A stretch of 48,679 bases of DNA, taken from the NCBI GenBank assembly GCA_023265175.1, contig JAHFUI010000011.1, forward strand, positions 1-48,679. Direction: 5' to 3'. Position 1 is the first letter of the stretch. Each line of letters opens with the position of its first letter. This document shows, piece after piece, positions 1 to 48,679 of this stretch. The position numbers and the translations under genes were made by a program. Under the pieces are notes generated by a model. That model was not told where the DNA came from. It did not search any database and saw nothing but the letters and a program-made list of their open reading frames with translations. Source of the DNA: Acidobacteriota bacterium (GTDB lineage: Bacteria > Acidobacteriota > Vicinamibacteria > Vicinamibacterales > CAVVIG01).

Positions 1-419
1 GCGAGGCGGCGCCGGGACCGTCATGTTTCTCGTTGGTCTGAGGCGCAGCCTCGCTAGGTCTCGTTGGGATGCTCCGCGCGATCAACGACGAGCACATCGA
101 TCGGATACCAAGGCGATGGCGTCCACCTCGTTCAACGGGGACGTCGATGTGACGTTGCCGGCGTCCGCAAAGGCGAACCTGAAGTTGCGCACCGACCAGG
201 GTGAGATCTTCACGGATTTCGACGTCCAGATTCGCCCGTCCTGGCCGCCGGAGTCGCCGCGCGCGCCGCAGTGACGGTCGTGTCGGCATCGACTTCAACC
301 AATCAATCCAGGGCGCGGTGAACGGCGGTGGACCAGTGTTCGAGTTCCGCACGTTTATCGGGAACATCCACGTCCGTACAAGGCGCACAGTAAACCGCCG
401 TGCGCCCGACTCCGTCTAA
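1..419 (+). pseudogene. DUF4097-like (adhesin-like beta-strand) protein, 3' remnant, frameshifted
   Basis: Translation from about position 115 gives a repetitive beta-strand pattern (STSFNGDVDVTLPASAKANL, then LRTDQGEIFTDFDVQIRP) typical of the C-terminal half of acidobacterial DUF4097 proteins, which are exported putative adhesin-like beta-helical proteins. The expected continuation (GIDFNQSIQGAVNGGGPVFE, then FRTFIGNIHVR) appears in another frame from about 285. One indel near 230-285 therefore breaks the gene. The 5' part lies outside the window and no start is visible. Its function is unknown. The family assignment rests on pattern recognition. Confidence 0.55.
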
Positions 420-461
420 CGAAGCACCGGAAACCCGGAACGAGGCATTGGAACCTGAACC

Positions 462-749
462 ATGGGCATCGCCCGACCGCTCACACACGACGTGAAGACG
501 GCGACCGCCCGCAAGACGCGCGACTGGACGCCGGCCCAGGCGATCCGCGCGCGCGTCCTGACACCAGAGGATGCGTCCGGCCTTCTCGGCCCCGCGCCAG
601 GCGGCCAGGCGTTCCGCGATGAACGCGACGCCCCTCTGCAGGCGCACATCGATGACAGCCTCCGCGCTGGGATGTCACACAACGAGGCGCGTCGCGATGG
701 GCTTGTAGAGCTTGGCGGCGTTGATCTCGCCAAGGCTCGAGGCGACAAG
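462..749 (+). pseudogene. Remnant of ADOP-type (MacB-like) ABC permease N-terminus
   Basis: The reading frame contains AFRDERDAPLQAHIDDSL followed by RAGMSHNEARRDGLVELGGV. This matches the N-terminal cytoplasmic segment of the large acidobacterial ADOP permeases (acidic helix, then GMSxxEARRxALxxxGG). None of the FtsX-like or MacB periplasmic domains follow. The frame instead runs directly into the signal peptide of the TonB receptor at 750. I infer a deletion remnant of a permease gene whose start region is now fused upstream of an unrelated gene. It is probably not functional. Confidence 0.5.
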
Positions 750-3416
750 ATGATCACGTCGAGGCTGACATCTATTGGAGTGGCGTTCGCCCTGTATGGG
801 TCGCTACTGGCGCACGCGGCCTCCGCGCAGGCGCCCGGCGGCGCCAGTGCTCATAACCATCATCGACACGACCGGCGGTGTGCTGCCCGGCGCGATCGTG
901 ACGATCGCCGGAACCGGCGATGCGACGAAGGCCACGACGGTAGAGCCGGTGACCGCCAGCGCCCAGGGGATCGCGACGTTGACGGGGCTCCGTCCCGGGC
1001 GCTACGCCGTCACGGCCGAGTTTCCCGGCTTCGATCCGAGGATCGAGCCCGACGTGCGCGTGCGCGCCGGCGACAATAAACAAACGATCGTGCTCGCGCT
1101 CCAGAAGCTCTTCGACACCGTGACGGTGTCACGCGACCGTCAGGACGCGGCCACTGATCGTCAGACCACGTTCGGATCGGCGCTGACGCGCGAGCAGATC
1201 GACGCGCTGTCGGACGATCCCGCCATCTTGCGTCAGCAGCTCAACGAGATGGCCGGCCCCGGCGCGATCATCCGCGTGGACAGCTTCGAAGGTGCGCTGC
1301 TGCCGCGAAAGGCGCAAATCAAGTCTATCCACATTACGCGCGACGGGTTCGCCGCAGAAAACCACAACGCCGGCGCGTTCTTTATCGACATCGTCACGCA
1401 GCCGGGCATCGGGCCGGTGCGTGGATCGGCGAGCTACGGCCTGCGTCCCGGGACGCTGACGGGCCGCAGTCCGTTCACGCCGGTCAAAGGTCCCGAGCAG
1501 CTGCAGGCTACACGCTGGGGCTGGGCGGCACGCTCGCGCGCGAAAAGAGTTCGTTCTCGATCGTCGCGCAGGTTTTGACGTCTTACACGACACCCAATCT
1601 CAACGTCGCGCTGCCGACCGGCGCCGTCTCGCAGGCGCTGAATCTCAAGACGCCGCGCGACAACGTCAACGTGCAGGCGCTGTTCGACTACGCGCTCACG
1701 CCGGATCAGACGGTGCGAGCCGCGTTCAACCACGCGCACAACTCGGCGAATAATCTTGGCGTCGGCGCGTTCGACCAGGCCGAGCGCGCGTACGGCACGA
1801 TCGACTCGACGAGCAACCTACGCCTCCAGGAAACGGGACCGCTCGGACGCCGCTTCTTCACGAACACCCGGTTGAACGTCACGTGGTCGCACAACGATCA
1901 AAGCAGCGATCTGGAGGCACCGACGATTCAGGTGCTCGACGCGTTCACGTCCGGCGGCGCACAAATGGCCGGCGAACGGAGCTCCGCGGCCTTTACGTTT
2001 GCGTCGGACGTGGACTACGTGCGCGGCCGGCACTCGCTGCGCACGGGCGTCCTCATCAACGGCGGGTCGTGGCACTCGAACCTCGATTCCAACTATCTCG
2101 GCACGTACACCTTCGACAGCTTGGCGGCGTACGAGGCCGGCCAGCCCAGCAACTTCACGCGGCGGCGCGGCGATCCGACCATTGCGTACAACATGGTCGA
2201 TGTCGGCGTGTACGTGCAGGACGACTTTCGCGTTCAACGAGGCCTCATCATCAGCCCGGGGCTGCGCTACGAGCTGCAGGTGCACCTGAGCGACTGGAAG
2301 GATCTCGGCCCGCGCATCGGCGCGACGTGGGCGCCCTTCAGGAGCGGCAGGACGGCGCTGCGCGCCAGCGTTGGCGTGTTCAACGACTGGCTCAGTCAAA
2401 CGACGTATGAGCAGGTGCTGCGCGTGGACGGCGTCCACGAACAGGAATTGAACATCGTCAACCCGGCGTATCCCAATGCCGGCGCCGCCGGCGTGACTCC
2501 GCTGGCGAATCGGTATTTCCTGGATCCGAATCTGCGGAGCCCCAGAAACACGCGCGTCTCCGCCGGCATTGATCAAGGGATCTACACGAGTCCGTCGTGG
2601 GTGGTGCGGACGAACGTGTTGTACGCCTACACGAGCAGCGAGCGCCTCTGGCGCGGTCTCAACCTGAACGCGGAGGCCACCGGCGTGCGTCCCGATCCCG
2701 CGTTTGCGAACGTGGTGGACGTGGTGTCGGATGCCAGTGCGCGTCAGCACCAGCTCACACTCGGTTGGAACGTCGGCTTGCCGCCTCAGCCGCCCGGAAA
2801 CGAGGCGCCCAAACTCTGGAACTGGAAACGCTTCGCGGTGTTCGGCTCGTACATCATCACGTCCGCGCATAACAACACGGATGGCGATTTCAGTGTGTCG
2901 CCGAGCGGCACGCTGACCGATCAACGGGGACGGTCGGCGCTGGACCTGCCCTCGCGGCTGAACTTCAACTTCATCAGCCTCAATTTGAGGCGAACGACGA
3001 TGCAGATGTCGCTGAACGAACAGAGCGGGTTGCCGTACACGGAAACCACGGGATTCGACAACAACGGCGACGGCATCTTCAACGATCGACCGGCAGGTGT
3101 CGAGCGGAACACGCTGCGCGGGTACGACCAATGGACGCTGTCGACATCCGTCTCGTATTCGATTCCGATGCGGCGGCGCGCGATCCCCGTGACCGGCGTC
3201 ACGGCCACCGGCTTCACCGGCACCACGATATCGAGTGTCGGCACGTACTCCGATGCGGTTCGGTATCGGTTGACCTTCTCGCTGCAGACCCAGAACCTCA
3301 TTAACCACTCGAATTACAGCGGATACAGCGGCGTGCTCACCTCGCCGTTCTTTGGCCAGCCGACGGCCGTGTTCAATCCCCGGCGCGTCGCCCTCAACGT
3401 GCAGTTCAATTTCTGA
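750..3416 (+). pseudogene. Oar-like TonB-dependent receptor, two frameshifts
   Basis: ATG at 750 begins a clear signal peptide (MITSRLTSIGVAFALYGSLL, cleavage near AHAASAQA). After a frameshift near 840 a carboxypeptidase-regulatory-like domain follows (LITIIDTTGGVLPGAIVTIA, GLRPGRYAVTAEFPGF). A plug-like region continues to about 1500. A second frameshift near 1503 precedes a beta-barrel of about 600 residues ending in NVQFNF, a typical outer-membrane C-terminus. Members bind large ligands or nutrients in the outer membrane and are powered by TonB. The first break fits loss of GT from a GTGT run, the second loss of one base. Both could be sequencing errors, in which case the gene is intact at about 888 residues. 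Confidence 0.82.
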
Positions 3417-3525
3417 TCCAAGTCCCCATCCCGAGTTTGCGAAGCAGACAGCCGCGCCGAGAGGCAGTGGGGTGGTGCGCGTCAGTTACCCCCTGATCCG
3501 TCCGCTCCAGCATGCCGCAGCATTC

Positions 3526-3533
3526 CGTATATA
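3526..3533. promoter_or_regulatory. Perfect 8-bp palindrome upstream of brnT remnant
   Basis: GTATATAC lies 8 bp before the likely GTG start of the BrnT-like gene. BrnA antitoxins repress their own operons, so an operator here is plausible. The site is short and the assignment is inference only. Confidence 0.25.
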
Positions 3534-3541
3534 CTGAATTC

Positions 3542-3734
3542 GTGTTCGAGTGGACCCGCGGAAGGCCGAGGCCAATGCGGAGAAGTACGGCGTGTCGTTC
3601 GACGCGCCGTCACTGTCTTCCTCGATGCCAATGCCCTGGATGGCCCGGACCTGCACCACTCGAGCGCCGAAGCGCGTTTTCGGCGGTTGGGCCGGTCGGC
3701 CGACGGGCGAGTGTTGATGGTGGCGTATCCCTGA
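3542..3734 (+). pseudogene. brnT: BrnT-family toxin, two single-base frameshifts
   Basis: Joining three frames gives VFEW, then DPRKAEANAEKYGVSF, then VTVFLDANALDGPDL and RFRRLGRSADGRVLMVAYP. This is the BrnT layout: an aromatic-Glu-Trp start, DPxKAxxNxxKHGVSF, and a strand ending in the GRVLxVxY motif. BrnT is a ribonuclease toxin of the RelE-like fold, neutralised by BrnA. The first break fits loss of one G from TGGGAC near 3553, and the second loss of one G from GCGGCC near 3606. The order toxin then antitoxin, 12 bp apart, is canonical for brnTA. Either the toxin is dead or these are assembly errors. Confidence 0.68.
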
Positions 3735-3746
3735 GGAGAACCGGCC

Positions 3747-4040
3747 ATGCGTAAACGATTCGTCTCATCAGCGCGCGGCGCGCGAGTCGGCGCGAGCGCG
3801 CGGCGTACGACGCCTAGGATTGATTTCTCAGGGATCCCCGATTCATCGCGTGAGCAGCTGAAGACGATGCGGCGCGTGGGCCGGCCTCCGCTCGGTGAAG
3901 AGCCTCGCCAGCTCATCGCGATCCGCGTCGACCCTGGCGTGCTCGACCAATTTCGCAAGGAAGCGCGCCGCCGCCGTGTCGGCTACCAGACGCTGATCAA
4001 CGAAGTATTGGCGCAGCACGTACGGAAAGACGTGGCGTAA
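3747..4040 (+). CDS. brnA: BrnA-like antitoxin
   Basis: The 97-residue basic protein is preceded by a good ribosome binding site (GGAGAA at 3734-3739). Its C-terminal half reads LIAIRVDPGVLDQFRKEA followed by VGYQTLINEVLAQHV. That is the ribbon-helix-helix-like pattern of BrnA antitoxins (an I-R-(L/V)-D strand, then a GYQTLIN helix). The long basic N-terminus (about 45 residues) is probably disordered or binds DNA. It follows the brnT remnant directly, so it should bind the toxin and repress the operon. It is intact although its partner is not, as expected if only the toxin has decayed. Confidence 0.72.
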   Translation: MRKRFVSSARGARVGASARRTTPRIDFSGIPDSSREQLKTMRRVGRPPLGEEPRQLIAIRVDPGVLDQFRKEARRRRVGYQTLINEVLAQHVRKDVA

Positions 4041-4080
4041 GCCACGAAACACGGAATTGATTTTTTTGCGGGAGTTCTCC

Positions 4081-4947
4081 ATGGATCCATTGACACAGTT
4101 CAAGGAAGCTCAGAAGCAGGGGTGGGCTCACTTCGCGCCGCTCGAAACCTTCACGACGCCCGCGGCAGCTCGACTCGTGAGACACGCGCGCGTCGTCGCT
4201 GGCCAGCGCGTGCTCGATGTGGCCTGCGGGACAGGCGTTGTGGCAATCACCGCCGCACGGGCCGGTGCGCGGGTCAGCGCGCTGGATCTCACTCCTCAAT
4301 TGCTCGAGCGCGCACGTGAGCATGCGCACCTCGCCAACGTCGATCTCGACTTCCGCGAAGGTGACGCGGAGCAGCTCCCGTTCGACGATGCGGCGTTCGA
4401 TGTGGTGCTCAGCCAGTACGGACACATATTCGCCCCCAGGCCTGACGTTGTTGTCAGCGAGATGCTTCGAGTGCTGACGCCAGGAGGCACGATCGCGTTT
4501 TCCACATGGCCGCCTGAGGTGTTCGTGGGCCGAACGTTCATGCTGGTCGCCCGCTACGCCCCGCCTCCTCCTCCGGGCGTCGCGCCGCCGCCGCTCTGGG
4601 GCGATCCGAATGTCGTCCGCGAGCGCCTGGGGAAGGCGGTCAGGGACATCGTGTTCGACCGCGAGCGCATGTTGGTGCCGGCTCTGAGCGCGGCGCACTT
4701 TCGCACGAACTTCGAAAAGACGGCCGGCCCGGTGATCAAGCTGGTTGAAGCCTTGAGCGCCTCGGACCCGGCGCGGCTGTCGGAGTTCCGCCGGGAGTTC
4801 GAGGCGCTGATCGCGGAATATTTTCGGGACAATCTTGTCCGGCAGGACTACCTGCTCACGCGCGCAACGAAGATCCGAAAGGCGACGTGGATCAGTGAAG
4901 GAACGCGCGACGCTACCGGTCAGGCACGAACGTCCGGGGCTCGATGA
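4081..4947 (+). CDS. Class I SAM-dependent methyltransferase
   Basis: A 288-residue Methyltransf_11 / UbiE-like protein. Motif I is VLDVACGTG (residues 45-53), the ribose-binding acidic residue is D69 in VSALDLT, and GDAEQLPFDDAAFDVVL forms motifs II/III. The family transfers a methyl group from SAM; the substrate cannot be read from sequence. ATG 4081 is preferred over the upstream TTG at 4057 because GGGAG lies 7-11 bases before it. The last 30 residues look atypical and overlap the antisense LolA-like remnant by 35 bp, so the natural stop may have been lost in the rearrangement that truncated the neighbours. Confidence 0.85.
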   Translation: MDPLTQFKEAQKQGWAHFAPLETFTTPAAARLVRHARVVAGQRVLDVACGTGVVAITAARAGARVSALDLTPQLLERAREHAHLANVDLDFREGDAEQLPFDDAAFDVVLSQYGHIFAPRPDVVVSEMLRVLTPGGTIAFSTWPPEVFVGRTFMLVARYAPPPPPGVAPPPLWGDPNVVRERLGKAVRDIVFDRERMLVPALSAAHFRTNFEKTAGPVIKLVEALSASDPARLSEFRREFEALIAEYFRDNLVRQDYLLTRATKIRKATWISEGTRDATGQARTSGAR

Positions 4948-5191
4948 TGGCGTTTGGCACGACCTCGTCGAAGGACATCAGTTTGGTGTCGCCGTTCACG
5001 AACGTCATCCGCATCGCGGACAGCAGCAGCGAAGATCGATCCACCCACAGGTCCAGCCCCGCAAGCGCCTCGCGAATCTGCTTCCGCTTGGGCACCATCG
5101 TCACGTGGTAGGTTCCCTGCCGATCGGTCGTCTCGTGATCCTGAATCTCGAACTGGCCCCGCAGATCAGCGGCGGAGCCGTTGACGAAGTG
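4913..5191 (-). pseudogene. LolA-like outer-membrane lipoprotein carrier, C-terminal fragment
   Basis: The minus strand encodes about 92 residues resembling the second half of LolA-fold proteins: HFVNGSAADLRGQFEI, GTYHVTMVPKRKQI, LAGLDLWVDRSSLLL, TFVNGDTKLMSFDEVVPN. LolA proteins shuttle lipoproteins across the periplasm, and LolA paralogues also occur in aryl-polyene-type fatty acid clusters. No signal peptide or N-terminal half is found upstream. The similarity stops at about 5191, where the plus-strand ketosynthase begins, also without its start. The stop is TGA/TAA-like at 4913 on the minus strand. It is almost certainly a truncated gene. Confidence 0.62.
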
Positions 5192-5230
5192 CTTCTGCAC
5201 GCGCCCCCGCGCGGCCCCGATGTCGGTGAC

Positions 5231-6316
5231 TTGCCGGCGGAAATCGCCGACTTCGAACCGTTGGCGTGGGTGCCTCCGATGAAGGCGCGCCGCATGGATC
5301 GCACCGGCCTGTACGCCGTCGCCGCCTCGAGGCTTACGCTCGACGACGCTGGTCGGTCCATCCCGGAAGAAGGCGACGACCGAATGGGAGTCGTCCTCGG
5401 GACGTGGACGGCGGGCGGCGGATCCACGCAGCAGTTTCTCGACGCCTTGTTCCGCAGCGGTCCAACAGGGGCGCCCGCGCTGCTCTTCGATAGCACGGTT
5501 GCCAACGCGGCCGCGAGCGTCGCGGGACTGGCGCACCGCTTCCGCGGTCCGAACGTGACCGTCAGCCATAAGGAAGCGTCGGGCCTCGCCGCGATCGTCA
5601 GCGGCGTGGATCTCCTGCGCGAAGATCGGGCATCGGCGCTGATCGCCGGCGGGGTGGACGCGATTTACGAATCGTTTTACAAGCCGCACGACCGCTTCGA
5701 GGTGATGTCCCCGGACACGGCGTTCTCGAGCCGGCTGGCGCCATTCGACGCCGCGCGCGATGGATTCGTGCTCGGCGAAGGCGCGTTTGGCTTCTGGATC
5801 GAGCCGGGTGACGATCATCGCCGAGGGCATGGCGAGATTCTGGGCGTCGCCGCGTCGAGCGTCGCCGGTCCCATCAACGCGTGGCCGTCCCGTTCGGAAC
5901 CTCTCGTCCGAACGATGCAGCTCGCACTCGCGGATGCCGGGCTCGAGCCTGATGATGTCGACGTGGTGTACGCGTCCGCAAACGCGACACGCGGGCTCGA
6001 CGCGATCGAGGCGCAGGCGCTCACCGGATTATTTGGAGACGGGAGGGCGGTCGTCACGTCGGTGAAAGGAGCGCTCGGGGAATTCGGCGCATCGGGCAGC
6101 GCGGCCTGTGCCGCGGCATTTCTGTGCGGTCGCGCGGGACGCGTGCCGCCGATTGCCGGTCTGGACGCGCCGGATTCCACCGCATCGTCGTTGCGACTCG
6201 CACGTACGGCCGTCGATGCGCCGGGCCCGATCGTGCTCGTCAATAGTTTCGCCAGCGGCGGTGCGCTGTTCAGCGTTGTGCTGCGCGTGCTGTCGTTAGG
6301 GCCCGTCAAAGAATAA
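5231..6316 (+). pseudogene. Chain-length-factor-like ketosynthase (KS-beta), 5'-truncated
   Basis: A thiolase-fold ketosynthase of about 360 residues; similarity starts at AEIADFEP and KARRMDRTGLYAVAA, so roughly 50 N-terminal residues (MxxRVVITG and what follows) are absent. The active-site Cys is replaced: the family T-A-C-A-S is read here as SHKEASG. Neither catalytic His is present: HGT corresponds to ASANAT, and KSxxGH to VKGALGEFG. Loss of all three is the hallmark of chain-length factors that dimerise with a catalytic KS in type II polyketide and aryl polyene synthases. The catalytic partner follows 20 bp downstream. In-frame TTG 5231 or ATG 5279 could serve as starts if it is expressed. 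Confidence 0.75.
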
Positions 6317-6336
6317 CGTCTACATTCTGGCCGCCG

Positions 6337-7559
6337 ATGCATCCCGGCGTCCCCAGCGCGGCAGCCGCGCTGGGGGCCCTCACGGCCCTCGGAGCGACTT
6401 GCGAGGAGAGCTGGCGCCGGATGTTGGCGGGTGAGTGCGGCGTGCGGCCGGCGACGGTCTTCAACACCGACGGATACCGAAGCCGAGTGGCCGCCGAGAT
6501 CGACATGGAAGCGCTCGATGCCGGCTCGACGCCGCTCGAGCGCCGGCGGCGATCGCGCAGCGACCGCATCGGATTGCACGCGGCCGCGGAGGCGTCGACG
6601 AAGCCGGTTTGCTGGAAAGCGGGATCGATCGCTCGCGCGTCGGCGTCTTCCTCGGAGCAGGCACTGCCGATCTGCTGCGCAACGAGGAGTTTTTCCGGAC
6701 CTGGATTACGGCCGGGATTCAGCGGACCCGGCGGTCGGACGCCTGGAACTATTTTGCCAACACACCGGTCGACGCCGTCGCCGAGCGCTTCGGCCTCGAA
6801 GGACCGCGGGCGTGCGTGGCCGCCGCGTGCTCCTCGAGCACGATCGCCATCGGCCGAGCGGTCGAGGCGATTCGATCGGGCCGGGCGGACGCCGCGCTGG
6901 CGGGCGGCACCGATGCGCTGTCGCGGCTGACGTTCAGCGGCTTCAACCTGCTGCGGCTGATGGATCCCGAACCGTGCCGCCCATTTGACCGCAGCCGCGC
7001 GGGCATGAACATCGGTGAAGGCGCCGGCATCCTCGTCCTCGAAGACCTCGAGCGCGCGCGGCGGCGCGGCGCAGCGATCTACGGCGAACTGGCCGGCCAT
7101 GGTCTCGGCTGCGAGGCCTTCCATCCGACCGCGCCGGAGCCGGAAGGCCGTCCGGTCGCCGCTGTTGTCACGCTCGCCCTTCGTGACGCCGGCGTCGATG
7201 CCGGCCAGGTCGATCACATCAACGCGCACGGGACCGCCACCCCGCAGAACGACGTTGCGGAGGGCGCGGCTTCCGGCGGGTGTTCGGCGAACGGGTCAGC
7301 CGCCTTCCCGTCACGTCCATCAAGTCGATGATCGGACACTGTCTCGGAGCGGCGGGCGCGGTCGAAGCCGCGACGCTTGCTGACGATCGCGCGCGGGGCG
7401 ATTCCACCGACGATCAATCACGCGGATACGGACGGCGACTGTTCGATCGATGTCGTCGCCAACCAGGCGCGCGAGCAGCGTCTTCGCTGCGGGGTGTCGA
7501 TGTCGTTGGGATTTGGCGGCAACGATTCCGCCATCGTGATCCGCGCGTTCGAGGGTTAG
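6337..7559 (+). pseudogene. Catalytic beta-ketoacyl-ACP synthase (KS-alpha), three frameshifts
   Basis: The parts lie in successive frames: ALTALGATCEESWRRMLAGE (N-terminus); VGVFLGAGTADLL, then CVAAACSSSTIAIG (Cys nucleophile) and NAHGTATPQND (first His); TSIKSMIGHCLGAAGAVEAA (second His); and GVSMSLGFGGNDSAIVIR (C-terminal Gly-rich signature). All catalytic residues are present, so the enzyme was competent before the breaks at about 6591, 7262 and 7378. These fit losses of one, one and two bases. Paired with the catalytically dead KS upstream, it forms a KS/CLF heterodimer set as in type II polyketide or aryl polyene biosynthesis. The first ~10 residues from ATG 6337 do not look like a normal KS start. 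Confidence 0.78.
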
Positions 7560-7578
7560 GGCCCATAACCGTTGTACT

Positions 7579-8625
7579 ATGACTGACATGTCGGTTCGTG
7601 ATCTCATCATCGTCGGCGCCGGGCCGTCCGGGTTGTCGGCTGCCATTGCCGCCAAGCGGCTCGGTCTCGATTACCAGGTGCTCGAACAGGGCACGCTCGT
7701 GAATTCGATCTACAACTTTCCGCCGCAGATGGTGTTCTTCACCACGCCCGAGCTGCTCGAGATCGGCGGGCTGCCGTTCGTCTCGCCGTACGACAAGCCG
7801 ACACGGACCGAGGCGCTGCGCTACTACCGCAAGGTAGTCGACACCTTCGACGTGCAGATTGCGTTCGGGGAGACGGTGCTGTCTGTCACACAGGAAATCG
7901 ACGAGGCTGGAGAGACCGAATCGGCGGGAACGGCAGGAGCGGAGGGCGCGCTGTTTGCCGTCGAAACCCGATCGGCCCGCGGCGTCCGACGTATTCGGCA
8001 TGCCCGATCAGTCATCTTCGCGACCGGCTATTACGGTGCGCCGAACATGCTGAACGTGCCGGGCGAAGATCTCCCGCACGTGCGCCACTATTACGGCGAG
8101 CCGCATCCGTACTACCGGCGGCGGGTCGTGATTGTCGGCGGCGGCAACTCGGCTGCGGAATCGGCGCTGGAGCTCTTCCGCGCGGGCGCGCACGTCACAC
8201 TGGTTCACCGCCACCCGGAGTTGAAGAAGACGATCAAGTACTGGCTCAGGCCGGACATCGAAAACCGGATCAAAGAAGGATCAGTCGCCGCGCGCTTCTC
8301 CACGTGTCTGACTGAGATTCGGCCCACCTCGGTGAGCGTCAAGTCCCTGGGGTCAGGTGAGGAAGAAGAGCTGCCGGCCGATGCGGTGTTCCTGTTGGTC
8401 GGCTATCACAGTGACTGGGATCTCATGGAGCGCGCGGGAATCGTGCTGGGCGAGAAACGTGTGCCGACATACGATCCCGAAACCTTCGAGACGAACGTGC
8501 CGGGTCTGTTCCTCGCCGGCGGCGCCATCTGCGGGAGGGACACGAGCAACGCCTTCATCGAGAACGGCCGGTTTCACGGCGAGAAGATCGTGGCGACGAT
8601 CGCCGGCCGGCTGCCGGGGCTCTAG
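7579..8625 (+). CDS. YpdA-family FAD/NAD(P)-dependent thiol-disulfide reductase
   Basis: The 348-residue two-dinucleotide-fold flavoprotein has FAD motif IIVGAGPSGLSAA (GxGxxG at residues 13-18) and NAD(P) motif VVIVGGGNSAAESAL near residue 184. The segment VLEQGTLVNSIYNFPPQM and the closing GLFLAGGAICGRDTSNAFI are typical of the YpdA group. In Firmicutes YpdA reduces bacillithiol disulfide; in Acidobacteriota bacillithiol is reported, so a similar role is plausible but unproven. It lacks the CxxC of thioredoxin reductases. The gene is convergent with the LON-like gene, 7 bp apart. Start ATG 7579 or ATG 7588 are both possible. Confidence 0.85.
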   Translation: MTDMSVRDLIIVGAGPSGLSAAIAAKRLGLDYQVLEQGTLVNSIYNFPPQMVFFTTPELLEIGGLPFVSPYDKPTRTEALRYYRKVVDTFDVQIAFGETVLSVTQEIDEAGETESAGTAGAEGALFAVETRSARGVRRIRHARSVIFATGYYGAPNMLNVPGEDLPHVRHYYGEPHPYYRRRVVIVGGGNSAAESALELFRAGAHVTLVHRHPELKKTIKYWLRPDIENRIKEGSVAARFSTCLTEIRPTSVSVKSLGSGEEEELPADAVFLLVGYHSDWDLMERAGIVLGEKRVPTYDPETFETNVPGLFLAGGAICGRDTSNAFIENGRFHGEKIVATIAGRLPGL

Positions 8626-8632
8626 ATCGCGT

Positions 8633-9304
8633 CTAGTGCGCGACCTGCGATAGACCAGGCGTCCGCGCGATCAGGACCTTCATTTCGAGCAGCTCGACGA
8701 GCGACTCGGCGCGCGATCGCAGGCCATGCCGTTCGAGCAGCGCCTGCTTCTCGACCGGCTCCAGATCCAGATACTGCGCCAGCGCGTTCACCAGATCTTC
8801 GTCGGGCATCCCTGACGGGATCAGTGCTTCGGCCGTGCTGCGCGGCGCGCTGGCGACAACACCAGACGGCTCGATCTGTCGTTCGATCACCGGCGCGAGC
8901 AGCGCTTCCAGCTTCGAGCGTTGACGATGCAGGATGGCGCGATCCTCGGCGCCGAGCGCACCCTCGGCGGCCGGCTCGATGCTGGCGCGCCGGTACGACC
9001 GGTCGTGATCTTCTGCGAGAATGCGGAAGCGCTCGACGCCGCGCAGCACGATGTTGTAGCGGCCGTCGGCCAACCGCTCGACATGCGTGATGACGGCGCT
9101 GCAGCCGATCGGATACACCGGCGGCCGCCCTTCGTACTCGTGCTCCCACCCCGGTTTCAGCAGGACCATGCCAAGCATCCGATCGCTCGCGATCGCGTCG
9201 GCAACCATGTCGCGATAGCGCGGCTCGAAGATGTGCAGCGGGAGAAACACATTCGGGAAGAGGACGACGTTGGGCAGCGGGAAGATTGGCAAGAGATCAG
9301 ACAT
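8633..9304 (-). CDS. LON peptidase substrate-binding domain protein
   Basis: Starts MSDLLPIFPLPNVVLFPNVF and continues LHIFEPRYRDMV, the standard opening of the N-terminal PUA-like LON substrate-binding domain (about residues 4-200). There is no AAA+ or Ser/Lys protease domain, so this is the stand-alone form seen in many bacteria, with unknown partner or substrate. Ends in a helical tail (YLDLEPVEKQALLERHGLRS). ATG 9304 is chosen because upstream codons fall inside the repeat that separates it from the VWA gene. It appears to be the last gene of a MoxR-VWA-LON operon read on the minus strand. Confidence 0.88.
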   Translation of the reverse strand: MSDLLPIFPLPNVVLFPNVFLPLHIFEPRYRDMVADAIASDRMLGMVLLKPGWEHEYEGRPPVYPIGCSAVITHVERLADGRYNIVLRGVERFRILAEDHDRSYRRASIEPAAEGALGAEDRAILHRQRSKLEALLAPVIERQIEPSGVVASAPRSTAEALIPSGMPDEDLVNALAQYLDLEPVEKQALLERHGLRSRAESLVELLEMKVLIARTPGLSQVAH

Positions 9305-9312
9305 AGTGAACA

Positions 9313-9362
9313 TTGCAAATTGCAAAATGCAAATTTGCAATCAGCACTGAGCAATCTGCATT
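9313..9362. repeat. AT-rich 7-bp array between VWA and LON genes
   Basis: Units close to TGCAAAT occur about every seven bases (313, 321, 328), followed by TTGCAATC and a partly inverted segment ending GCAATCTGCAT. The element fills the whole 58-bp gap between the VWA stop and the LON start. The same unit type recurs near 47040. Confidence 0.6.
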
Positions 9363-10730
9363 TCAGTGAATCGTCTTCGTCTTCTTGTCCATGTAATCCA
9401 TGAGCACGTACTGACCCAGCGTGTACGGCGTCGTGAAGTACGCCTTGCCCTTGGAGATCTCGGCGACGCGGCGCACGAAGCTGACCAGGTCGTAATCCCG
9501 CGCCAGCATGAACGTGTTGATCATGATGCCGCCCTTGCGGCACGCGGCGACCTCCGCGCACGTCTCGGCGACGATGAAGGGGTCGAGCCCGAAGGCATTC
9601 TTGTAGATACGGCCGTCGGGCTGCGTGAGCGCGGACGGTTTTCCGTCCGTGATCATGATGATCTGCCGCATGTCCTTGCGCTGGCGATCGAGAATGCGCC
9701 GGGCGAGGCGCAGCCCTTCGCGGGTGTTCGTGTAGTACGGTCCGACCCGCACCCGTCCCAGCTCCGCCAGCGGAATCTCTTCCGCCGAGTCGTGAAAGAG
9801 CACGACTTTCAATGCATCGCCGGGGTATTGCGTTTTGATCAATTGCGCGAGCGCCAGCGCCACGCGCTTGGCTGGCGTAAACCGATCTTCGCCGTACAGG
9901 ATCATGCTGTGGCTGCAATCGAGCATCAGCACTGTGGCGCACGAGCTCTGATATTCACCCTGGACGACCATCAAATCTTCGTGGGTGACATTGATGCGTC
10001 TGGGTGCTGCCTGCTGGGTGCTGCGTGCTGGGTGCTGCGTGCTGGGTGCTGGGTGCTCGGTGCTGATGCTGGTACTGGATGCTACGTGCTCGTGCTGGGT
10101 GCGCTCGCGTGCTTTGCGCGCCTCGCGCTGGACGGCGTTCAGCAGCGTGCTGGCCGCATCGAGATTCAGCGTGTCGCCGAACTCGTAGGGCTTGGGCGCG
10201 CCGGTTGTCTCCACGCCGGTGGCCTGCTCGCGGGTGTCGTGGCGGCCGTAGCTGCTCTTGCCAAGCGACCCGAGTAAATCGCGCAGCGCGCGGTATCCGA
10301 GGAAATCGAGCGCCTTGTCGGTGACCTCGAACTTGGTGAGCTGCGCCGTGTCGGGGCCATCGCCGGCGCGCCCCTGCCGCCGCTCGCGCTCCGCCCCGAG
10401 ATCGGGCGGCGTCGTGATGTATCCCTCTTCGGTCATGCGGTCGATGATTTGCTGGATGAGCTCCTCGAGCCTCGATCGCGCGTCGGCCTGATCGGCGTCG
10501 GCCGGATCGCCAAGCAGCCGCTCGAGCGTTTCTTCCGGCAGCACGCCGCCGCCAAACAGGGCATCGAGGATCGCGTCGTGCAGCGCCTGCATCGTCCGCT
10601 CGGCGTCGTCCATCTCGTACGGGCTGCCGAAGCCGCTCGAGAGCAGCAGGTCGGACAGCTTCGCGACGAGATCTTCGAGATCCAGATCGTCGAGCTCGTC
10701 GCCAATGAACTTCGTATACCTGTATTTCAT
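9363..10730 (-). CDS. VWA-domain protein partnered with MoxR ATPase
   Basis: A 455-residue soluble protein. The N-terminal ~200 residues are helical and acidic ([15 protein letters not shown]). A von Willebrand factor A domain occupies about residues 255-450, with MIDAS motif [11 protein letters not shown] (DxSxS) and [12 protein letters not shown] supplying the later Thr/Asp ligands. Such proteins act with MoxR AAA+ ATPases as metal-dependent chaperone-like pairs, and the MoxR gene lies immediately upstream. Residues just before the VWA domain carry a repeat-encoded linker ([17 protein letters not shown]) described separately. Starts [15 protein letters not shown]. Confidence 0.85.
10001..10102. 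repeat. GC-rich 7-bp array inside VWA gene
   Basis: On the plus strand, units GGTGCTG, CGTGCTG and CCTGCTG follow one another with period seven for about 60 bases, then become irregular. On the coding strand this reads as a 7-residue repeat ([21 protein letters not shown]), because three units equal seven codons. It lies between the helical N-terminus and the VWA domain, where a flexible linker tolerates insertion. Confidence 0.75.
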
Positions 10731-10736
10731 GAACCT

Positions 10737-10809
10737 GTAGAGGCTTGAGGCCGGGGGCTTGAGGCTAGAAGGAATTGCCCAGCCTCCAGTCCCTCGCCTC
10801 CAGCCTCTA
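10737..10809. repeat. GGCTTGA/GGCTAGA 7-bp array with inverted copy
   Basis: The left side carries AGAGGCTTGAGGCC, then GGGGGCTTGAGGCTAGA. The right side is its rough reverse complement (CCTCCAGTCCCTCGCCTCC, AGCCTCTAG). It lies between the MoxR and VWA genes and can fold as a long imperfect hairpin. The MoxR stop codon (TAG, minus strand, 10807-10809) is formed by the end of the element. The same family recurs at 33063-33138. Confidence 0.75.
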
Positions 10810-12303
10810 GTTGTAGTACTTCTTCTTGCCCGCCGGGATCCGCATCTCTTCGTCGAGCGCCGGTTCTTCGCGGCGCGCCGGACGCCGTGGCGGCGCCTCG
10901 TTCGCCGCGTAGCCGCGTTCGTCGCTGCGGCTGATCTTTTTCTGCGAGAACAGGCCTTCGAGGACGAAATCGATCGCTGACGCGACGGCCGGAGCTGGTG
11001 CGCCGGCGGGCACGCCTGCGCGGTTGGCCAGCTCGCGCAATCCCTGCACGCTGCCGGTCAGCGCGATGACTTCCTCCGCCGATGTCCCATCGCTGAGCGG
11101 CAGCGATCCACCGAGGTCGAACCACTCGACGACCGTTCGCGTATCAATCCCGTCGAAGACGCCGGTGAACACGCTGCCGACGGCCGATCGGATGAGATCG
11201 CGCGCGACCTGCTCGGCGCCTCGCAGCTCACCCTCGTACTCCAGCTCGAACTTGCCGGTGATGGAGGGCAGCGCGGCGTACAGATCGGTGACGCGCGGCA
11301 CGACCAGATGTTCGCCGTTCTGCAGCGCCCGGCGTTCCGCATTGGAGACGACGAGCTCGAGCGTCGTGATGGGAAGCCGCTGGCTGACGCCGGACCGCTT
11401 GTCGACCCTGCGATCCGCCCGCGCCTGGAACGCCACCTCCTCGACCACCTCGCGCACGAAGTCCGGGATCTCGACCTTCAATCCGCCCTGCCGTTCCGTC
11501 CAGGCTTCCTGCTTGGTGATCGCCGTCGCGTTGTGCCGCGTCACCGGATAGTGCGTCCGAATCTCCGATCCGATGCGGTCCTTGAGCGGCGTGATGATCT
11601 TGCCACGGGCCGTGTAGTCCTCGGGGTTCGCGGTGAAGACGAGCATCACGTCGAGCTTGAGCCGGATCGGGTAGCCCTTAATCTGAACGTCACCCTCCTG
11701 CAGGATGTTGAACAGCCCGACCTGAATTTTGCCGGCAAGGTCCGGCAGCTCGTTGATGGCGAAGATGCCGCGGTTCGCGCGCGGCAGCAGGCCGTAATGC
11801 ATCGTCAGCTCGTCGGACAGATTCAACCCCGCGTGGGCGGCTCTGATCGGATCGATGTCACCAACCATGTCCGCGATGGTCACGTCCGGGGTCGCAAGCT
11901 TTTCGACGAAGCGCGCCTCTCGTGGCAGCCACGCAATCGGCAGGCCGTCGCCTTCCTTGGCGACGCGGGCCCGACACGCGCCGCAGATCGGCGCGAGCGG
12001 GTTGTCGTGAATCTCGCACCCAGGGACGACCGGAATCTGCTCGTCGAGCAGATCCACGAGGCCGCGAAGAATCCGGCTCTTCGCCTGACCGCGCAGGCCG
12101 AGAAGAATGAAGTTGTGGCGCGACAGGATCGCGTTGATCAGTTGTGGAACGACCGTTTCGTCGTAGCCGATGATGCCGGGAAACAGCGGCTCGGCGGCTT
12201 GCAGCTTCCGCACGAGATTGTCCCGAACTTCCTGTTTGACCGGCCGCATGCGCGTGCCGGAATGCTTGCGCAACGCGCCGAGGGTCTGAATTGAGGCCGC
12301 CAT
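10807..12303 (-). CDS. MoxR / magnesium-chelatase-like AAA+ ATPase
   Basis: The 498-residue AAA+ protein has Walker [16 protein letters not shown] and Walker B-like [12 protein letters not shown]; the helix-2 insert and sensor region ([17 protein letters not shown]) match ChlI/MoxR proteins. A four-Cys/His element ([19 protein letters not shown]) suggests a zinc-binding insert near residue 95. The Walker A Gly before Lys is Ala (QAKS), seen in this subfamily as I recall it. The C-terminal ~180 residues are a unique helical region ending in a Lys/Tyr tail (GKKKYYN). It likely remodels protein complexes with the adjacent VWA protein. ATG 12303 starts [14 protein letters not shown]. Confidence 0.85.
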
Positions 12304-12436
12304 GGATCGATTCTATCCGAATTGCGTGCAGCCATCGCGGCGGCCGGGTTCGTCGCGCCACTCGATCACCTCCGGCCTTTGTGCCCTGTGTCCATTGTGG
12401 TGATTCAGCGAGGCTAAGTACACTGACGCCCGGCCA

Positions 12437-13231
12437 GTGCCGCATCCCTTCTTTTCTTCGACGCGCCCGCTCGTGTTCGCGCACCGAGGCGGGAGCGCGC
12501 TCGCGCCGGAAAACACTTTGGCGGCGTTCGACAACGGCCTGGCACTCGGCGCCGATGGTCTGGAGCTCGACGTGCACCTGTCTCGTGACGGCGTCGTGGT
12601 CGTCCATCACGATCGTACGCTCGAGCGGACGACCACCCTCCGCGGTCCAATCGCGCAGCAGATGTCTGACGACCTGTCACGCGCGGATGCCGGCTATTTC
12701 TTTCGCGACGACGACGGCTTTCCCTTTCGCGCGCGCGGCATCGGCGTGCCGACGCTCGCCCAGGTGCTGGGGCGCTATCGCGACACGCGGATCATCATCG
12801 AGCTCAAAGTCAACAGCGTCGCGCTCGCGCGCGCGACGGTCGAAACCGTGCGCGCCGCCGACGCGGTCGATCGTGTGTGTCTCGGCTCCTTCGGGTGGCG
12901 CGTCATTCGCGCGGTTCGCGCCTTCGAGCCGGCGATTGCGACCAGCGCGGCGCGGGAGGAAGTGCGCTGGGCCCTGTATCGATCCCGGTGTCGGTGGCCA
13001 GTCTCACGCGTCCCGTACGGCGGCTATCAGGTCCCGGAATCGGCAGGACGCACCCGCGTCGTGTCGCCGCGCTTCATCGAGGCGGCGCATCGCGCCGGCC
13101 TCGCCGTGCAGGTCTGGACCGTGGATCCTGAGGAGGATGTACGTCGTCTGCTCGGCTGGGGCGTGGACGCCCTCATTACGGACAGGCCGGATGTGGTCGT
13201 GCCGATCGTACGGGAATGGCGCCTACCTTGA
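12437..13231 (+). CDS. Glycerophosphodiester phosphodiesterase family protein
   Basis: The 264-residue TIM-barrel protein has the GDPD signature: HRGG (H16, R17), PENT, GLELDVHLS (E43, D45) and VVHHDRTLERTT (H58). Later strands IIIELKVNS, LGSFGWR and VQVWTVD (with the Trp-Thr-Val-Asp motif) and GVDALITDRPD complete the fold. Members hydrolyse glycerophosphodiesters to glycerol-3-phosphate plus an alcohol in a Ca/Mg-dependent reaction. No signal peptide is seen, so it is probably cytoplasmic. GTG 12437 is the start. It is convergent with the UDG gene, with only 2 bp between stops. Confidence 0.9.
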   Translation: MPHPFFSSTRPLVFAHRGGSALAPENTLAAFDNGLALGADGLELDVHLSRDGVVVVHHDRTLERTTTLRGPIAQQMSDDLSRADAGYFFRDDDGFPFRARGIGVPTLAQVLGRYRDTRIIIELKVNSVALARATVETVRAADAVDRVCLGSFGWRVIRAVRAFEPAIATSAAREEVRWALYRSRCRWPVSRVPYGGYQVPESAGRTRVVSPRFIEAAHRAGLAVQVWTVDPEEDVRRLLGWGVDALITDRPDVVVPIVREWRLP

Positions 13232-13233
13232 CG

Positions 13234-13941
13234 TCATCGCGGACGAACGCGCGTGAGCGCGCGCCGGGCAGCGTGAAACACCTCGTCCATCATGCGGGCT
13301 GTGAGCTTGCCCGTGTTCGTGTTCTGACGGCTGGGGTGGTAACAACCGATGAGCGTCTGTCCGTTCGGGAACGCGTGAGCAAGCGCGTGCCCGAACTGAG
13401 GCTTCGGCCGCACCACGTGCCCACGGCGTTTCAGCAGCTGAAGGTACGCGTCGAACCCAATCCGGCCGAGGGCGACGACGACCCGCACCCGGCCAAGCGC
13501 ATCGAGCTCCGCCTCGAGGTGGGGCAGGCAGTTGCCGATTTCCTCCGGCGTCGGTTTGTTGTCGGGCGGCGCGCAGCGGACCGCAGCCGCGATGTACGCG
13601 TCGCGCAGCCGCAACCCGTCGTTCGGCCGGCGGGAGGTGGGCATGTTCGCGTAGCCCGCGCGATGAAGCGCCGCCATGAGGAAATCGCCCGAACCGCCAA
13701 CGCCGTCGCCCGTGAACACGCGACCGGTACGGTTCGCGCCGTGCGCGGCCGGCGCCAGTCCGACGATGAGAAGCTGCGCGCGGGGATCGCCGAAGCCGGG
13801 GACCGGCCGCGCCCAGTAGATGTCGTCGCGATACGCGCGCCGCTTCTCGCGTCCAATGCGCGCGCAGTACGAGCGCAGTCGCGGACAGCGATCGCAGCAG
13901 ATGATGCGATCACGGATAAGGGATACGGACAATTTGGTCAC
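13234..13941 (-). CDS. Uracil-DNA glycosylase, family 5 (UdgB-like)
   Basis: The 235-residue protein removes uracil or related bases from DNA. N-terminal Cys residues (IICCDRCPRLRSYC) match iron-sulfur ligands of family 4/5 UDGs. Motif A is GLAPAAHGANRTGRVFTGDG, in which family 5 has Ala instead of a catalytic Asp, and motif B is CYHPSRQNTNTGK (HPSxxN). The region ARPVPGFGDP is the usual pre-motif segment. It is divergent from aceE with about 80 bp between starts. Confidence 0.9.
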   Translation of the reverse strand: MTKLSVSLIRDRIICCDRCPRLRSYCARIGREKRRAYRDDIYWARPVPGFGDPRAQLLIVGLAPAAHGANRTGRVFTGDGVGGSGDFLMAALHRAGYANMPTSRRPNDGLRLRDAYIAAAVRCAPPDNKPTPEEIGNCLPHLEAELDALGRVRVVVALGRIGFDAYLQLLKRRGHVVRPKPQFGHALAHAFPNGQTLIGCYHPSRQNTNTGKLTARMMDEVFHAARRALTRVRPR

Positions 13942-13961
13942 TTACGACAAGGGACTACAAT
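13934..13961 (+). promoter_or_regulatory. aceE: Possible aceE promoter
   Basis: TTGGTC (13934-13939) and TACAAT (13956-13961) are separated by 16 bp and lie about 60 bp before the aceE GTG. The -10 matches TATAAT at five of six positions; the -35 is weak. It overlaps the first codons of the divergent UDG gene. Confidence 0.33.
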
Positions 13962-14021
13962 GAGTGGTTGGCCTGCAGCCGGACAGGCGGTCAGCCGACA
14001 AACCGAAAGGAACCTGCGTCT

Positions 14022-16700
14022 GTGAGACACATTGCTCCGAAAGATGCCGCGGAGCTCGATGCCCTCGAAACGCGCGAATGGCTTGAGTCCCTCGATTATG
14101 TGCTCCAAAGCGGCGGGCCCGTCAAAGTCGCGCGGCTGCTGCGCGAGCTGACTCTCCACGCCGCCGAGAACGGCGTCAGGCTGCCGTTCACCGCGAACAC
14201 GCCCTACATCAACACGATTCCGGCCGACGACCAGGTGCTCATGCCGGGCAGCCCGGATATCGAGCGCCGCATCAAGAGCTTCGTCCGTTGGAATGCGGCG
14301 GCCATGGTCGTCCGCGCCAACAAGGCCGACGAGGGCATCGGCGGTCACATTTCGACCTTCGCGTCCGCCGCGACGCTGTACGAAGTCGGCTTCAATCATT
14401 TCTTTCGCGGGCGCGACGCGGACGGCGACGGCGATGTGATCTTCTTCCAGGGCCACGCGGCGCCCGGCGTCTACGCGCGCGCGTACCTCGAGGGACGGCT
14501 CGACGAATCACACCTGGAGAACTTCCGGCGCGAGCTCCAGCCCGGCGGGGGATTGTCGTCGTATCCGCATCCGTGGCTGATGCCGCACTTCTGGGAGTTC
14601 CCGACCGTCTCGATGGGGCTCGGACCGTTGATGGCGATCTATCAGGCGCGCTTCACGCGCTACCTCGAGGATCGCGGCCTGAAGCCGAAGTCCAGCGCGA
14701 AAGTATGGGCGTTCCTCGGCGACGGAGAAACCGACGAGCCCGAAGCGCTGGGCGCCATCACGCTGCCGGCGCGCGAGAAGCTCGACAACCTGATTTTCGT
14801 CGTCAACTGCAACCTGCAGCGGCTCGACGGTCCCGTGCGCGGCAACGGCCAGATCATTCAGGAGCTGGAAGCCGCGTTTCGTGGGGCCGGATGGAACGTG
14901 ATCAAGGTGATCTGGGGACGGGAGTGGGATCCGCTGCTCGCCAAAGATCGCGACGGCCTCCTGGTGAAACGCATGGGCGAGATCGTCGACGGCCAGTACC
15001 AGAAGTATGCCGTCGAGTCCGGCGCGTATCTGCGCGAGCACTTCTGGGGCGTCGATCCGCGTCTGCTCGAGATGGTCAAACACCTGTCGGACGATCAGCT
15101 CAAGAAGATGACGCTCGGCGGTCACGACCCGACGAAGGTCTACAACGCGTACAAAGTGGCACTCGAACACAAAGAATCGCCGACCGTCATCCTCGCGCGG
15201 ACGATCAAGGGATACGGGCTGGGCGAGGCGGGCGAGGGCAAGAACATCACGCACCAGCAGAAGAAGATGAACGAAGAGGAGCTGCGGGCGTTCCGCGCCC
15301 GCTTCGGCATTCCGGTGTCCGACGCGGACATCGCGAAGACGCCTTTCTATCGGCCCCCCGAGGACAGCACCGAGACTCGCTATCTGCACGACCGCCGCAA
15401 GGCACTCGGCGGCTTCCTGCCGAATCGCAAGACGCGAAGCGAGCCGCTCGAGGCGTTGCCGGCCGAGCTCTTCGAGGAATTCCACAAGGGCACCGACGGC
15501 CGCAACGTGTCGACCACCATGGTGTTCGTGCGCCTGTTGTCGAAGCTGCTGCGCGACAAGGATCTCGGTCGGCTCATTGTCCCCATCGTGCCGGACGAGG
15601 CGCGGACGTTCGGGATGGAAGCGCTGTTCCGTCAAGTCGGCATTTACTCGCACGCCGGTCAGCTGTACGAGCCGGTCGATATGGACACGCTCCTGTATTA
15701 CAAGGAAGCCTCCGACGGTCAGATTCTCGAAGAAGGGATCACCGAGGCCGGTTCGATGTCGTCGTTCATTGCCGCCGGGACCGCCTACGCCACTCACGGC
15801 GTGAACACGATCCCGTTCTTCATTTACTACTCGATGTTCGGCTTTCAGCGGATCGGCGATCTGATCTGGGCCGCCGGCGATTCGCGCGCGCGCGGGTTCC
15901 TGCTCGGCGGAACCGCGGGGCGCACGACGCTTGCCGGCGAGGGGTTACAGCACCAGGACGGCAACAGCCACCTCTTCGCGATGGCGTATCCCAACTGCGC
16001 CGCGTACGACCCCGCGTTTGCGTACGAGATCGCCGTCATCATTCAGGACGGCATCCGCCGGATGTACATCGATCAGGAAAGCATCTTCTATTACCTGACC
16101 GTGGGGAACGAGCAGTACGCGATGCCAGCCATGCCCGAGGGTGCGGCCGACGGCATTCTCAAGGGCCTGTATCGGTTCCGCGCGGCGTCGAAGCCGGACG
16201 CGAAGCTGCGCGCGCAGCTGTTCGGCAGCGGCGCCATCCTGCCAGAGGTCATCAAGGCGCAGGAGATCCTGGAGTCGACATACGATGTGAGCGCGGACGT
16301 CTGGAGCGTGACGAGCTACAACGAGCTCTATCGCGACGGACACCGATGCGAGCGCTGGAACCTGCTGCATCCCACCGAACCGGCGCGCGAGCCGTACGTC
16401 ACGGCGTGCCTCAAAGAGGCGCCCGGCGTGCTGGTCGCGGCGTCGGACTACGTCAAGGCGCTGCCCGACGCAATCGATCGCTGGCTGCCGAGGCCGCTCA
16501 CCGCCCTCGGCACCGACGGCTTCGGCCGGAGCGAGAACCGCGCCGCGCTGCGGGACTTCTTCGAAGTCGATGCGCGCTACGTGGTCATCGCGACGCTCGC
16601 GGCGCTCGCGCGCGACGCCAAGATCGACGTCGCGGTCGTCCAGCAGGCCATCAAGACGCACGGGATCGATCCGGAGAAGGTCAATCCGGCTATTGCGTAG
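14022..16700 (+). CDS. aceE: Pyruvate dehydrogenase E1 component, homodimeric type
   Basis: An 892-residue AceE. It oxidatively decarboxylates pyruvate with thiamine diphosphate and passes the acetyl group to lipoyl-E2. Visible landmarks: NTPYINTIP near residue 60, GGHISTFASAATLYEVGFNH, the TPP/Mg motif FLGDGETDEPEAL near residue 231 with the downstream Asn in FVVNCNLQRLDGPVRGNG, and the second-half pyrimidine-domain segments IVPDEARTFGMEALF and LEEGITEAGSM. Length matches E. coli AceE (887). GTG 14022 is chosen because GAAAGGA precedes it by about 11 bases; MACS at 13968 is less likely. It forms an operon with aceF, and lipA lies 2.3 kb on, on the other strand. Confidence 0.95.
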   Translation: MRHIAPKDAAELDALETREWLESLDYVLQSGGPVKVARLLRELTLHAAENGVRLPFTANTPYINTIPADDQVLMPGSPDIERRIKSFVRWNAAAMVVRANKADEGIGGHISTFASAATLYEVGFNHFFRGRDADGDGDVIFFQGHAAPGVYARAYLEGRLDESHLENFRRELQPGGGLSSYPHPWLMPHFWEFPTVSMGLGPLMAIYQARFTRYLEDRGLKPKSSAKVWAFLGDGETDEPEALGAITLPAREKLDNLIFVVNCNLQRLDGPVRGNGQIIQELEAAFRGAGWNVIKVIWGREWDPLLAKDRDGLLVKRMGEIVDGQYQKYAVESGAYLREHFWGVDPRLLEMVKHLSDDQLKKMTLGGHDPTKVYNAYKVALEHKESPTVILARTIKGYGLGEAGEGKNITHQQKKMNEEELRAFRARFGIPVSDADIAKTPFYRPPEDSTETRYLHDRRKALGGFLPNRKTRSEPLEALPAELFEEFHKGTDGRNVSTTMVFVRLLSKLLRDKDLGRLIVPIVPDEARTFGMEALFRQVGIYSHAGQLYEPVDMDTLLYYKEASDGQILEEGITEAGSMSSFIAAGTAYATHGVNTIPFFIYYSMFGFQRIGDLIWAAGDSRARGFLLGGTAGRTTLAGEGLQHQDGNSHLFAMAYPNCAAYDPAFAYEIAVIIQDGIRRMYIDQESIFYYLTVGNEQYAMPAMPEGAADGILKGLYRFRAASKPDAKLRAQLFGSGAILPEVIKAQEILESTYDVSADVWSVTSYNELYRDGHRCERWNLLHPTEPAREPYVTACLKEAPGVLVAASDYVKALPDAIDRWLPRPLTALGTDGFGRSENRAALRDFFEVDARYVVIATLAALARDAKIDVAVVQQAIKTHGIDPEKVNPAIA

Positions 16701-16709
16701 CGATGATGA

Positions 16710-16746
16710 ACCACCAAGGACACGTCCATCGTGTGTCCTTGGTGGT
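16710..16746. repeat. Perfect 14-bp inverted repeat between aceE and aceF
   Basis: ACCACCAAGGACAC (16710-16723) is the exact reverse complement of GTGTCCTTGGTGGT (16733-16746), with a 9-base loop. It lies 10 bp after the aceE stop and ends 16 bp before the aceF start, with the aceF ribosome binding site (GAAAGG) directly after it. It could stabilise mRNA, attenuate, or be a mobile repeat. There is no T-run, so it is not an ordinary terminator. Confidence 0.8.
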
Positions 16747-16762
16747 GAAAGGCTTTTGTCGC

Positions 16763-18319
16763 GTGTCTGCTGACTTCGTCCTGCCTGAACTTGGCGAAAA
16801 CATCGAGACGGGCGACGTGCTGCGCGTGCTCGTCAAGGCGGGCGATACGCTCGTGAAAGATCAGGCCGTGCTCGAGCTCGAGACCGACAAGGCGACGATC
16901 GAAGTGCCCTCGTCGGTGGCCGGCCGGGTGACCGACATCAAGGTCAAAGCCGGCGACAAGGTGAAAGTCGGTCAGGCGATCCTCGCCGTGGAGGAAGCCG
17001 GTCACGCGCAGGAGAAGGCCGCTCCTGCGAAGCCCGCTCAGAGCCAACCACCGTCGGCAAAGGCCGAGCCCAAAGCGAGCCAGGCAGTCGCCGCCGACAG
17101 CGCTGCGAAAGTCCCCGGCGATGGCGGACTCGAGCAGCCTGCTGAAGGCGGGAAGCGCCAGGCGGCTGCTGACAAGCCCGGAGTGCCGGGGGTACCTGGG
17201 GAAAACGAAAAGCGTGTCGAGGCCCGCGCGGGTGCAGAGGACACAGAGCAGGGCGATGTGACGAGCGCTGCCGCGCGTGGACAAAAAGTCGTCGACATCA
17301 GTCGCGGCGCGCGCCAGACCGCTGAATCGCCAGCCGAGTCCGAGCTGCCGCCGGCACCGGCGACGCCGTCGGTCCGCCGCATGGCCCGCGAGCTTGGCGT
17401 CGACATCAACGACGTCGCCGGAAGCGGACCGAGCGGCCGTATTTCAACCGACGATGTGAAGGCGCACGTCAACCGGATCGTGAGCGGGTCGCCAACGCCG
17501 AGCGTGCCGGCGGCGGAGCCGCTTCCTGACTTCAGCCGCTGGGGCGAGATCGAGCGTCAGCCGATGCGCGGCGTCCGCCGGAAGACCGCTGAGCATCTGG
17601 TCGCGGCATGGAGGGCCATTCCCCACGTCACGCAGCACGACGTGGCCGACGTCACCGCGCTCGAAGAGGCGCGCAAGCGCTACGCGAAGCAGGCGGAAGC
17701 CGCCGGCGGCAACCTGACCGTCACGGCGATCGCCGTGAAAGTGGTCGCGGCGGCGCTGAAGGTCTTCCCGCAGTTCAACGTCTCGGTCGATATGGCCGCG
17801 CAGGAAATCATCCAGAGGAAATACATCCACATCGGCGTGGCGGTGGACACCGATCGCGGCCTGCTCGTGCCGGTCATCCGCGACGCCGATACGAAGAACA
17901 TCACGCAGATCGCCGTTGAGCTGTCGCAGCTCTCCGAGAAGGCCCGCAATCGCAAGCTGTCGCTCGAACAGATGCAGGGCGGCTGTTTCAGTATCTCGAA
18001 TCTCGGCGGCATCGGCGGCACCTCGTTCACGCCGATCGTCAACGCCCCGGAAGTCGCGATCCTCGGCATCTCCCGGGCGCGCATGGAGCCAGTCTATCAG
18101 CGCCTGCAGCCGGCGCCGAGCGCGGAGGCGCGAGGCGCCAGCGAGCGGGGGTGGGGCCCCGCGAGCATTGAAGGAGATGCGCAGCTGGTTCCCCGCCTGA
18201 TGCTGCCGCTCTCGCTGTCCTACGACCACCGCGTCGTCGACGGCGCCGACGGGATCCGGTTTCTCCGCTGGATCATCGAAGCGCTCGAGCAGCCGTTTCT
18301 GTTGGCGCTCCAGGGATGA
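16763..18319 (+). CDS. aceF: Dihydrolipoamide acetyltransferase (PDH E2)
   Basis: The 518-residue E2 transfers acetyl from E1-lipoate to CoA. One lipoyl domain (residues ~3-78, lipoylated K43 in ELETDKATIEVPS) is followed by a long Ala/Pro/Glu-rich linker to ~195. The E1/E3-binding domain (SVRRMARELGVDINDVAGSG) spans about 200-238, and the catalytic domain ~265-518 ends with SYDHRVVDGADG (active His near 488). Residues ~451-468 (APSAEARGASERGW region) are an insert encoded by a repeat element just before the last catalytic strands. GTG 16763 is the start, preceded by GAAAGG. Confidence 0.94.
   Translation: MSADFVLPELGENIETGDVLRVLVKAGDTLVKDQAVLELETDKATIEVPSSVAGRVTDIKVKAGDKVKVGQAILAVEEAGHAQEKAAPAKPAQSQPPSAKAEPKASQAVAADSAAKVPGDGGLEQPAEGGKRQAAADKPGVPGVPGENEKRVEARAGAEDTEQGDVTSAAARGQKVVDISRGARQTAESPAESELPPAPATPSVRRMARELGVDINDVAGSGPSGRISTDDVKAHVNRIVSGSPTPSVPAAEPLPDFSRWGEIERQPMRGVRRKTAEHLVAAWRAIPHVTQHDVADVTALEEARKRYAKQAEAAGGNLTVTAIAVKVVAAALKVFPQFNVSVDMAAQEIIQRKYIHIGVAVDTDRGLLVPVIRDADTKNITQIAVELSQLSEKARNRKLSLEQMQGGCFSISNLGGIGGTSFTPIVNAPEVAILGISRARMEPVYQRLQPAPSAEARGASERGWGPASIEGDAQLVPRLMLPLSLSYDHRVVDGADGIRFLRWIIEALEQPFLLALQG
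18113..18165. repeat. REP-like element inserted in frame in aceF
   Basis: About 50 bases beginning GCGCCGAGCGCG and ending GGGGTGGGGCCCCGCGAG closely match an intergenic copy at 39802-39853. The GC core can fold (GCGGGG / CCCCGC around GTGGGG). It adds about 18 residues to the E2 catalytic domain between VYQ and LVPRLMLPLSLSYDH, a position where E2 proteins normally have only a short loop. Confidence 0.75.
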
Positions 18320-18382
18320 TCGGCCTGGCTGCTTTATCGGACTGCTTATCACGAAGCGCACGATGGTATACGACAACCTTTT

Positions 18383-18580
18383 TTAACCTCCGTCGGCGCG
18401 CGCCAGGGCGCCCGCGGCAGTCCAGCGCAGGAACGAGGCGTCGATCAACGCGTTGATGACCGTGCGACACGCCTCCTGTTCCAGGCCCCACAAGCGGGTC
18501 GCCTGCGCGGGCGTCAGCCGCAAGCCGGGCATCTCCACGAACTCTCCACGGACGCGTCGCAGGACGGCTTCGAGATCCAT
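18383..18580 (-). CDS. Small conserved-looking protein, winged-helix-like
   Basis: The 65-residue protein starts MDLEAVLRRVRGEFVEMPGL and continues LTPAQATRLWGLEQEACRTV, then INALIDASFLRWTAAGAL. The helix-turn-helix-like sequence (LTPAQATRLWGLEQEACRTV) followed by a short basic/aliphatic tail resembles small acidobacterial proteins of unknown function that look like half of a DNA-binding winged helix. The start at ATG 18580 is preceded by an AG-rich stretch (AAGAAAAGGGAAA). No operon partner is evident. The assignment as a real gene rests on codon pattern and family resemblance. Confidence 0.6.
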   Translation of the reverse strand: MDLEAVLRRVRGEFVEMPGLRLTPAQATRLWGLEQEACRTVINALIDASFLRWTAAGALARADGG

Positions 18581-18913
18581 CGTTTCCCTTTTCTTGAGGT
18601 GTTGCCGCAATCAGCTCTTCTTGCCGAGCCCGGGCAGCAAGACGCGCGCCACCCCTACGGCATCGAGCCAACCCTGGAAAACGTCTGAATTGCGAGGGTT
18701 TCAAACGCTTGCGCCACGGTCGCCGTTCGCGCTGAGAAGAGATCTTACAAAGCCGTATCACCGTGGACAAAATTGTCTGTCTGGTTGGGTCTTGAGCAAC
18801 ATCCCCCGCGCCGCTCGGCGTTCGAATCGGTCTCTGTCAGACAGATTTATCATCCCCGGCCGAAGTTTCGTCATTTATGTAGCGGAGGATTGTGGTTGTC
18901 GTGGCGCGGTGCG
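18581..18913. other. Non-coding stretch upstream of small gene, with a palindrome
   Basis: No convincing gene is found in this 333-bp interval between the small minus-strand gene and the 3' end of lipA. It contains a palindrome TCTGTCAGACAGA (18833-18845) and a related TTGTCTGTCT near 18773, which could be an operator pair. The rest shows no tRNA fold or clear terminator. Confidence 0.4.
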
Positions 18914-19822
18914 TCAGCCGCTCGATGTGGCGACGGCGTATGCATCCGCCGTTTCGTGGGCGTGATAGGAGCTGCGGACCAGCGGGCCGGATTCGACGTG
19001 GACGAAGCCGAGATCGAGCGCGATCCTTTTGAGCTCGCGAAACTCGCCGGGATGATAGTACCGAGCCATCGGTGCGTGATCGGTCGAGGGCCGTAGATAT
19101 TGACCGATGGTGAGAATCTCGCAGCCAACGTGGCGAAGATCCTTGAACGTTGCCACGAGCTCGTCAGTGTCCTCGCCCAAGCCCACCATCAATCCCGTTT
19201 TCGTGGGGATGTCCGGCGCCCAGCGCCGCGACCGGCCCAACAGCTCGAGGGTGCGCAAGTACCGGCCGCCGGACCGCGCCATGCGGTACAGGCGCTGAAC
19301 GGTCTCGGTGTTGTGATTCAGCACGTCGGGCCGCGCGTCCAGCACGGTGCGCAGCGCGGCGTGATTCCCGTGAAAGTCGGGAATCAGGACTTCGATCCGG
19401 CAGTCGTTCACGCGCGCGCGCGTGTGGCGGATCGTTTCGGCAAAGATCGACGCGCCGCCGTCGGCCAGGTCGTCGCGATCAACCGACGTGATGACGACGT
19501 GATTGAGGTCGAGCGTCTGGATGGCATGGGCGACTCGCTCGGGCTCCGCGGTATCGACGGCGCCGGGCCGGCCATGCGCGACGGCGCAGTACGAGCAGGC
19601 GCGCGTGCACACATCGCCGAGGATCATGAACGTCGCCGTCCCGTGGTTCCAGCACTCGCCGATGTTGGGACAGCGCGCTTCCTCGCAGACCGTGTGCAGG
19701 TTCAGGCCCCGCATCAACTCCTTGAGGCGGAGATAACTCGGCGAGCCTGGGGCACGGACTTTCAGCCATTCCGGCTTCGGTTCGCGAGGTTGGACGACGC
19801 TGAGCGGGACGATCGTAGGCAT
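18914..19822 (-). CDS. lipA: Lipoyl synthase
   Basis: The 302-residue radical SAM enzyme inserts two sulfurs into protein-bound octanoyl chains, making the lipoyl cofactor used by aceF. Auxiliary cluster motif CEEARCPNIGEC (Cx4Cx5C) and the radical-SAM motif CTRACSYC (Cx3Cx2C) are both intact; the family segments ATFMILGDVCTRAC, TSVDRDDLADGGA and KTGLMVGLGE are present, and the C-terminus carries SGPLVRSSYHA with the conserved RSSY. ATG 19822 (MPTIVPLSVV) is preferred to upstream starts. Its location close to aceEF fits function, although it is transcribed in the opposite direction. Confidence 0.95.
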   Translation of the reverse strand: MPTIVPLSVVQPREPKPEWLKVRAPGSPSYLRLKELMRGLNLHTVCEEARCPNIGECWNHGTATFMILGDVCTRACSYCAVAHGRPGAVDTAEPERVAHAIQTLDLNHVVITSVDRDDLADGGASIFAETIRHTRARVNDCRIEVLIPDFHGNHAALRTVLDARPDVLNHNTETVQRLYRMARSGGRYLRTLELLGRSRRWAPDIPTKTGLMVGLGEDTDELVATFKDLRHVGCEILTIGQYLRPSTDHAPMARYYHPGEFRELKRIALDLGFVHVESGPLVRSSYHAHETADAYAVATSSG

Positions 19823-19977
19823 GCGAGAGCTCGATCGTAACATTTGTCGGCTTGAGACGCCTTGGACCGCGCCGGTCCGGCGATTTGGGCGGTAGTTCGT
19901 TCAAGCGTACCGCTGCGTCAGGCCGGCAATCAGCGGAACTCTCGACTTGGGAATCGGGTAATCTACGAAATTACCAG

Positions 19978-20679
19978 ATGCAGAGCTTGTCATTCACCTG
20001 GCTCGGTCACAGCGCGTTCCTGTTTCGCTCGCCTGGCGGGAAGCGGATTCTCACGGACCCGTGGCTGACGACCAATCCGGCTTGTCCTGAATCATCGAAG
20101 AAGATTCACGAGCTCGACGTGATGCTGCTCACGCACGGCCACGACGATCACTCGGCGGACGCCGTCGCCATCGGACGCGCGACCGGGGCGCGGGCGATCG
20201 CGCCCTACGAGCTAGCCGCCTGGCTGCAGCAGAAGGGGCTTCACGCCGTCACCGGGATGAATCACGGAGGCACGATCGACGCCGTCGGACTGTCGATCAC
20301 GATGGTGCCGGCGTTCCACAGCAGCTCGGTCGAAAAGGACGGCCGCCTCGTGTACGTCGGCAACCCGTGCGGCTACGTCATCCGGTTCGAGGACGGGTTG
20401 ACGATCTATTTCGCGGGGGACACGTCGGTCTTCGGCGACATGCGCCTCATCGCCGACCTGTACCGGCCGCAGATCGCGTTTCTGCCGATCGGCGACACCT
20501 ATACCATGGGCCCTGATCAGGCGGCGAAGGCGTGCGAGCTTCTGGCGGTGAAACAGGTCGTGCCGATGCACTACGGCACGTTTCCGTCGCTGACGGGCAC
20601 GCCCAACCGGCTGCGCGAGCTCGTCGGGCCGATGGGCGTGGAAGTGCTGGAGCTCAAGCCGGGCGAGACGGCCTCATAA
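19978..20679 (+). CDS. UPF0173-type metal-dependent hydrolase (metallo-beta-lactamase fold)
   Basis: The 233-residue protein opens with LSFTWLGHSAFLF and has the HxHxDH motif THGHDDHSADAV, followed by MNHGGTID, VPAFHSSS, IYFAGDTSVFGDM and a final MHYGTFPSLTG. This is the compact UPF0173 group that binds two metal ions; the natural substrate is generally unknown. ATG 19978 is chosen because upstream residues have no conserved features. Four bases of the stop region precede the CACGAA hairpin described next. Confidence 0.88.
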   Translation: MQSLSFTWLGHSAFLFRSPGGKRILTDPWLTTNPACPESSKKIHELDVMLLTHGHDDHSADAVAIGRATGARAIAPYELAAWLQQKGLHAVTGMNHGGTIDAVGLSITMVPAFHSSSVEKDGRLVYVGNPCGYVIRFEDGLTIYFAGDTSVFGDMRLIADLYRPQIAFLPIGDTYTMGPDQAAKACELLAVKQVVPMHYGTFPSLTGTPNRLRELVGPMGVEVLELKPGETAS

Positions 20680-20687
20680 GATGGAGC

Positions 20688-20751
20688 TACGAAAGCACGA
20701 AGATACGAAGAAGATCTAGTTTGTCTTCTTCGTGTTTTCGTGTCTTCGTGG
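20688..20751. repeat. CACGAA 8-bp family hairpin
   Basis: The left arm carries TACGAAAG, CACGAAGA, TACGAAGA units (period eight). After a short loop (CTAGTTTG) the right arm reads TCTTCTTCGTGTTTTCGTG, the approximate reverse complement. It lies between the hydrolase stop and the aldehyde dehydrogenase start. The same family appears at 36354-36412 and 42485-42514. Confidence 0.8.
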
Positions 20752-20769
20752 CCAAGGTGCTGAAACGCG

Positions 20770-22212
20770 ATGCGCAACCAGCTCTTCATCAACAACGAAT
20801 GGCGCGACGCCGATTCCGGCGCCACGCTCGACGTCGTCAATCCCGCCACTGAAGAAGTCATCGCGACGGTCGCATCGGCGGGACAGAGCGACCTCGATCG
20901 AGCGGTGCATGCCGCGCGCGCGGCGCTGGACGGACCGTGGGGCAGCCTGTCGGCGCGGGAGCGCGGACGGCTCGTCTGGAACCTCGGCGAGAAGCTGATG
21001 GAGAGAGCCGACGAGATCGCCCGGCTCGAAACGCTGCACAACGGCAAGCCGATCTTCGAGTCGCGCCAGATCAACGTGCCGGCGGCGGCCGAGTGTTTTC
21101 AGTACTACGCCGGGTGGGCCGACAAGATTCACGGCGAGACGATTCCCGTGAAAGGCAACTACCTCACGTATACGCTTCGCGAGCCGGTCGGCGTCGTCGC
21201 GGCTATTGTCCCGTGGAATTTTCCGCTGCTGCTGGCCGCCTGGAAGGTGGCGCCGGCCCTCGCATGCGGCAACACCGTTGTCATCAAGCCGGCCAGCCAG
21301 ACGCCGTTGACGGCGCTGGCGCTCGCCGACATCGCGACGGACGTGGGTCTGCCCCCAGGCGTCCTCAACGTGGTGACCGGACCGGGCTCAACGCTCGGTC
21401 GGATGATCGTCGCGCATCCGGGCATCGACAAGATTGCGTTCACGGGCGATACGTCGACCGGGCGGGAGATCATGCGCGGCGCCGCGGACACCCTGAAGCG
21501 GATCACGCTGGAGCTGGGCGGCAAGTCGCCGAACATCGTGTTCCCGGACGCCGACCTCGACGCGGCGGTCCGTGGCGCGACGACCGGTATTTTTTACGGC
21601 AAAGGGGAAGTGTGCGCGGCGGGATCGCGGCTGCTCGTGGACCGGTCGATTCGGGACGCATTCATCGACAAGGTGGCGGCGCGGGCGAAGAAAATGGTGC
21701 CGGGCGATCCGATGGATCCGAAGACCCGCCTTGGCGCGATCGCATCGAAGGCGCAGCTCGACAACGATCTGCGCTACATCGAGACGGCGAAAGCCGAAGG
21801 CGCGACGCTGGTCGCGGGCGGCATGCGCGCGGACATTGGAACCGGCAAAGGCTACTTTCTTCAACCCACCGTGTTCGCGGGCGTCACCCCTGGAATGACA
21901 ATCGCGCGCGAGGAGATCTTCGGGCCCGTGCTGGCCGCGATCGAGTTTGGCGATGTGGACGAAGCGATTGAGCGCGCCAACGACAGCAGCTACGGTCTCG
22001 CGGCGGCGGTCTGGACAAAGGACATCAAGAAGGCGCATTACGTCGCGCGCAAGCTCCAGGCGGGAACGGTGTGGATCAACACGTACAACATCTATGACAC
22101 GGCCGCGCCCTTCGGCGGGTACAAGCAGAGCGGCTTCGGCCGCGAGATGAGCGTCCACGCGCTCGAGCACTACACGCAGGTCAAATCGGTCTGGGTCGAT
22201 CTGAATCAGTAA
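20770..22212 (+). CDS. Aldehyde dehydrogenase, NAD(P)-dependent
   Basis: The 480-residue ALDH oxidises an aldehyde to the acid using NAD(P). It contains PWNFPLLLAAWKVAPALACG (the conserved Asn of the oxyanion hole), KPASQTPLTAL, catalytic Glu in LELGGKSPNIV near residue 248, and the nucleophile Cys in GEVCAAGSRLLV near 282. The C-terminal PFGGYKQSGFGRE is diagnostic. Similarity is highest to plant-type betaine/retinal-like ALDH class proteins, but the substrate cannot be stated. The start ATG 20770 lies 18 bp after the hairpin. Confidence 0.92.
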   Translation: MRNQLFINNEWRDADSGATLDVVNPATEEVIATVASAGQSDLDRAVHAARAALDGPWGSLSARERGRLVWNLGEKLMERADEIARLETLHNGKPIFESRQINVPAAAECFQYYAGWADKIHGETIPVKGNYLTYTLREPVGVVAAIVPWNFPLLLAAWKVAPALACGNTVVIKPASQTPLTALALADIATDVGLPPGVLNVVTGPGSTLGRMIVAHPGIDKIAFTGDTSTGREIMRGAADTLKRITLELGGKSPNIVFPDADLDAAVRGATTGIFYGKGEVCAAGSRLLVDRSIRDAFIDKVAARAKKMVPGDPMDPKTRLGAIASKAQLDNDLRYIETAKAEGATLVAGGMRADIGTGKGYFLQPTVFAGVTPGMTIAREEIFGPVLAAIEFGDVDEAIERANDSSYGLAAAVWTKDIKKAHYVARKLQAGTVWINTYNIYDTAAPFGGYKQSGFGREMSVHALEHYTQVKSVWVDLNQ

Positions 22213-22217
22213 GGGCC

Positions 22218-23465
22218 CTAAGCGCCCAACGCGCGACCGGCGACGTAGCCCGTCGACCACGCCCACTGAAAATTGAACCCGCCAATTCTGCCGTCGACGT
22301 CGAGCATCTCGCCGATCAGATACAGCCCCTGACGGATGCGCGACTCCATCGTGGCCGGGTTGATTTCGTCGAGGGCCACGCCGCCAGCCGTGGCTTCCGC
22401 GTGGTTGTAGCCGCGAGAGCCTTTGACCGCCAATGGCCATTCGAGAAGCGCCTGCACCAGTGCACGTCGGTTAGTGCGCGCCAGGTGCGCGAGCTCGACG
22501 GCGGCGTCGAGCCGCAATCGGTCGAGTAGGGCAGAGGCGACCGCGGCGGGAACGTGATCGGCGAGCGCGGTCAGCACGGAACTGTTCGGCCGCCGGGACG
22601 GGGCGGCCGTCCACAGTCTTTCCAGGCTGTCGAACGTCTCCCCGGGACAGAAGCTGGCCGTCAGTTTCACCGGGCGATGTTCCAGCTCCGCGCGCAACCA
22701 GTGGCGCGACGCATTCAACGCGACGGGGCCGCTGATCCCGAAATGTGTCCAGAGCAGCGCCCCGCCAAGCCGCATGGAGATCCGGCAGTCGACCCAGAGA
22801 GCGAGCTCGACGTCATGAGAGACGCCCGACAATCGGCGGTGAATCGAGCCGCGCGCTTCGTCGAGAATCAACGGCACGAGCGCCGGGGTCGTCGGCACGA
22901 TCGTGTGGCCAAGGCGTTGCGCAAACTGGAATCCCGCGCCGTCGCTGCCGCTCTTTGGCAACGACTGGCCGCCGGTCGCCAAGACGACCTGCCGGCACCG
23001 GATGGTGCCGCCGGTCGCCACGATCGAGAAGCCATCATCAGCCGCTTGGACGTCGAGCACGCGGTGATCGGTCAGCAGGCGGACGCCCGCCGAATCGGCG
23101 CCGCGAAGGAGCGCGGTCAGGACGTCGCGGGCGCGGTTGGTGTCGGGGAAGAGCTTGCCGTCGGTTTCTTCATGCAGGGAGACGCCGAGCTCACGGAAAA
23201 AGCAGATGGCATCGTCGGCGGTAAAGGCACGCAACACGCGTCGGACGATCGCGCGACGACCGCCCCAGAAGTCGCGCTCCGACACCACGCGGTTCGTGAC
23301 GTTGCACCGCGCGCCTCCGCTGACCAGGATTTTCGCGCCCGGCTCTCTGGCGCCGTCGAGCAGGAGTACCGAGCGTGTGGGGTTCGCGCGGCGAGTGAAA
23401 ATCGCCGCCGCGAGTCCCGCCGCGCCGGCTCCGACGATCGCGACGTCGGTGATGGAGGTGTCCAC
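22218..23465 (-). CDS. HI0933-family flavoprotein
   Basis: The 415-residue protein opens with TDVAIVGAGAAGLAAAIF (FAD Rossmann motif) and carries the family-specific ILVSGGARCNVTN. It later has the conserved ATGGQSLPKSGSDG and closes with TAGGVALDEINPATMESR and LYLIGEMLDVDGRIGGFNFQ. HI0933-like proteins (YhiN) are FAD-containing oxidoreductases of uncertain substrate, sometimes linked to tRNA or membrane redox. The start is GTG 23465. It is convergent with the aldehyde dehydrogenase, 5 bp apart. Confidence 0.9.
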   Translation of the reverse strand: MDTSITDVAIVGAGAAGLAAAIFTRRANPTRSVLLLDGAREPGAKILVSGGARCNVTNRVVSERDFWGGRRAIVRRVLRAFTADDAICFFRELGVSLHEETDGKLFPDTNRARDVLTALLRGADSAGVRLLTDHRVLDVQAADDGFSIVATGGTIRCRQVVLATGGQSLPKSGSDGAGFQFAQRLGHTIVPTTPALVPLILDEARGSIHRRLSGVSHDVELALWVDCRISMRLGGALLWTHFGISGPVALNASRHWLRAELEHRPVKLTASFCPGETFDSLERLWTAAPSRRPNSSVLTALADHVPAAVASALLDRLRLDAAVELAHLARTNRRALVQALLEWPLAVKGSRGYNHAEATAGGVALDEINPATMESRIRQGLYLIGEMLDVDGRIGGFNFQWAWSTGYVAGRALGA

Positions 23466-23564
23466 TCAGTCAGGACGAGGCACCGAACGCCGCTTCAACG
23501 CCTGGGGCGCCGCCGCTGAAGAGAATGCTGTCGCATGGCTTCATCGTGCGATCATAGCATCGCG

Positions 23565-24203
23565 ATGTCATTGCCCAGGACCCATCGAGCCGGCGAGTCG
23601 CTCGAAGACTTCTGCCGCGTGTGCAAGACCGATCGCCTCCATACGATCATCGTGGTGGATGCAGATGAGACACCCATCCGCGTGGCGTGCGGGTATTGTC
23701 ACAGCGAGCACAACTATCGCGGCGGGCCCAGGATCGAGTCGTCGGGGGCCTCGCGCGCTCCGGCGCCCATCGCAGGCGCCCGCCGAGCGCAGCCCGGTTC
23801 GGCGCCATTTCCGATCGTCAGCGATCGCGAGAGGACCGCATCACCCATGAGGATTTCTGCCAGCGACGATCTCGAAGTATTGCTGCGGCGGATCATCCGC
23901 GAAGAAACCGGCATTTCGCCGGTCGTGCCCGCGGAGAAATGGCGCGGCGGCACGCTCGTCCTGCGGCCCGGTACGGCCGGCCTTCAGGAAAAGAGCTGGC
24001 CAATCGAGACGTTTTTTCACAAGGTCGTCATGCTGCGGAATCGACTTCGCACGCTCGAGCAGCAGATCAACGCGTCCGATCTGCCGGACGATGTGAAGGT
24101 CAAGCTGCAGACCTACGTGAGCGGCTGTTACGGATCGCTGACCAGCTTCAACGTGCTGTTCGCCGACGAGGACGATCAGTTCAAGGGAAGCGGCGGGGAG
24201 TGA
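23565..24203 (+). CDS. Unknown protein with N-terminal zinc ribbon and C-terminal helical domain
   Basis: The 212-residue protein has FCRVCKTDRLHTII and then VACGYCHSEHNY, two CxxC pairs that should bind zinc (about residues 17-48). A Ser/Ala/Arg-rich linker follows to about residue 100. The C-terminal half is helical: DDLEVLLRRIIREETG, then ESWPIE-like and FFHKVVMLRNRLRTLEQQIN, ending LFADEDDQFKGS. I do not recognise a named family. ATG 23565 is chosen since the first Cys motif follows 15 residues later. It is convergent with the transporter gene (stops 1 bp apart). Confidence 0.7.
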   Translation: MSLPRTHRAGESLEDFCRVCKTDRLHTIIVVDADETPIRVACGYCHSEHNYRGGPRIESSGASRAPAPIAGARRAQPGSAPFPIVSDRERTASPMRISASDDLEVLLRRIIREETGISPVVPAEKWRGGTLVLRPGTAGLQEKSWPIETFFHKVVMLRNRLRTLEQQINASDLPDDVKVKLQTYVSGCYGSLTSFNVLFADEDDQFKGSGGE

Positions 24204-25466
24204 TCACCCGCCTTTGACCTGCGCGATGACCATGGCGATCGTCAGCGCCATCATCACGCCGACGGTGATCCACGACACGACGTTGTACCACCGCGAGTTC
24301 GTGTACCTGCCCATCAGCTCGCGGTCGTTCATCAACAGCAGCACGAATATCAGCACGAAGGGCAGCAGCATGCCGTTGGCGACCTGCGACAGCACCATCA
24401 CGCGGAACAGCGGAAAGCGTGGGATGAGCAGCACGCCGGCGCCGAACACGATCAGCAGCGTGTACAGCCAGTAGAACGCGGGCGCTTCGTGGAAACGCTT
24501 GTCGAGCCCCGACTCGAGGCCCAGTCCCTCGCACACCGCGTACGCGGTCGAGATCGGCAGAATGCACGCCGCGAAGAGCGACGCATTGAACAGTCCGGCG
24601 GCAAAGAGGAGGTACGCGTATTCGCCGGCGAGCGGCCGCAGGGCCTGCGCCGCTTGCGATGCGGTCTTGATGTCGTAAATCCCCGACGTGTGCAGCGTTG
24701 CCGCGCACGCCACCACGATGAACCATGCGACGATGGCCGCAAATAGACATCCGATGATGACATCGAGGCGCAACGCCTTGTACTGCCGCGCCGTCACGCC
24801 CTTCTCGACGACCGAGGCCTGCAGGTAAAACTGCATCCAGGGGGCGATCGTCGTGCCGACCATCGCGATCACCATCGACAGGTACGAATAATTTCGGAAT
24901 CCCACGCTCTCCGGCCGCGTGAGGGTCGACAGCGCGGCCGCCTTCCAGTCCGGATGCGCGAGCACGCCAGACACGACGTACGCGACGTAGAAGGCCGACG
25001 CCGACAGGAAGATTTTCTCGATGCTGTTGTAAGTCCCGTGGACCACCAGGCCCCACACGACGAGCGCGGCCAGGGGCACGACGACGAATTTCGACACGCC
25101 GAACAGCTCGAAGCTGCTCGCGACGCCGGCGAACTCGCTGACGATGTTGAAGAAGTTGGTCGCAAAGAGCGCGGCCATCAGGAGGAACGTGGCGCGGAAT
25201 CCGAACTCCTCGCGAATGAGATCGCTCAGGCCTTTGCCGGTCACCGCGCCCATCCGCGATGACATTTCCTGGATGATCACGAGCGCGACGGTGATCGGGA
25301 TCATCAGCCACAGCAGCGAGTACCCGAACTGCGCGCCGGCGATCGAATAGGTCGCGATGCCGCCCGCGTCGTTGTCGACATTGGCGGTGATGAATCCCGG
25401 CCCGATAACAGCCAGCACCATCGCCAGACGGGCGGTCCAGCCTCGGCGGAACAGCGCGCGGACCAT
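24204..25466 (-). CDS. NRAMP-related divalent metal transporter, magnesium-type signature
   Basis: The 420-residue membrane protein has about 11 TM segments of the SLC11/NRAMP fold. TM1 reads VIGPGFITANVDNDAGGIAT. The classical DPGN motif is replaced by a D-A-G-G form (Asp kept, Pro and Asn lost). TM6 reads MVGTTIAPWMQFY, where the metal-selecting Met of MPH is Ala. These changes match the NRAMP-related magnesium transporters rather than manganese/iron MntH. The gene lies 3 bp after a soluble MgtE-N/CBS gene, which supports magnesium as substrate. It should import Mg2+ across the inner membrane. Confidence 0.8.
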   Translation of the reverse strand: MVRALFRRGWTARLAMVLAVIGPGFITANVDNDAGGIATYSIAGAQFGYSLLWLMIPITVALVIIQEMSSRMGAVTGKGLSDLIREEFGFRATFLLMAALFATNFFNIVSEFAGVASSFELFGVSKFVVVPLAALVVWGLVVHGTYNSIEKIFLSASAFYVAYVVSGVLAHPDWKAAALSTLTRPESVGFRNYSYLSMVIAMVGTTIAPWMQFYLQASVVEKGVTARQYKALRLDVIIGCLFAAIVAWFIVVACAATLHTSGIYDIKTASQAAQALRPLAGEYAYLLFAAGLFNASLFAACILPISTAYAVCEGLGLESGLDKRFHEAPAFYWLYTLLIVFGAGVLLIPRFPLFRVMVLSQVANGMLLPFVLIFVLLLMNDRELMGRYTNSRWYNVVSWITVGVMMALTIAMVIAQVKGG

Positions 25467-25469
25467 CCG

Positions 25470-26705
25470 TCACCTGTGCCGCAGCATCGTGATCACGTCG
25501 TCGGCCGTGATGATGCCGGACAGGCGCCCGTGCTCGTCGACGACGGCGAGGGTGAGCAGGTTGTACTTGTCGAACAGCGCGGCGACTTCGTCCTGCGGCG
25601 TGTCCGGCGCACACGCCACGTACGGTTCGCTCAGGTCGGACAGCTGCGCGGCGGGTGAGGAGATCGCGATCTTGACCAGCGGCACCACGCCGGTGAGCTT
25701 GTGGCCGGCGCCGGTCAGATAGATGGTGGCGAGCGCCTCGCGGCTGCCTTCGAACGTCTTCAGCGCGTCGATCGCATCGTCGACGACCGCCGTTTCCGGC
25801 ACGGCGATGAATTCGGTCGTCATCCGCCCGGCGGCGGTGTGTTCGCCGAACTCGAGGAGCTGCGTGATCTCCCGCCGCTCGTCCGGCTCCATTTCGCGGA
25901 GAATCTGGCCCGACCGATCTTTATCGAGATCGCCGAGCAGGTCGGCGGCCGCGTCGGGATCCATCTCCTCGACGATGTCGGCCGCGCGGTCGGAATCGAG
26001 CGATTCGACGATCGACACCTGCACCTTGGGGTCGAGCTCTTCGAGCGCTTCGGCGGCCACCTCTTCGTCAATCGTCTCGAAGACCGATTCGCGTTCGGCC
26101 GCCGGTAGATCTTCCACGATGTTGGCGATGTCCGCCGGATGCAGCTTCGACAGCCCTTCGTACGCAATCTTCAGCTTGACCCGCCGGGCGGGATCGGTCT
26201 CGAGCAGATCCATGAAATGCCACGGGATCACGCGCGGCGGAATCTTCTCGAGCAGGGCGCGGAGCGTGAACGCCGGCACGAGGCTCTTGGCGAGGCGTCT
26301 GATGGCGCCGCGCGCGCCCACGTCGACCGAGAGGACGTTCAGGAGCAGGTGGCTGTTGATCGGGGTCGAGTCGAGCTCGACGTCGTTGACGCGCACGACC
26401 TTGCGTCCGTGCACGTCGATGATCTGCTGATCGAGCAGATCGCGCTTGAGGAGGAGAACGCCGTCCGACGGCGTGTACGGTTCCCAGTGGCGGCCGTCGG
26501 TCTCGGCGCGGACCGTCGCACCGCAGGATTTCACGTCTCCGGCCGGCAGCATCCGTTCGCCGTCCGGCGTTCGGACGATCAGATAGGCGACGCGGGTGGG
26601 GTGATCCTCGGGCGCGACGGCGACTTCGCGCACACGTCCGCGCACCGTGCCGCTGGCATCGCGCACGCTGGCGCCGAGCAGTTCCGACAGGGCGACGATG
26701 GACAT
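25470..26705 (-). CDS. PRC-like / MgtE-N / tandem CBS protein, soluble Mg2+ sensor
   Basis: The 411-residue protein has a PRC-barrel-like N-terminus (ASVRDASGTVRGRVREVAV) and a second similar segment (IDVHGRKVVRVNDVEL). An MgtE N-domain follows at ~165-290 (HPADIANIVEDLPAAERESV, LDSDRAADIVEEMDPD), then two CBS motifs at ~290-411 (FIAVPETAVVDDAIDALKTF; GIITADDVITMLRHR). The MgtE transmembrane domain is absent. In MgtE these regions bind Mg2+ and gate the channel, so here the sensor has been separated from its pore and probably regulates the NRAMP-type transporter encoded 3 bp downstream. ATG 26705. Confidence 0.85.
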   Translation of the reverse strand: MSIVALSELLGASVRDASGTVRGRVREVAVAPEDHPTRVAYLIVRTPDGERMLPAGDVKSCGATVRAETDGRHWEPYTPSDGVLLLKRDLLDQQIIDVHGRKVVRVNDVELDSTPINSHLLLNVLSVDVGARGAIRRLAKSLVPAFTLRALLEKIPPRVIPWHFMDLLETDPARRVKLKIAYEGLSKLHPADIANIVEDLPAAERESVFETIDEEVAAEALEELDPKVQVSIVESLDSDRAADIVEEMDPDAAADLLGDLDKDRSGQILREMEPDERREITQLLEFGEHTAAGRMTTEFIAVPETAVVDDAIDALKTFEGSREALATIYLTGAGHKLTGVVPLVKIAISSPAAQLSDLSEPYVACAPDTPQDEVAALFDKYNLLTLAVVDEHGRLSGIITADDVITMLRHR

Positions 26706-26727
26706 GGACCTAGGTCCCCGGACGCGG

Positions 26728-26764
26728 GCATTTTCAGATCACACAAGGATAACAGCATTTTCAG
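26728..26764. repeat. Two GCATTTTCAG direct repeats in a divergent intergenic region
   Basis: GCATTTTCAG occurs at 26728-26737 and 26755-26764, 27 bp apart, between the divergent MgtE-N and cytochrome genes. Such spaced repeats occur at the ends of some insertion sequences and also as regulator binding sites. No transposase gene is nearby. Confidence 0.4.
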
Positions 26765-26955
26765 TGGACATGAGAATGGCAGCACCGCGGCCGCCAGCCG
26801 CGTCGCGCGCACGTGCGTCATAGGGTTTCTCCGGGCGCCCAAGTATCGCCGATGCGGCCCTGCCGCGCATTCGGATTGTGGCGCCGAAAATCGTTACACT
26901 CTGCAGTGCAATCTCCTCACATGCGTTCGTAACGGCATTTGTTCAGGAGGAGTGT

Positions 26956-27371
26956 ATGCGCGGAAAATTCAAGACGGTGGCGGTGTGCGCGGCAGCGATC
27001 GTCGGATTCACGGTGATGGCGAGTGAGAAACCGCCCGCCGAGTATCAGACCGCGATGAAGAATAATGGCGCCTCGAATATGGCGCTGCGTGGCAACATCG
27101 CCGCGAAGGACTATGCGCGATCGAAGAGAATGCGGCGACGTTCAAAGCATCGTTTACAGTAGCCAACGCGTTCTGGACGGCCAAGAAGGCCGACGATGCG
27201 ATCAAGCTCACGAATGATGGTCTGAAGGGCGCGGCCGACCTCGACGCGGCGGCGAAGGCGAAGAACGACGAAGGGATCGCGGCCGCGCGGGGCACGATCG
27301 GCGCGACCTGCCGCGGGTGCCACATGGTGCACCGCGCGACGATGCCGGACATGACGTTCGAGATCCAGTAA
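26956..27371 (+). pseudogene. Secreted class II-type cytochrome c, one frameshift
   Basis: A strong ribosome binding site (AGGAGGAG, 26945-26952) precedes ATG 26956. A signal peptide (MRGKFKTVAVCAAAIVGFTV) is followed by EYQTAMKNNGASNMALRGNI. One base is lost near 27116 (GCGGCG reduced to GCGCG), after which EENAATFKASFTVANAFWTA and the heme motif TCRGCHMVHR follow in the new frame, ending FEIQ. The helical body with CxxCH close to the C-terminus is the class II (cytochrome c' or c-556) layout. It would be a periplasmic electron carrier or gas binder. The rest is well preserved, so a sequencing error is quite possible. Confidence 0.75.
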
Positions 27372-27384
27372 ATCGGGTCATTGG

Positions 27385-28752
27385 CTAATCGATTCGGTAT
27401 TTCGCCAGGTAATAGGACAAGGCGCGCTGACTGATGCCCATCAGCTCCGCGGCATCTTTTTTCACGCCGCCGGCGCTGTCCAGCGCGCGCCGGATCGTTT
27501 CGCGTTCGACCCATTCGATGTTCTGCCGAAGCTTGAGCGAGGGTAGTCCGCTGACCTGGGGCATCGCCGCGCCCAGCACCGACACAGAACGGGTCGTGAT
27601 GACCGGTCCCGTGGACAGCACAACGGCGCGCTCGATCGTATTTTCCAGCTCGCGGACGTTGCCTGGCCAGTCGTACTGCTGCAGGCCGCTCAGGACGCCA
27701 TCGTCGAGCCGCTCGATGCGGCGACCGGTACGTTGGGCGTGCTTCTTGAGGAAGTGCTCGACGAGCGGCGGGATGTCCTCGCGGCGTTCCCGCAGCGGTG
27801 GAATCTCGATCGGGATGACGTTCAGCCGGTAGAACAGATCGTCCTGGAACTTGCCGTCGGCGACCATCTGCCGCAGATCGCGATTGGTCGCGGCGATGAC
27901 ACGCACGTCGACCCGCTGCGTGCGTTCGGCGCCGAGCGGCTCGAACTCACGCTCCTGCAGCACGCGCAGGAGCTTGGATTGCAGCGCGGGGATCATCGTG
28001 GCGATCTCGTCGAGGAAGATCGTGCCGCCATCCGCCAACGCGAATTTGCCCTTCTTGGTCGTCGTCGCGCCCGTGAAGGCGCCGCGCACGTGCCCGAACA
28101 GCTCCGACTCGAGCAGCGCTTCAGGAATTGCGGCGCAGTTCACCTTGATCAGCGGCATGCCTCGCTGCGCGCTCCGGTCGTGAATCGCCCGCGCGACGAG
28201 CTCTTTGCCCGTTCCGGTCTCTCCGAGGATGAGCACCGTGCTCTTGGTCTCCGCGACGAGCTCCGCCCGCCGCATGACCTCCTCCATCGCGCGGCTGCGG
28301 CCGACGATGCCGTAATGGTCGAACTGTTCGTCGCGCTCGCTGAGCAGGTACCGGTACTCGGTCCGCAGCCGCTGGTGGTCGAGGGCGCGACGGACAACGA
28401 CCAGCAGCTCGTCCACCTCGAAGGGCTTCTGCAGGTAGTCGAACGCGCCAAGTTTCATTGCTTCGATGGCGCTCTCCACCGTCGCATGCGCCGTCATCAT
28501 CAGAATCTGTGACCGTTCGCCCTCCGGCACCAACCCGACGTACTCGCGGATCAAATCCAGGCCGCTCAATTCTTGCATCACGTTATCGACGATGACGAGA
28601 TCGAAACTCCGTTCGGTCAGCAGACGTTGCGCGTGACGGGGACTTGTCGTGTCGACCACATCGTGGCCGTCGTCTCGCAGCGCCCGACCGAGCGCTTTCA
28701 GGATCTTTTCCTCATCGTCGACGAGGAGAATTGAGCCACGAAGGTTCGCCAT
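27385..28752 (-). CDS. NtrC-type sigma-54-dependent response regulator
   Basis: The 455-residue protein has a receiver domain (ILLVDDEEKILKALGRAL; phosphoacceptor D56 in DLVIVDNVMQ; conserved Lys in YLQKPFEVD). The AAA+ domain carries ILILGETGTGKELVARA-type Walker A (VLILGETGTGKELVARAI), GAFTGA (the sigma-54 contact loop) and DGGTIFLDEIATM. The C-terminal Fis-type helix-turn-helix reads KKDAAELMGISQRALSYYL. The start codon overlaps the kinase stop by one base (TGATG). It should activate sigma-54 promoters in response to the neighbouring kinase; its targets are not visible here. Confidence 0.93.
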   Translation of the reverse strand: MANLRGSILLVDDEEKILKALGRALRDDGHDVVDTTSPRHAQRLLTERSFDLVIVDNVMQELSGLDLIREYVGLVPEGERSQILMMTAHATVESAIEAMKLGAFDYLQKPFEVDELLVVVRRALDHQRLRTEYRYLLSERDEQFDHYGIVGRSRAMEEVMRRAELVAETKSTVLILGETGTGKELVARAIHDRSAQRGMPLIKVNCAAIPEALLESELFGHVRGAFTGATTTKKGKFALADGGTIFLDEIATMIPALQSKLLRVLQEREFEPLGAERTQRVDVRVIAATNRDLRQMVADGKFQDDLFYRLNVIPIEIPPLRERREDIPPLVEHFLKKHAQRTGRRIERLDDGVLSGLQQYDWPGNVRELENTIERAVVLSTGPVITTRSVSVLGAAMPQVSGLPSLKLRQNIEWVERETIRRALDSAGGVKKDAAELMGISQRALSYYLAKYRID

Positions 28753-28782
28753 CAGACCTTGCCCTGAGCCGCGTCGAAGGGG
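28748..28782. repeat. REP-like TTCGACxxGCTCAGGG family at the kinase 3' end
   Basis: GCCCTGAGCCGCGTCGAAGG on the plus strand is the inverse form of the common CCTTCGACAGGCTCAGG palindromic repeat. Here it encodes the kinase C-terminus. Related copies lie near 29101-29121 (in the same gene) and 42432-42450. Confidence 0.6.
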
Positions 28783-30629
28783 AGATCGATCCGAATCTCA
28801 GTGCCGCGCCCGGGCGTGCTCGTCACCGCAATCGCGCCGCCCAGTCCTTCGACGATGTTTTTCGCGATGGCGAGGCCGAGGCCGGTTCCGCCGCGCTTGG
28901 TGGTGAAGTACGGATCGAAGACACGCGGGAGATCGGCCGGATCGATTCCCACGCCGCGGTCGGCGATGGCAATCGAGACGCGATCTCCGCGCGTTTCGGT
29001 TCGCAGGGTGACGAGCGCGTCCGGCGCGTCTGAAAGGACCCGCTCTGCATCTGACACATGGAGGCCGGGTCTTTTGGACCCGGCCAATGCCGGCTCGCGT
29101 CCGCCGACAAGCTCAGGGCGCGACGAATGTGTCGAATCATGGGCGGCGACTGCGTGGCGGGCATTCACCAACATGTTGACGAGCGCGATCCGCAACCGCT
29201 CGGCGTCGGTCGTGACGGGCGGAACCGACGGCCCGAGCATCAGATGAATGGCTGCGCCAGGTCCGGACGCTTCCGCCGCCGCGGCGGACTCCCGGCAAAG
29301 GGCGTTCAGGTCCGTTGACGCCGGCTCGAAGCGAATCGGCCGCGCGAAGTCGAGCACCTCGTTGACGATGCGATTGAGGCGCGTCACCTCGTCGTCGATG
29401 TCGGCGACCGCCTCGCGCAGGGTCACCGCCGTGACGTCCGGCTGGCGGAGAGCGTGCAGCGACGCTCTGATGATCATCAGCGGATTTCTGATCTCGTGCG
29501 CGATCACCGTCGACAGTCCGCCGAGCGACGACAGCCGTTCTTTCTGCGACATCTCGCGCTGGAATCGGGCGATGGAGTCGGTCAGTGTGTTGAACGTCGT
29601 CGCCAGCAGGCGCGCATCTTCATCGTCCCACCGGTGACTTTGAAGAAGGGCGATCTTGCGCGTGAGGTCGCCGGTGGCGGCCACCTCCCGCATCACATCG
29701 GTGATCGCAGCCAGCGGCCGTGTGATGGTTCGCGCGACCGTGAAGCTGAGCAGCGTGGCCAGGATCACGGCGACGATCGCCGTCACGATCAGGCCCGCAT
29801 GAATGGCCTGCAGCCCCGCGAGCTGTTCGGTGCGCGATCGCAGGATCAACGCCACGGGTCCCCTCGCGACGTCGGCGGCATCGCCGGAACTGGTGAGCTG
29901 ACGCGGCAAGACGACGTAATCCTCGCCTCCGATGCGGATGTCGTTGACCGGCGGCTGGCGCAGCAGCGACGCCAGCGTCGTGCGACGCTCTTGTGGCAGC
30001 GTCGTCGCCAGGATCTGCCCGTCCATCCCGAATGCGATGTCGCTTCCGGTCATCGCCTTCAATTGATCCGCGACCGCATCGTCCAGCAGAAAGCCGACGC
30101 TGAGCGTGCCCAGCATCTCGGGATGCGTGAGGTCGATCGTGATCGGGACGGTGACGAGCTGGAGCATGCCGTTGGCCTGCGGCAGCAGGCTCACGCTTTC
30201 GCGGCCCGCGAGCGCCTCGCGGACCGCCGGCTGGTGGGCGACGACGTCGGCTGCGCGCGGTGACGCGCCGACAGTGGTGAGCACGCCGCCCGAATTGTTC
30301 GTGACGAGGAGAAGGTTCGGGTGGAGCGTGAGCAGCCCCTGAATATCCGTGACCGCGACCTGCACCGTCTGCGGGTCGTTTTCATAGGCGGCCGCCTTGA
30401 GCTTCGGGGTATCCGCGATGAGCCGCGCCATCGTCGTGAACGTCTGTGTACGTGTGGTGCGTAACTGATCGACCAATGCGCCCGTGGCGACGATCTCGCG
30501 CTGCAGCGCGGCTTCGGCCTGCCGCGTCACGCGCACGTTGACGACGTAAATGGCGGCGCCGATGGACAGGACGGCGAGCAACGCGCTCGTCAGAAAGATG
30601 CGGCTTCGCAGCGAGGAGAAAAACGTCAT
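28752..30629 (-). CDS. Membrane histidine kinase with periplasmic Cache-like sensor
   Basis: A 625-residue kinase: TM1 ~7-28 (SRIFLTSALLAVLSIGAAIY), a large periplasmic double-Cache-like domain to ~265, TM2 ~270-292, and HAMP to ~345. HisKA follows with phospho-His in VIAHEIRNPLMI near 375, then HATPase boxes N (ALVNMLVNARHAV), G1 (IADRGVGIDP) and G2 (GGTGLGLAIAKNIVE). About 43 residues between the N and G1 boxes are repeat-derived (see 29020-29150). The last residues (DLPFDAAQGKV) are encoded by a REP-like palindrome that also supplies the stop. ATG 30629 overlaps the upstream stop as ATGA, so translation is coupled to the cupredoxin gene. Confidence 0.92.
   Translation of the reverse strand: MTFFSSLRSRIFLTSALLAVLSIGAAIYVVNVRVTRQAEAALQREIVATGALVDQLRTTRTQTFTTMARLIADTPKLKAAAYENDPQTVQVAVTDIQGLLTLHPNLLLVTNNSGGVLTTVGASPRAADVVAHQPAVREALAGRESVSLLPQANGMLQLVTVPITIDLTHPEMLGTLSVGFLLDDAVADQLKAMTGSDIAFGMDGQILATTLPQERRTTLASLLRQPPVNDIRIGGEDYVVLPRQLTSSGDAADVARGPVALILRSRTEQLAGLQAIHAGLIVTAIVAVILATLLSFTVARTITRPLAAITDVMREVAATGDLTRKIALLQSHRWDDEDARLLATTFNTLTDSIARFQREMSQKERLSSLGGLSTVIAHEIRNPLMIIRASLHALRQPDVTAVTLREAVADIDDEVTRLNRIVNEVLDFARPIRFEPASTDLNALCRESAAAAEASGPGAAIHLMLGPSVPPVTTDAERLRIALVNMLVNARHAVAAHDSTHSSRPELVGGREPALAGSKRPGLHVSDAERVLSDAPDALVTLRTETRGDRVSIAIADRGVGIDPADLPRVFDPYFTTKRGGTGLGLAIAKNIVEGLGGAIAVTSTPGRGTEIRIDLPFDAAQGKV
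29020..29150. repeat. Repeat-derived insert within the kinase ATPase domain
   Basis: The segment holds a perfect hairpin, GGCCGGGTC (29063-29071) with GACCCGGCC (29077-29085) and a 5-base loop, next to a CCGACAAGCTCAGGGCG REP-like copy. It stays open in frame and adds about 43 residues (SSRPELVGGREPALAGS is part) between HATPase N and G1 boxes, where histidine kinases usually have under 15. Confidence 0.7.
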
Positions 30630-31384
30630 CGCAGTGCGATGTCCAGCTCCGCGATGCCGCCGTTGGGGACGGTGACCGGCGCGGGATCCGAGGAGACGCC
30701 TTCGTTCCAAGCGATGACGGCGTAGGTGCCAGGCGGCACGTTGTCGATCCGGTAGCGTCCGTCGCTGTCCGTCATCGCAAAGAACGGGTGGCTGAACACG
30801 AGGATGAAGGCGCTCATGTGCGAGTGGATTTCACAGAACACCCGCACGATCCCCGGTTTGTCGAATCGGATCGATTTGGAATGGCCCACGGCGTACCGCC
30901 CGAGATCGAAGGACGCGGTCTTCGAGAGCGAAAACACGTTGTGGTAGATGCGGTCGCTGTTCGGAAAGTCGACGGTCGTCCCCGTCGTGATCGCCAGCAC
31001 ATGCGGGACGAACGTTTCGTTGCGCTGATCCAGAGTCGCATGGCCCGTTTCGGTCTGCTCGAAAGCGCCGCGCGGCGCGGTTTCGAGATATACCACCGAT
31101 CGCAGCCGGTCGGGTAGATCGCGGTGGCTGGCGGTGCCGAGATCCGACACGTTGGGACGCCGCTCGGACACTGACGGTACACGTCGCAGCTCGACCCGTC
31201 CGCGGATCGCGCCGCTGGCGCCTGCACGGGAAAACGAGGACGCCGAGGAAGCAGAGGACGCAGAGGGAGTCAGCGATGCGGCGAAGGAGACGAAGCCCGC
31301 CGCGGCAAGGAAGAGAGACACAAGGGGCGCCCATTGACTGCGTCCGATCCCCTGCGTCCTCCGTTTCCTCTGCGTCCTCACCAC
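30626..31384 (-). CDS. Secreted cupredoxin-like protein with carboxypeptidase-regulatory tail
   Basis: The 252-residue protein has a signal peptide (WAPLVSLFLAAAGFVSFAAS), then a Ser/Ala linker. The plastocyanin-like core includes TTVDFPNSDRIYHNVFSLSK and GIVRVFCEIHSHMSAF. The His in YHNVF plus Cys-x2-His-x-His-Met in FCEIHSHM could ligate copper. A short SDGRYRIDNVPPGTYAVIAW module follows. Family members sit in electron-transfer or copper-related loci. The start is uncertain: GTG 31384 or 31381 fall inside a 9-bp repeat arm whose codons give the basic n-region (RTQRKRRTQ). The stop overlaps the kinase ATG (ATGA). It probably presents copper or electrons to, or regulates, the kinase sensor. 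Confidence 0.75.
   Translation of the reverse strand: MVRTQRKRRTQGIGRSQWAPLVSLFLAAAGFVSFAASLTPSASSASSASSFSRAGASGAIRGRVELRRVPSVSERRPNVSDLGTASHRDLPDRLRSVVYLETAPRGAFEQTETGHATLDQRNETFVPHVLAITTGTTVDFPNSDRIYHNVFSLSKTASFDLGRYAVGHSKSIRFDKPGIVRVFCEIHSHMSAFILVFSHPFFAMTDSDGRYRIDNVPPGTYAVIAWNEGVSSDPAPVTVPNGGIAELDIALR
31236..31380. repeat. 9-bp GAGGACGCA repeat arms bracketing a signal peptide
   Basis: The left arm (31236-31267) carries GAGGACGCC, GAGGAAGCA, GAGGACGCA units. The right arm (31350-31380) is the inverse: CCTGCGTCCTCCGTTTCCTC then TGCGTCCTC. The ~80 bp between them encode the hydrophobic signal peptide of the cupredoxin-like protein. The arms encode its basic N-terminus and its ASSASSASS linker. 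Confidence 0.75.
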
Positions 31385-31386
31385 GA

Positions 31387-32613
31387 TCAAAACCAGAAGA
31401 CCACCTGCGCCGCCCCGAGATTCAGGCGCTGCACGCGGCCACCCTCGCGCGTGTTGTGTTGAAATTCAAGCTTCAGGAGGAGATTCCGCTGAATCGAATA
31501 CCCGCCTCCAACCGCGACCCGCGTGACGGGCGCCTCCCAGCTCTCACGCGTCAGCGCGGTCGCGATGTCGCTGAATCCGAGATGATCGACCCGCGCGGCC
31601 CCGTACAGTCCCGGCCGGAACTTGTAGCGGCCTTCCGCTGACGTGCCGACCGCCCGTAGCGGCAGCTGGCCCGCGGTCGCACTCACGAGCGGCAGCGTCC
31701 ACGTGCTGACGACGGTTTCCAGTCGCAGCAGATAGTAGTCGCGCGAATACTCGACGTCGCTGCCCCACGCGGTCTGGGTGAAGGCGTCGTCGCCGGCGCC
31801 GGCCTCGCCAAGCGCGGCCCGCAAGGCCGTCCGACTGACGAACGGCCCACGCGCGGCGGAGCCGCCGACGATGAGTCCCACGAGTGGCCGCAGCACGACA
31901 CGTCCGGCGATTTGTCGCCCGCCGTTGTCGTCGCTGAACCGCGGATTCGAAATCGTCCCGGTGGTGAACGAGCCGGTGGCCTCGATCAGATTGCTTTCCG
32001 CGTGGAGCTGCACGCCGGTGTCCCAGCGGAAGGCGCTCACCAGCGGCACGCCTCGGTCGGGCGCTGGATTGCCGATCGAGAAGTTCGACAACCAGCCGCG
32101 GCCCCGCATGCGCAGCAGCTCGTCAGTGGTCCGCGGCAGCGCATCAGCGTGGATCGACGTCAGGTACTGATACGCGAGCGGGTAGCCGATCAACGGGTTG
32201 TCGGCCGCGTAGGTGCGCCGCGCAAACGCGCCGAAAGTCGGCGGCACCCGGCCCACCTGGATGTCGAACGCGCGACCGGTCCACGGCCGGATGCGCAGGT
32301 ACAGCCCGTACGGTTCCGGGTGTTCACCGTTCTCGCTTCGCACCTCGGCGAGGAGCGCGAGGTGATCGTCCGCTTTCACCGATGCGATGAGCGCGAGCCG
32401 CACCATCCGCAGCGTCGAGTGCTCGTAGTCGGTGTAGTTGAAGAAGCCGGTATCTTCGGGGGCGATCGACCACGAGACGTCGCCGCCCAGCGTCACCCGG
32501 CCGTTGCCGAAGACGACCGGGTCGGACGGCAGTGTTTGCGCGCGCGCGGGCACGCCCGCGCAGAGCGCGAGCGCGCAGACGCACAGAAGCCTTTTGTGCA
32601 CGGCGGTCAACAT
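31387..32613 (-). CDS. Outer-membrane beta-barrel protein, porin-like
   Basis: The 408-residue protein has a signal peptide (RLLCVCALALCAGVPARAQ) followed by alternating strands. These include VTLGGDVSWSIA, LRMVRLALIASVKADD, LALLAEVRSENGEHPE and AFDIQVGRVPPTFGAFARRT. The final strand NLGAAQVVFWF ends in Phe, the BAM recognition signature. No specific porin family is recognised; it could carry a solute or an electron-transfer partner. ATG 32613 (MLTAVHKR) is preferred to ATG 32631. It is the first gene of a four-gene minus-strand operon leading through the cupredoxin-like protein to the kinase and regulator. Confidence 0.78.
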   Translation of the reverse strand: MLTAVHKRLLCVCALALCAGVPARAQTLPSDPVVFGNGRVTLGGDVSWSIAPEDTGFFNYTDYEHSTLRMVRLALIASVKADDHLALLAEVRSENGEHPEPYGLYLRIRPWTGRAFDIQVGRVPPTFGAFARRTYAADNPLIGYPLAYQYLTSIHADALPRTTDELLRMRGRGWLSNFSIGNPAPDRGVPLVSAFRWDTGVQLHAESNLIEATGSFTTGTISNPRFSDDNGGRQIAGRVVLRPLVGLIVGGSAARGPFVSRTALRAALGEAGAGDDAFTQTAWGSDVEYSRDYYLLRLETVVSTWTLPLVSATAGQLPLRAVGTSAEGRYKFRPGLYGAARVDHLGFSDIATALTRESWEAPVTRVAVGGGYSIQRNLLLKLEFQHNTREGGRVQRLNLGAAQVVFWF

Positions 32614-32808
32614 GATCGTAACCCGCAGCACGGGTCGCGCGCGTCGCAGATCTATCGGATCAGCAGCGTCCCGGGCTCGAGCGAAAGGCGGCCGCCCCCA
32701 CGAGCGCTCCGGCGGTCTTTTTCAGTATCATGGTACGAAGCGTCGGGCTGCTAAGCCGAGCTTGCACGTACAGGGTTCAGTCGTACAAGCACGGCTTGTC
32801 AGTATTCC

Positions 32809-33072
32809 ATGGCGTATATCATCTGTGAACCATGCATCGGCACGAAAGACACCGCATGCGTGGACGTGTGTCCGGTGGATTGTATTCATCCGCGGAAGGA
32901 CGAACCGGCGTTCGCCGCCGCTGAGATGCTCTATATCCACCCCGACGAGTGTATCGACTGCGGCGCCTGCGTGCCGGCGTGTCCGGTTGAAGCGATCTTC
33001 GCGCTGGACGAGACGCCGAACAAATGGGCGGATTTCATCGAGAAGAACGAGCAGTACTACGATAGAGGCTAG
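32809..33072 (+). CDS. Seven-iron ferredoxin (3Fe-4S / 4Fe-4S)
   Basis: The 87-residue protein starts MAYIICEPCIGTKDTACVDV. The first set of Cys is C9-x7-C17-x3-C21-P, the pattern of 3Fe-4S plus shared ligand in Azotobacter/Thermus-type ferredoxins. The second is CIDCGACVPACPV, a full 4Fe-4S motif. It should be a soluble low-potential electron carrier. The gene ends DRG with the TAG stop contributed by the GGCTAGA repeat array that follows. It precedes nuoB and nuoI by about 80 bp, and may donate electrons to or receive them from those subunits. Confidence 0.92.
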   Translation: MAYIICEPCIGTKDTACVDVCPVDCIHPRKDEPAFAAAEMLYIHPDECIDCGACVPACPVEAIFALDETPNKWADFIEKNEQYYDRG

Positions 33073-33138
33073 AGGCTAGAGGCTGGGGGCTAGAGGCTGG
33101 GGAGATTGTTTCCCCCAAGGCCACAGCCTCCAGTCCCT
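33063..33138. repeat. GGCTAGA 7-bp array with inverted copy
   Basis: AGAGGCTAGAGGCTAGAGGC continues with further GGCTGGG/GGCTAGA units (period seven). After AGATTGTTTCCCCCAAGGCC comes an inverted tail (ACAGCCTCCAGTCCCTGA). It begins within the ferredoxin stop region and ends just before the nuoB ribosome binding site. Same family as 10737-10809. Confidence 0.8.
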
Positions 33139-33150
33139 GAGGAGATCCCG

Positions 33151-33693
33151 TTGGGTCTGATCGATCACCGGTTCGAGGACAACTTCATCACGACCAGCAT
33201 CGACCGCATCCTCAACTGGGCGCGCGAATCGTCCATCTGGCCGATGGGGTTCGGCCTGGCGTGCTGCGCCATCGAAATGATGGCGGCGTCGGCATCGCGC
33301 TACGACATCGCCCGGTTCGGCGCCGAGGTGTTTCGCGCGTCGCCGCGGCAGTCGGATCTCATGATTGTGGCGGGCACCGTGACGAAGAAGATGGCGCCCG
33401 TCCTGCGCCGCCTGTACGACCAGATGCCCGAGCCCAAGTGGGTCATTTCGATGGGGAGCTGTTCGAACGCCGGCGGGCCGTTTCCGACCTACAGTGTGCT
33501 GCAGGGCGTGGACAAAGTCGTGCCGGTGGACGTGTACGTGTCCGGCTGTCCGCCGCGTCCCGAAGCGCTCCTTTACGGGCTGATGCGGCTCCAGGACAAG
33601 ATTCGCAAGGAAGGCACCGTGCTCAGAAAAGAACGCATCATCATGTCCGGTCAGTCGGAACCGACCCTCGTCGGGATCGGCGAGCGCGCATGA
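33151..33693 (+). CDS. nuoB: NADH-quinone oxidoreductase subunit B
   Basis: The 180-residue protein holds the N2 cluster of Complex I or a related complex. Ligand motifs are [13 protein letters not shown] (adjacent Cys pair), [10 protein letters not shown] and [15 protein letters not shown] 33151 is chosen because GGAG lies 6 bases upstream; a longer form from TTG 33106 would begin within the repeat. The stop overlaps the nuoI ATG (ATGA). No nuoA, C, D, H or other membrane-arm gene is near, so the rest of the complex must be encoded elsewhere, or this pair belongs to a different assembly. Confidence 0.92.
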
Positions 33694-34163
33694 TGCAGAC
33701 GCTCATGACGTTTTTCAAGACGATCTTCCTCGTGGACCTGCTGAAGGGCCTGTGGCTCACGTTGAAGTACACGCCCCAGCCGGCGTTCACCTTTCAGTAT
33801 CCGGCCGAGCGGCGGCCGACGGCCCCGCGCTTCCGCGGCGTGCTGCGCCTGCAGGTCGAACCCGGCACCGGCGCGCAGACCTGCATCGTCTGCGATCAGT
33901 GCGCGAAGGCGTGCCCCGACGACCTGATCGCGCTCGGCGGACACCGCGAGCCCGGCCAGAAGATCAAGATCCTCGACTACTTCGACTTCAACCTGTCGCG
34001 CTGCAGCTTCTGCGGCTTGTGCGCCGAAGTGTGTCCCACCAAGCCGATCAAGGCGCTCGTCATGAGCGAGGACTACGAGCTCGGGAGCTACAGCCGCGAC
34101 ACACAGGTCATGCGCGTGGACCAGATGTACGACGGCGTCGCTATCGAGCAGTACACGCGCTGA
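33690..34163 (+). CDS. nuoI: NADH-quinone oxidoreductase subunit I
   Basis: The 157-residue subunit has an amphipathic N-terminus ([20 protein letters not shown]) and two 4Fe-4S motifs, [12 protein letters not shown] and [12 protein letters not shown], separated by about 40 residues. It relays electrons between peripheral clusters and NuoB. The conserved [16 protein letters not shown] segment is present. It is translationally coupled to nuoB by ATGA overlap. Ends EQYTR. Confidence 0.92.
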
Positions 34164-34186
34164 CCGATCTGACCCACCCGACTTAC

Positions 34187-34213
34187 AAGACGCACCGGGC
34201 GTTACGTCTTTTG
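34187..34213 (+). terminator. Weak hairpin after nuoI
   Basis: AAGACG (34187-34192) pairs with CGTCTT (34205-34210) around a 12-base loop, followed by a short TTG. It is a poor match to an intrinsic terminator, but lies 24 bp after the nuoI stop. Confidence 0.3.
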
Positions 34214-34221
34214 AAAATCTG

Positions 34222-34250
34222 TTCACAGTGGGCATCGAATCCGTTATTCT
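34222..34250 (+). promoter_or_regulatory. Possible sigma-70-type promoter
   Basis: TTCACA (34222-34227) and TATTCT (34245-34250) are 17 bp apart, upstream of the TPR-protease gene. An inverted repeat, TGGGACCGC (34283-34291) with GCGGTCCCA (34308-34316), lies in the likely 5' leader. Confidence 0.4.
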
Positions 34251-34348
34251 CCTAACTGGGGTGCCACGGCTCAGTTCTTGAATGGGACCGCCGACGCTTA
34301 CTCGAGAGCGGTCCCAGCCTACCATCGGACAGCGTGTCTGGAGGGTTC

Positions 34349-35860
34349 ATGCGCAACGGCTTCCGTGTCGTCGCGGTCGTGGCCATCATCGCAGCGGCGA
34401 GCTTGATGATCCATGCCGACAGTCAGCTTTCCTCGCAGTCGGCGGAGATCCAGCTTCGGCTCGGCCGGATGCTGTTCGAGCAGGGCCAATATCCGGAATC
34501 ACTCGAAGCCTACCGGCAGGCGACGAGCTCCGAAGACTCGGCGACGGTGCGTCTGGCGCGTGCGGGATTGATTCAGTCCGCGCTGCGCGTCGCCGAATTC
34601 GACCTCGCGCGCACCGAAGCCGATGCGCTCGTGAAGATGGCGCCGCGCAGCCCCGAAGTCCTCTCGCTCTACGGTGACTCGCTCTGGGCCAACGGGCTGT
34701 TCGAGCAGGCCGAGCAGAGCTATCGAGACGCGCTGTCGCTCGCGCCGGAGCTCGCGCGAGGCCGTCACGGGATGGCACGGTCGCTCATGGCGCGCACCAA
34801 GCTCGACGAGGCGATGAACGAGGCGCAGGCGGCGCTGCGGCTGTCGCCCCGCGACCTCGAGATCCATCATACGGTCGGCGCCATCTACGAGCGGATGCAC
34901 AAGTACGAGGAAGCCGCCGCGGCGTACGGCAACTACATCAACCTGCTGCCGAATAAAGACAAGAGCGAAAAAGCGGAGTGGGCGCGGGCCGAAGTCCGGT
35001 TTCTGCGATCGTTCGGCCAGCGGTTGCCCTTCGACATGGACCCCGGCGCCGACGACGCGACCTACACCGTCGACTTCAAGGTGGAAAAAGAGAAGATCGT
35101 CGTGCGCGCCAAGGTGAATGGCTCGGCGCCGCAGGATTTCGTCGTCGACACCGGCGCCGAGAGCACGGTCCTCACGCGACCCACCGTGCAGCGGCTCGGG
35201 ATCACGCCGGTCACCTACACGCTCAGCGCGGGCGTGGGCGACATCGGCCTGCGCGGCCTGCAGCTCGCGCGGATCGATTCGCTCGAGGTCGGCACGCTGA
35301 AAGTCCGCAACATCCCGTGCCTCGTGAAGAGCCCGCCGCTCAGGGACATCCCGACGCGCGAAACGGAAAGCCTGTCGCCGCTCGCGCTCGGCTTCTCGAT
35401 GACGATCGATTACAAGACGCACAAGCTGACCTTCGGCAGGCACCTCCCGCAGGAACCGAGCGACTTCGAGCTGCCGCTGCGCGTGTACCGGCTCGCGACC
35501 GTCCGCGGCGTGGTCACCGGCGGCCACTCGGCGAACTTCGTGGTGGACACCGGCGGCGAGGTCATTTCGATCAGCAACGCCACGGCGACGGCCATCGGCA
35601 AGAACGACCTCCGCCGGATTCCGCTGAAGGTGTGGGGAACCTCCGGGTGGGAGAAAGACGCATTTCTCCTGCCGGGCGTGGACTTGTCGTTCGACACGAT
35701 TCAGTACAAGAACTTCCCGGTCGTGGTGCTCAACCTGGACGCGCCGAGCGTGCTGCTCGGGTACCAGCTCGGGGGGATCGTGGGCGCGCAGTTCCTGAAA
35801 AATTACCGCGTCGGCATCGATCTCGAGCACAGCGTGCTGCGGCTCAAGAGCGTGTCGTAG
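34349..35860 (+). CDS. Exported TPR protein with two retropepsin-like Asp motifs
   Basis: The 503-residue protein has a signal/anchor (FRVVAVVAIIAAASLMI). TPR-type helices follow to ~210 (AEIQLRLGRMLFEQGQYPES; LYGDSLWANGLFEQAEQSYR; IHHTVGAIYERMHKYEEAAA). Two aspartyl-protease half-domains carry FVVDTGAESTVLT (D267) and FVVDTGGEVISIS (D399), each followed by hydrophobic Gly-containing strands. Retropepsin-like proteins need two DT/SG sites, so a single chain with both could be a pepsin-like bilobal enzyme. The ribosome binding site GGAGGG precedes ATG 34349 by 3 bases. The 3' end overlaps the convergent thioesterase by 17 bp. Substrate unknown. Confidence 0.82.
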   Translation: MRNGFRVVAVVAIIAAASLMIHADSQLSSQSAEIQLRLGRMLFEQGQYPESLEAYRQATSSEDSATVRLARAGLIQSALRVAEFDLARTEADALVKMAPRSPEVLSLYGDSLWANGLFEQAEQSYRDALSLAPELARGRHGMARSLMARTKLDEAMNEAQAALRLSPRDLEIHHTVGAIYERMHKYEEAAAAYGNYINLLPNKDKSEKAEWARAEVRFLRSFGQRLPFDMDPGADDATYTVDFKVEKEKIVVRAKVNGSAPQDFVVDTGAESTVLTRPTVQRLGITPVTYTLSAGVGDIGLRGLQLARIDSLEVGTLKVRNIPCLVKSPPLRDIPTRETESLSPLALGFSMTIDYKTHKLTFGRHLPQEPSDFELPLRVYRLATVRGVVTGGHSANFVVDTGGEVISISNATATAIGKNDLRRIPLKVWGTSGWEKDAFLLPGVDLSFDTIQYKNFPVVVLNLDAPSVLLGYQLGGIVGAQFLKNYRVGIDLEHSVLRLKSVS

Positions 35861-36332
35861 ATTCAACCTTTTTTCTGAGGCGCCCCTCGCGCCTCAGTTT
35901 CGCTTCCTCGCACACGCGCCGCTCCTCGTCGGTCTCGACGAGGAGCGGTGGCACCGCCAGCCGCGTCCCGTCCTGCGCCACCGCCACGAACGTCAAGAAC
36001 GCCCGGCTGGTCAGCTGCTGCCGTCCGGTCAGCGTCTCCTCTGAATAGACATCGACCTGCGCCTCGAGGGACGTGCGGAACGCGCAGGTGACCCGCGCTT
36101 TCAGGATGATCAGATCGCCGACCTTGATGGGATGCAGGAACTGCAGATCGTCGACGGCCGCGGTGACCAGGAGGCTTCGCGTGTGGCGATGACACGCGAT
36201 GGCGCCGGCGATGTCGATGAGGTGCATGACGGTCCCGCCCAGGATGAACCCGAGCGGGTTCGCGTCGTTGGGCAGCACCACCTGCACCATCTCCGTGGCG
36301 GATTCAGCGGCGCGCTTGGGGGTGAGATCCAA
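35844..36332 (-). CDS. Acyl-CoA thioesterase, hotdog fold
   Basis: The protein of about 162 residues matches the YciA/BFIT-like hotdog group: NPLGFILGGTVMHLIDIAGA (with Asp in MHLIDIAG), HTRSLLVTAAVDDLQFLHPI and GDLIILKARVTCAFRTS. It hydrolyses acyl-CoA to free acid and CoA. It ends in a Lys/Arg-rich tail. The start is unclear: TTG 36332 (LDLTPKRAAES) or GTG 36365 within the CACGAA repeat. No strong ribosome binding site is visible for either. Confidence 0.82.
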   Translation of the reverse strand: MDLTPKRAAESATEMVQVVLPNDANPLGFILGGTVMHLIDIAGAIACHRHTRSLLVTAAVDDLQFLHPIKVGDLIILKARVTCAFRTSLEAQVDVYSEETLTGRQQLTSRAFLTFVAVAQDGTRLAVPPLLVETDEERRVCEEAKLRREGRLRKKVESTTRS

Positions 36333-36353
36333 GAAACGACCGATTAGCCCCGG

Positions 36354-36412
36354 CCACGAAAACACGAAAGCACGAAGAAGACTTTGGTCTTCGTGTCTTC
36401 GTGTTTTCGTGG
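36354..36412. repeat. CACGAA 8-bp family hairpin
   Basis: The left arm (36354-36382) reads CCACGAAAACACGAAAGCAC then GAAGAAGAC. The right arm (36387-36412) is nearly its reverse complement, GTCTTCGTGTCTTCGTG then TTTTCGTGG, with a loop of four bases. It sits between the thioesterase and the giant protease-barrel gene and overlaps one possible thioesterase start. Confidence 0.85.
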
Positions 36413-36429
36413 TTGCATTGTGATCGCCC

Positions 36430-39400
36430 TCAGAAGTCGTACCCAATCCAGACCGCAAACCGCGGCTTGCGGAATGCGGTGCTGCCGCCGTCGGCGGCGA
36501 ACACGACGTCTTCCCACGCCTTGTTGAACAGCGTGCGCCACGACCAGTCGAAGTGGATGGGAAAGCCGAGCGCGAAGGTCTCGAGGCCGAGGCCGTACGA
36601 TGCCCGCGCATCCTGCAGCCGGAACCCGGACACGGTGATCGGCGGGCCATACTGCGGGACCGGCAGGCGTGTTTTCGGATCCGTGACCGCGAACCCGAAC
36701 GAGTCGGTGACCACGCCGCTGATCGGTTTGCACACTTCGGTGTTGTTGTTGAAGAACTTGAACGACGTGTCGCCGCCTCCGCACGGATCGGCGGACGGTT
36801 GATTGTTGAACCAGCCTCCGCCGACGTTGGCGAAGAAGACGCCGCGGACCCCGCCGATCACGCCGACGGGTGTGAGTGCCGCCTCGATGAGCGGGAACCG
36901 CAGCTCGGCGTTCGCGAACACCACGTTCTGCCCGGCGAACTGCAGGTAATCGTAGCCGCGCATTTCCGAGTTCCCGCCGAAGTAGATGAAGTCGGGAAAA
37001 TCGCCGATGCTCTTGAAGGCGCGGATTCGCGTGGCGAGCAGGCCGCTTGTCCCGATGCGCAGATAATGCCGCGCATCACCGTCGAACGACTGGCGCGACA
37101 AGGTGCTGCCGATTTTCGGCGCGATGTCGTAGGCGAGCCGCATCGTGCTGCCCGCCAGCGGCCCGAACTCGCGGAACACCGTCGTTTCCTGAATGAACGC
37201 CGCGCCGAACGGCACGATGGTGCCGTTGCGGAAGACCTGCTGGCCGAAGTTCTGCTGCTGGTAGCTCTGCGAGTACGCCTGCAGGCCGGGATCGTTGTAG
37301 GCCTCGCTAATTTGCATCAGCCCGCCGGAGAGCTCGACGCGACGATACCGGCTGAAGGGGTAGATGCCCAAGACGGTGCCGCCACGAACCGTGCGCGTCG
37401 CGACGGCATCGCTGCGGCTGATAAACGGCGCGAACGCCGGGTCGTAGAGCAGCCCGCCCAGCTGTCCGTAGAAGAACTGCGTCTGCGAAAAGCCCTGGAG
37501 CGCGAACTGGAAACGCCGCGCGAGATTCACGTAGGTGAGCGACAGCGTGCGGTACTGCTGAATCGACGCGGCGAACAGATTGAACTGCTGATCACCGAGC
37601 ACGTCGCCGAAGGTCACCTGCGTGCCGCCGAACACGTCGCCGTTGCTCGTCACGCCGAGGTTCACCGGCGGCCGGCCTTCCAGGAACATCTTCTCGAAGG
37701 TGCCCTTCTTCCGGATCTTCGACGTCACCAGCGTGTGCTGCAGCGGCGCCTGGAAATCGATGATCGGTCCCGGTGCGCCGAAGTCCGACGTCGACGCCGT
37801 GTGCAGCGGCTCCTTGCGCTCGAGCGTGTGGATGCCGTACTCGCCCTTGTAGTAGCTGATGAACCCGATGCGATTCGTCTTGCCCTCGTTGAGGACGATC
37901 GCGGACCAGTTGCCGCCGAGCGCGTCGGTGTATTGCCGCAGCTCGCCGGTCTTCATGTCGAGCGTCCAGATGTTGTAGATGTTCCCGTTCCTCGCCACGT
38001 CGGGCTCGATCGCGATGCCGGGATCGGTCGCCGTCGACGAGAACACGAGGGTGTGGTCGTCGACGAACTGCGCGGAGGTCTCGTCGACCGTGCCGAAGGT
38101 GAGCTGGGTTTTCTTCTTCGTGTCGAGATCCAGCCGGAACAGCTTCTGGTTCCCGCTCACGCGCGCGTTGTAGACGATGAATGTGCCGTCGGGCGCATAG
38201 GTCGGGCCGTAGTCGGCGAAGTCGTCGCCGGTCAGATTGGTGACCTGCTTCGTGTCGAGATCCACGGTGTAGATGTCGCCGATCGCGCCGCGCAGGGCGG
38301 CGAACGCGATCGTCCGGCCATCCGGCGAGAAGGCGGGCGATTCCGGCTCGTCGACCGACTTCATCGCAATCCGCTCGTCGACGTGCTTGGTGAGCACGTT
38401 CTGAATAATGAGCGTCCGTTCCTTCTCGGTGCGGACGAAATAGGCGAGCCGATCCCCCTTGGGGGACCACGACATCCACGGCATGACGTTGGTGCGTTCG
38501 CCGCGCTGCACGAGATGATCGAACCCCATGTTCTTGTCGAAGCCGCTCGTCAGGTTGCGGACGATCGCGCCGTCCTTGGCGGAGATGAGCACGATGTCAA
38601 GCTCACGATCCTTGCGGTTGATCGTAACCGCCGCGATCAAATCGCCCGAGGGCGACGGGGCGATCGACAGCGCCTCCGCGAAATTGGTCTTTTCCTTGTT
38701 CGGCGACAGGTCGCGGCCGTAATCGGCCGGCCGTTCCTTGTCGCGGAACGGCTTGAACCGTTCCTTCACGTATCGCTCGAACGCCTGGTCGAACTCGTCC
38801 TTCTTCATCCGCAGGCCTTCCTCGTAGGCGTCCTCGCCGCCCCCGATCGCGCTCTTGCGCAACGCGAAGAGGAACTGCCGGATGCCTTCCTTCCCGAACT
38901 TCGCCTCGATGAAGTCGAAAACCGCGTGGCCCAGGTTGTACACGAGCAGCGCGTTCCCGGAATTTCCGTACCCTTCCATCTCCGACATTTTCGGCACGAT
39001 GTCGGCGACGGCCGCGTCGCGCACCTGCATCAGGTCGGTCGCGCTCCACTGGCCGCGCTCGTAGTCCGACAACCCTTCGTTCACCCACAGCGGCACGTTA
39101 CGGCGAATCAGCGACTGCGGGATGATGTCGAACTCGAACTGGTGCGTGAGCTCGTGGATGATGAGGCCGTAGAGCTGATCGGGCGGATCGTCGATCGGCA
39201 TCACCATGCGCTGGCGGATCGGCTCGGCGAACGCGCCCACGCCTTCTTGCGCCGCGCCGGGGTCGACGTTTTCCTGTTCGAACTCGCTGTGCGTCTTGAA
39301 CAGGACAAGCTGCACCTTTTGTCCCGCGGGGAGGTCGTGCTTCAGATCCGCGCTGATCTGCTGGTAGGCGCTCTCGGCGTAGCCGGCGACCCGTTCGAGA

Positions 39401-39615
39401 TGCTTGGCCATCTCGGGGTAGTAGTAGATTTCGAAGTGATCGGTCGCGTAGATCTGCCAATCGAACTTGTCGTAATGGATGTTGTTCTTCCCGAAGTACG
39501 GGACGAGGCTGGTTTGCGCCGCGGCCGAACCAGCGCACCCGGCAATCAGGAACGCCACCAGGGACCTAACGACGAGCGCGGGAGCGAACTGCAGCACGGG
39601 GACGCGGAGGCGCAT
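36430..39615 (-). CDS. Zincin peptidase / TolB-like propeller / BamA-like barrel fusion
   Basis: A 1061-residue exported protein (signal ending near CAGSAAAQ). The N-terminal peptidase-MA-like domain has IIHELTHQFEFD (HExxH, near 153) and WVNEGLSDYERG, a metalloprotease layout. Beta-propeller blades ~300-620 include ESPAFSPDGRTIAFAALRG and YGPTYAPDGTFIVYNAR. The last ~370 residues form a barrel with motif FGGNSEMRGYDYLQF (resembling the GGxxxLRGY of BamA/TamA) and terminal WIGYDF. It probably sits in the outer membrane with the protease and propeller in the periplasm. Role unknown; substrate handling or secretion is inferred. ATG 39615. Confidence 0.85.
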   Translation of the reverse strand: MRLRVPVLQFAPALVVRSLVAFLIAGCAGSAAAQTSLVPYFGKNNIHYDKFDWQIYATDHFEIYYYPEMAKHLERVAGYAESAYQQISADLKHDLPAGQKVQLVLFKTHSEFEQENVDPGAAQEGVGAFAEPIRQRMVMPIDDPPDQLYGLIIHELTHQFEFDIIPQSLIRRNVPLWVNEGLSDYERGQWSATDLMQVRDAAVADIVPKMSEMEGYGNSGNALLVYNLGHAVFDFIEAKFGKEGIRQFLFALRKSAIGGGEDAYEEGLRMKKDEFDQAFERYVKERFKPFRDKERPADYGRDLSPNKEKTNFAEALSIAPSPSGDLIAAVTINRKDRELDIVLISAKDGAIVRNLTSGFDKNMGFDHLVQRGERTNVMPWMSWSPKGDRLAYFVRTEKERTLIIQNVLTKHVDERIAMKSVDEPESPAFSPDGRTIAFAALRGAIGDIYTVDLDTKQVTNLTGDDFADYGPTYAPDGTFIVYNARVSGNQKLFRLDLDTKKKTQLTFGTVDETSAQFVDDHTLVFSSTATDPGIAIEPDVARNGNIYNIWTLDMKTGELRQYTDALGGNWSAIVLNEGKTNRIGFISYYKGEYGIHTLERKEPLHTASTSDFGAPGPIIDFQAPLQHTLVTSKIRKKGTFEKMFLEGRPPVNLGVTSNGDVFGGTQVTFGDVLGDQQFNLFAASIQQYRTLSLTYVNLARRFQFALQGFSQTQFFYGQLGGLLYDPAFAPFISRSDAVATRTVRGGTVLGIYPFSRYRRVELSGGLMQISEAYNDPGLQAYSQSYQQQNFGQQVFRNGTIVPFGAAFIQETTVFREFGPLAGSTMRLAYDIAPKIGSTLSRQSFDGDARHYLRIGTSGLLATRIRAFKSIGDFPDFIYFGGNSEMRGYDYLQFAGQNVVFANAELRFPLIEAALTPVGVIGGVRGVFFANVGGGWFNNQPSADPCGGGDTSFKFFNNNTEVCKPISGVVTDSFGFAVTDPKTRLPVPQYGPPITVSGFRLQDARASYGLGLETFALGFPIHFDWSWRTLFNKAWEDVVFAADGGSTAFRKPRFAVWIGYDF

Positions 39616-39801
39616 AAGCAATACCTCGGATGAGCGGGATCGGGTGGAAACCGCTGCGATCTTATCGTGACGCCCGGGTGCCTGCAAACGCTGATCCTAT
39701 GCCGTCGCGGCTCACGCCGCTCGGCATTGCTACAGGCGATTATCCGCTTGGACAGCATCGGAACGCCGCTCAAGGTGGGCTGTCGCGTCGAGGCAGCGCA
39801 A

Positions 39802-39853
39802 GCGCCGAGCGCGTAGCGCGAGGCCAGGCGACGGGGGTGGGGCCCCGTCGCGA
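39802..39853. repeat. REP-like element, match to the aceF insert
   Basis: GCGCCGAGCGCG, GCGCGAGGC and GCGACGGGGGTGGGGCCCCG closely match the segment inserted in aceF at 18113-18165. The core GCGACGGGG pairs perfectly with CCCCGTCGC around GTGGGG. Confidence 0.75.
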
Positions 39854-39972
39854 GTAAGAAATGTCCTCTGGCTGCCGCGACCTCGACCCTTTTCGGCGAC
39901 ATCCGCCTTCGCGCGACCTGATCGAGCGCGCTCCGGCCGGACAAGACCTCGGTATAGACTCGTACCGGCTTG

Positions 39973-40090
39973 TCCGCCGTGGTTTCGTTGGCGGGGTTGC
40001 CCGCCGAACTTCGCCGAAGCCGCGAGCGGCGTTGGCGGGCTTGCCCGGGCTTGCCCGCCAAAGCTCGCCGAAGGCGAGCGACGGCGGGAA
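39973..40090. repeat. Two tandem REP-like modules (GGCGGG / GCCGAAG type)
   Basis: Two related modules repeat. The first contains GTTGGCGGGGTTGCCCGCCG, AACTTCGCCGAAG and GCGAGCGGC. The second has GTTGGCGGGCTTGCCCG, a GGCTTGCCCGCCAAAG copy and GCTCGCCGAAGGCGAGC. Each holds two stems (GGCGGGC/GCCCGCC and GCTCGCC/GGCGAGC). They lie 40 bp before the sigma factor ATG. Confidence 0.75.
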
Positions 40091-40134
40091 TAAAGGAGGC
40101 GGCGTCAGGGTTCCTTACTGATGACGCCGGCGTC

Positions 40135-40716
40135 ATGCGCATTGTAGGAGGCCGCCAACCGGCTGTTCGTCCCGAGGGCACGTTCGAGGCCGACGCTTTG
40201 GCGTGCCTCGACAACCTCTATCGGAGCGCCCTGCGGCTGACGCGTGTGCCGGCCGACGCGGAAGATCTGGTGCAGGAAACCTATTTGAAAGCCTTTCGCG
40301 CCGCGGACCGCTTCGAGCCGGGCACGAACCTGAAGGCCTGGCTGTTCACCATTCTTCACAACACCGTGCGAAACCGGGTGCGCGATCGCGCGCGCGCGAC
40401 CGTCACCTTCGACAGCGAGACCGTGGATCGCGCGGCCGACGCGCCGCCCGACGTCAGCGGCGGCCGGTTCGTGGATACGCCGGAGACGCTGCTGCTGCGC
40501 GAGACGCTCGATCCCGATCTCAAGACGGCGATCGACGCGATGCCGGACGCCTTCCGTCAGGCGGTGTGGTTACGAGACGTCGAAGAGTTTTCGTACGGCG
40601 AAATCGCCGACATCCTGGCCGTCCCGATTGGCACGGTCATGTCGCGCATCTCGCGCGGCCGCCGAATGCTGTTCGATCGGTTGAGCGTCTCGCACAACGT
40701 CGCCATGACAGAGTAA
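40135..40716 (+). CDS. ECF-type RNA polymerase sigma factor
   Basis: The 193-residue protein has sigma region 2 ([39 protein letters not shown]) and region 4 (LPDAFRQ-like [20 protein letters not shown], then [20 protein letters not shown]), with no region 1 or 3. It directs RNA polymerase to stress or envelope promoters. The partner anti-sigma factor starts 4 bp after its stop. ATG 40135 is the best start, although no Shine-Dalgarno sequence is obvious. REP-like modules lie upstream. Confidence 0.93.
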
Positions 40717-40720
40717 GAAA

Positions 40721-41485
40721 ATGCCACAGTGCCATCAGATCGATCCGCTCGTCACGCCTTACATCGACGGCGACATCGGCGCGGCCGACCGCGACGTCGT
40801 CGATCGCCACCTGCGCGCATGCCACGCCTGTCGCGGGCGCGTGAACGCCGAGCAAGCCGTGCACGCGCTGCTTGACGCGCGCCGTTTTGCGCTCGCCGAC
40901 GGCGCCGCGCCGCCGGCGTTGCGCGGTCGGTGTGCATCGCTCGCCCAGGCGTCCGAGGCCGCGTTGCCTCGCGCCGCGACGTGGTGCGCGCGCGCGCCGG
41001 CCGCCGCGCTGGCCGCGAGCCTCGTGCTCATCGTGGGCGGCGCATTCGTGTATGAGGCCACCGAACGGTCGACGACGGTGATGGCCGCCGAGCTCACCGC
41101 GGATCATGTCAAATGCTTCCGCATAATCAACAACCTGCTCGGCACGCATCAAGAGGCGTCGGCGGTCGAGAGCTCGATGGCGTCGGCCTTCGATTGGCCG
41201 ATGCATCTGCCCGAGCACGCCGAGCGCGCGGGTCTCGATCTGGTCGGCGCGCGGCCGTGCCTCTACGGCGAAGGGGTCGTCGCGCACATCATGTATCGGC
41301 ACAACGGCAATCCTGTATCGGTCTTCATGCTGCCGAAGACCGCACGCGCCGACGATCTCGTAGAAGTGATGGGCCATCAGGCGGTGATCTGGTCGGTCGG
41401 CAACCGCACGTTCGTCCTCATCGCGCGCGAATCTCGTGCTGAGGTCGAGCGCATGACGGCGTTCGTTCACAACGCCCTTCGGTGA
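40721..41485 (+). CDS. Zinc-dependent anti-sigma factor (ZAS type), membrane-anchored
   Basis: The 254-residue protein has an N-terminal zinc anti-sigma motif: H5-x24-H30-x3-C34-x2-C37 (MPQCHQIDPLVTPYIDG; DRHLRACHACRGRV). A TM segment spans ~89-108 (AALAASLVLIVGGAFVYEA). The periplasmic domain has AELTADHVKCFRIINNLL and a Cys in ARPCLYGEGVVAHI. Such factors hold the ECF sigma until a redox or envelope signal releases it. A thiol protein encoded directly downstream and extra Cys residues suggest a thiol-redox link, which is inference. It forms an operon with the sigma gene. Confidence 0.88.
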   Translation: MPQCHQIDPLVTPYIDGDIGAADRDVVDRHLRACHACRGRVNAEQAVHALLDARRFALADGAAPPALRGRCASLAQASEAALPRAATWCARAPAAALAASLVLIVGGAFVYEATERSTTVMAAELTADHVKCFRIINNLLGTHQEASAVESSMASAFDWPMHLPEHAERAGLDLVGARPCLYGEGVVAHIMYRHNGNPVSVFMLPKTARADDLVEVMGHQAVIWSVGNRTFVLIARESRAEVERMTAFVHNALR

Positions 41486-41534
41486 TTTAGACACGACACT
41501 ACGGATCAGGGTCAGCACGACCAAGGACCAATAT

Positions 41535-42113
41535 ATGAGAGCTCGATGGATCGTCGCGGCGTTAGGCGCGCTGGCGCTCGCGATTTTGACGATGAGCGTT
41601 CCGGTGCCGTGGGCATCCCGGCCCGCCGGCATCGCAGACCGGATCGCATGTCCGGTGAACGCGAAGCCGGCGAATCTGAACTTCACGATGAAAGACATGC
41701 GCGGGAACAACGTGACGCTGGCCGACTACAAAGGCAAGGTGATCCTGCTCGACTTCTGGGCGACGTGGTGCGGCCCGTGCAAGTTCGAGATTCCCGGGTT
41801 CGTGCAGCTGCAGGAGAAGTACGGCAAGGACGGGCTGCAGGTCATTGGCGTCTCGGTCGACGACACGGTCGATAAGCTGCAGCCCTTCACGGCGCAGTTC
41901 AAGATGAACTATCCGGTGCTGCAGGGTCTCGGGCACGACGATGTGCAGGAGGCGTACGGGCCGATGTGGGGCATTCCCACCACCATCGTCATCTCGCGCG
42001 ACGGCAAGATCTGCGCGAGGCACACGGGCCTGCCGCCGACGAAATCCGGAGAAGGTTCACTCGAGGACCACGTCAGGGACCAGTTCGAGCACCAGATCAA
42101 GGCGCTTTTGTAG
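41535..42113 (+). CDS. TlpA/ResA-like periplasmic thioredoxin
   Basis: The 192-residue protein has a membrane/signal segment (WIVAALGALALAILTMSV) and the thioredoxin fold with active site WATWCGPCKFEIPGFV near residue 79, then VIGVSVDDTVDKLQPF and GIPTTIVISRDGKI (cis-Pro). It reduces or exchanges disulfides outside the cytoplasm, e.g. in cytochrome maturation. It lies 50 bp after the anti-sigma gene and may be co-transcribed. Confidence 0.9.
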   Translation: MRARWIVAALGALALAILTMSVPVPWASRPAGIADRIACPVNAKPANLNFTMKDMRGNNVTLADYKGKVILLDFWATWCGPCKFEIPGFVQLQEKYGKDGLQVIGVSVDDTVDKLQPFTAQFKMNYPVLQGLGHDDVQEAYGPMWGIPTTIVISRDGKICARHTGLPPTKSGEGSLEDHVRDQFEHQIKALL

Positions 42114-42165
42114 CCCGTGCCGAGCGGCCTCTTGCGTGAACAGCCCGTGGTATGATGAACACCGA

Positions 42166-42390
42166 ATGTTGAAGGGATTCACACACGCGCGGCTCGCCTG
42201 TGGCTGCCGCATTACGTTCCGCGAAGGCGTCGAGGGCAGTCCGGTGACCGTCGTGGTCGATCGGAAGTCTCCGGCCTGCACGCTGTCGCTGCATGTGCGC
42301 GATCTGCCGCTGTTCGATTACCGCGAAGCGCTGCGTCCCTCGACGCGCCTCGGCCCGCCTGAGGAAGAAGAGTTCGAAGAAGAGGGTTAG
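42166..42390 (+). CDS. Small protein of unknown function
   Basis: The 74-residue protein reads MLKGFTHARLACGCRITFRE, then GSPVTVVVDRKSPACTLSLH and VRDLPLFDYREAL, with an acidic tail (PPEEEEFEEEG). It has a beta-rich core with CGC and one later Cys that might bind metal. It is preceded by a weak GATGAAC region. I do not recognise a family; the codon pattern and tail composition suggest a real gene. It is close to the TlpA-like gene. Confidence 0.62.
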   Translation: MLKGFTHARLACGCRITFREGVEGSPVTVVVDRKSPACTLSLHVRDLPLFDYREALRPSTRLGPPEEEEFEEEG

Positions 42391-42431
42391 GCGCCTGCGG
42401 CCACGCCCCGGATGCCGCGCGCCGCGTGCGA

Positions 42432-42514
42432 CCCTTCGACAGGCTCAGAATCGTCAGCGAAGCGAGAAGCTGATTTCCCTGCGACCACGAAAACACGTTT
42501 TCGTGTCTTCGTGG
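42432..42514. repeat. Composite of REP palindrome and CACGAA hairpin
   Basis: CCCTTCGACAGGCTCAGAA at 42432-42450 is the widespread REP-like palindrome core. A short CACGAA hairpin follows at 42485-42514, with arms CCACGAAAACACG and CGTGTCTTCGTGG. Two families lie side by side after the small gene, before the EEP gene end. Confidence 0.7.
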
Positions 42515-42522
42515 CCTTGTCG

Positions 42523-43245
42523 TTATCCGATGCGCACGTCGGCCACGAGCGGCAGATGATCCGACGCGACCAGCGCGAGGCGCGTGCGCAGCAGCGACAC
42601 GTCGAGAATCTCCACACGCCCGGCGTAGTAGATGTGATCGAGATGGAGGATCGGGAAGACGCCCGGATAGGTTCGCCGCCGGACCAGATACTGTCGTAAG
42701 TCCACGCTATTGAGCTTCTCGCTGAGCAGCTTCGTCGTCAGCCCACGCATCCATTCATTGAAATCGCCGAGGACGAGTTTCGGTCCGCTCACGCGGTGAT
42801 CCGCGACGATGGCCGCCAGGCGCCGGGCCTGATGCCGGCGCTCGAGAAACGCCGTCCCGAGGTGCACGTTGTACAGATGCATGGTGCAGCCGTCGACCGA
42901 GACGTCGACGCGTTGAAGCCGGCGAGGCTCGCACCTCTTCCACGTGAGATCCTGCTCGGAATGCTGCACGATCGGGAATCGGCTCAGGACGACGTTGCCG
43001 AACTGATGGCCGCGGAGCTGTCGCGTCGGCGCCATGACCCATCCCATCCCGAGCGCCGCGCCGAGGCTTTCGGCGTGGCCGCCGGAGATCGCGCCCGGCC
43101 CGATGACTTCCTGCAGCGCCACGACGTCGGCACCGACCGCGCGGAGGACGTCCGCGATGCGATCGGGACGCGTTCGCCCGTCGAGTCCGCGGCAGCGATG
43201 GATGTTGTACGTGACGATCCGCAGCTGACGGGTGTTCGAGGTCAC
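42523..43245 (-). CDS. Endonuclease/exonuclease/phosphatase-family hydrolase
   Basis: The 240-residue EEP protein reads RIVTYNIHRCRGLDGRTRPD, VGADVVALQEVIG (metal Glu), HLYNVHLGTAF, LVLGDFNEWMRG (GDFN), and LHLDHIYYAG with final SDHLPLVADV (SDH). These are the full set of motifs for a Mg2+-dependent phosphodiesterase or phosphatase acting on lipid, sugar or nucleic acid phosphates. GTG 43245 is the start; the divergent small zinc-ribbon gene starts 80 bp away. Confidence 0.9.
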   Translation of the reverse strand: MTSNTRQLRIVTYNIHRCRGLDGRTRPDRIADVLRAVGADVVALQEVIGPGAISGGHAESLGAALGMGWVMAPTRQLRGHQFGNVVLSRFPIVQHSEQDLTWKRCEPRRLQRVDVSVDGCTMHLYNVHLGTAFLERRHQARRLAAIVADHRVSGPKLVLGDFNEWMRGLTTKLLSEKLNSVDLRQYLVRRRTYPGVFPILHLDHIYYAGRVEILDVSLLRTRLALVASDHLPLVADVRIG

Positions 43246-43325
43246 TGCGGATATGATAATTCGTCGGAGTTGAAGAAGCAGTTCCAGGCGGGCGGCCTCG
43301 CCGGCGCGCTGAGGAGAACACAAGA

Positions 43326-43628
43326 ATGGCGCGACTCAAATCGGAGCTCGAAGTCATCTGTCCGTGCTGTCAGGCGATCCTCGTCATCGACACCAACCTC
43401 GGGCGCGTCGTCGGCCACGAGGAGCCCGAACGGGGGAACAAGCCGGAGCTGAGCGAGGCGCAGCGCATCCTGGCCGACGAAGCGGCGCGCCGCGAAGCGG
43501 TATTTCAGCAATCGGTCGAGTCTGAGAAAACGCGTGGCGACGCGTTGTCGCGACGCTTCGAAGAGGCGCTCAAGCAGGCCCGCAGCGAGCCGATTACAAA
43601 ACCCACGAGGGATTGGGACCTGGACTGA
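43326..43628 (+). CDS. Small protein with CPCC zinc motif and charged coil
   Basis: The 100-residue protein reads MARLKSELEVICPCCQAILV, then IDTNLGRVVGHEEPE. The second half is a charged coiled-coil-like helix (LADEAARREAVFQQS; RFEEALKQAR). The single CPCC could bind metal with another partner. It resembles small acidobacterial proteins of unknown function. Divergent from the EEP gene. Confidence 0.72.
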   Translation: MARLKSELEVICPCCQAILVIDTNLGRVVGHEEPERGNKPELSEAQRILADEAARREAVFQQSVESEKTRGDALSRRFEEALKQARSEPITKPTRDWDLD

Positions 43629-43639
43629 GATTGCCGACT

Positions 43640-44332
43640 TCAGATGAGGAATTCCGGCGGCACTTCTGTCCAGCGATCGCGGCCACGATAAAACAACGGC
43701 TTCTTGCCCGGGTACTGCGCGCGAAATGCCCGGTAGCGCGCGCGTAATCGATCCACGCGCCGATCGGACGACGCGATCGGAATGTGCGGGTGGTCGAGCA
43801 GCATGCGTTCCACCTTCCAGACGTTGGTGTCCGCCAGCCGCCAATCGTAGTTGCCCATCACGCGCAAGTCCACGACCGCATAGCCTGTGACCAGGCCCGT
43901 GAAGTCGATGTAGGGATCGGCATAGCTGAGGGCGAGCGCGCGGGGCGTGGCGAACACCGGCCTGCGGCCGTGCAGCCCCGGATCGCGCGAGCGGGCCACC
44001 GAGCCCCATCGCGTGCCGCGGCGGTAGACGAAGATCACGTGATCGAGCTGGTCAATGGATTCGAAGCTGAGAACCAGCGGTGGATATCCATGTTGCTCGA
44101 GCACGATCGCGGCGAACAGGGCGGCCTCGAGACAGTGCGCGCAGCCGTGGCGGACGACGCCGCGAAAGCTGCGCAGCGTGGCACGCCCTCCCGGCTCATT
44201 GTTGTAGGGCAGCCGGTTCAGGTATCGCTGCACCGCCAGCGGGGTTCGCAGTGTGGCAACCAGCCGCCGCTCGCGCGCGGAGAAAAAGGCGTCGGGAAAG
44301 ACTCCCGACCCCTTTTTCTTACCCCCCGACAA
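43640..44332 (-). CDS. Transglutaminase-like (papain-fold) protein
   Basis: A protein of about 230 residues with HGCAHCLEAALFAAIVLEQH (likely catalytic Cys before Leu-Glu-Ala) and SIDQLDHVIFVYRRG (His then aromatic), the Cys-His arrangement of transglutaminase-like proteins. Other features: PYIDFTGLVTGYAVVDLRV and a basic C-terminus. Substrate unknown. The start is uncertain: TTG 44332 begins with GGKKKGSG, encoded by the hairpin at 44283; a start after that element would remove about 15 residues. Confidence 0.68.
   Translation of the reverse strand: MSGGKKKGSGVFPDAFFSARERRLVATLRTPLAVQRYLNRLPYNNEPGGRATLRSFRGVVRHGCAHCLEAALFAAIVLEQHGYPPLVLSFESIDQLDHVIFVYRRGTRWGSVARSRDPGLHGRRPVFATPRALALSYADPYIDFTGLVTGYAVVDLRVMGNYDWRLADTNVWKVERMLLDHPHIPIASSDRRVDRLRARYRAFRAQYPGKKPLFYRGRDRWTEVPPEFLI
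44283..44317. repeat. Hairpin with A-run and T-run between SCO1 and transglutaminase-like genes
   Basis: AAAAAGGCGTCGGGA (44283-44297) pairs with TCCCGACCCCTTTTT-type sequence (44303-44317), with a single mismatch and a 5-base loop. It follows the SCO1 gene end on the minus strand and overlaps the start of the next gene. It could be a terminator-like element or a mobile repeat. Confidence 0.6.
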
Positions 44333-45191
44333 CGGGCTTGATGTCCGCGAGCGCCTGTTCCGGCGTCCACTCGTTGCCGATGTAAATCTTCACCAGCTTG
44401 CCGTCGGCGTCGATGATGGCCGTCCGAAGAGTGTGCGTGATGTCGCGCTGATCGTTCGGCGCGCGGGCGACGGAAAGGCCGAAGCGGGAGGCGAACCGAT
44501 CGATCTCGTCGCGGTCGCCGGTCAGAAAGGTCCACGTCTTCAGATCCGCGTCGAGCCTTTTCGCGTGTGCCTTCAGCACCGGCGGTGTGTCGACCAGCGG
44601 ATCGAAGCTCACGCTCACCAGGTGCACCCGTCCCTTCAACGCGGCGTCATCCTTCAGCGTCCTCTGGATTGCCGCGAAGTGCTGATCCATGAGCGGACAG
44701 AACGTCGGCATCGGGCATCGCGTGTAGATGAAGGTGAGAAGCACGGTCGTACCTTTGAACGAACGGAACGACCGCTTCCTGCCGTCTTGATCGACGAACG
44801 CGGTGTCCAGAACCGCCTCGCCCGGCTTCAGCAGCTCGAATCCCGAAGACGCTGACGGGGTGGGCGCTTCGGCAGGCGCTGCTGGCAGCGGCGCCTGGCC
44901 GACCTTCTTGACGTCCGTGAGGTACGCGTTGTTCGACCGCACGATCAATCTCGCGGCGACCAGGTCGCCCGGCACGATACCCTCGAGCTGTTTCGGATCA
45001 TGCACGGTGTACGGCATCGTCATCGCCGCCATGAAGCCTTTGATCGCCTGATGGTTGATCGTGGCCTGCTGATGGTTCGGCGCGATGGACAGAACCTGGC
45101 CTTGCAGCGTGTACTCCCGCTGGTCCGATTTGTTCGCGCACGCCGCGCTCAGGACGGCGACGCACACGCAGAACATGAAACATGCGCGCAT
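44319..45191 (-). CDS. CusF-like / SCO1 fusion lipoprotein
   Basis: The 290-residue lipoprotein (lipobox VLSAAC, Cys18) has an N-terminal CusF-like copper-binding segment to ~95 (INHQAIKGFMAAMTMPYTVH, with Met/His ligands). A Pro/Ala linker follows to ~120, then a SCO1/SenC thioredoxin-fold domain. The SCO metal site is TRCPMPTFCPLMD: two Cys spaced C-x5-C rather than the usual CxxxC, with the distal His in DITHTLRTAI. SCO proteins deliver copper to cytochrome oxidase CuA. The gene probably reads with the next genes on the minus strand. Confidence 0.85.
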   Translation of the reverse strand: MRACFMFCVCVAVLSAACANKSDQREYTLQGQVLSIAPNHQQATINHQAIKGFMAAMTMPYTVHDPKQLEGIVPGDLVAARLIVRSNNAYLTDVKKVGQAPLPAAPAEAPTPSASSGFELLKPGEAVLDTAFVDQDGRKRSFRSFKGTTVLLTFIYTRCPMPTFCPLMDQHFAAIQRTLKDDAALKGRVHLVSVSFDPLVDTPPVLKAHAKRLDADLKTWTFLTGDRDEIDRFASRFGLSVARAPNDQRDITHTLRTAIIDADGKLVKIYIGNEWTPEQALADIKPVVGG

Positions 45192-45200
45192 AGGTATAGT

Positions 45201-45319
45201 CTACAGTCGCCAGTCGCCAGTCGCCAGTCGCCAGTCGGCAGTCGCCAGTCGGGAGTCGCCAGTCGAGCGGGCTCCCATCGGCTTGACGACGGACTGGCGA
45301 CTGGTGACTGGAGATTGAG
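45201..45319. repeat. CAGTCGC 7-bp array with inverted copy
   Basis: CAGTCGC units (with CAGTCGG and GAGTCGC variants) repeat with period seven from 45204 to about 45265. After a linker an inverted tail reads GACTGGCGACTGGTGACTG then GAGATTGAGGACTG. The tail ends directly before the DUF72 ATG and may supply its ribosome binding site (GAGG). Confidence 0.85.
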
Positions 45320-45325
45320 GACTGC

Positions 45326-46033
45326 ATGATTTGGATCGGCACGTCCGGCTACAACTACCCGGAATGGAAGGGGAGCTTCTATCCCGCGGATCTTCCCGCG
45401 GCGAAGATGCTGCCGTACTACGCCGCGCGGTTTCCGACCGTCGAGATCAACTACACGTTCTACCGCATGCCGAACGAGAAGCTCGTCGGCGGCTGGGCGG
45501 CGCGGACGCCGTCGCCATACAAGCTCACGCTCAAGGCGCCTCGGCGCATCACCCATGACAGCCGATTGAAGAATTGCGGAGAGCTCGTGAAGGCCATTTG
45601 CGGCGTCGCCGGCACGCTCGGCGACAAGCTCGGCGCGTTGCTGTTCCAGTTGCCGCCGAGCGCGAAGAAGGACGTCCCGCTGTTCGACGCGTTTCTCGAG
45701 GACCTGCCGCCGAAGGTGCAGGCCGCGTTCGAGTTTCGCCATCCGTCGTGGCTCGACGAGGAGATCTTCGAGCGGTTGGCGATCCGCAATCTCGCGTTGT
45801 GCGTGGCCGACAGCGGGAAGATGTCGACGCCGGTGCGGGTGACGGCGGACTACGCCTACTTCCGGCTCCGCGATGAAGGCTACACGGCCGGCGACATCGC
45901 CCGGTGGGCTGAGACCATCGCGCGCGAGACGAGCGCGTGCCGGGATGTGTTCGTGTACTTCAAGCACGAAGAGGAGGGGAAGGGGCCCGAGCTCGCGCGA
46001 ATGCTCATCGAGATGCTCGAAAAGCAGAAGTAA
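45326..46033 (+). CDS. DUF72 protein
   Basis: The 235-residue protein opens MIWIGTSGYNYPEWKGSFYP, the DUF72 signature. It continues with TVEINYTFYRMPN, LLFQLPPSAKKDVP, FEFRHPSWLDEEIF and YFRLRDEG. The family has a TIM-barrel-like fold, and its biochemical function is not established. ATG 45326 lies 6 bp after the repeat tail. Confidence 0.92.
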   Translation: MIWIGTSGYNYPEWKGSFYPADLPAAKMLPYYAARFPTVEINYTFYRMPNEKLVGGWAARTPSPYKLTLKAPRRITHDSRLKNCGELVKAICGVAGTLGDKLGALLFQLPPSAKKDVPLFDAFLEDLPPKVQAAFEFRHPSWLDEEIFERLAIRNLALCVADSGKMSTPVRVTADYAYFRLRDEGYTAGDIARWAETIARETSACRDVFVYFKHEEEGKGPELARMLIEMLEKQK

Positions 46034-46043
46034 GACGACAGGT

Positions 46044-47036
46044 CTAAGTTTCGCCTTTTGACTTTTGCCTTTCGACGAAGTCCACGACCTGCCCCTCCGC
46101 CCAGTATCCATCGTCTTCTCCTGATGGCGGTCCGACGAACCCACAGTGCCCGCCGTGCTTGCACGCGAACAGCGTGATGTGTGGATTGCCGGTGACCTTC
46201 GGGTCGTGAAAGGGCTGCGAGGGGACGAACGGATCGTCTTCAGCCGTGATGATCAAGGCCGGTACGCGGACGCGATCGATCACGCGCATCGCGCTGGCGC
46301 GATGGTAATAATCCTCGGCATCCTTGAAGCCGAAGTGCGGCGCCGTGTAGGCCTCGTCGAAATCGCGCACCGTCCGAATCCGCCCGAGCTTCGTCAGGTC
46401 GAACCGGCCCGGCCAGAATCGCTCCTTCCGGCGCATCCGGTTCTTGAGATCTCTGACGAAGTTCCATTGATACAAGAGATTCTCCGGTCGTTCGAGCGCG
46501 CGAACGCATTCGCTGATCTCGACGATCGGCGAGACCGCGCAAAACGCCTTCAAGGCCGGTGGGGCGGCGTCCGCGTACTCGCCGGCAAGCTTCAGCGCCA
46601 GATTGCCGCCGAGCGAATAGCCGGCGACGCCGATGGCCGGCAATCCGTCGACCGCGATCAATTCCTCGACCACATGTCGGACGTCCGACGTGAGGCCGGA
46701 ATGAAAGAGGCCGGCCGACAGCTGCTCCGTGTTGCCGCAGTTGCGCTGGTTCAGCCGTACGACGTTCATCCCGCGCGCGACGGCCTTTGTCGCAATGCCA
46801 CGCATGTAGTGCGCATCGCTCGATCCGTTGAGGCCGTGCAAGACCACGATCGTGGCGTGTTCCCAGGGTGCCTTGAGCCAGTCGCAGTGCGCCAGCACGC
46901 GCGCGTCGTGGTCGACGTCGAAATAGCGGAGGGTCGGCGGCGGAAGACGGGGGAAGTCGCGCGGATTGCCCCAGCCGAAAAGCGTCATTCTGTGCCCGCT
47001 CCGGAGAGACGGGCGGGCGTCGAACGGATCCGTCAT
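46044..47036 (-). CDS. YheT-like alpha/beta hydrolase
   Basis: The 330-residue alpha/beta-hydrolase reads TIVVLHGLNGSSDAHYMRGI (oxyanion region), VGVAGYSLGGNLALKLAG-type nucleophile elbow (GYSLGGN), ITAEDDPFVPSQPF (acid) and HITLFACKHGGHCGFVG (His). This is the UPF0017/YheT group, esterases or hydrolases of unknown substrate. ATG 47036 starts MTDPFDARPS; a later start at MTLFGWGNPRDFP is possible. Upstream codons belong to the 47040 repeat. Confidence 0.9.
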   Translation of the reverse strand: MTDPFDARPSLRSGHRMTLFGWGNPRDFPRLPPPTLRYFDVDHDARVLAHCDWLKAPWEHATIVVLHGLNGSSDAHYMRGIATKAVARGMNVVRLNQRNCGNTEQLSAGLFHSGLTSDVRHVVEELIAVDGLPAIGVAGYSLGGNLALKLAGEYADAAPPALKAFCAVSPIVEISECVRALERPENLLYQWNFVRDLKNRMRRKERFWPGRFDLTKLGRIRTVRDFDEAYTAPHFGFKDAEDYYHRASAMRVIDRVRVPALIITAEDDPFVPSQPFHDPKVTGNPHITLFACKHGGHCGFVGPPSGEDDGYWAEGQVVDFVERQKSKGET

Positions 47037-47039
47037 CTG

Positions 47040-47073
47040 ACAATCTGCAATCTGCAATCTCCAATCTGCACTG
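47040..47073. repeat. GCAATCT 7-bp array
   Basis: CAATCTGCAATCTGCAATCT then CCAATCTGCACTG repeats with period seven, upstream of the YheT-like gene and downstream of LemA. Similar to the array at 9313-9362. Confidence 0.8.
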
Positions 47074-47170
47074 TTCTGACCTTCATCCGCGGTGGGGCCG
47101 TCAATCGCAGGCGCCGGGATGTCGTTCAAGCGCAGGTAGACGCTGAGCTGACCGCCATCGCGCACCCGCG

Positions 47171-47743
47171 CTACGACGGTCTGAAATTGACCTTCGGAAC
47201 CTGTTTGGCCTCGGGTGGCGCCTGGAAGAATGGATATTCCTTGAACCCGAACATTTTCGCCGTCACGTTCGCCGGAAATTGGCGCCGCGCCGTGTTGTAT
47301 TCCTGAATGCGGTCGTTGTACCGCATGCGCTCCACCGCGATGCGGTTCTCGGTGCCCGACAGCTCGTCCATCAGACGATTGAACTGTTCGTTCGCGCGCA
47401 ACTGCGGGTAGTTCTCCACGATCGCCAGCAACCGTCCCAGCGCCGTCGTCTGCTGATTGGCGGCCTGAATCGTCTCTTCAGGCGACTTCGCCGCGAGCAG
47501 CCTGGAGCGAGACTCGGCGATATCTTTGTAGACGCCTTCTTCGTGCGCGGCGTACCCCTTGACCGTCTCGACGAGATTGGGGATCAGGTCGTTGCGCCGC
47601 TGCAGCTGATTTTCCACCTGCGCCCATTGCGCTTTGATCGCTTCTTCCTGGCCGACGAATTTGTTGTAGGAACAGCCCGTCAGCGGCAGCGTCGCGAGCG
47701 CGACCACGACGAGCCGAGCCATCGTTCCGCGTGTCATATGCAT
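47171..47743 (-). CDS. LemA-family lipoprotein
   Basis: The 190-residue protein has lipobox LPLTGC (Cys near residue 24). It continues YNKFVGQEEAIKAQWAQVEN, LQRRNDLIPNLVETVKGYA, NYPQLRANEQFNRLMDELSG, TENRIAVERMRYNDRIQEYN and FPANVTAKMFGF, all diagnostic LemA segments. It forms a coiled-coil protein at the membrane; function uncertain. ATG 47743 is chosen because AAAGGG precedes it by 6 bases, whereas the first ATG at 47761 has none well placed. The TPM-domain gene upstream on the same strand is a frequent LemA neighbour. Confidence 0.93.
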   Translation of the reverse strand: MHMTRGTMARLVVVALATLPLTGCSYNKFVGQEEAIKAQWAQVENQLQRRNDLIPNLVETVKGYAAHEEGVYKDIAESRSRLLAAKSPEETIQAANQQTTALGRLLAIVENYPQLRANEQFNRLMDELSGTENRIAVERMRYNDRIQEYNTARRQFPANVTAKMFGFKEYPFFQAPPEAKQVPKVNFRPS

Positions 47744-47764
47744 GGGCGACCCTTTGTTCATTCC

Positions 47765-47791
47765 TAATTGTAAATTGTAAATTGTAAATTG
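47765..47791. repeat. TAAATTG 7-bp array
   Basis: TAATTG then TAAATTG three times in exact period seven, in the short gap between LemA and the TPM gene. Confidence 0.85.
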
Positions 47792-47803
47792 CCCCGCCCC
47801 GCC

Positions 47804-48619
47804 TCACCAGCTCCCTCCGCCGCCGCCGCCGCCGCTCGACCCGCCGCCGAATCCGCCAAAACCGCCGCCGAACCCGCCGCCACCGCCTCCAAAGCCGCCG
47901 CCGCCGAATGGTCCCACGCCGCTCGACCACCCGCTCCATCCGCTCCGGCCCCAACGCCTGAGCCCAGGGCCGGGGCGTTGTCGCGTCCGGCTGATGATGA
48001 GCAGCGCGATGAAGACCAGAATGAAGACCGTCGGTCCGAAGGGCAGGCTGCCCGCAGGTGATTGTTCCTCGCGGGGCACGCGCACGCCGTTAAGCGTGAC
48101 GTTCCGCCCCTGCGCGATGCGACCGATGATCCGCTCGGCGCCGATGCGCAGGCCGTCTCCGTACCGACCCTCGCGGAATTCCGGGACCATGTCGAGACGG
48201 CTGGTCTCACCCGCGAAACCATCGGTAATCCACTGCTCGAGCACGTAGCCGACTTCGATCCAGACCTTCCGCTCCTTCACGGCCAACAGGATCAGCAGTC
48301 CGTTGTCCTTGCCCTTCTCGCCGATGCCGCGCCCCTGGTTTTCGAACAGCTTGTTCGCGTACTCACGGATGCCGGCGTACGGCTCGATCGTCGGCACGGT
48401 CGCGACGATGACGACGTCGCCGGTCGCCGCTTTCAAGGTGCGGATCATCCGGTCGATCTCCGCCACGTTCGTTTGATCGATCACACGCGCGAAGTCGTTG
48501 ACCGGTTGCGTCAGCTCGGGAAGACTCGCGTCTTTCGATTGAAGCGCGGCTTCGAGGGTCCGGCTCGAGGCCAGGCTGAGGCCGACCCCCACGAGCACTA
48601 CGAGGATTGTGTAGGGCAC
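47804..48619 (-). CDS. TPM-domain (YgcG-like) membrane protein with Gly-rich tail
   Basis: The 271-residue protein has a signal/anchor (TILVVLVGVGLSLASS) and a TPM domain ~35-170 (VNDFARVIDQTNVAEIDRMI; GDVVIVATVPTIEPYAGIRE; NGLLILLAVKERKVWIEVGY). A second TM segment (TVFILVFIALLIIS) lies near 198-212, and a long Gly-rich tail ends GGGGGSW. TPM proteins are periplasmic; the fold resembles phosphatases and the role is unclear. GTG 48619 is the start. Often encoded beside LemA, as here. Confidence 0.9.
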   Translation of the reverse strand: MPYTILVVLVGVGLSLASSRTLEAALQSKDASLPELTQPVNDFARVIDQTNVAEIDRMIRTLKAATGDVVIVATVPTIEPYAGIREYANKLFENQGRGIGEKGKDNGLLILLAVKERKVWIEVGYVLEQWITDGFAGETSRLDMVPEFREGRYGDGLRIGAERIIGRIAQGRNVTLNGVRVPREEQSPAGSLPFGPTVFILVFIALLIISRTRQRPGPGLRRWGRSGWSGWSSGVGPFGGGGFGGGGGGFGGGFGGFGGGSSGGGGGGGSW

Positions 48620-48624
48620 GCTCG

Positions 48625-48663
48625 CTAGGAGCCCGTCCGAGTAATGCCGAAACGGGCTCCTAG
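48625..48663. repeat. Perfect 12-bp inverted repeat at window end
   Basis: CTAGGAGCCCGT (48625-48636) and ACGGGCTCCTAG (48652-48663) are exact reverse complements separated by 15 bases. The hairpin lies just before the TPM-domain GTG on the minus strand and resembles REP-type elements. The downstream context is cut off by the window edge. Confidence 0.75.
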
Positions 48664-48679
48664 TAGGCGCGCTGCGCGC

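Follow-up and report, generated by a model that had tools for sequence, protein, structure and literature searches.

A palindromic element inserted in frame in the pyruvate dehydrogenase E2 gene of an acidobacterium belongs to a repeat superfamily mostly restricted to a single Vicinamibacterales family

The E2 gene and its insert

The window analysed in this study (the whole stretch of DNA, 48,679 nt) is contig 197 of a genome of 4.92 Mb assembled in 308 contigs (96.8% complete). On its forward strand it carries, at positions 16763–18319, a gene for the dihydrolipoyl acetyltransferase (E2) of pyruvate dehydrogenase, which starts with a GTG codon at 16763 (an ATG at 16703 is an alternative) and has intact lipoyl, E3-binding and catalytic domains. 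Genes were called with a home-made caller based on coding potential, and proteins other than those tested against Pfam or PDB were named from a reading of their sequences. An earlier note on this DNA had placed an in-frame repeat of about 18 residues at 18113–18165, upstream of the active-site motif SYDHRVVDG. The position relative to the motif is correct, and the catalytic motif is unbroken; the extent has to be revised, as the actual unit is a complete class-5 palindromic element at 18098–18175 (forward strand), which is 78 nt or 26 codons long and has the translation QRLQPAPSAEARGASERGWGPASIEG.

The element, all parts of which are given on the forward strand, begins with a 5' box (GCGCCTGCAGCC, consensus GCGCCYGCRGCC, 18100–18111) that is found in copies of both class 1 and class 5 from different genera. 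The box is followed by hairpin 1 (GGCGCC-GA-GCGC-GGAG-GCGC-GA-GGCGCC, 18112–18139, obtained by folding), with a tandem G.A internal loop, and by hairpin 2, which contains the core of the superfamily (GCGAGCGGGG-GTGGGG-CCCCGCGAGC; hairpin at 18141–18166, exact core at 18147–18160). The E2 copy folds as these two hairpins, with a G.A internal loop in each. As a single sequence it has energies only modestly better than those of shuffles (z-scores of -1.8 and -1.5), which is not exceptional, and the structural case therefore rests on covariation. In hairpin 1, compensating changes are found in the outer stem of copies L288 (CATGCC/GGCATG) and L309 (GCTGCC/GGCAGC).

From its 5' box GCGCCTGC(G/A)GCC to its tail GCGAGCATTGAAGGA, the insert corresponds to one whole class-5 unit as known from other genera. 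Its ends coincide with those of the genome-wide matches (query positions 9/10 to 86) and also with the limits of the additional residues when the orthologous proteins are aligned. Since the length of the host loop is variable, these limits may be off by a few codons. At the junctions neither a terminal inverted repeat nor a target-site duplication is evident, and the host loop is too divergent for an exact empty site to be defined.

The similarity to an intergenic copy at 39802, on which the earlier note had relied, is real (88% identity over 39802–39847, E-value 1.3e-7 in its own genome). This second family copy lies between divergent genes at 39793–39860 (forward strand), where 39802–39847 is the matched part and the outer limits were set by eye. 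The stem of its hairpin 2 differs from that of the E2 copy in a compensated manner (GCGACGGGG/CCCCGTCGC), and it has the A-rich tail AGTAAGAAATG.

Copies, classes and distribution of the superfamily

A search of the source genome with positions 18090–18190 gave 29 matches, the best of them other than the query having an E-value of 9e-13. In the 4.92 Mb there are 51 exact copies of the core GGGGGTGGGGCCCC, and 69 if up to one mismatch is allowed, while the reversed control has 1 match. It could be argued that the resemblance is due to chance or to local GC-rich slippage, with no inserted repeat at all, since the genome is GC-rich and the E2 relatives have short variable loops at this place. These copy numbers (51 cores against 0–1 in controls) refute that reading, as does the agreement of unit and insert from end to end, and we give it practically no weight.

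Copies were collected from draft metagenome-assembled genomes. The classes of the family have differing 5' modules and share a 3' hairpin of the form nGGGG-GTGGGG-CCCCn. Among 299 unique copies, covariation is observed in the stem adjoining GGGG/CCCC at position 1 (C-G in 206, T-A in 67), position 2 (G-C in 226, C-G in 49) and position 5 (C-G in 155, G-C in 93), and at positions 3–4 Watson-Crick pairs alternate with tandem A.G/G.A pairs.

When a genome collection was scanned with GCGGGGGTGGGGCCCCGCG, all 80 listed loci were from Acidobacteria, several of them labelled gp6 or Vicinamibacterales. The number of exact cores per genome ranges from 0 to 323 in the main Vicinamibacterales family, and within a single genus (g18) 323 stand against 20. 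One further family (f12) has 46–67 cores, and the rest of the order and phylum has at most 7, mostly 0. Most of the superfamily is restricted to a single family of Vicinamibacterales (Acidobacteriota), and its copy number is patchy among related genera and species. The plasmid records gave no match to the element, and Rfam gave no family at the gathering threshold, the only match being a miRNA at chance level (E-value 0.78). A viral scan with the 14-nt core returned widely scattered single matches, which were left out as evidence.

Filled and empty sites among E2 orthologues

Out of 29 E2 orthologues from the same order, 28 lack the element; in these, a short variable loop joins EPV(Y/W/F/H) to (V/E)PRLMLP, each of the two motifs being present in this or a similar form. 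Compared with the EPVY-loop-VPRLMLP of the orthologues, the E2 of the window has 26 codons more, which is exactly one element. Catalytic-domain identity to the E2 of the window is about 80% for the closest orthologues that have no long insert, and nothing equivalent to the 26 residues is present in the E2 of E. coli. An AlphaFold2 model puts the segment in a beta-hairpin, between its strands 185–192 and 218–233, with the low pLDDT expected if the predicted loop is flexible.

The remaining orthologue, from another genus (genome G013, locus L103), carries at the equivalent site an insert of 20-odd residues in which the palindrome is decayed and which has strongly diverged. Its DNA gives a better match (score 50) to the E2 element of the window than to any of the 298 further copies in the collection. 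This score was reached by only 3 of 5000 shuffles when compared with the E2 element alone, and by 10 of 100 when the maximum over all copies was taken, so that a relation between the two inserts, as judged from their sequences, is likely rather than certain. The earlier note would have been refuted by orthologues with the same protein insert and no DNA similarity to the repeat; such a case was not met, as the G013 insert, the only one of comparable length, does match the element. The shorter E2 loops of genomes G011 and G016 (L108 and L109) show no significant relation to it. The presence of a relative at this site means that the event is old or that the site was struck twice; the most economical reading is that both genera inherited a single old insertion, and a second hit is not excluded.

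Coding copies in other enzymes, and nesting

The E2 gene is not the only coding sequence with an element in frame. The source genome has such copies in TopA, MeaB, MtaB, ABC-F, DnaE2 and xanthine dehydrogenase, genome G017 in UvrC, CobA and a sulfatase, and other genomes in MetH, MetRS and an RluB-like pseudouridine synthase, amongst others. In alignments with solved structures the extra segment is visible as a gap for MeaB, UvrC and CobA, while the element in TopA lies within a region of variable length. With the empty orthologues, the genome-wide family and these equivalent copies in other enzymes, the proposal that a dispersed palindromic element had entered the E2 gene in frame is well supported.

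The E2 insert could also have been kept because the additional loop improves or alters the enzyme or its complex. The reading frame has been maintained and a decayed relative occupies the same place in another genus, which would agree with such a benefit. However, the peptide simply reads the element in whichever frame it landed, and all three sense frames are used in the other host genes; the G013 version has moreover diverged strongly and the loop is of low confidence in the model. A beneficial loop is accordingly a very improbable explanation.

Nesting is observed directly. Thirteen of the 18 class-6 units lie within the loop of another hairpin, the halves of which are found on both sides. 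The ABC-F genes of the source genome (G000) and of G013, which are 74% identical, share a class-2 element located in their C-terminal linker, and only in G013 is this element interrupted by a further one of class 5 (about 24 codons). This pair of a filled and an empty site shows an insertion that took place after the split of the two genera.

Two side observations concern coding copies. The linker of the ABC-F ATPase carries elements of different classes in three genomes (L067, L151 and L235), and is as such a recurrent landing site. At L060 (contig 80 of the source genome, about 17.6–18.4 kb), a called helicase ORF has at its C-terminal end an array of 84-bp (28-codon) elements arranged head to tail and, separately and farther upstream, an in-frame array made of DLDSLPESAARESLRSSARTSEALPARG repeats.

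Position and orientation relative to genes

Although about 87% of the stretches read is coding, the majority of copies are intergenic. In gaps between genes of the same direction, 170 copies are in the sense orientation of the genes and 16 in antisense (binomial p = 1e-33), and inside called genes the counts are 38 and 7, respectively (p = 3e-6). These statistics come from the stretches read and not from whole genomes, they depend on the home-made gene caller, and the copies of a genome, being related by descent, are not fully independent of each other. The bias is not explained by stop codons, because the units inside genes have on average more open frames in antisense (2.53 out of 3) than in sense (1.97). 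As reading frames do not account for it, its source is inferred to lie either in the insertion step, coupled to the transcript or to a strand, or in selection acting on RNA after transcription.

Where a copy separates two genes of the same direction, its end lies in about half of the cases roughly 10–20 nt ahead of the following start codon, and copies near start codons usually have an A-rich tail (AGTnAAnAATG). Recognisable Shine-Dalgarno motifs are few in either group (19% and 25%), and whether the element displaces them could not be resolved. The closeness to start codons and the A-rich tails, together with the strong sense bias that stop codons leave unexplained and a conserved, covarying hairpin, are what one would expect if the elements were primarily cis-acting RNA leaders controlling translation or mRNA stability, the copies in genes being by-products. 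On the other hand, the downstream genes are many and unrelated, copies are also found within genes and in 3' regions, copy number is patchy (0–323) in close relatives, units are nested and no Rfam family matches them. The short intergenic gaps of these dense genomes could by themselves bring copies close to start codons. We consider a primary role as leaders improbable.

Another reading goes further and takes the elements as a new class of mobile element that spreads, templated by RNA or coupled to transcription, into the coding strand of genes that are transcribed, and that targets hairpin loops and sites close to start codons. If true, it would explain why copies inside genes are mostly in sense even though antisense is open in more frames. 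We regard it as unlikely, but not as negligible.

Separately, one class (for example L018, L062 and L087) starts near the upstream stop codon (TGAGCGGACAGTCG...) and ends near the next start codon, and thus occupies the entire gap between two genes.

Mode of spread and comparison with known systems

The reading we favour, with a probability of roughly 0.8, sees in the E2 insert a copy of a mobile palindromic element that is non-autonomous and specific to a lineage of Vicinamibacterales. In this reading the insert would be translated and tolerated, and selection would shape which copies survive. The element consists of a 5' module of one of several classes and of the common GC-rich 3' hairpin with its G-rich loop, and would be copied by a trans-acting machinery that has not been identified and is inferred only. 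A copy has entered the E2 gene in sense and in frame, where a beta-hairpin of the catalytic domain makes a variable turn, and there it is presumably translated as a flexible loop of 26 residues and tolerated by the enzyme as a nearly neutral addition; neither translation nor activity with the insert has been shown. Selection would remove copies that break frames or folds, so that survivors are found mostly in same-direction gaps, often near starts, or in frame in permissive loops. For the sense bias itself, insertion coupled to the transcript or to a single-stranded DNA strand may be inferred, or else selection at the RNA level.

For the family we identified neither a transposase nor terminal inverted repeats nor target-site duplications. 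Reverse transcriptase (PF00078) and IS110 (PF01548) were considered as mobilisers and rejected, since neither tracks copy number. The earlier note had called the repeat REP-like, and a REP sequence mobilised by a RAYT (TnpA-REP) tyrosine transposase would likewise be short, palindromic, of high copy number and mostly intergenic. The label nevertheless fails. Y1_Tnp (PF01797) has 0 matches in the source genome (51 copies), in G001 (131) and in G011 (32), yet it is present in genomes without any copies and has no relation to copy number. No GTAG/GGAG foot of the palindrome was seen by eye in the listed copies (no formal motif search was made), and unlike REP/REPIN sequences the present units are longer and composite, occur in frame in coding sequences and are biased to the sense of genes. 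A RAYT origin is hardly tenable.

Most known cases of palindromic elements that code for protein segments come from Rickettsia and Wolbachia, the genomes of which are reduced. For Rickettsia, many palindromic insertions in frame in conserved genes have been reported, and a guanylate kinase so modified was shown to be active (PMC2229807, PMC10969869). The in-frame entry of a palindromic element, which the earlier note regarded as unusual, is indeed so, but it is not without precedent. Like the palindromic elements of Rickettsia (RPEs) and Wolbachia, which are short, form several families and occur both between genes and in frame in conserved genes, where they are apparently tolerated (PMC2229807, PMC10969869), the present ones are dispersed multi-copy palindromes found in frame in E2, MeaB, UvrC and CobA and absent from orthologues. 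The RPEs are about 105–150 bp long and belong to an alphaproteobacterial genus, whereas those described here measure 70–100 nt, are GC-rich, belong to Acidobacteriota, where they are rare or absent in the rest of the phylum, share one 3' hairpin with a G-rich loop, and are nested in places and strongly biased to the sense of genes; the Rickettsia/Wolbachia host range is not met by any of the 80 loci listed above. They work like RPEs, but form a separate, GC-rich and lineage-bound superfamily (no direct sequence comparison with RPEs was made).

The ERIC, YPAL and Correia MITEs are stem-loops that lie between cistrons and are transcribed, open frames being fused to genes in some of them, and the effect of ERIC depends on its orientation (PMC2229807). 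The present elements resemble them in these arrangements and differ in phylum and sequence; most of these MITEs also have terminal inverted repeats and TA ends, none of which was found here. No earlier description of the repeat in Acidobacteria was found in the literature available to us (open-licence PMC papers only).

That free-living acidobacteria of the soil also have such elements, in hundreds of copies and several structured classes, nested and with a strong sense bias, shows that the in-frame habit recurs. The copies constitute a large natural data set on protein sites that tolerate inserts of 20–50 residues, and in annotation such inserts should be recognised, lest they pass for novel domains. 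As for the unexplained sense bias, it makes the mode of spread, at the DNA or at the RNA level, directly testable.

The window contains further repeats. A second dispersed repeat, built of 8-nt units (CACGAAGA / TCTTCGTG), is found at 20723–20753, 36352–36422 and 42497–42524, two of its copies being inverted and 94% complementary. At 45198–45324, between two genes, tandem heptads AGTCGCC stand opposite an inverted partner block.
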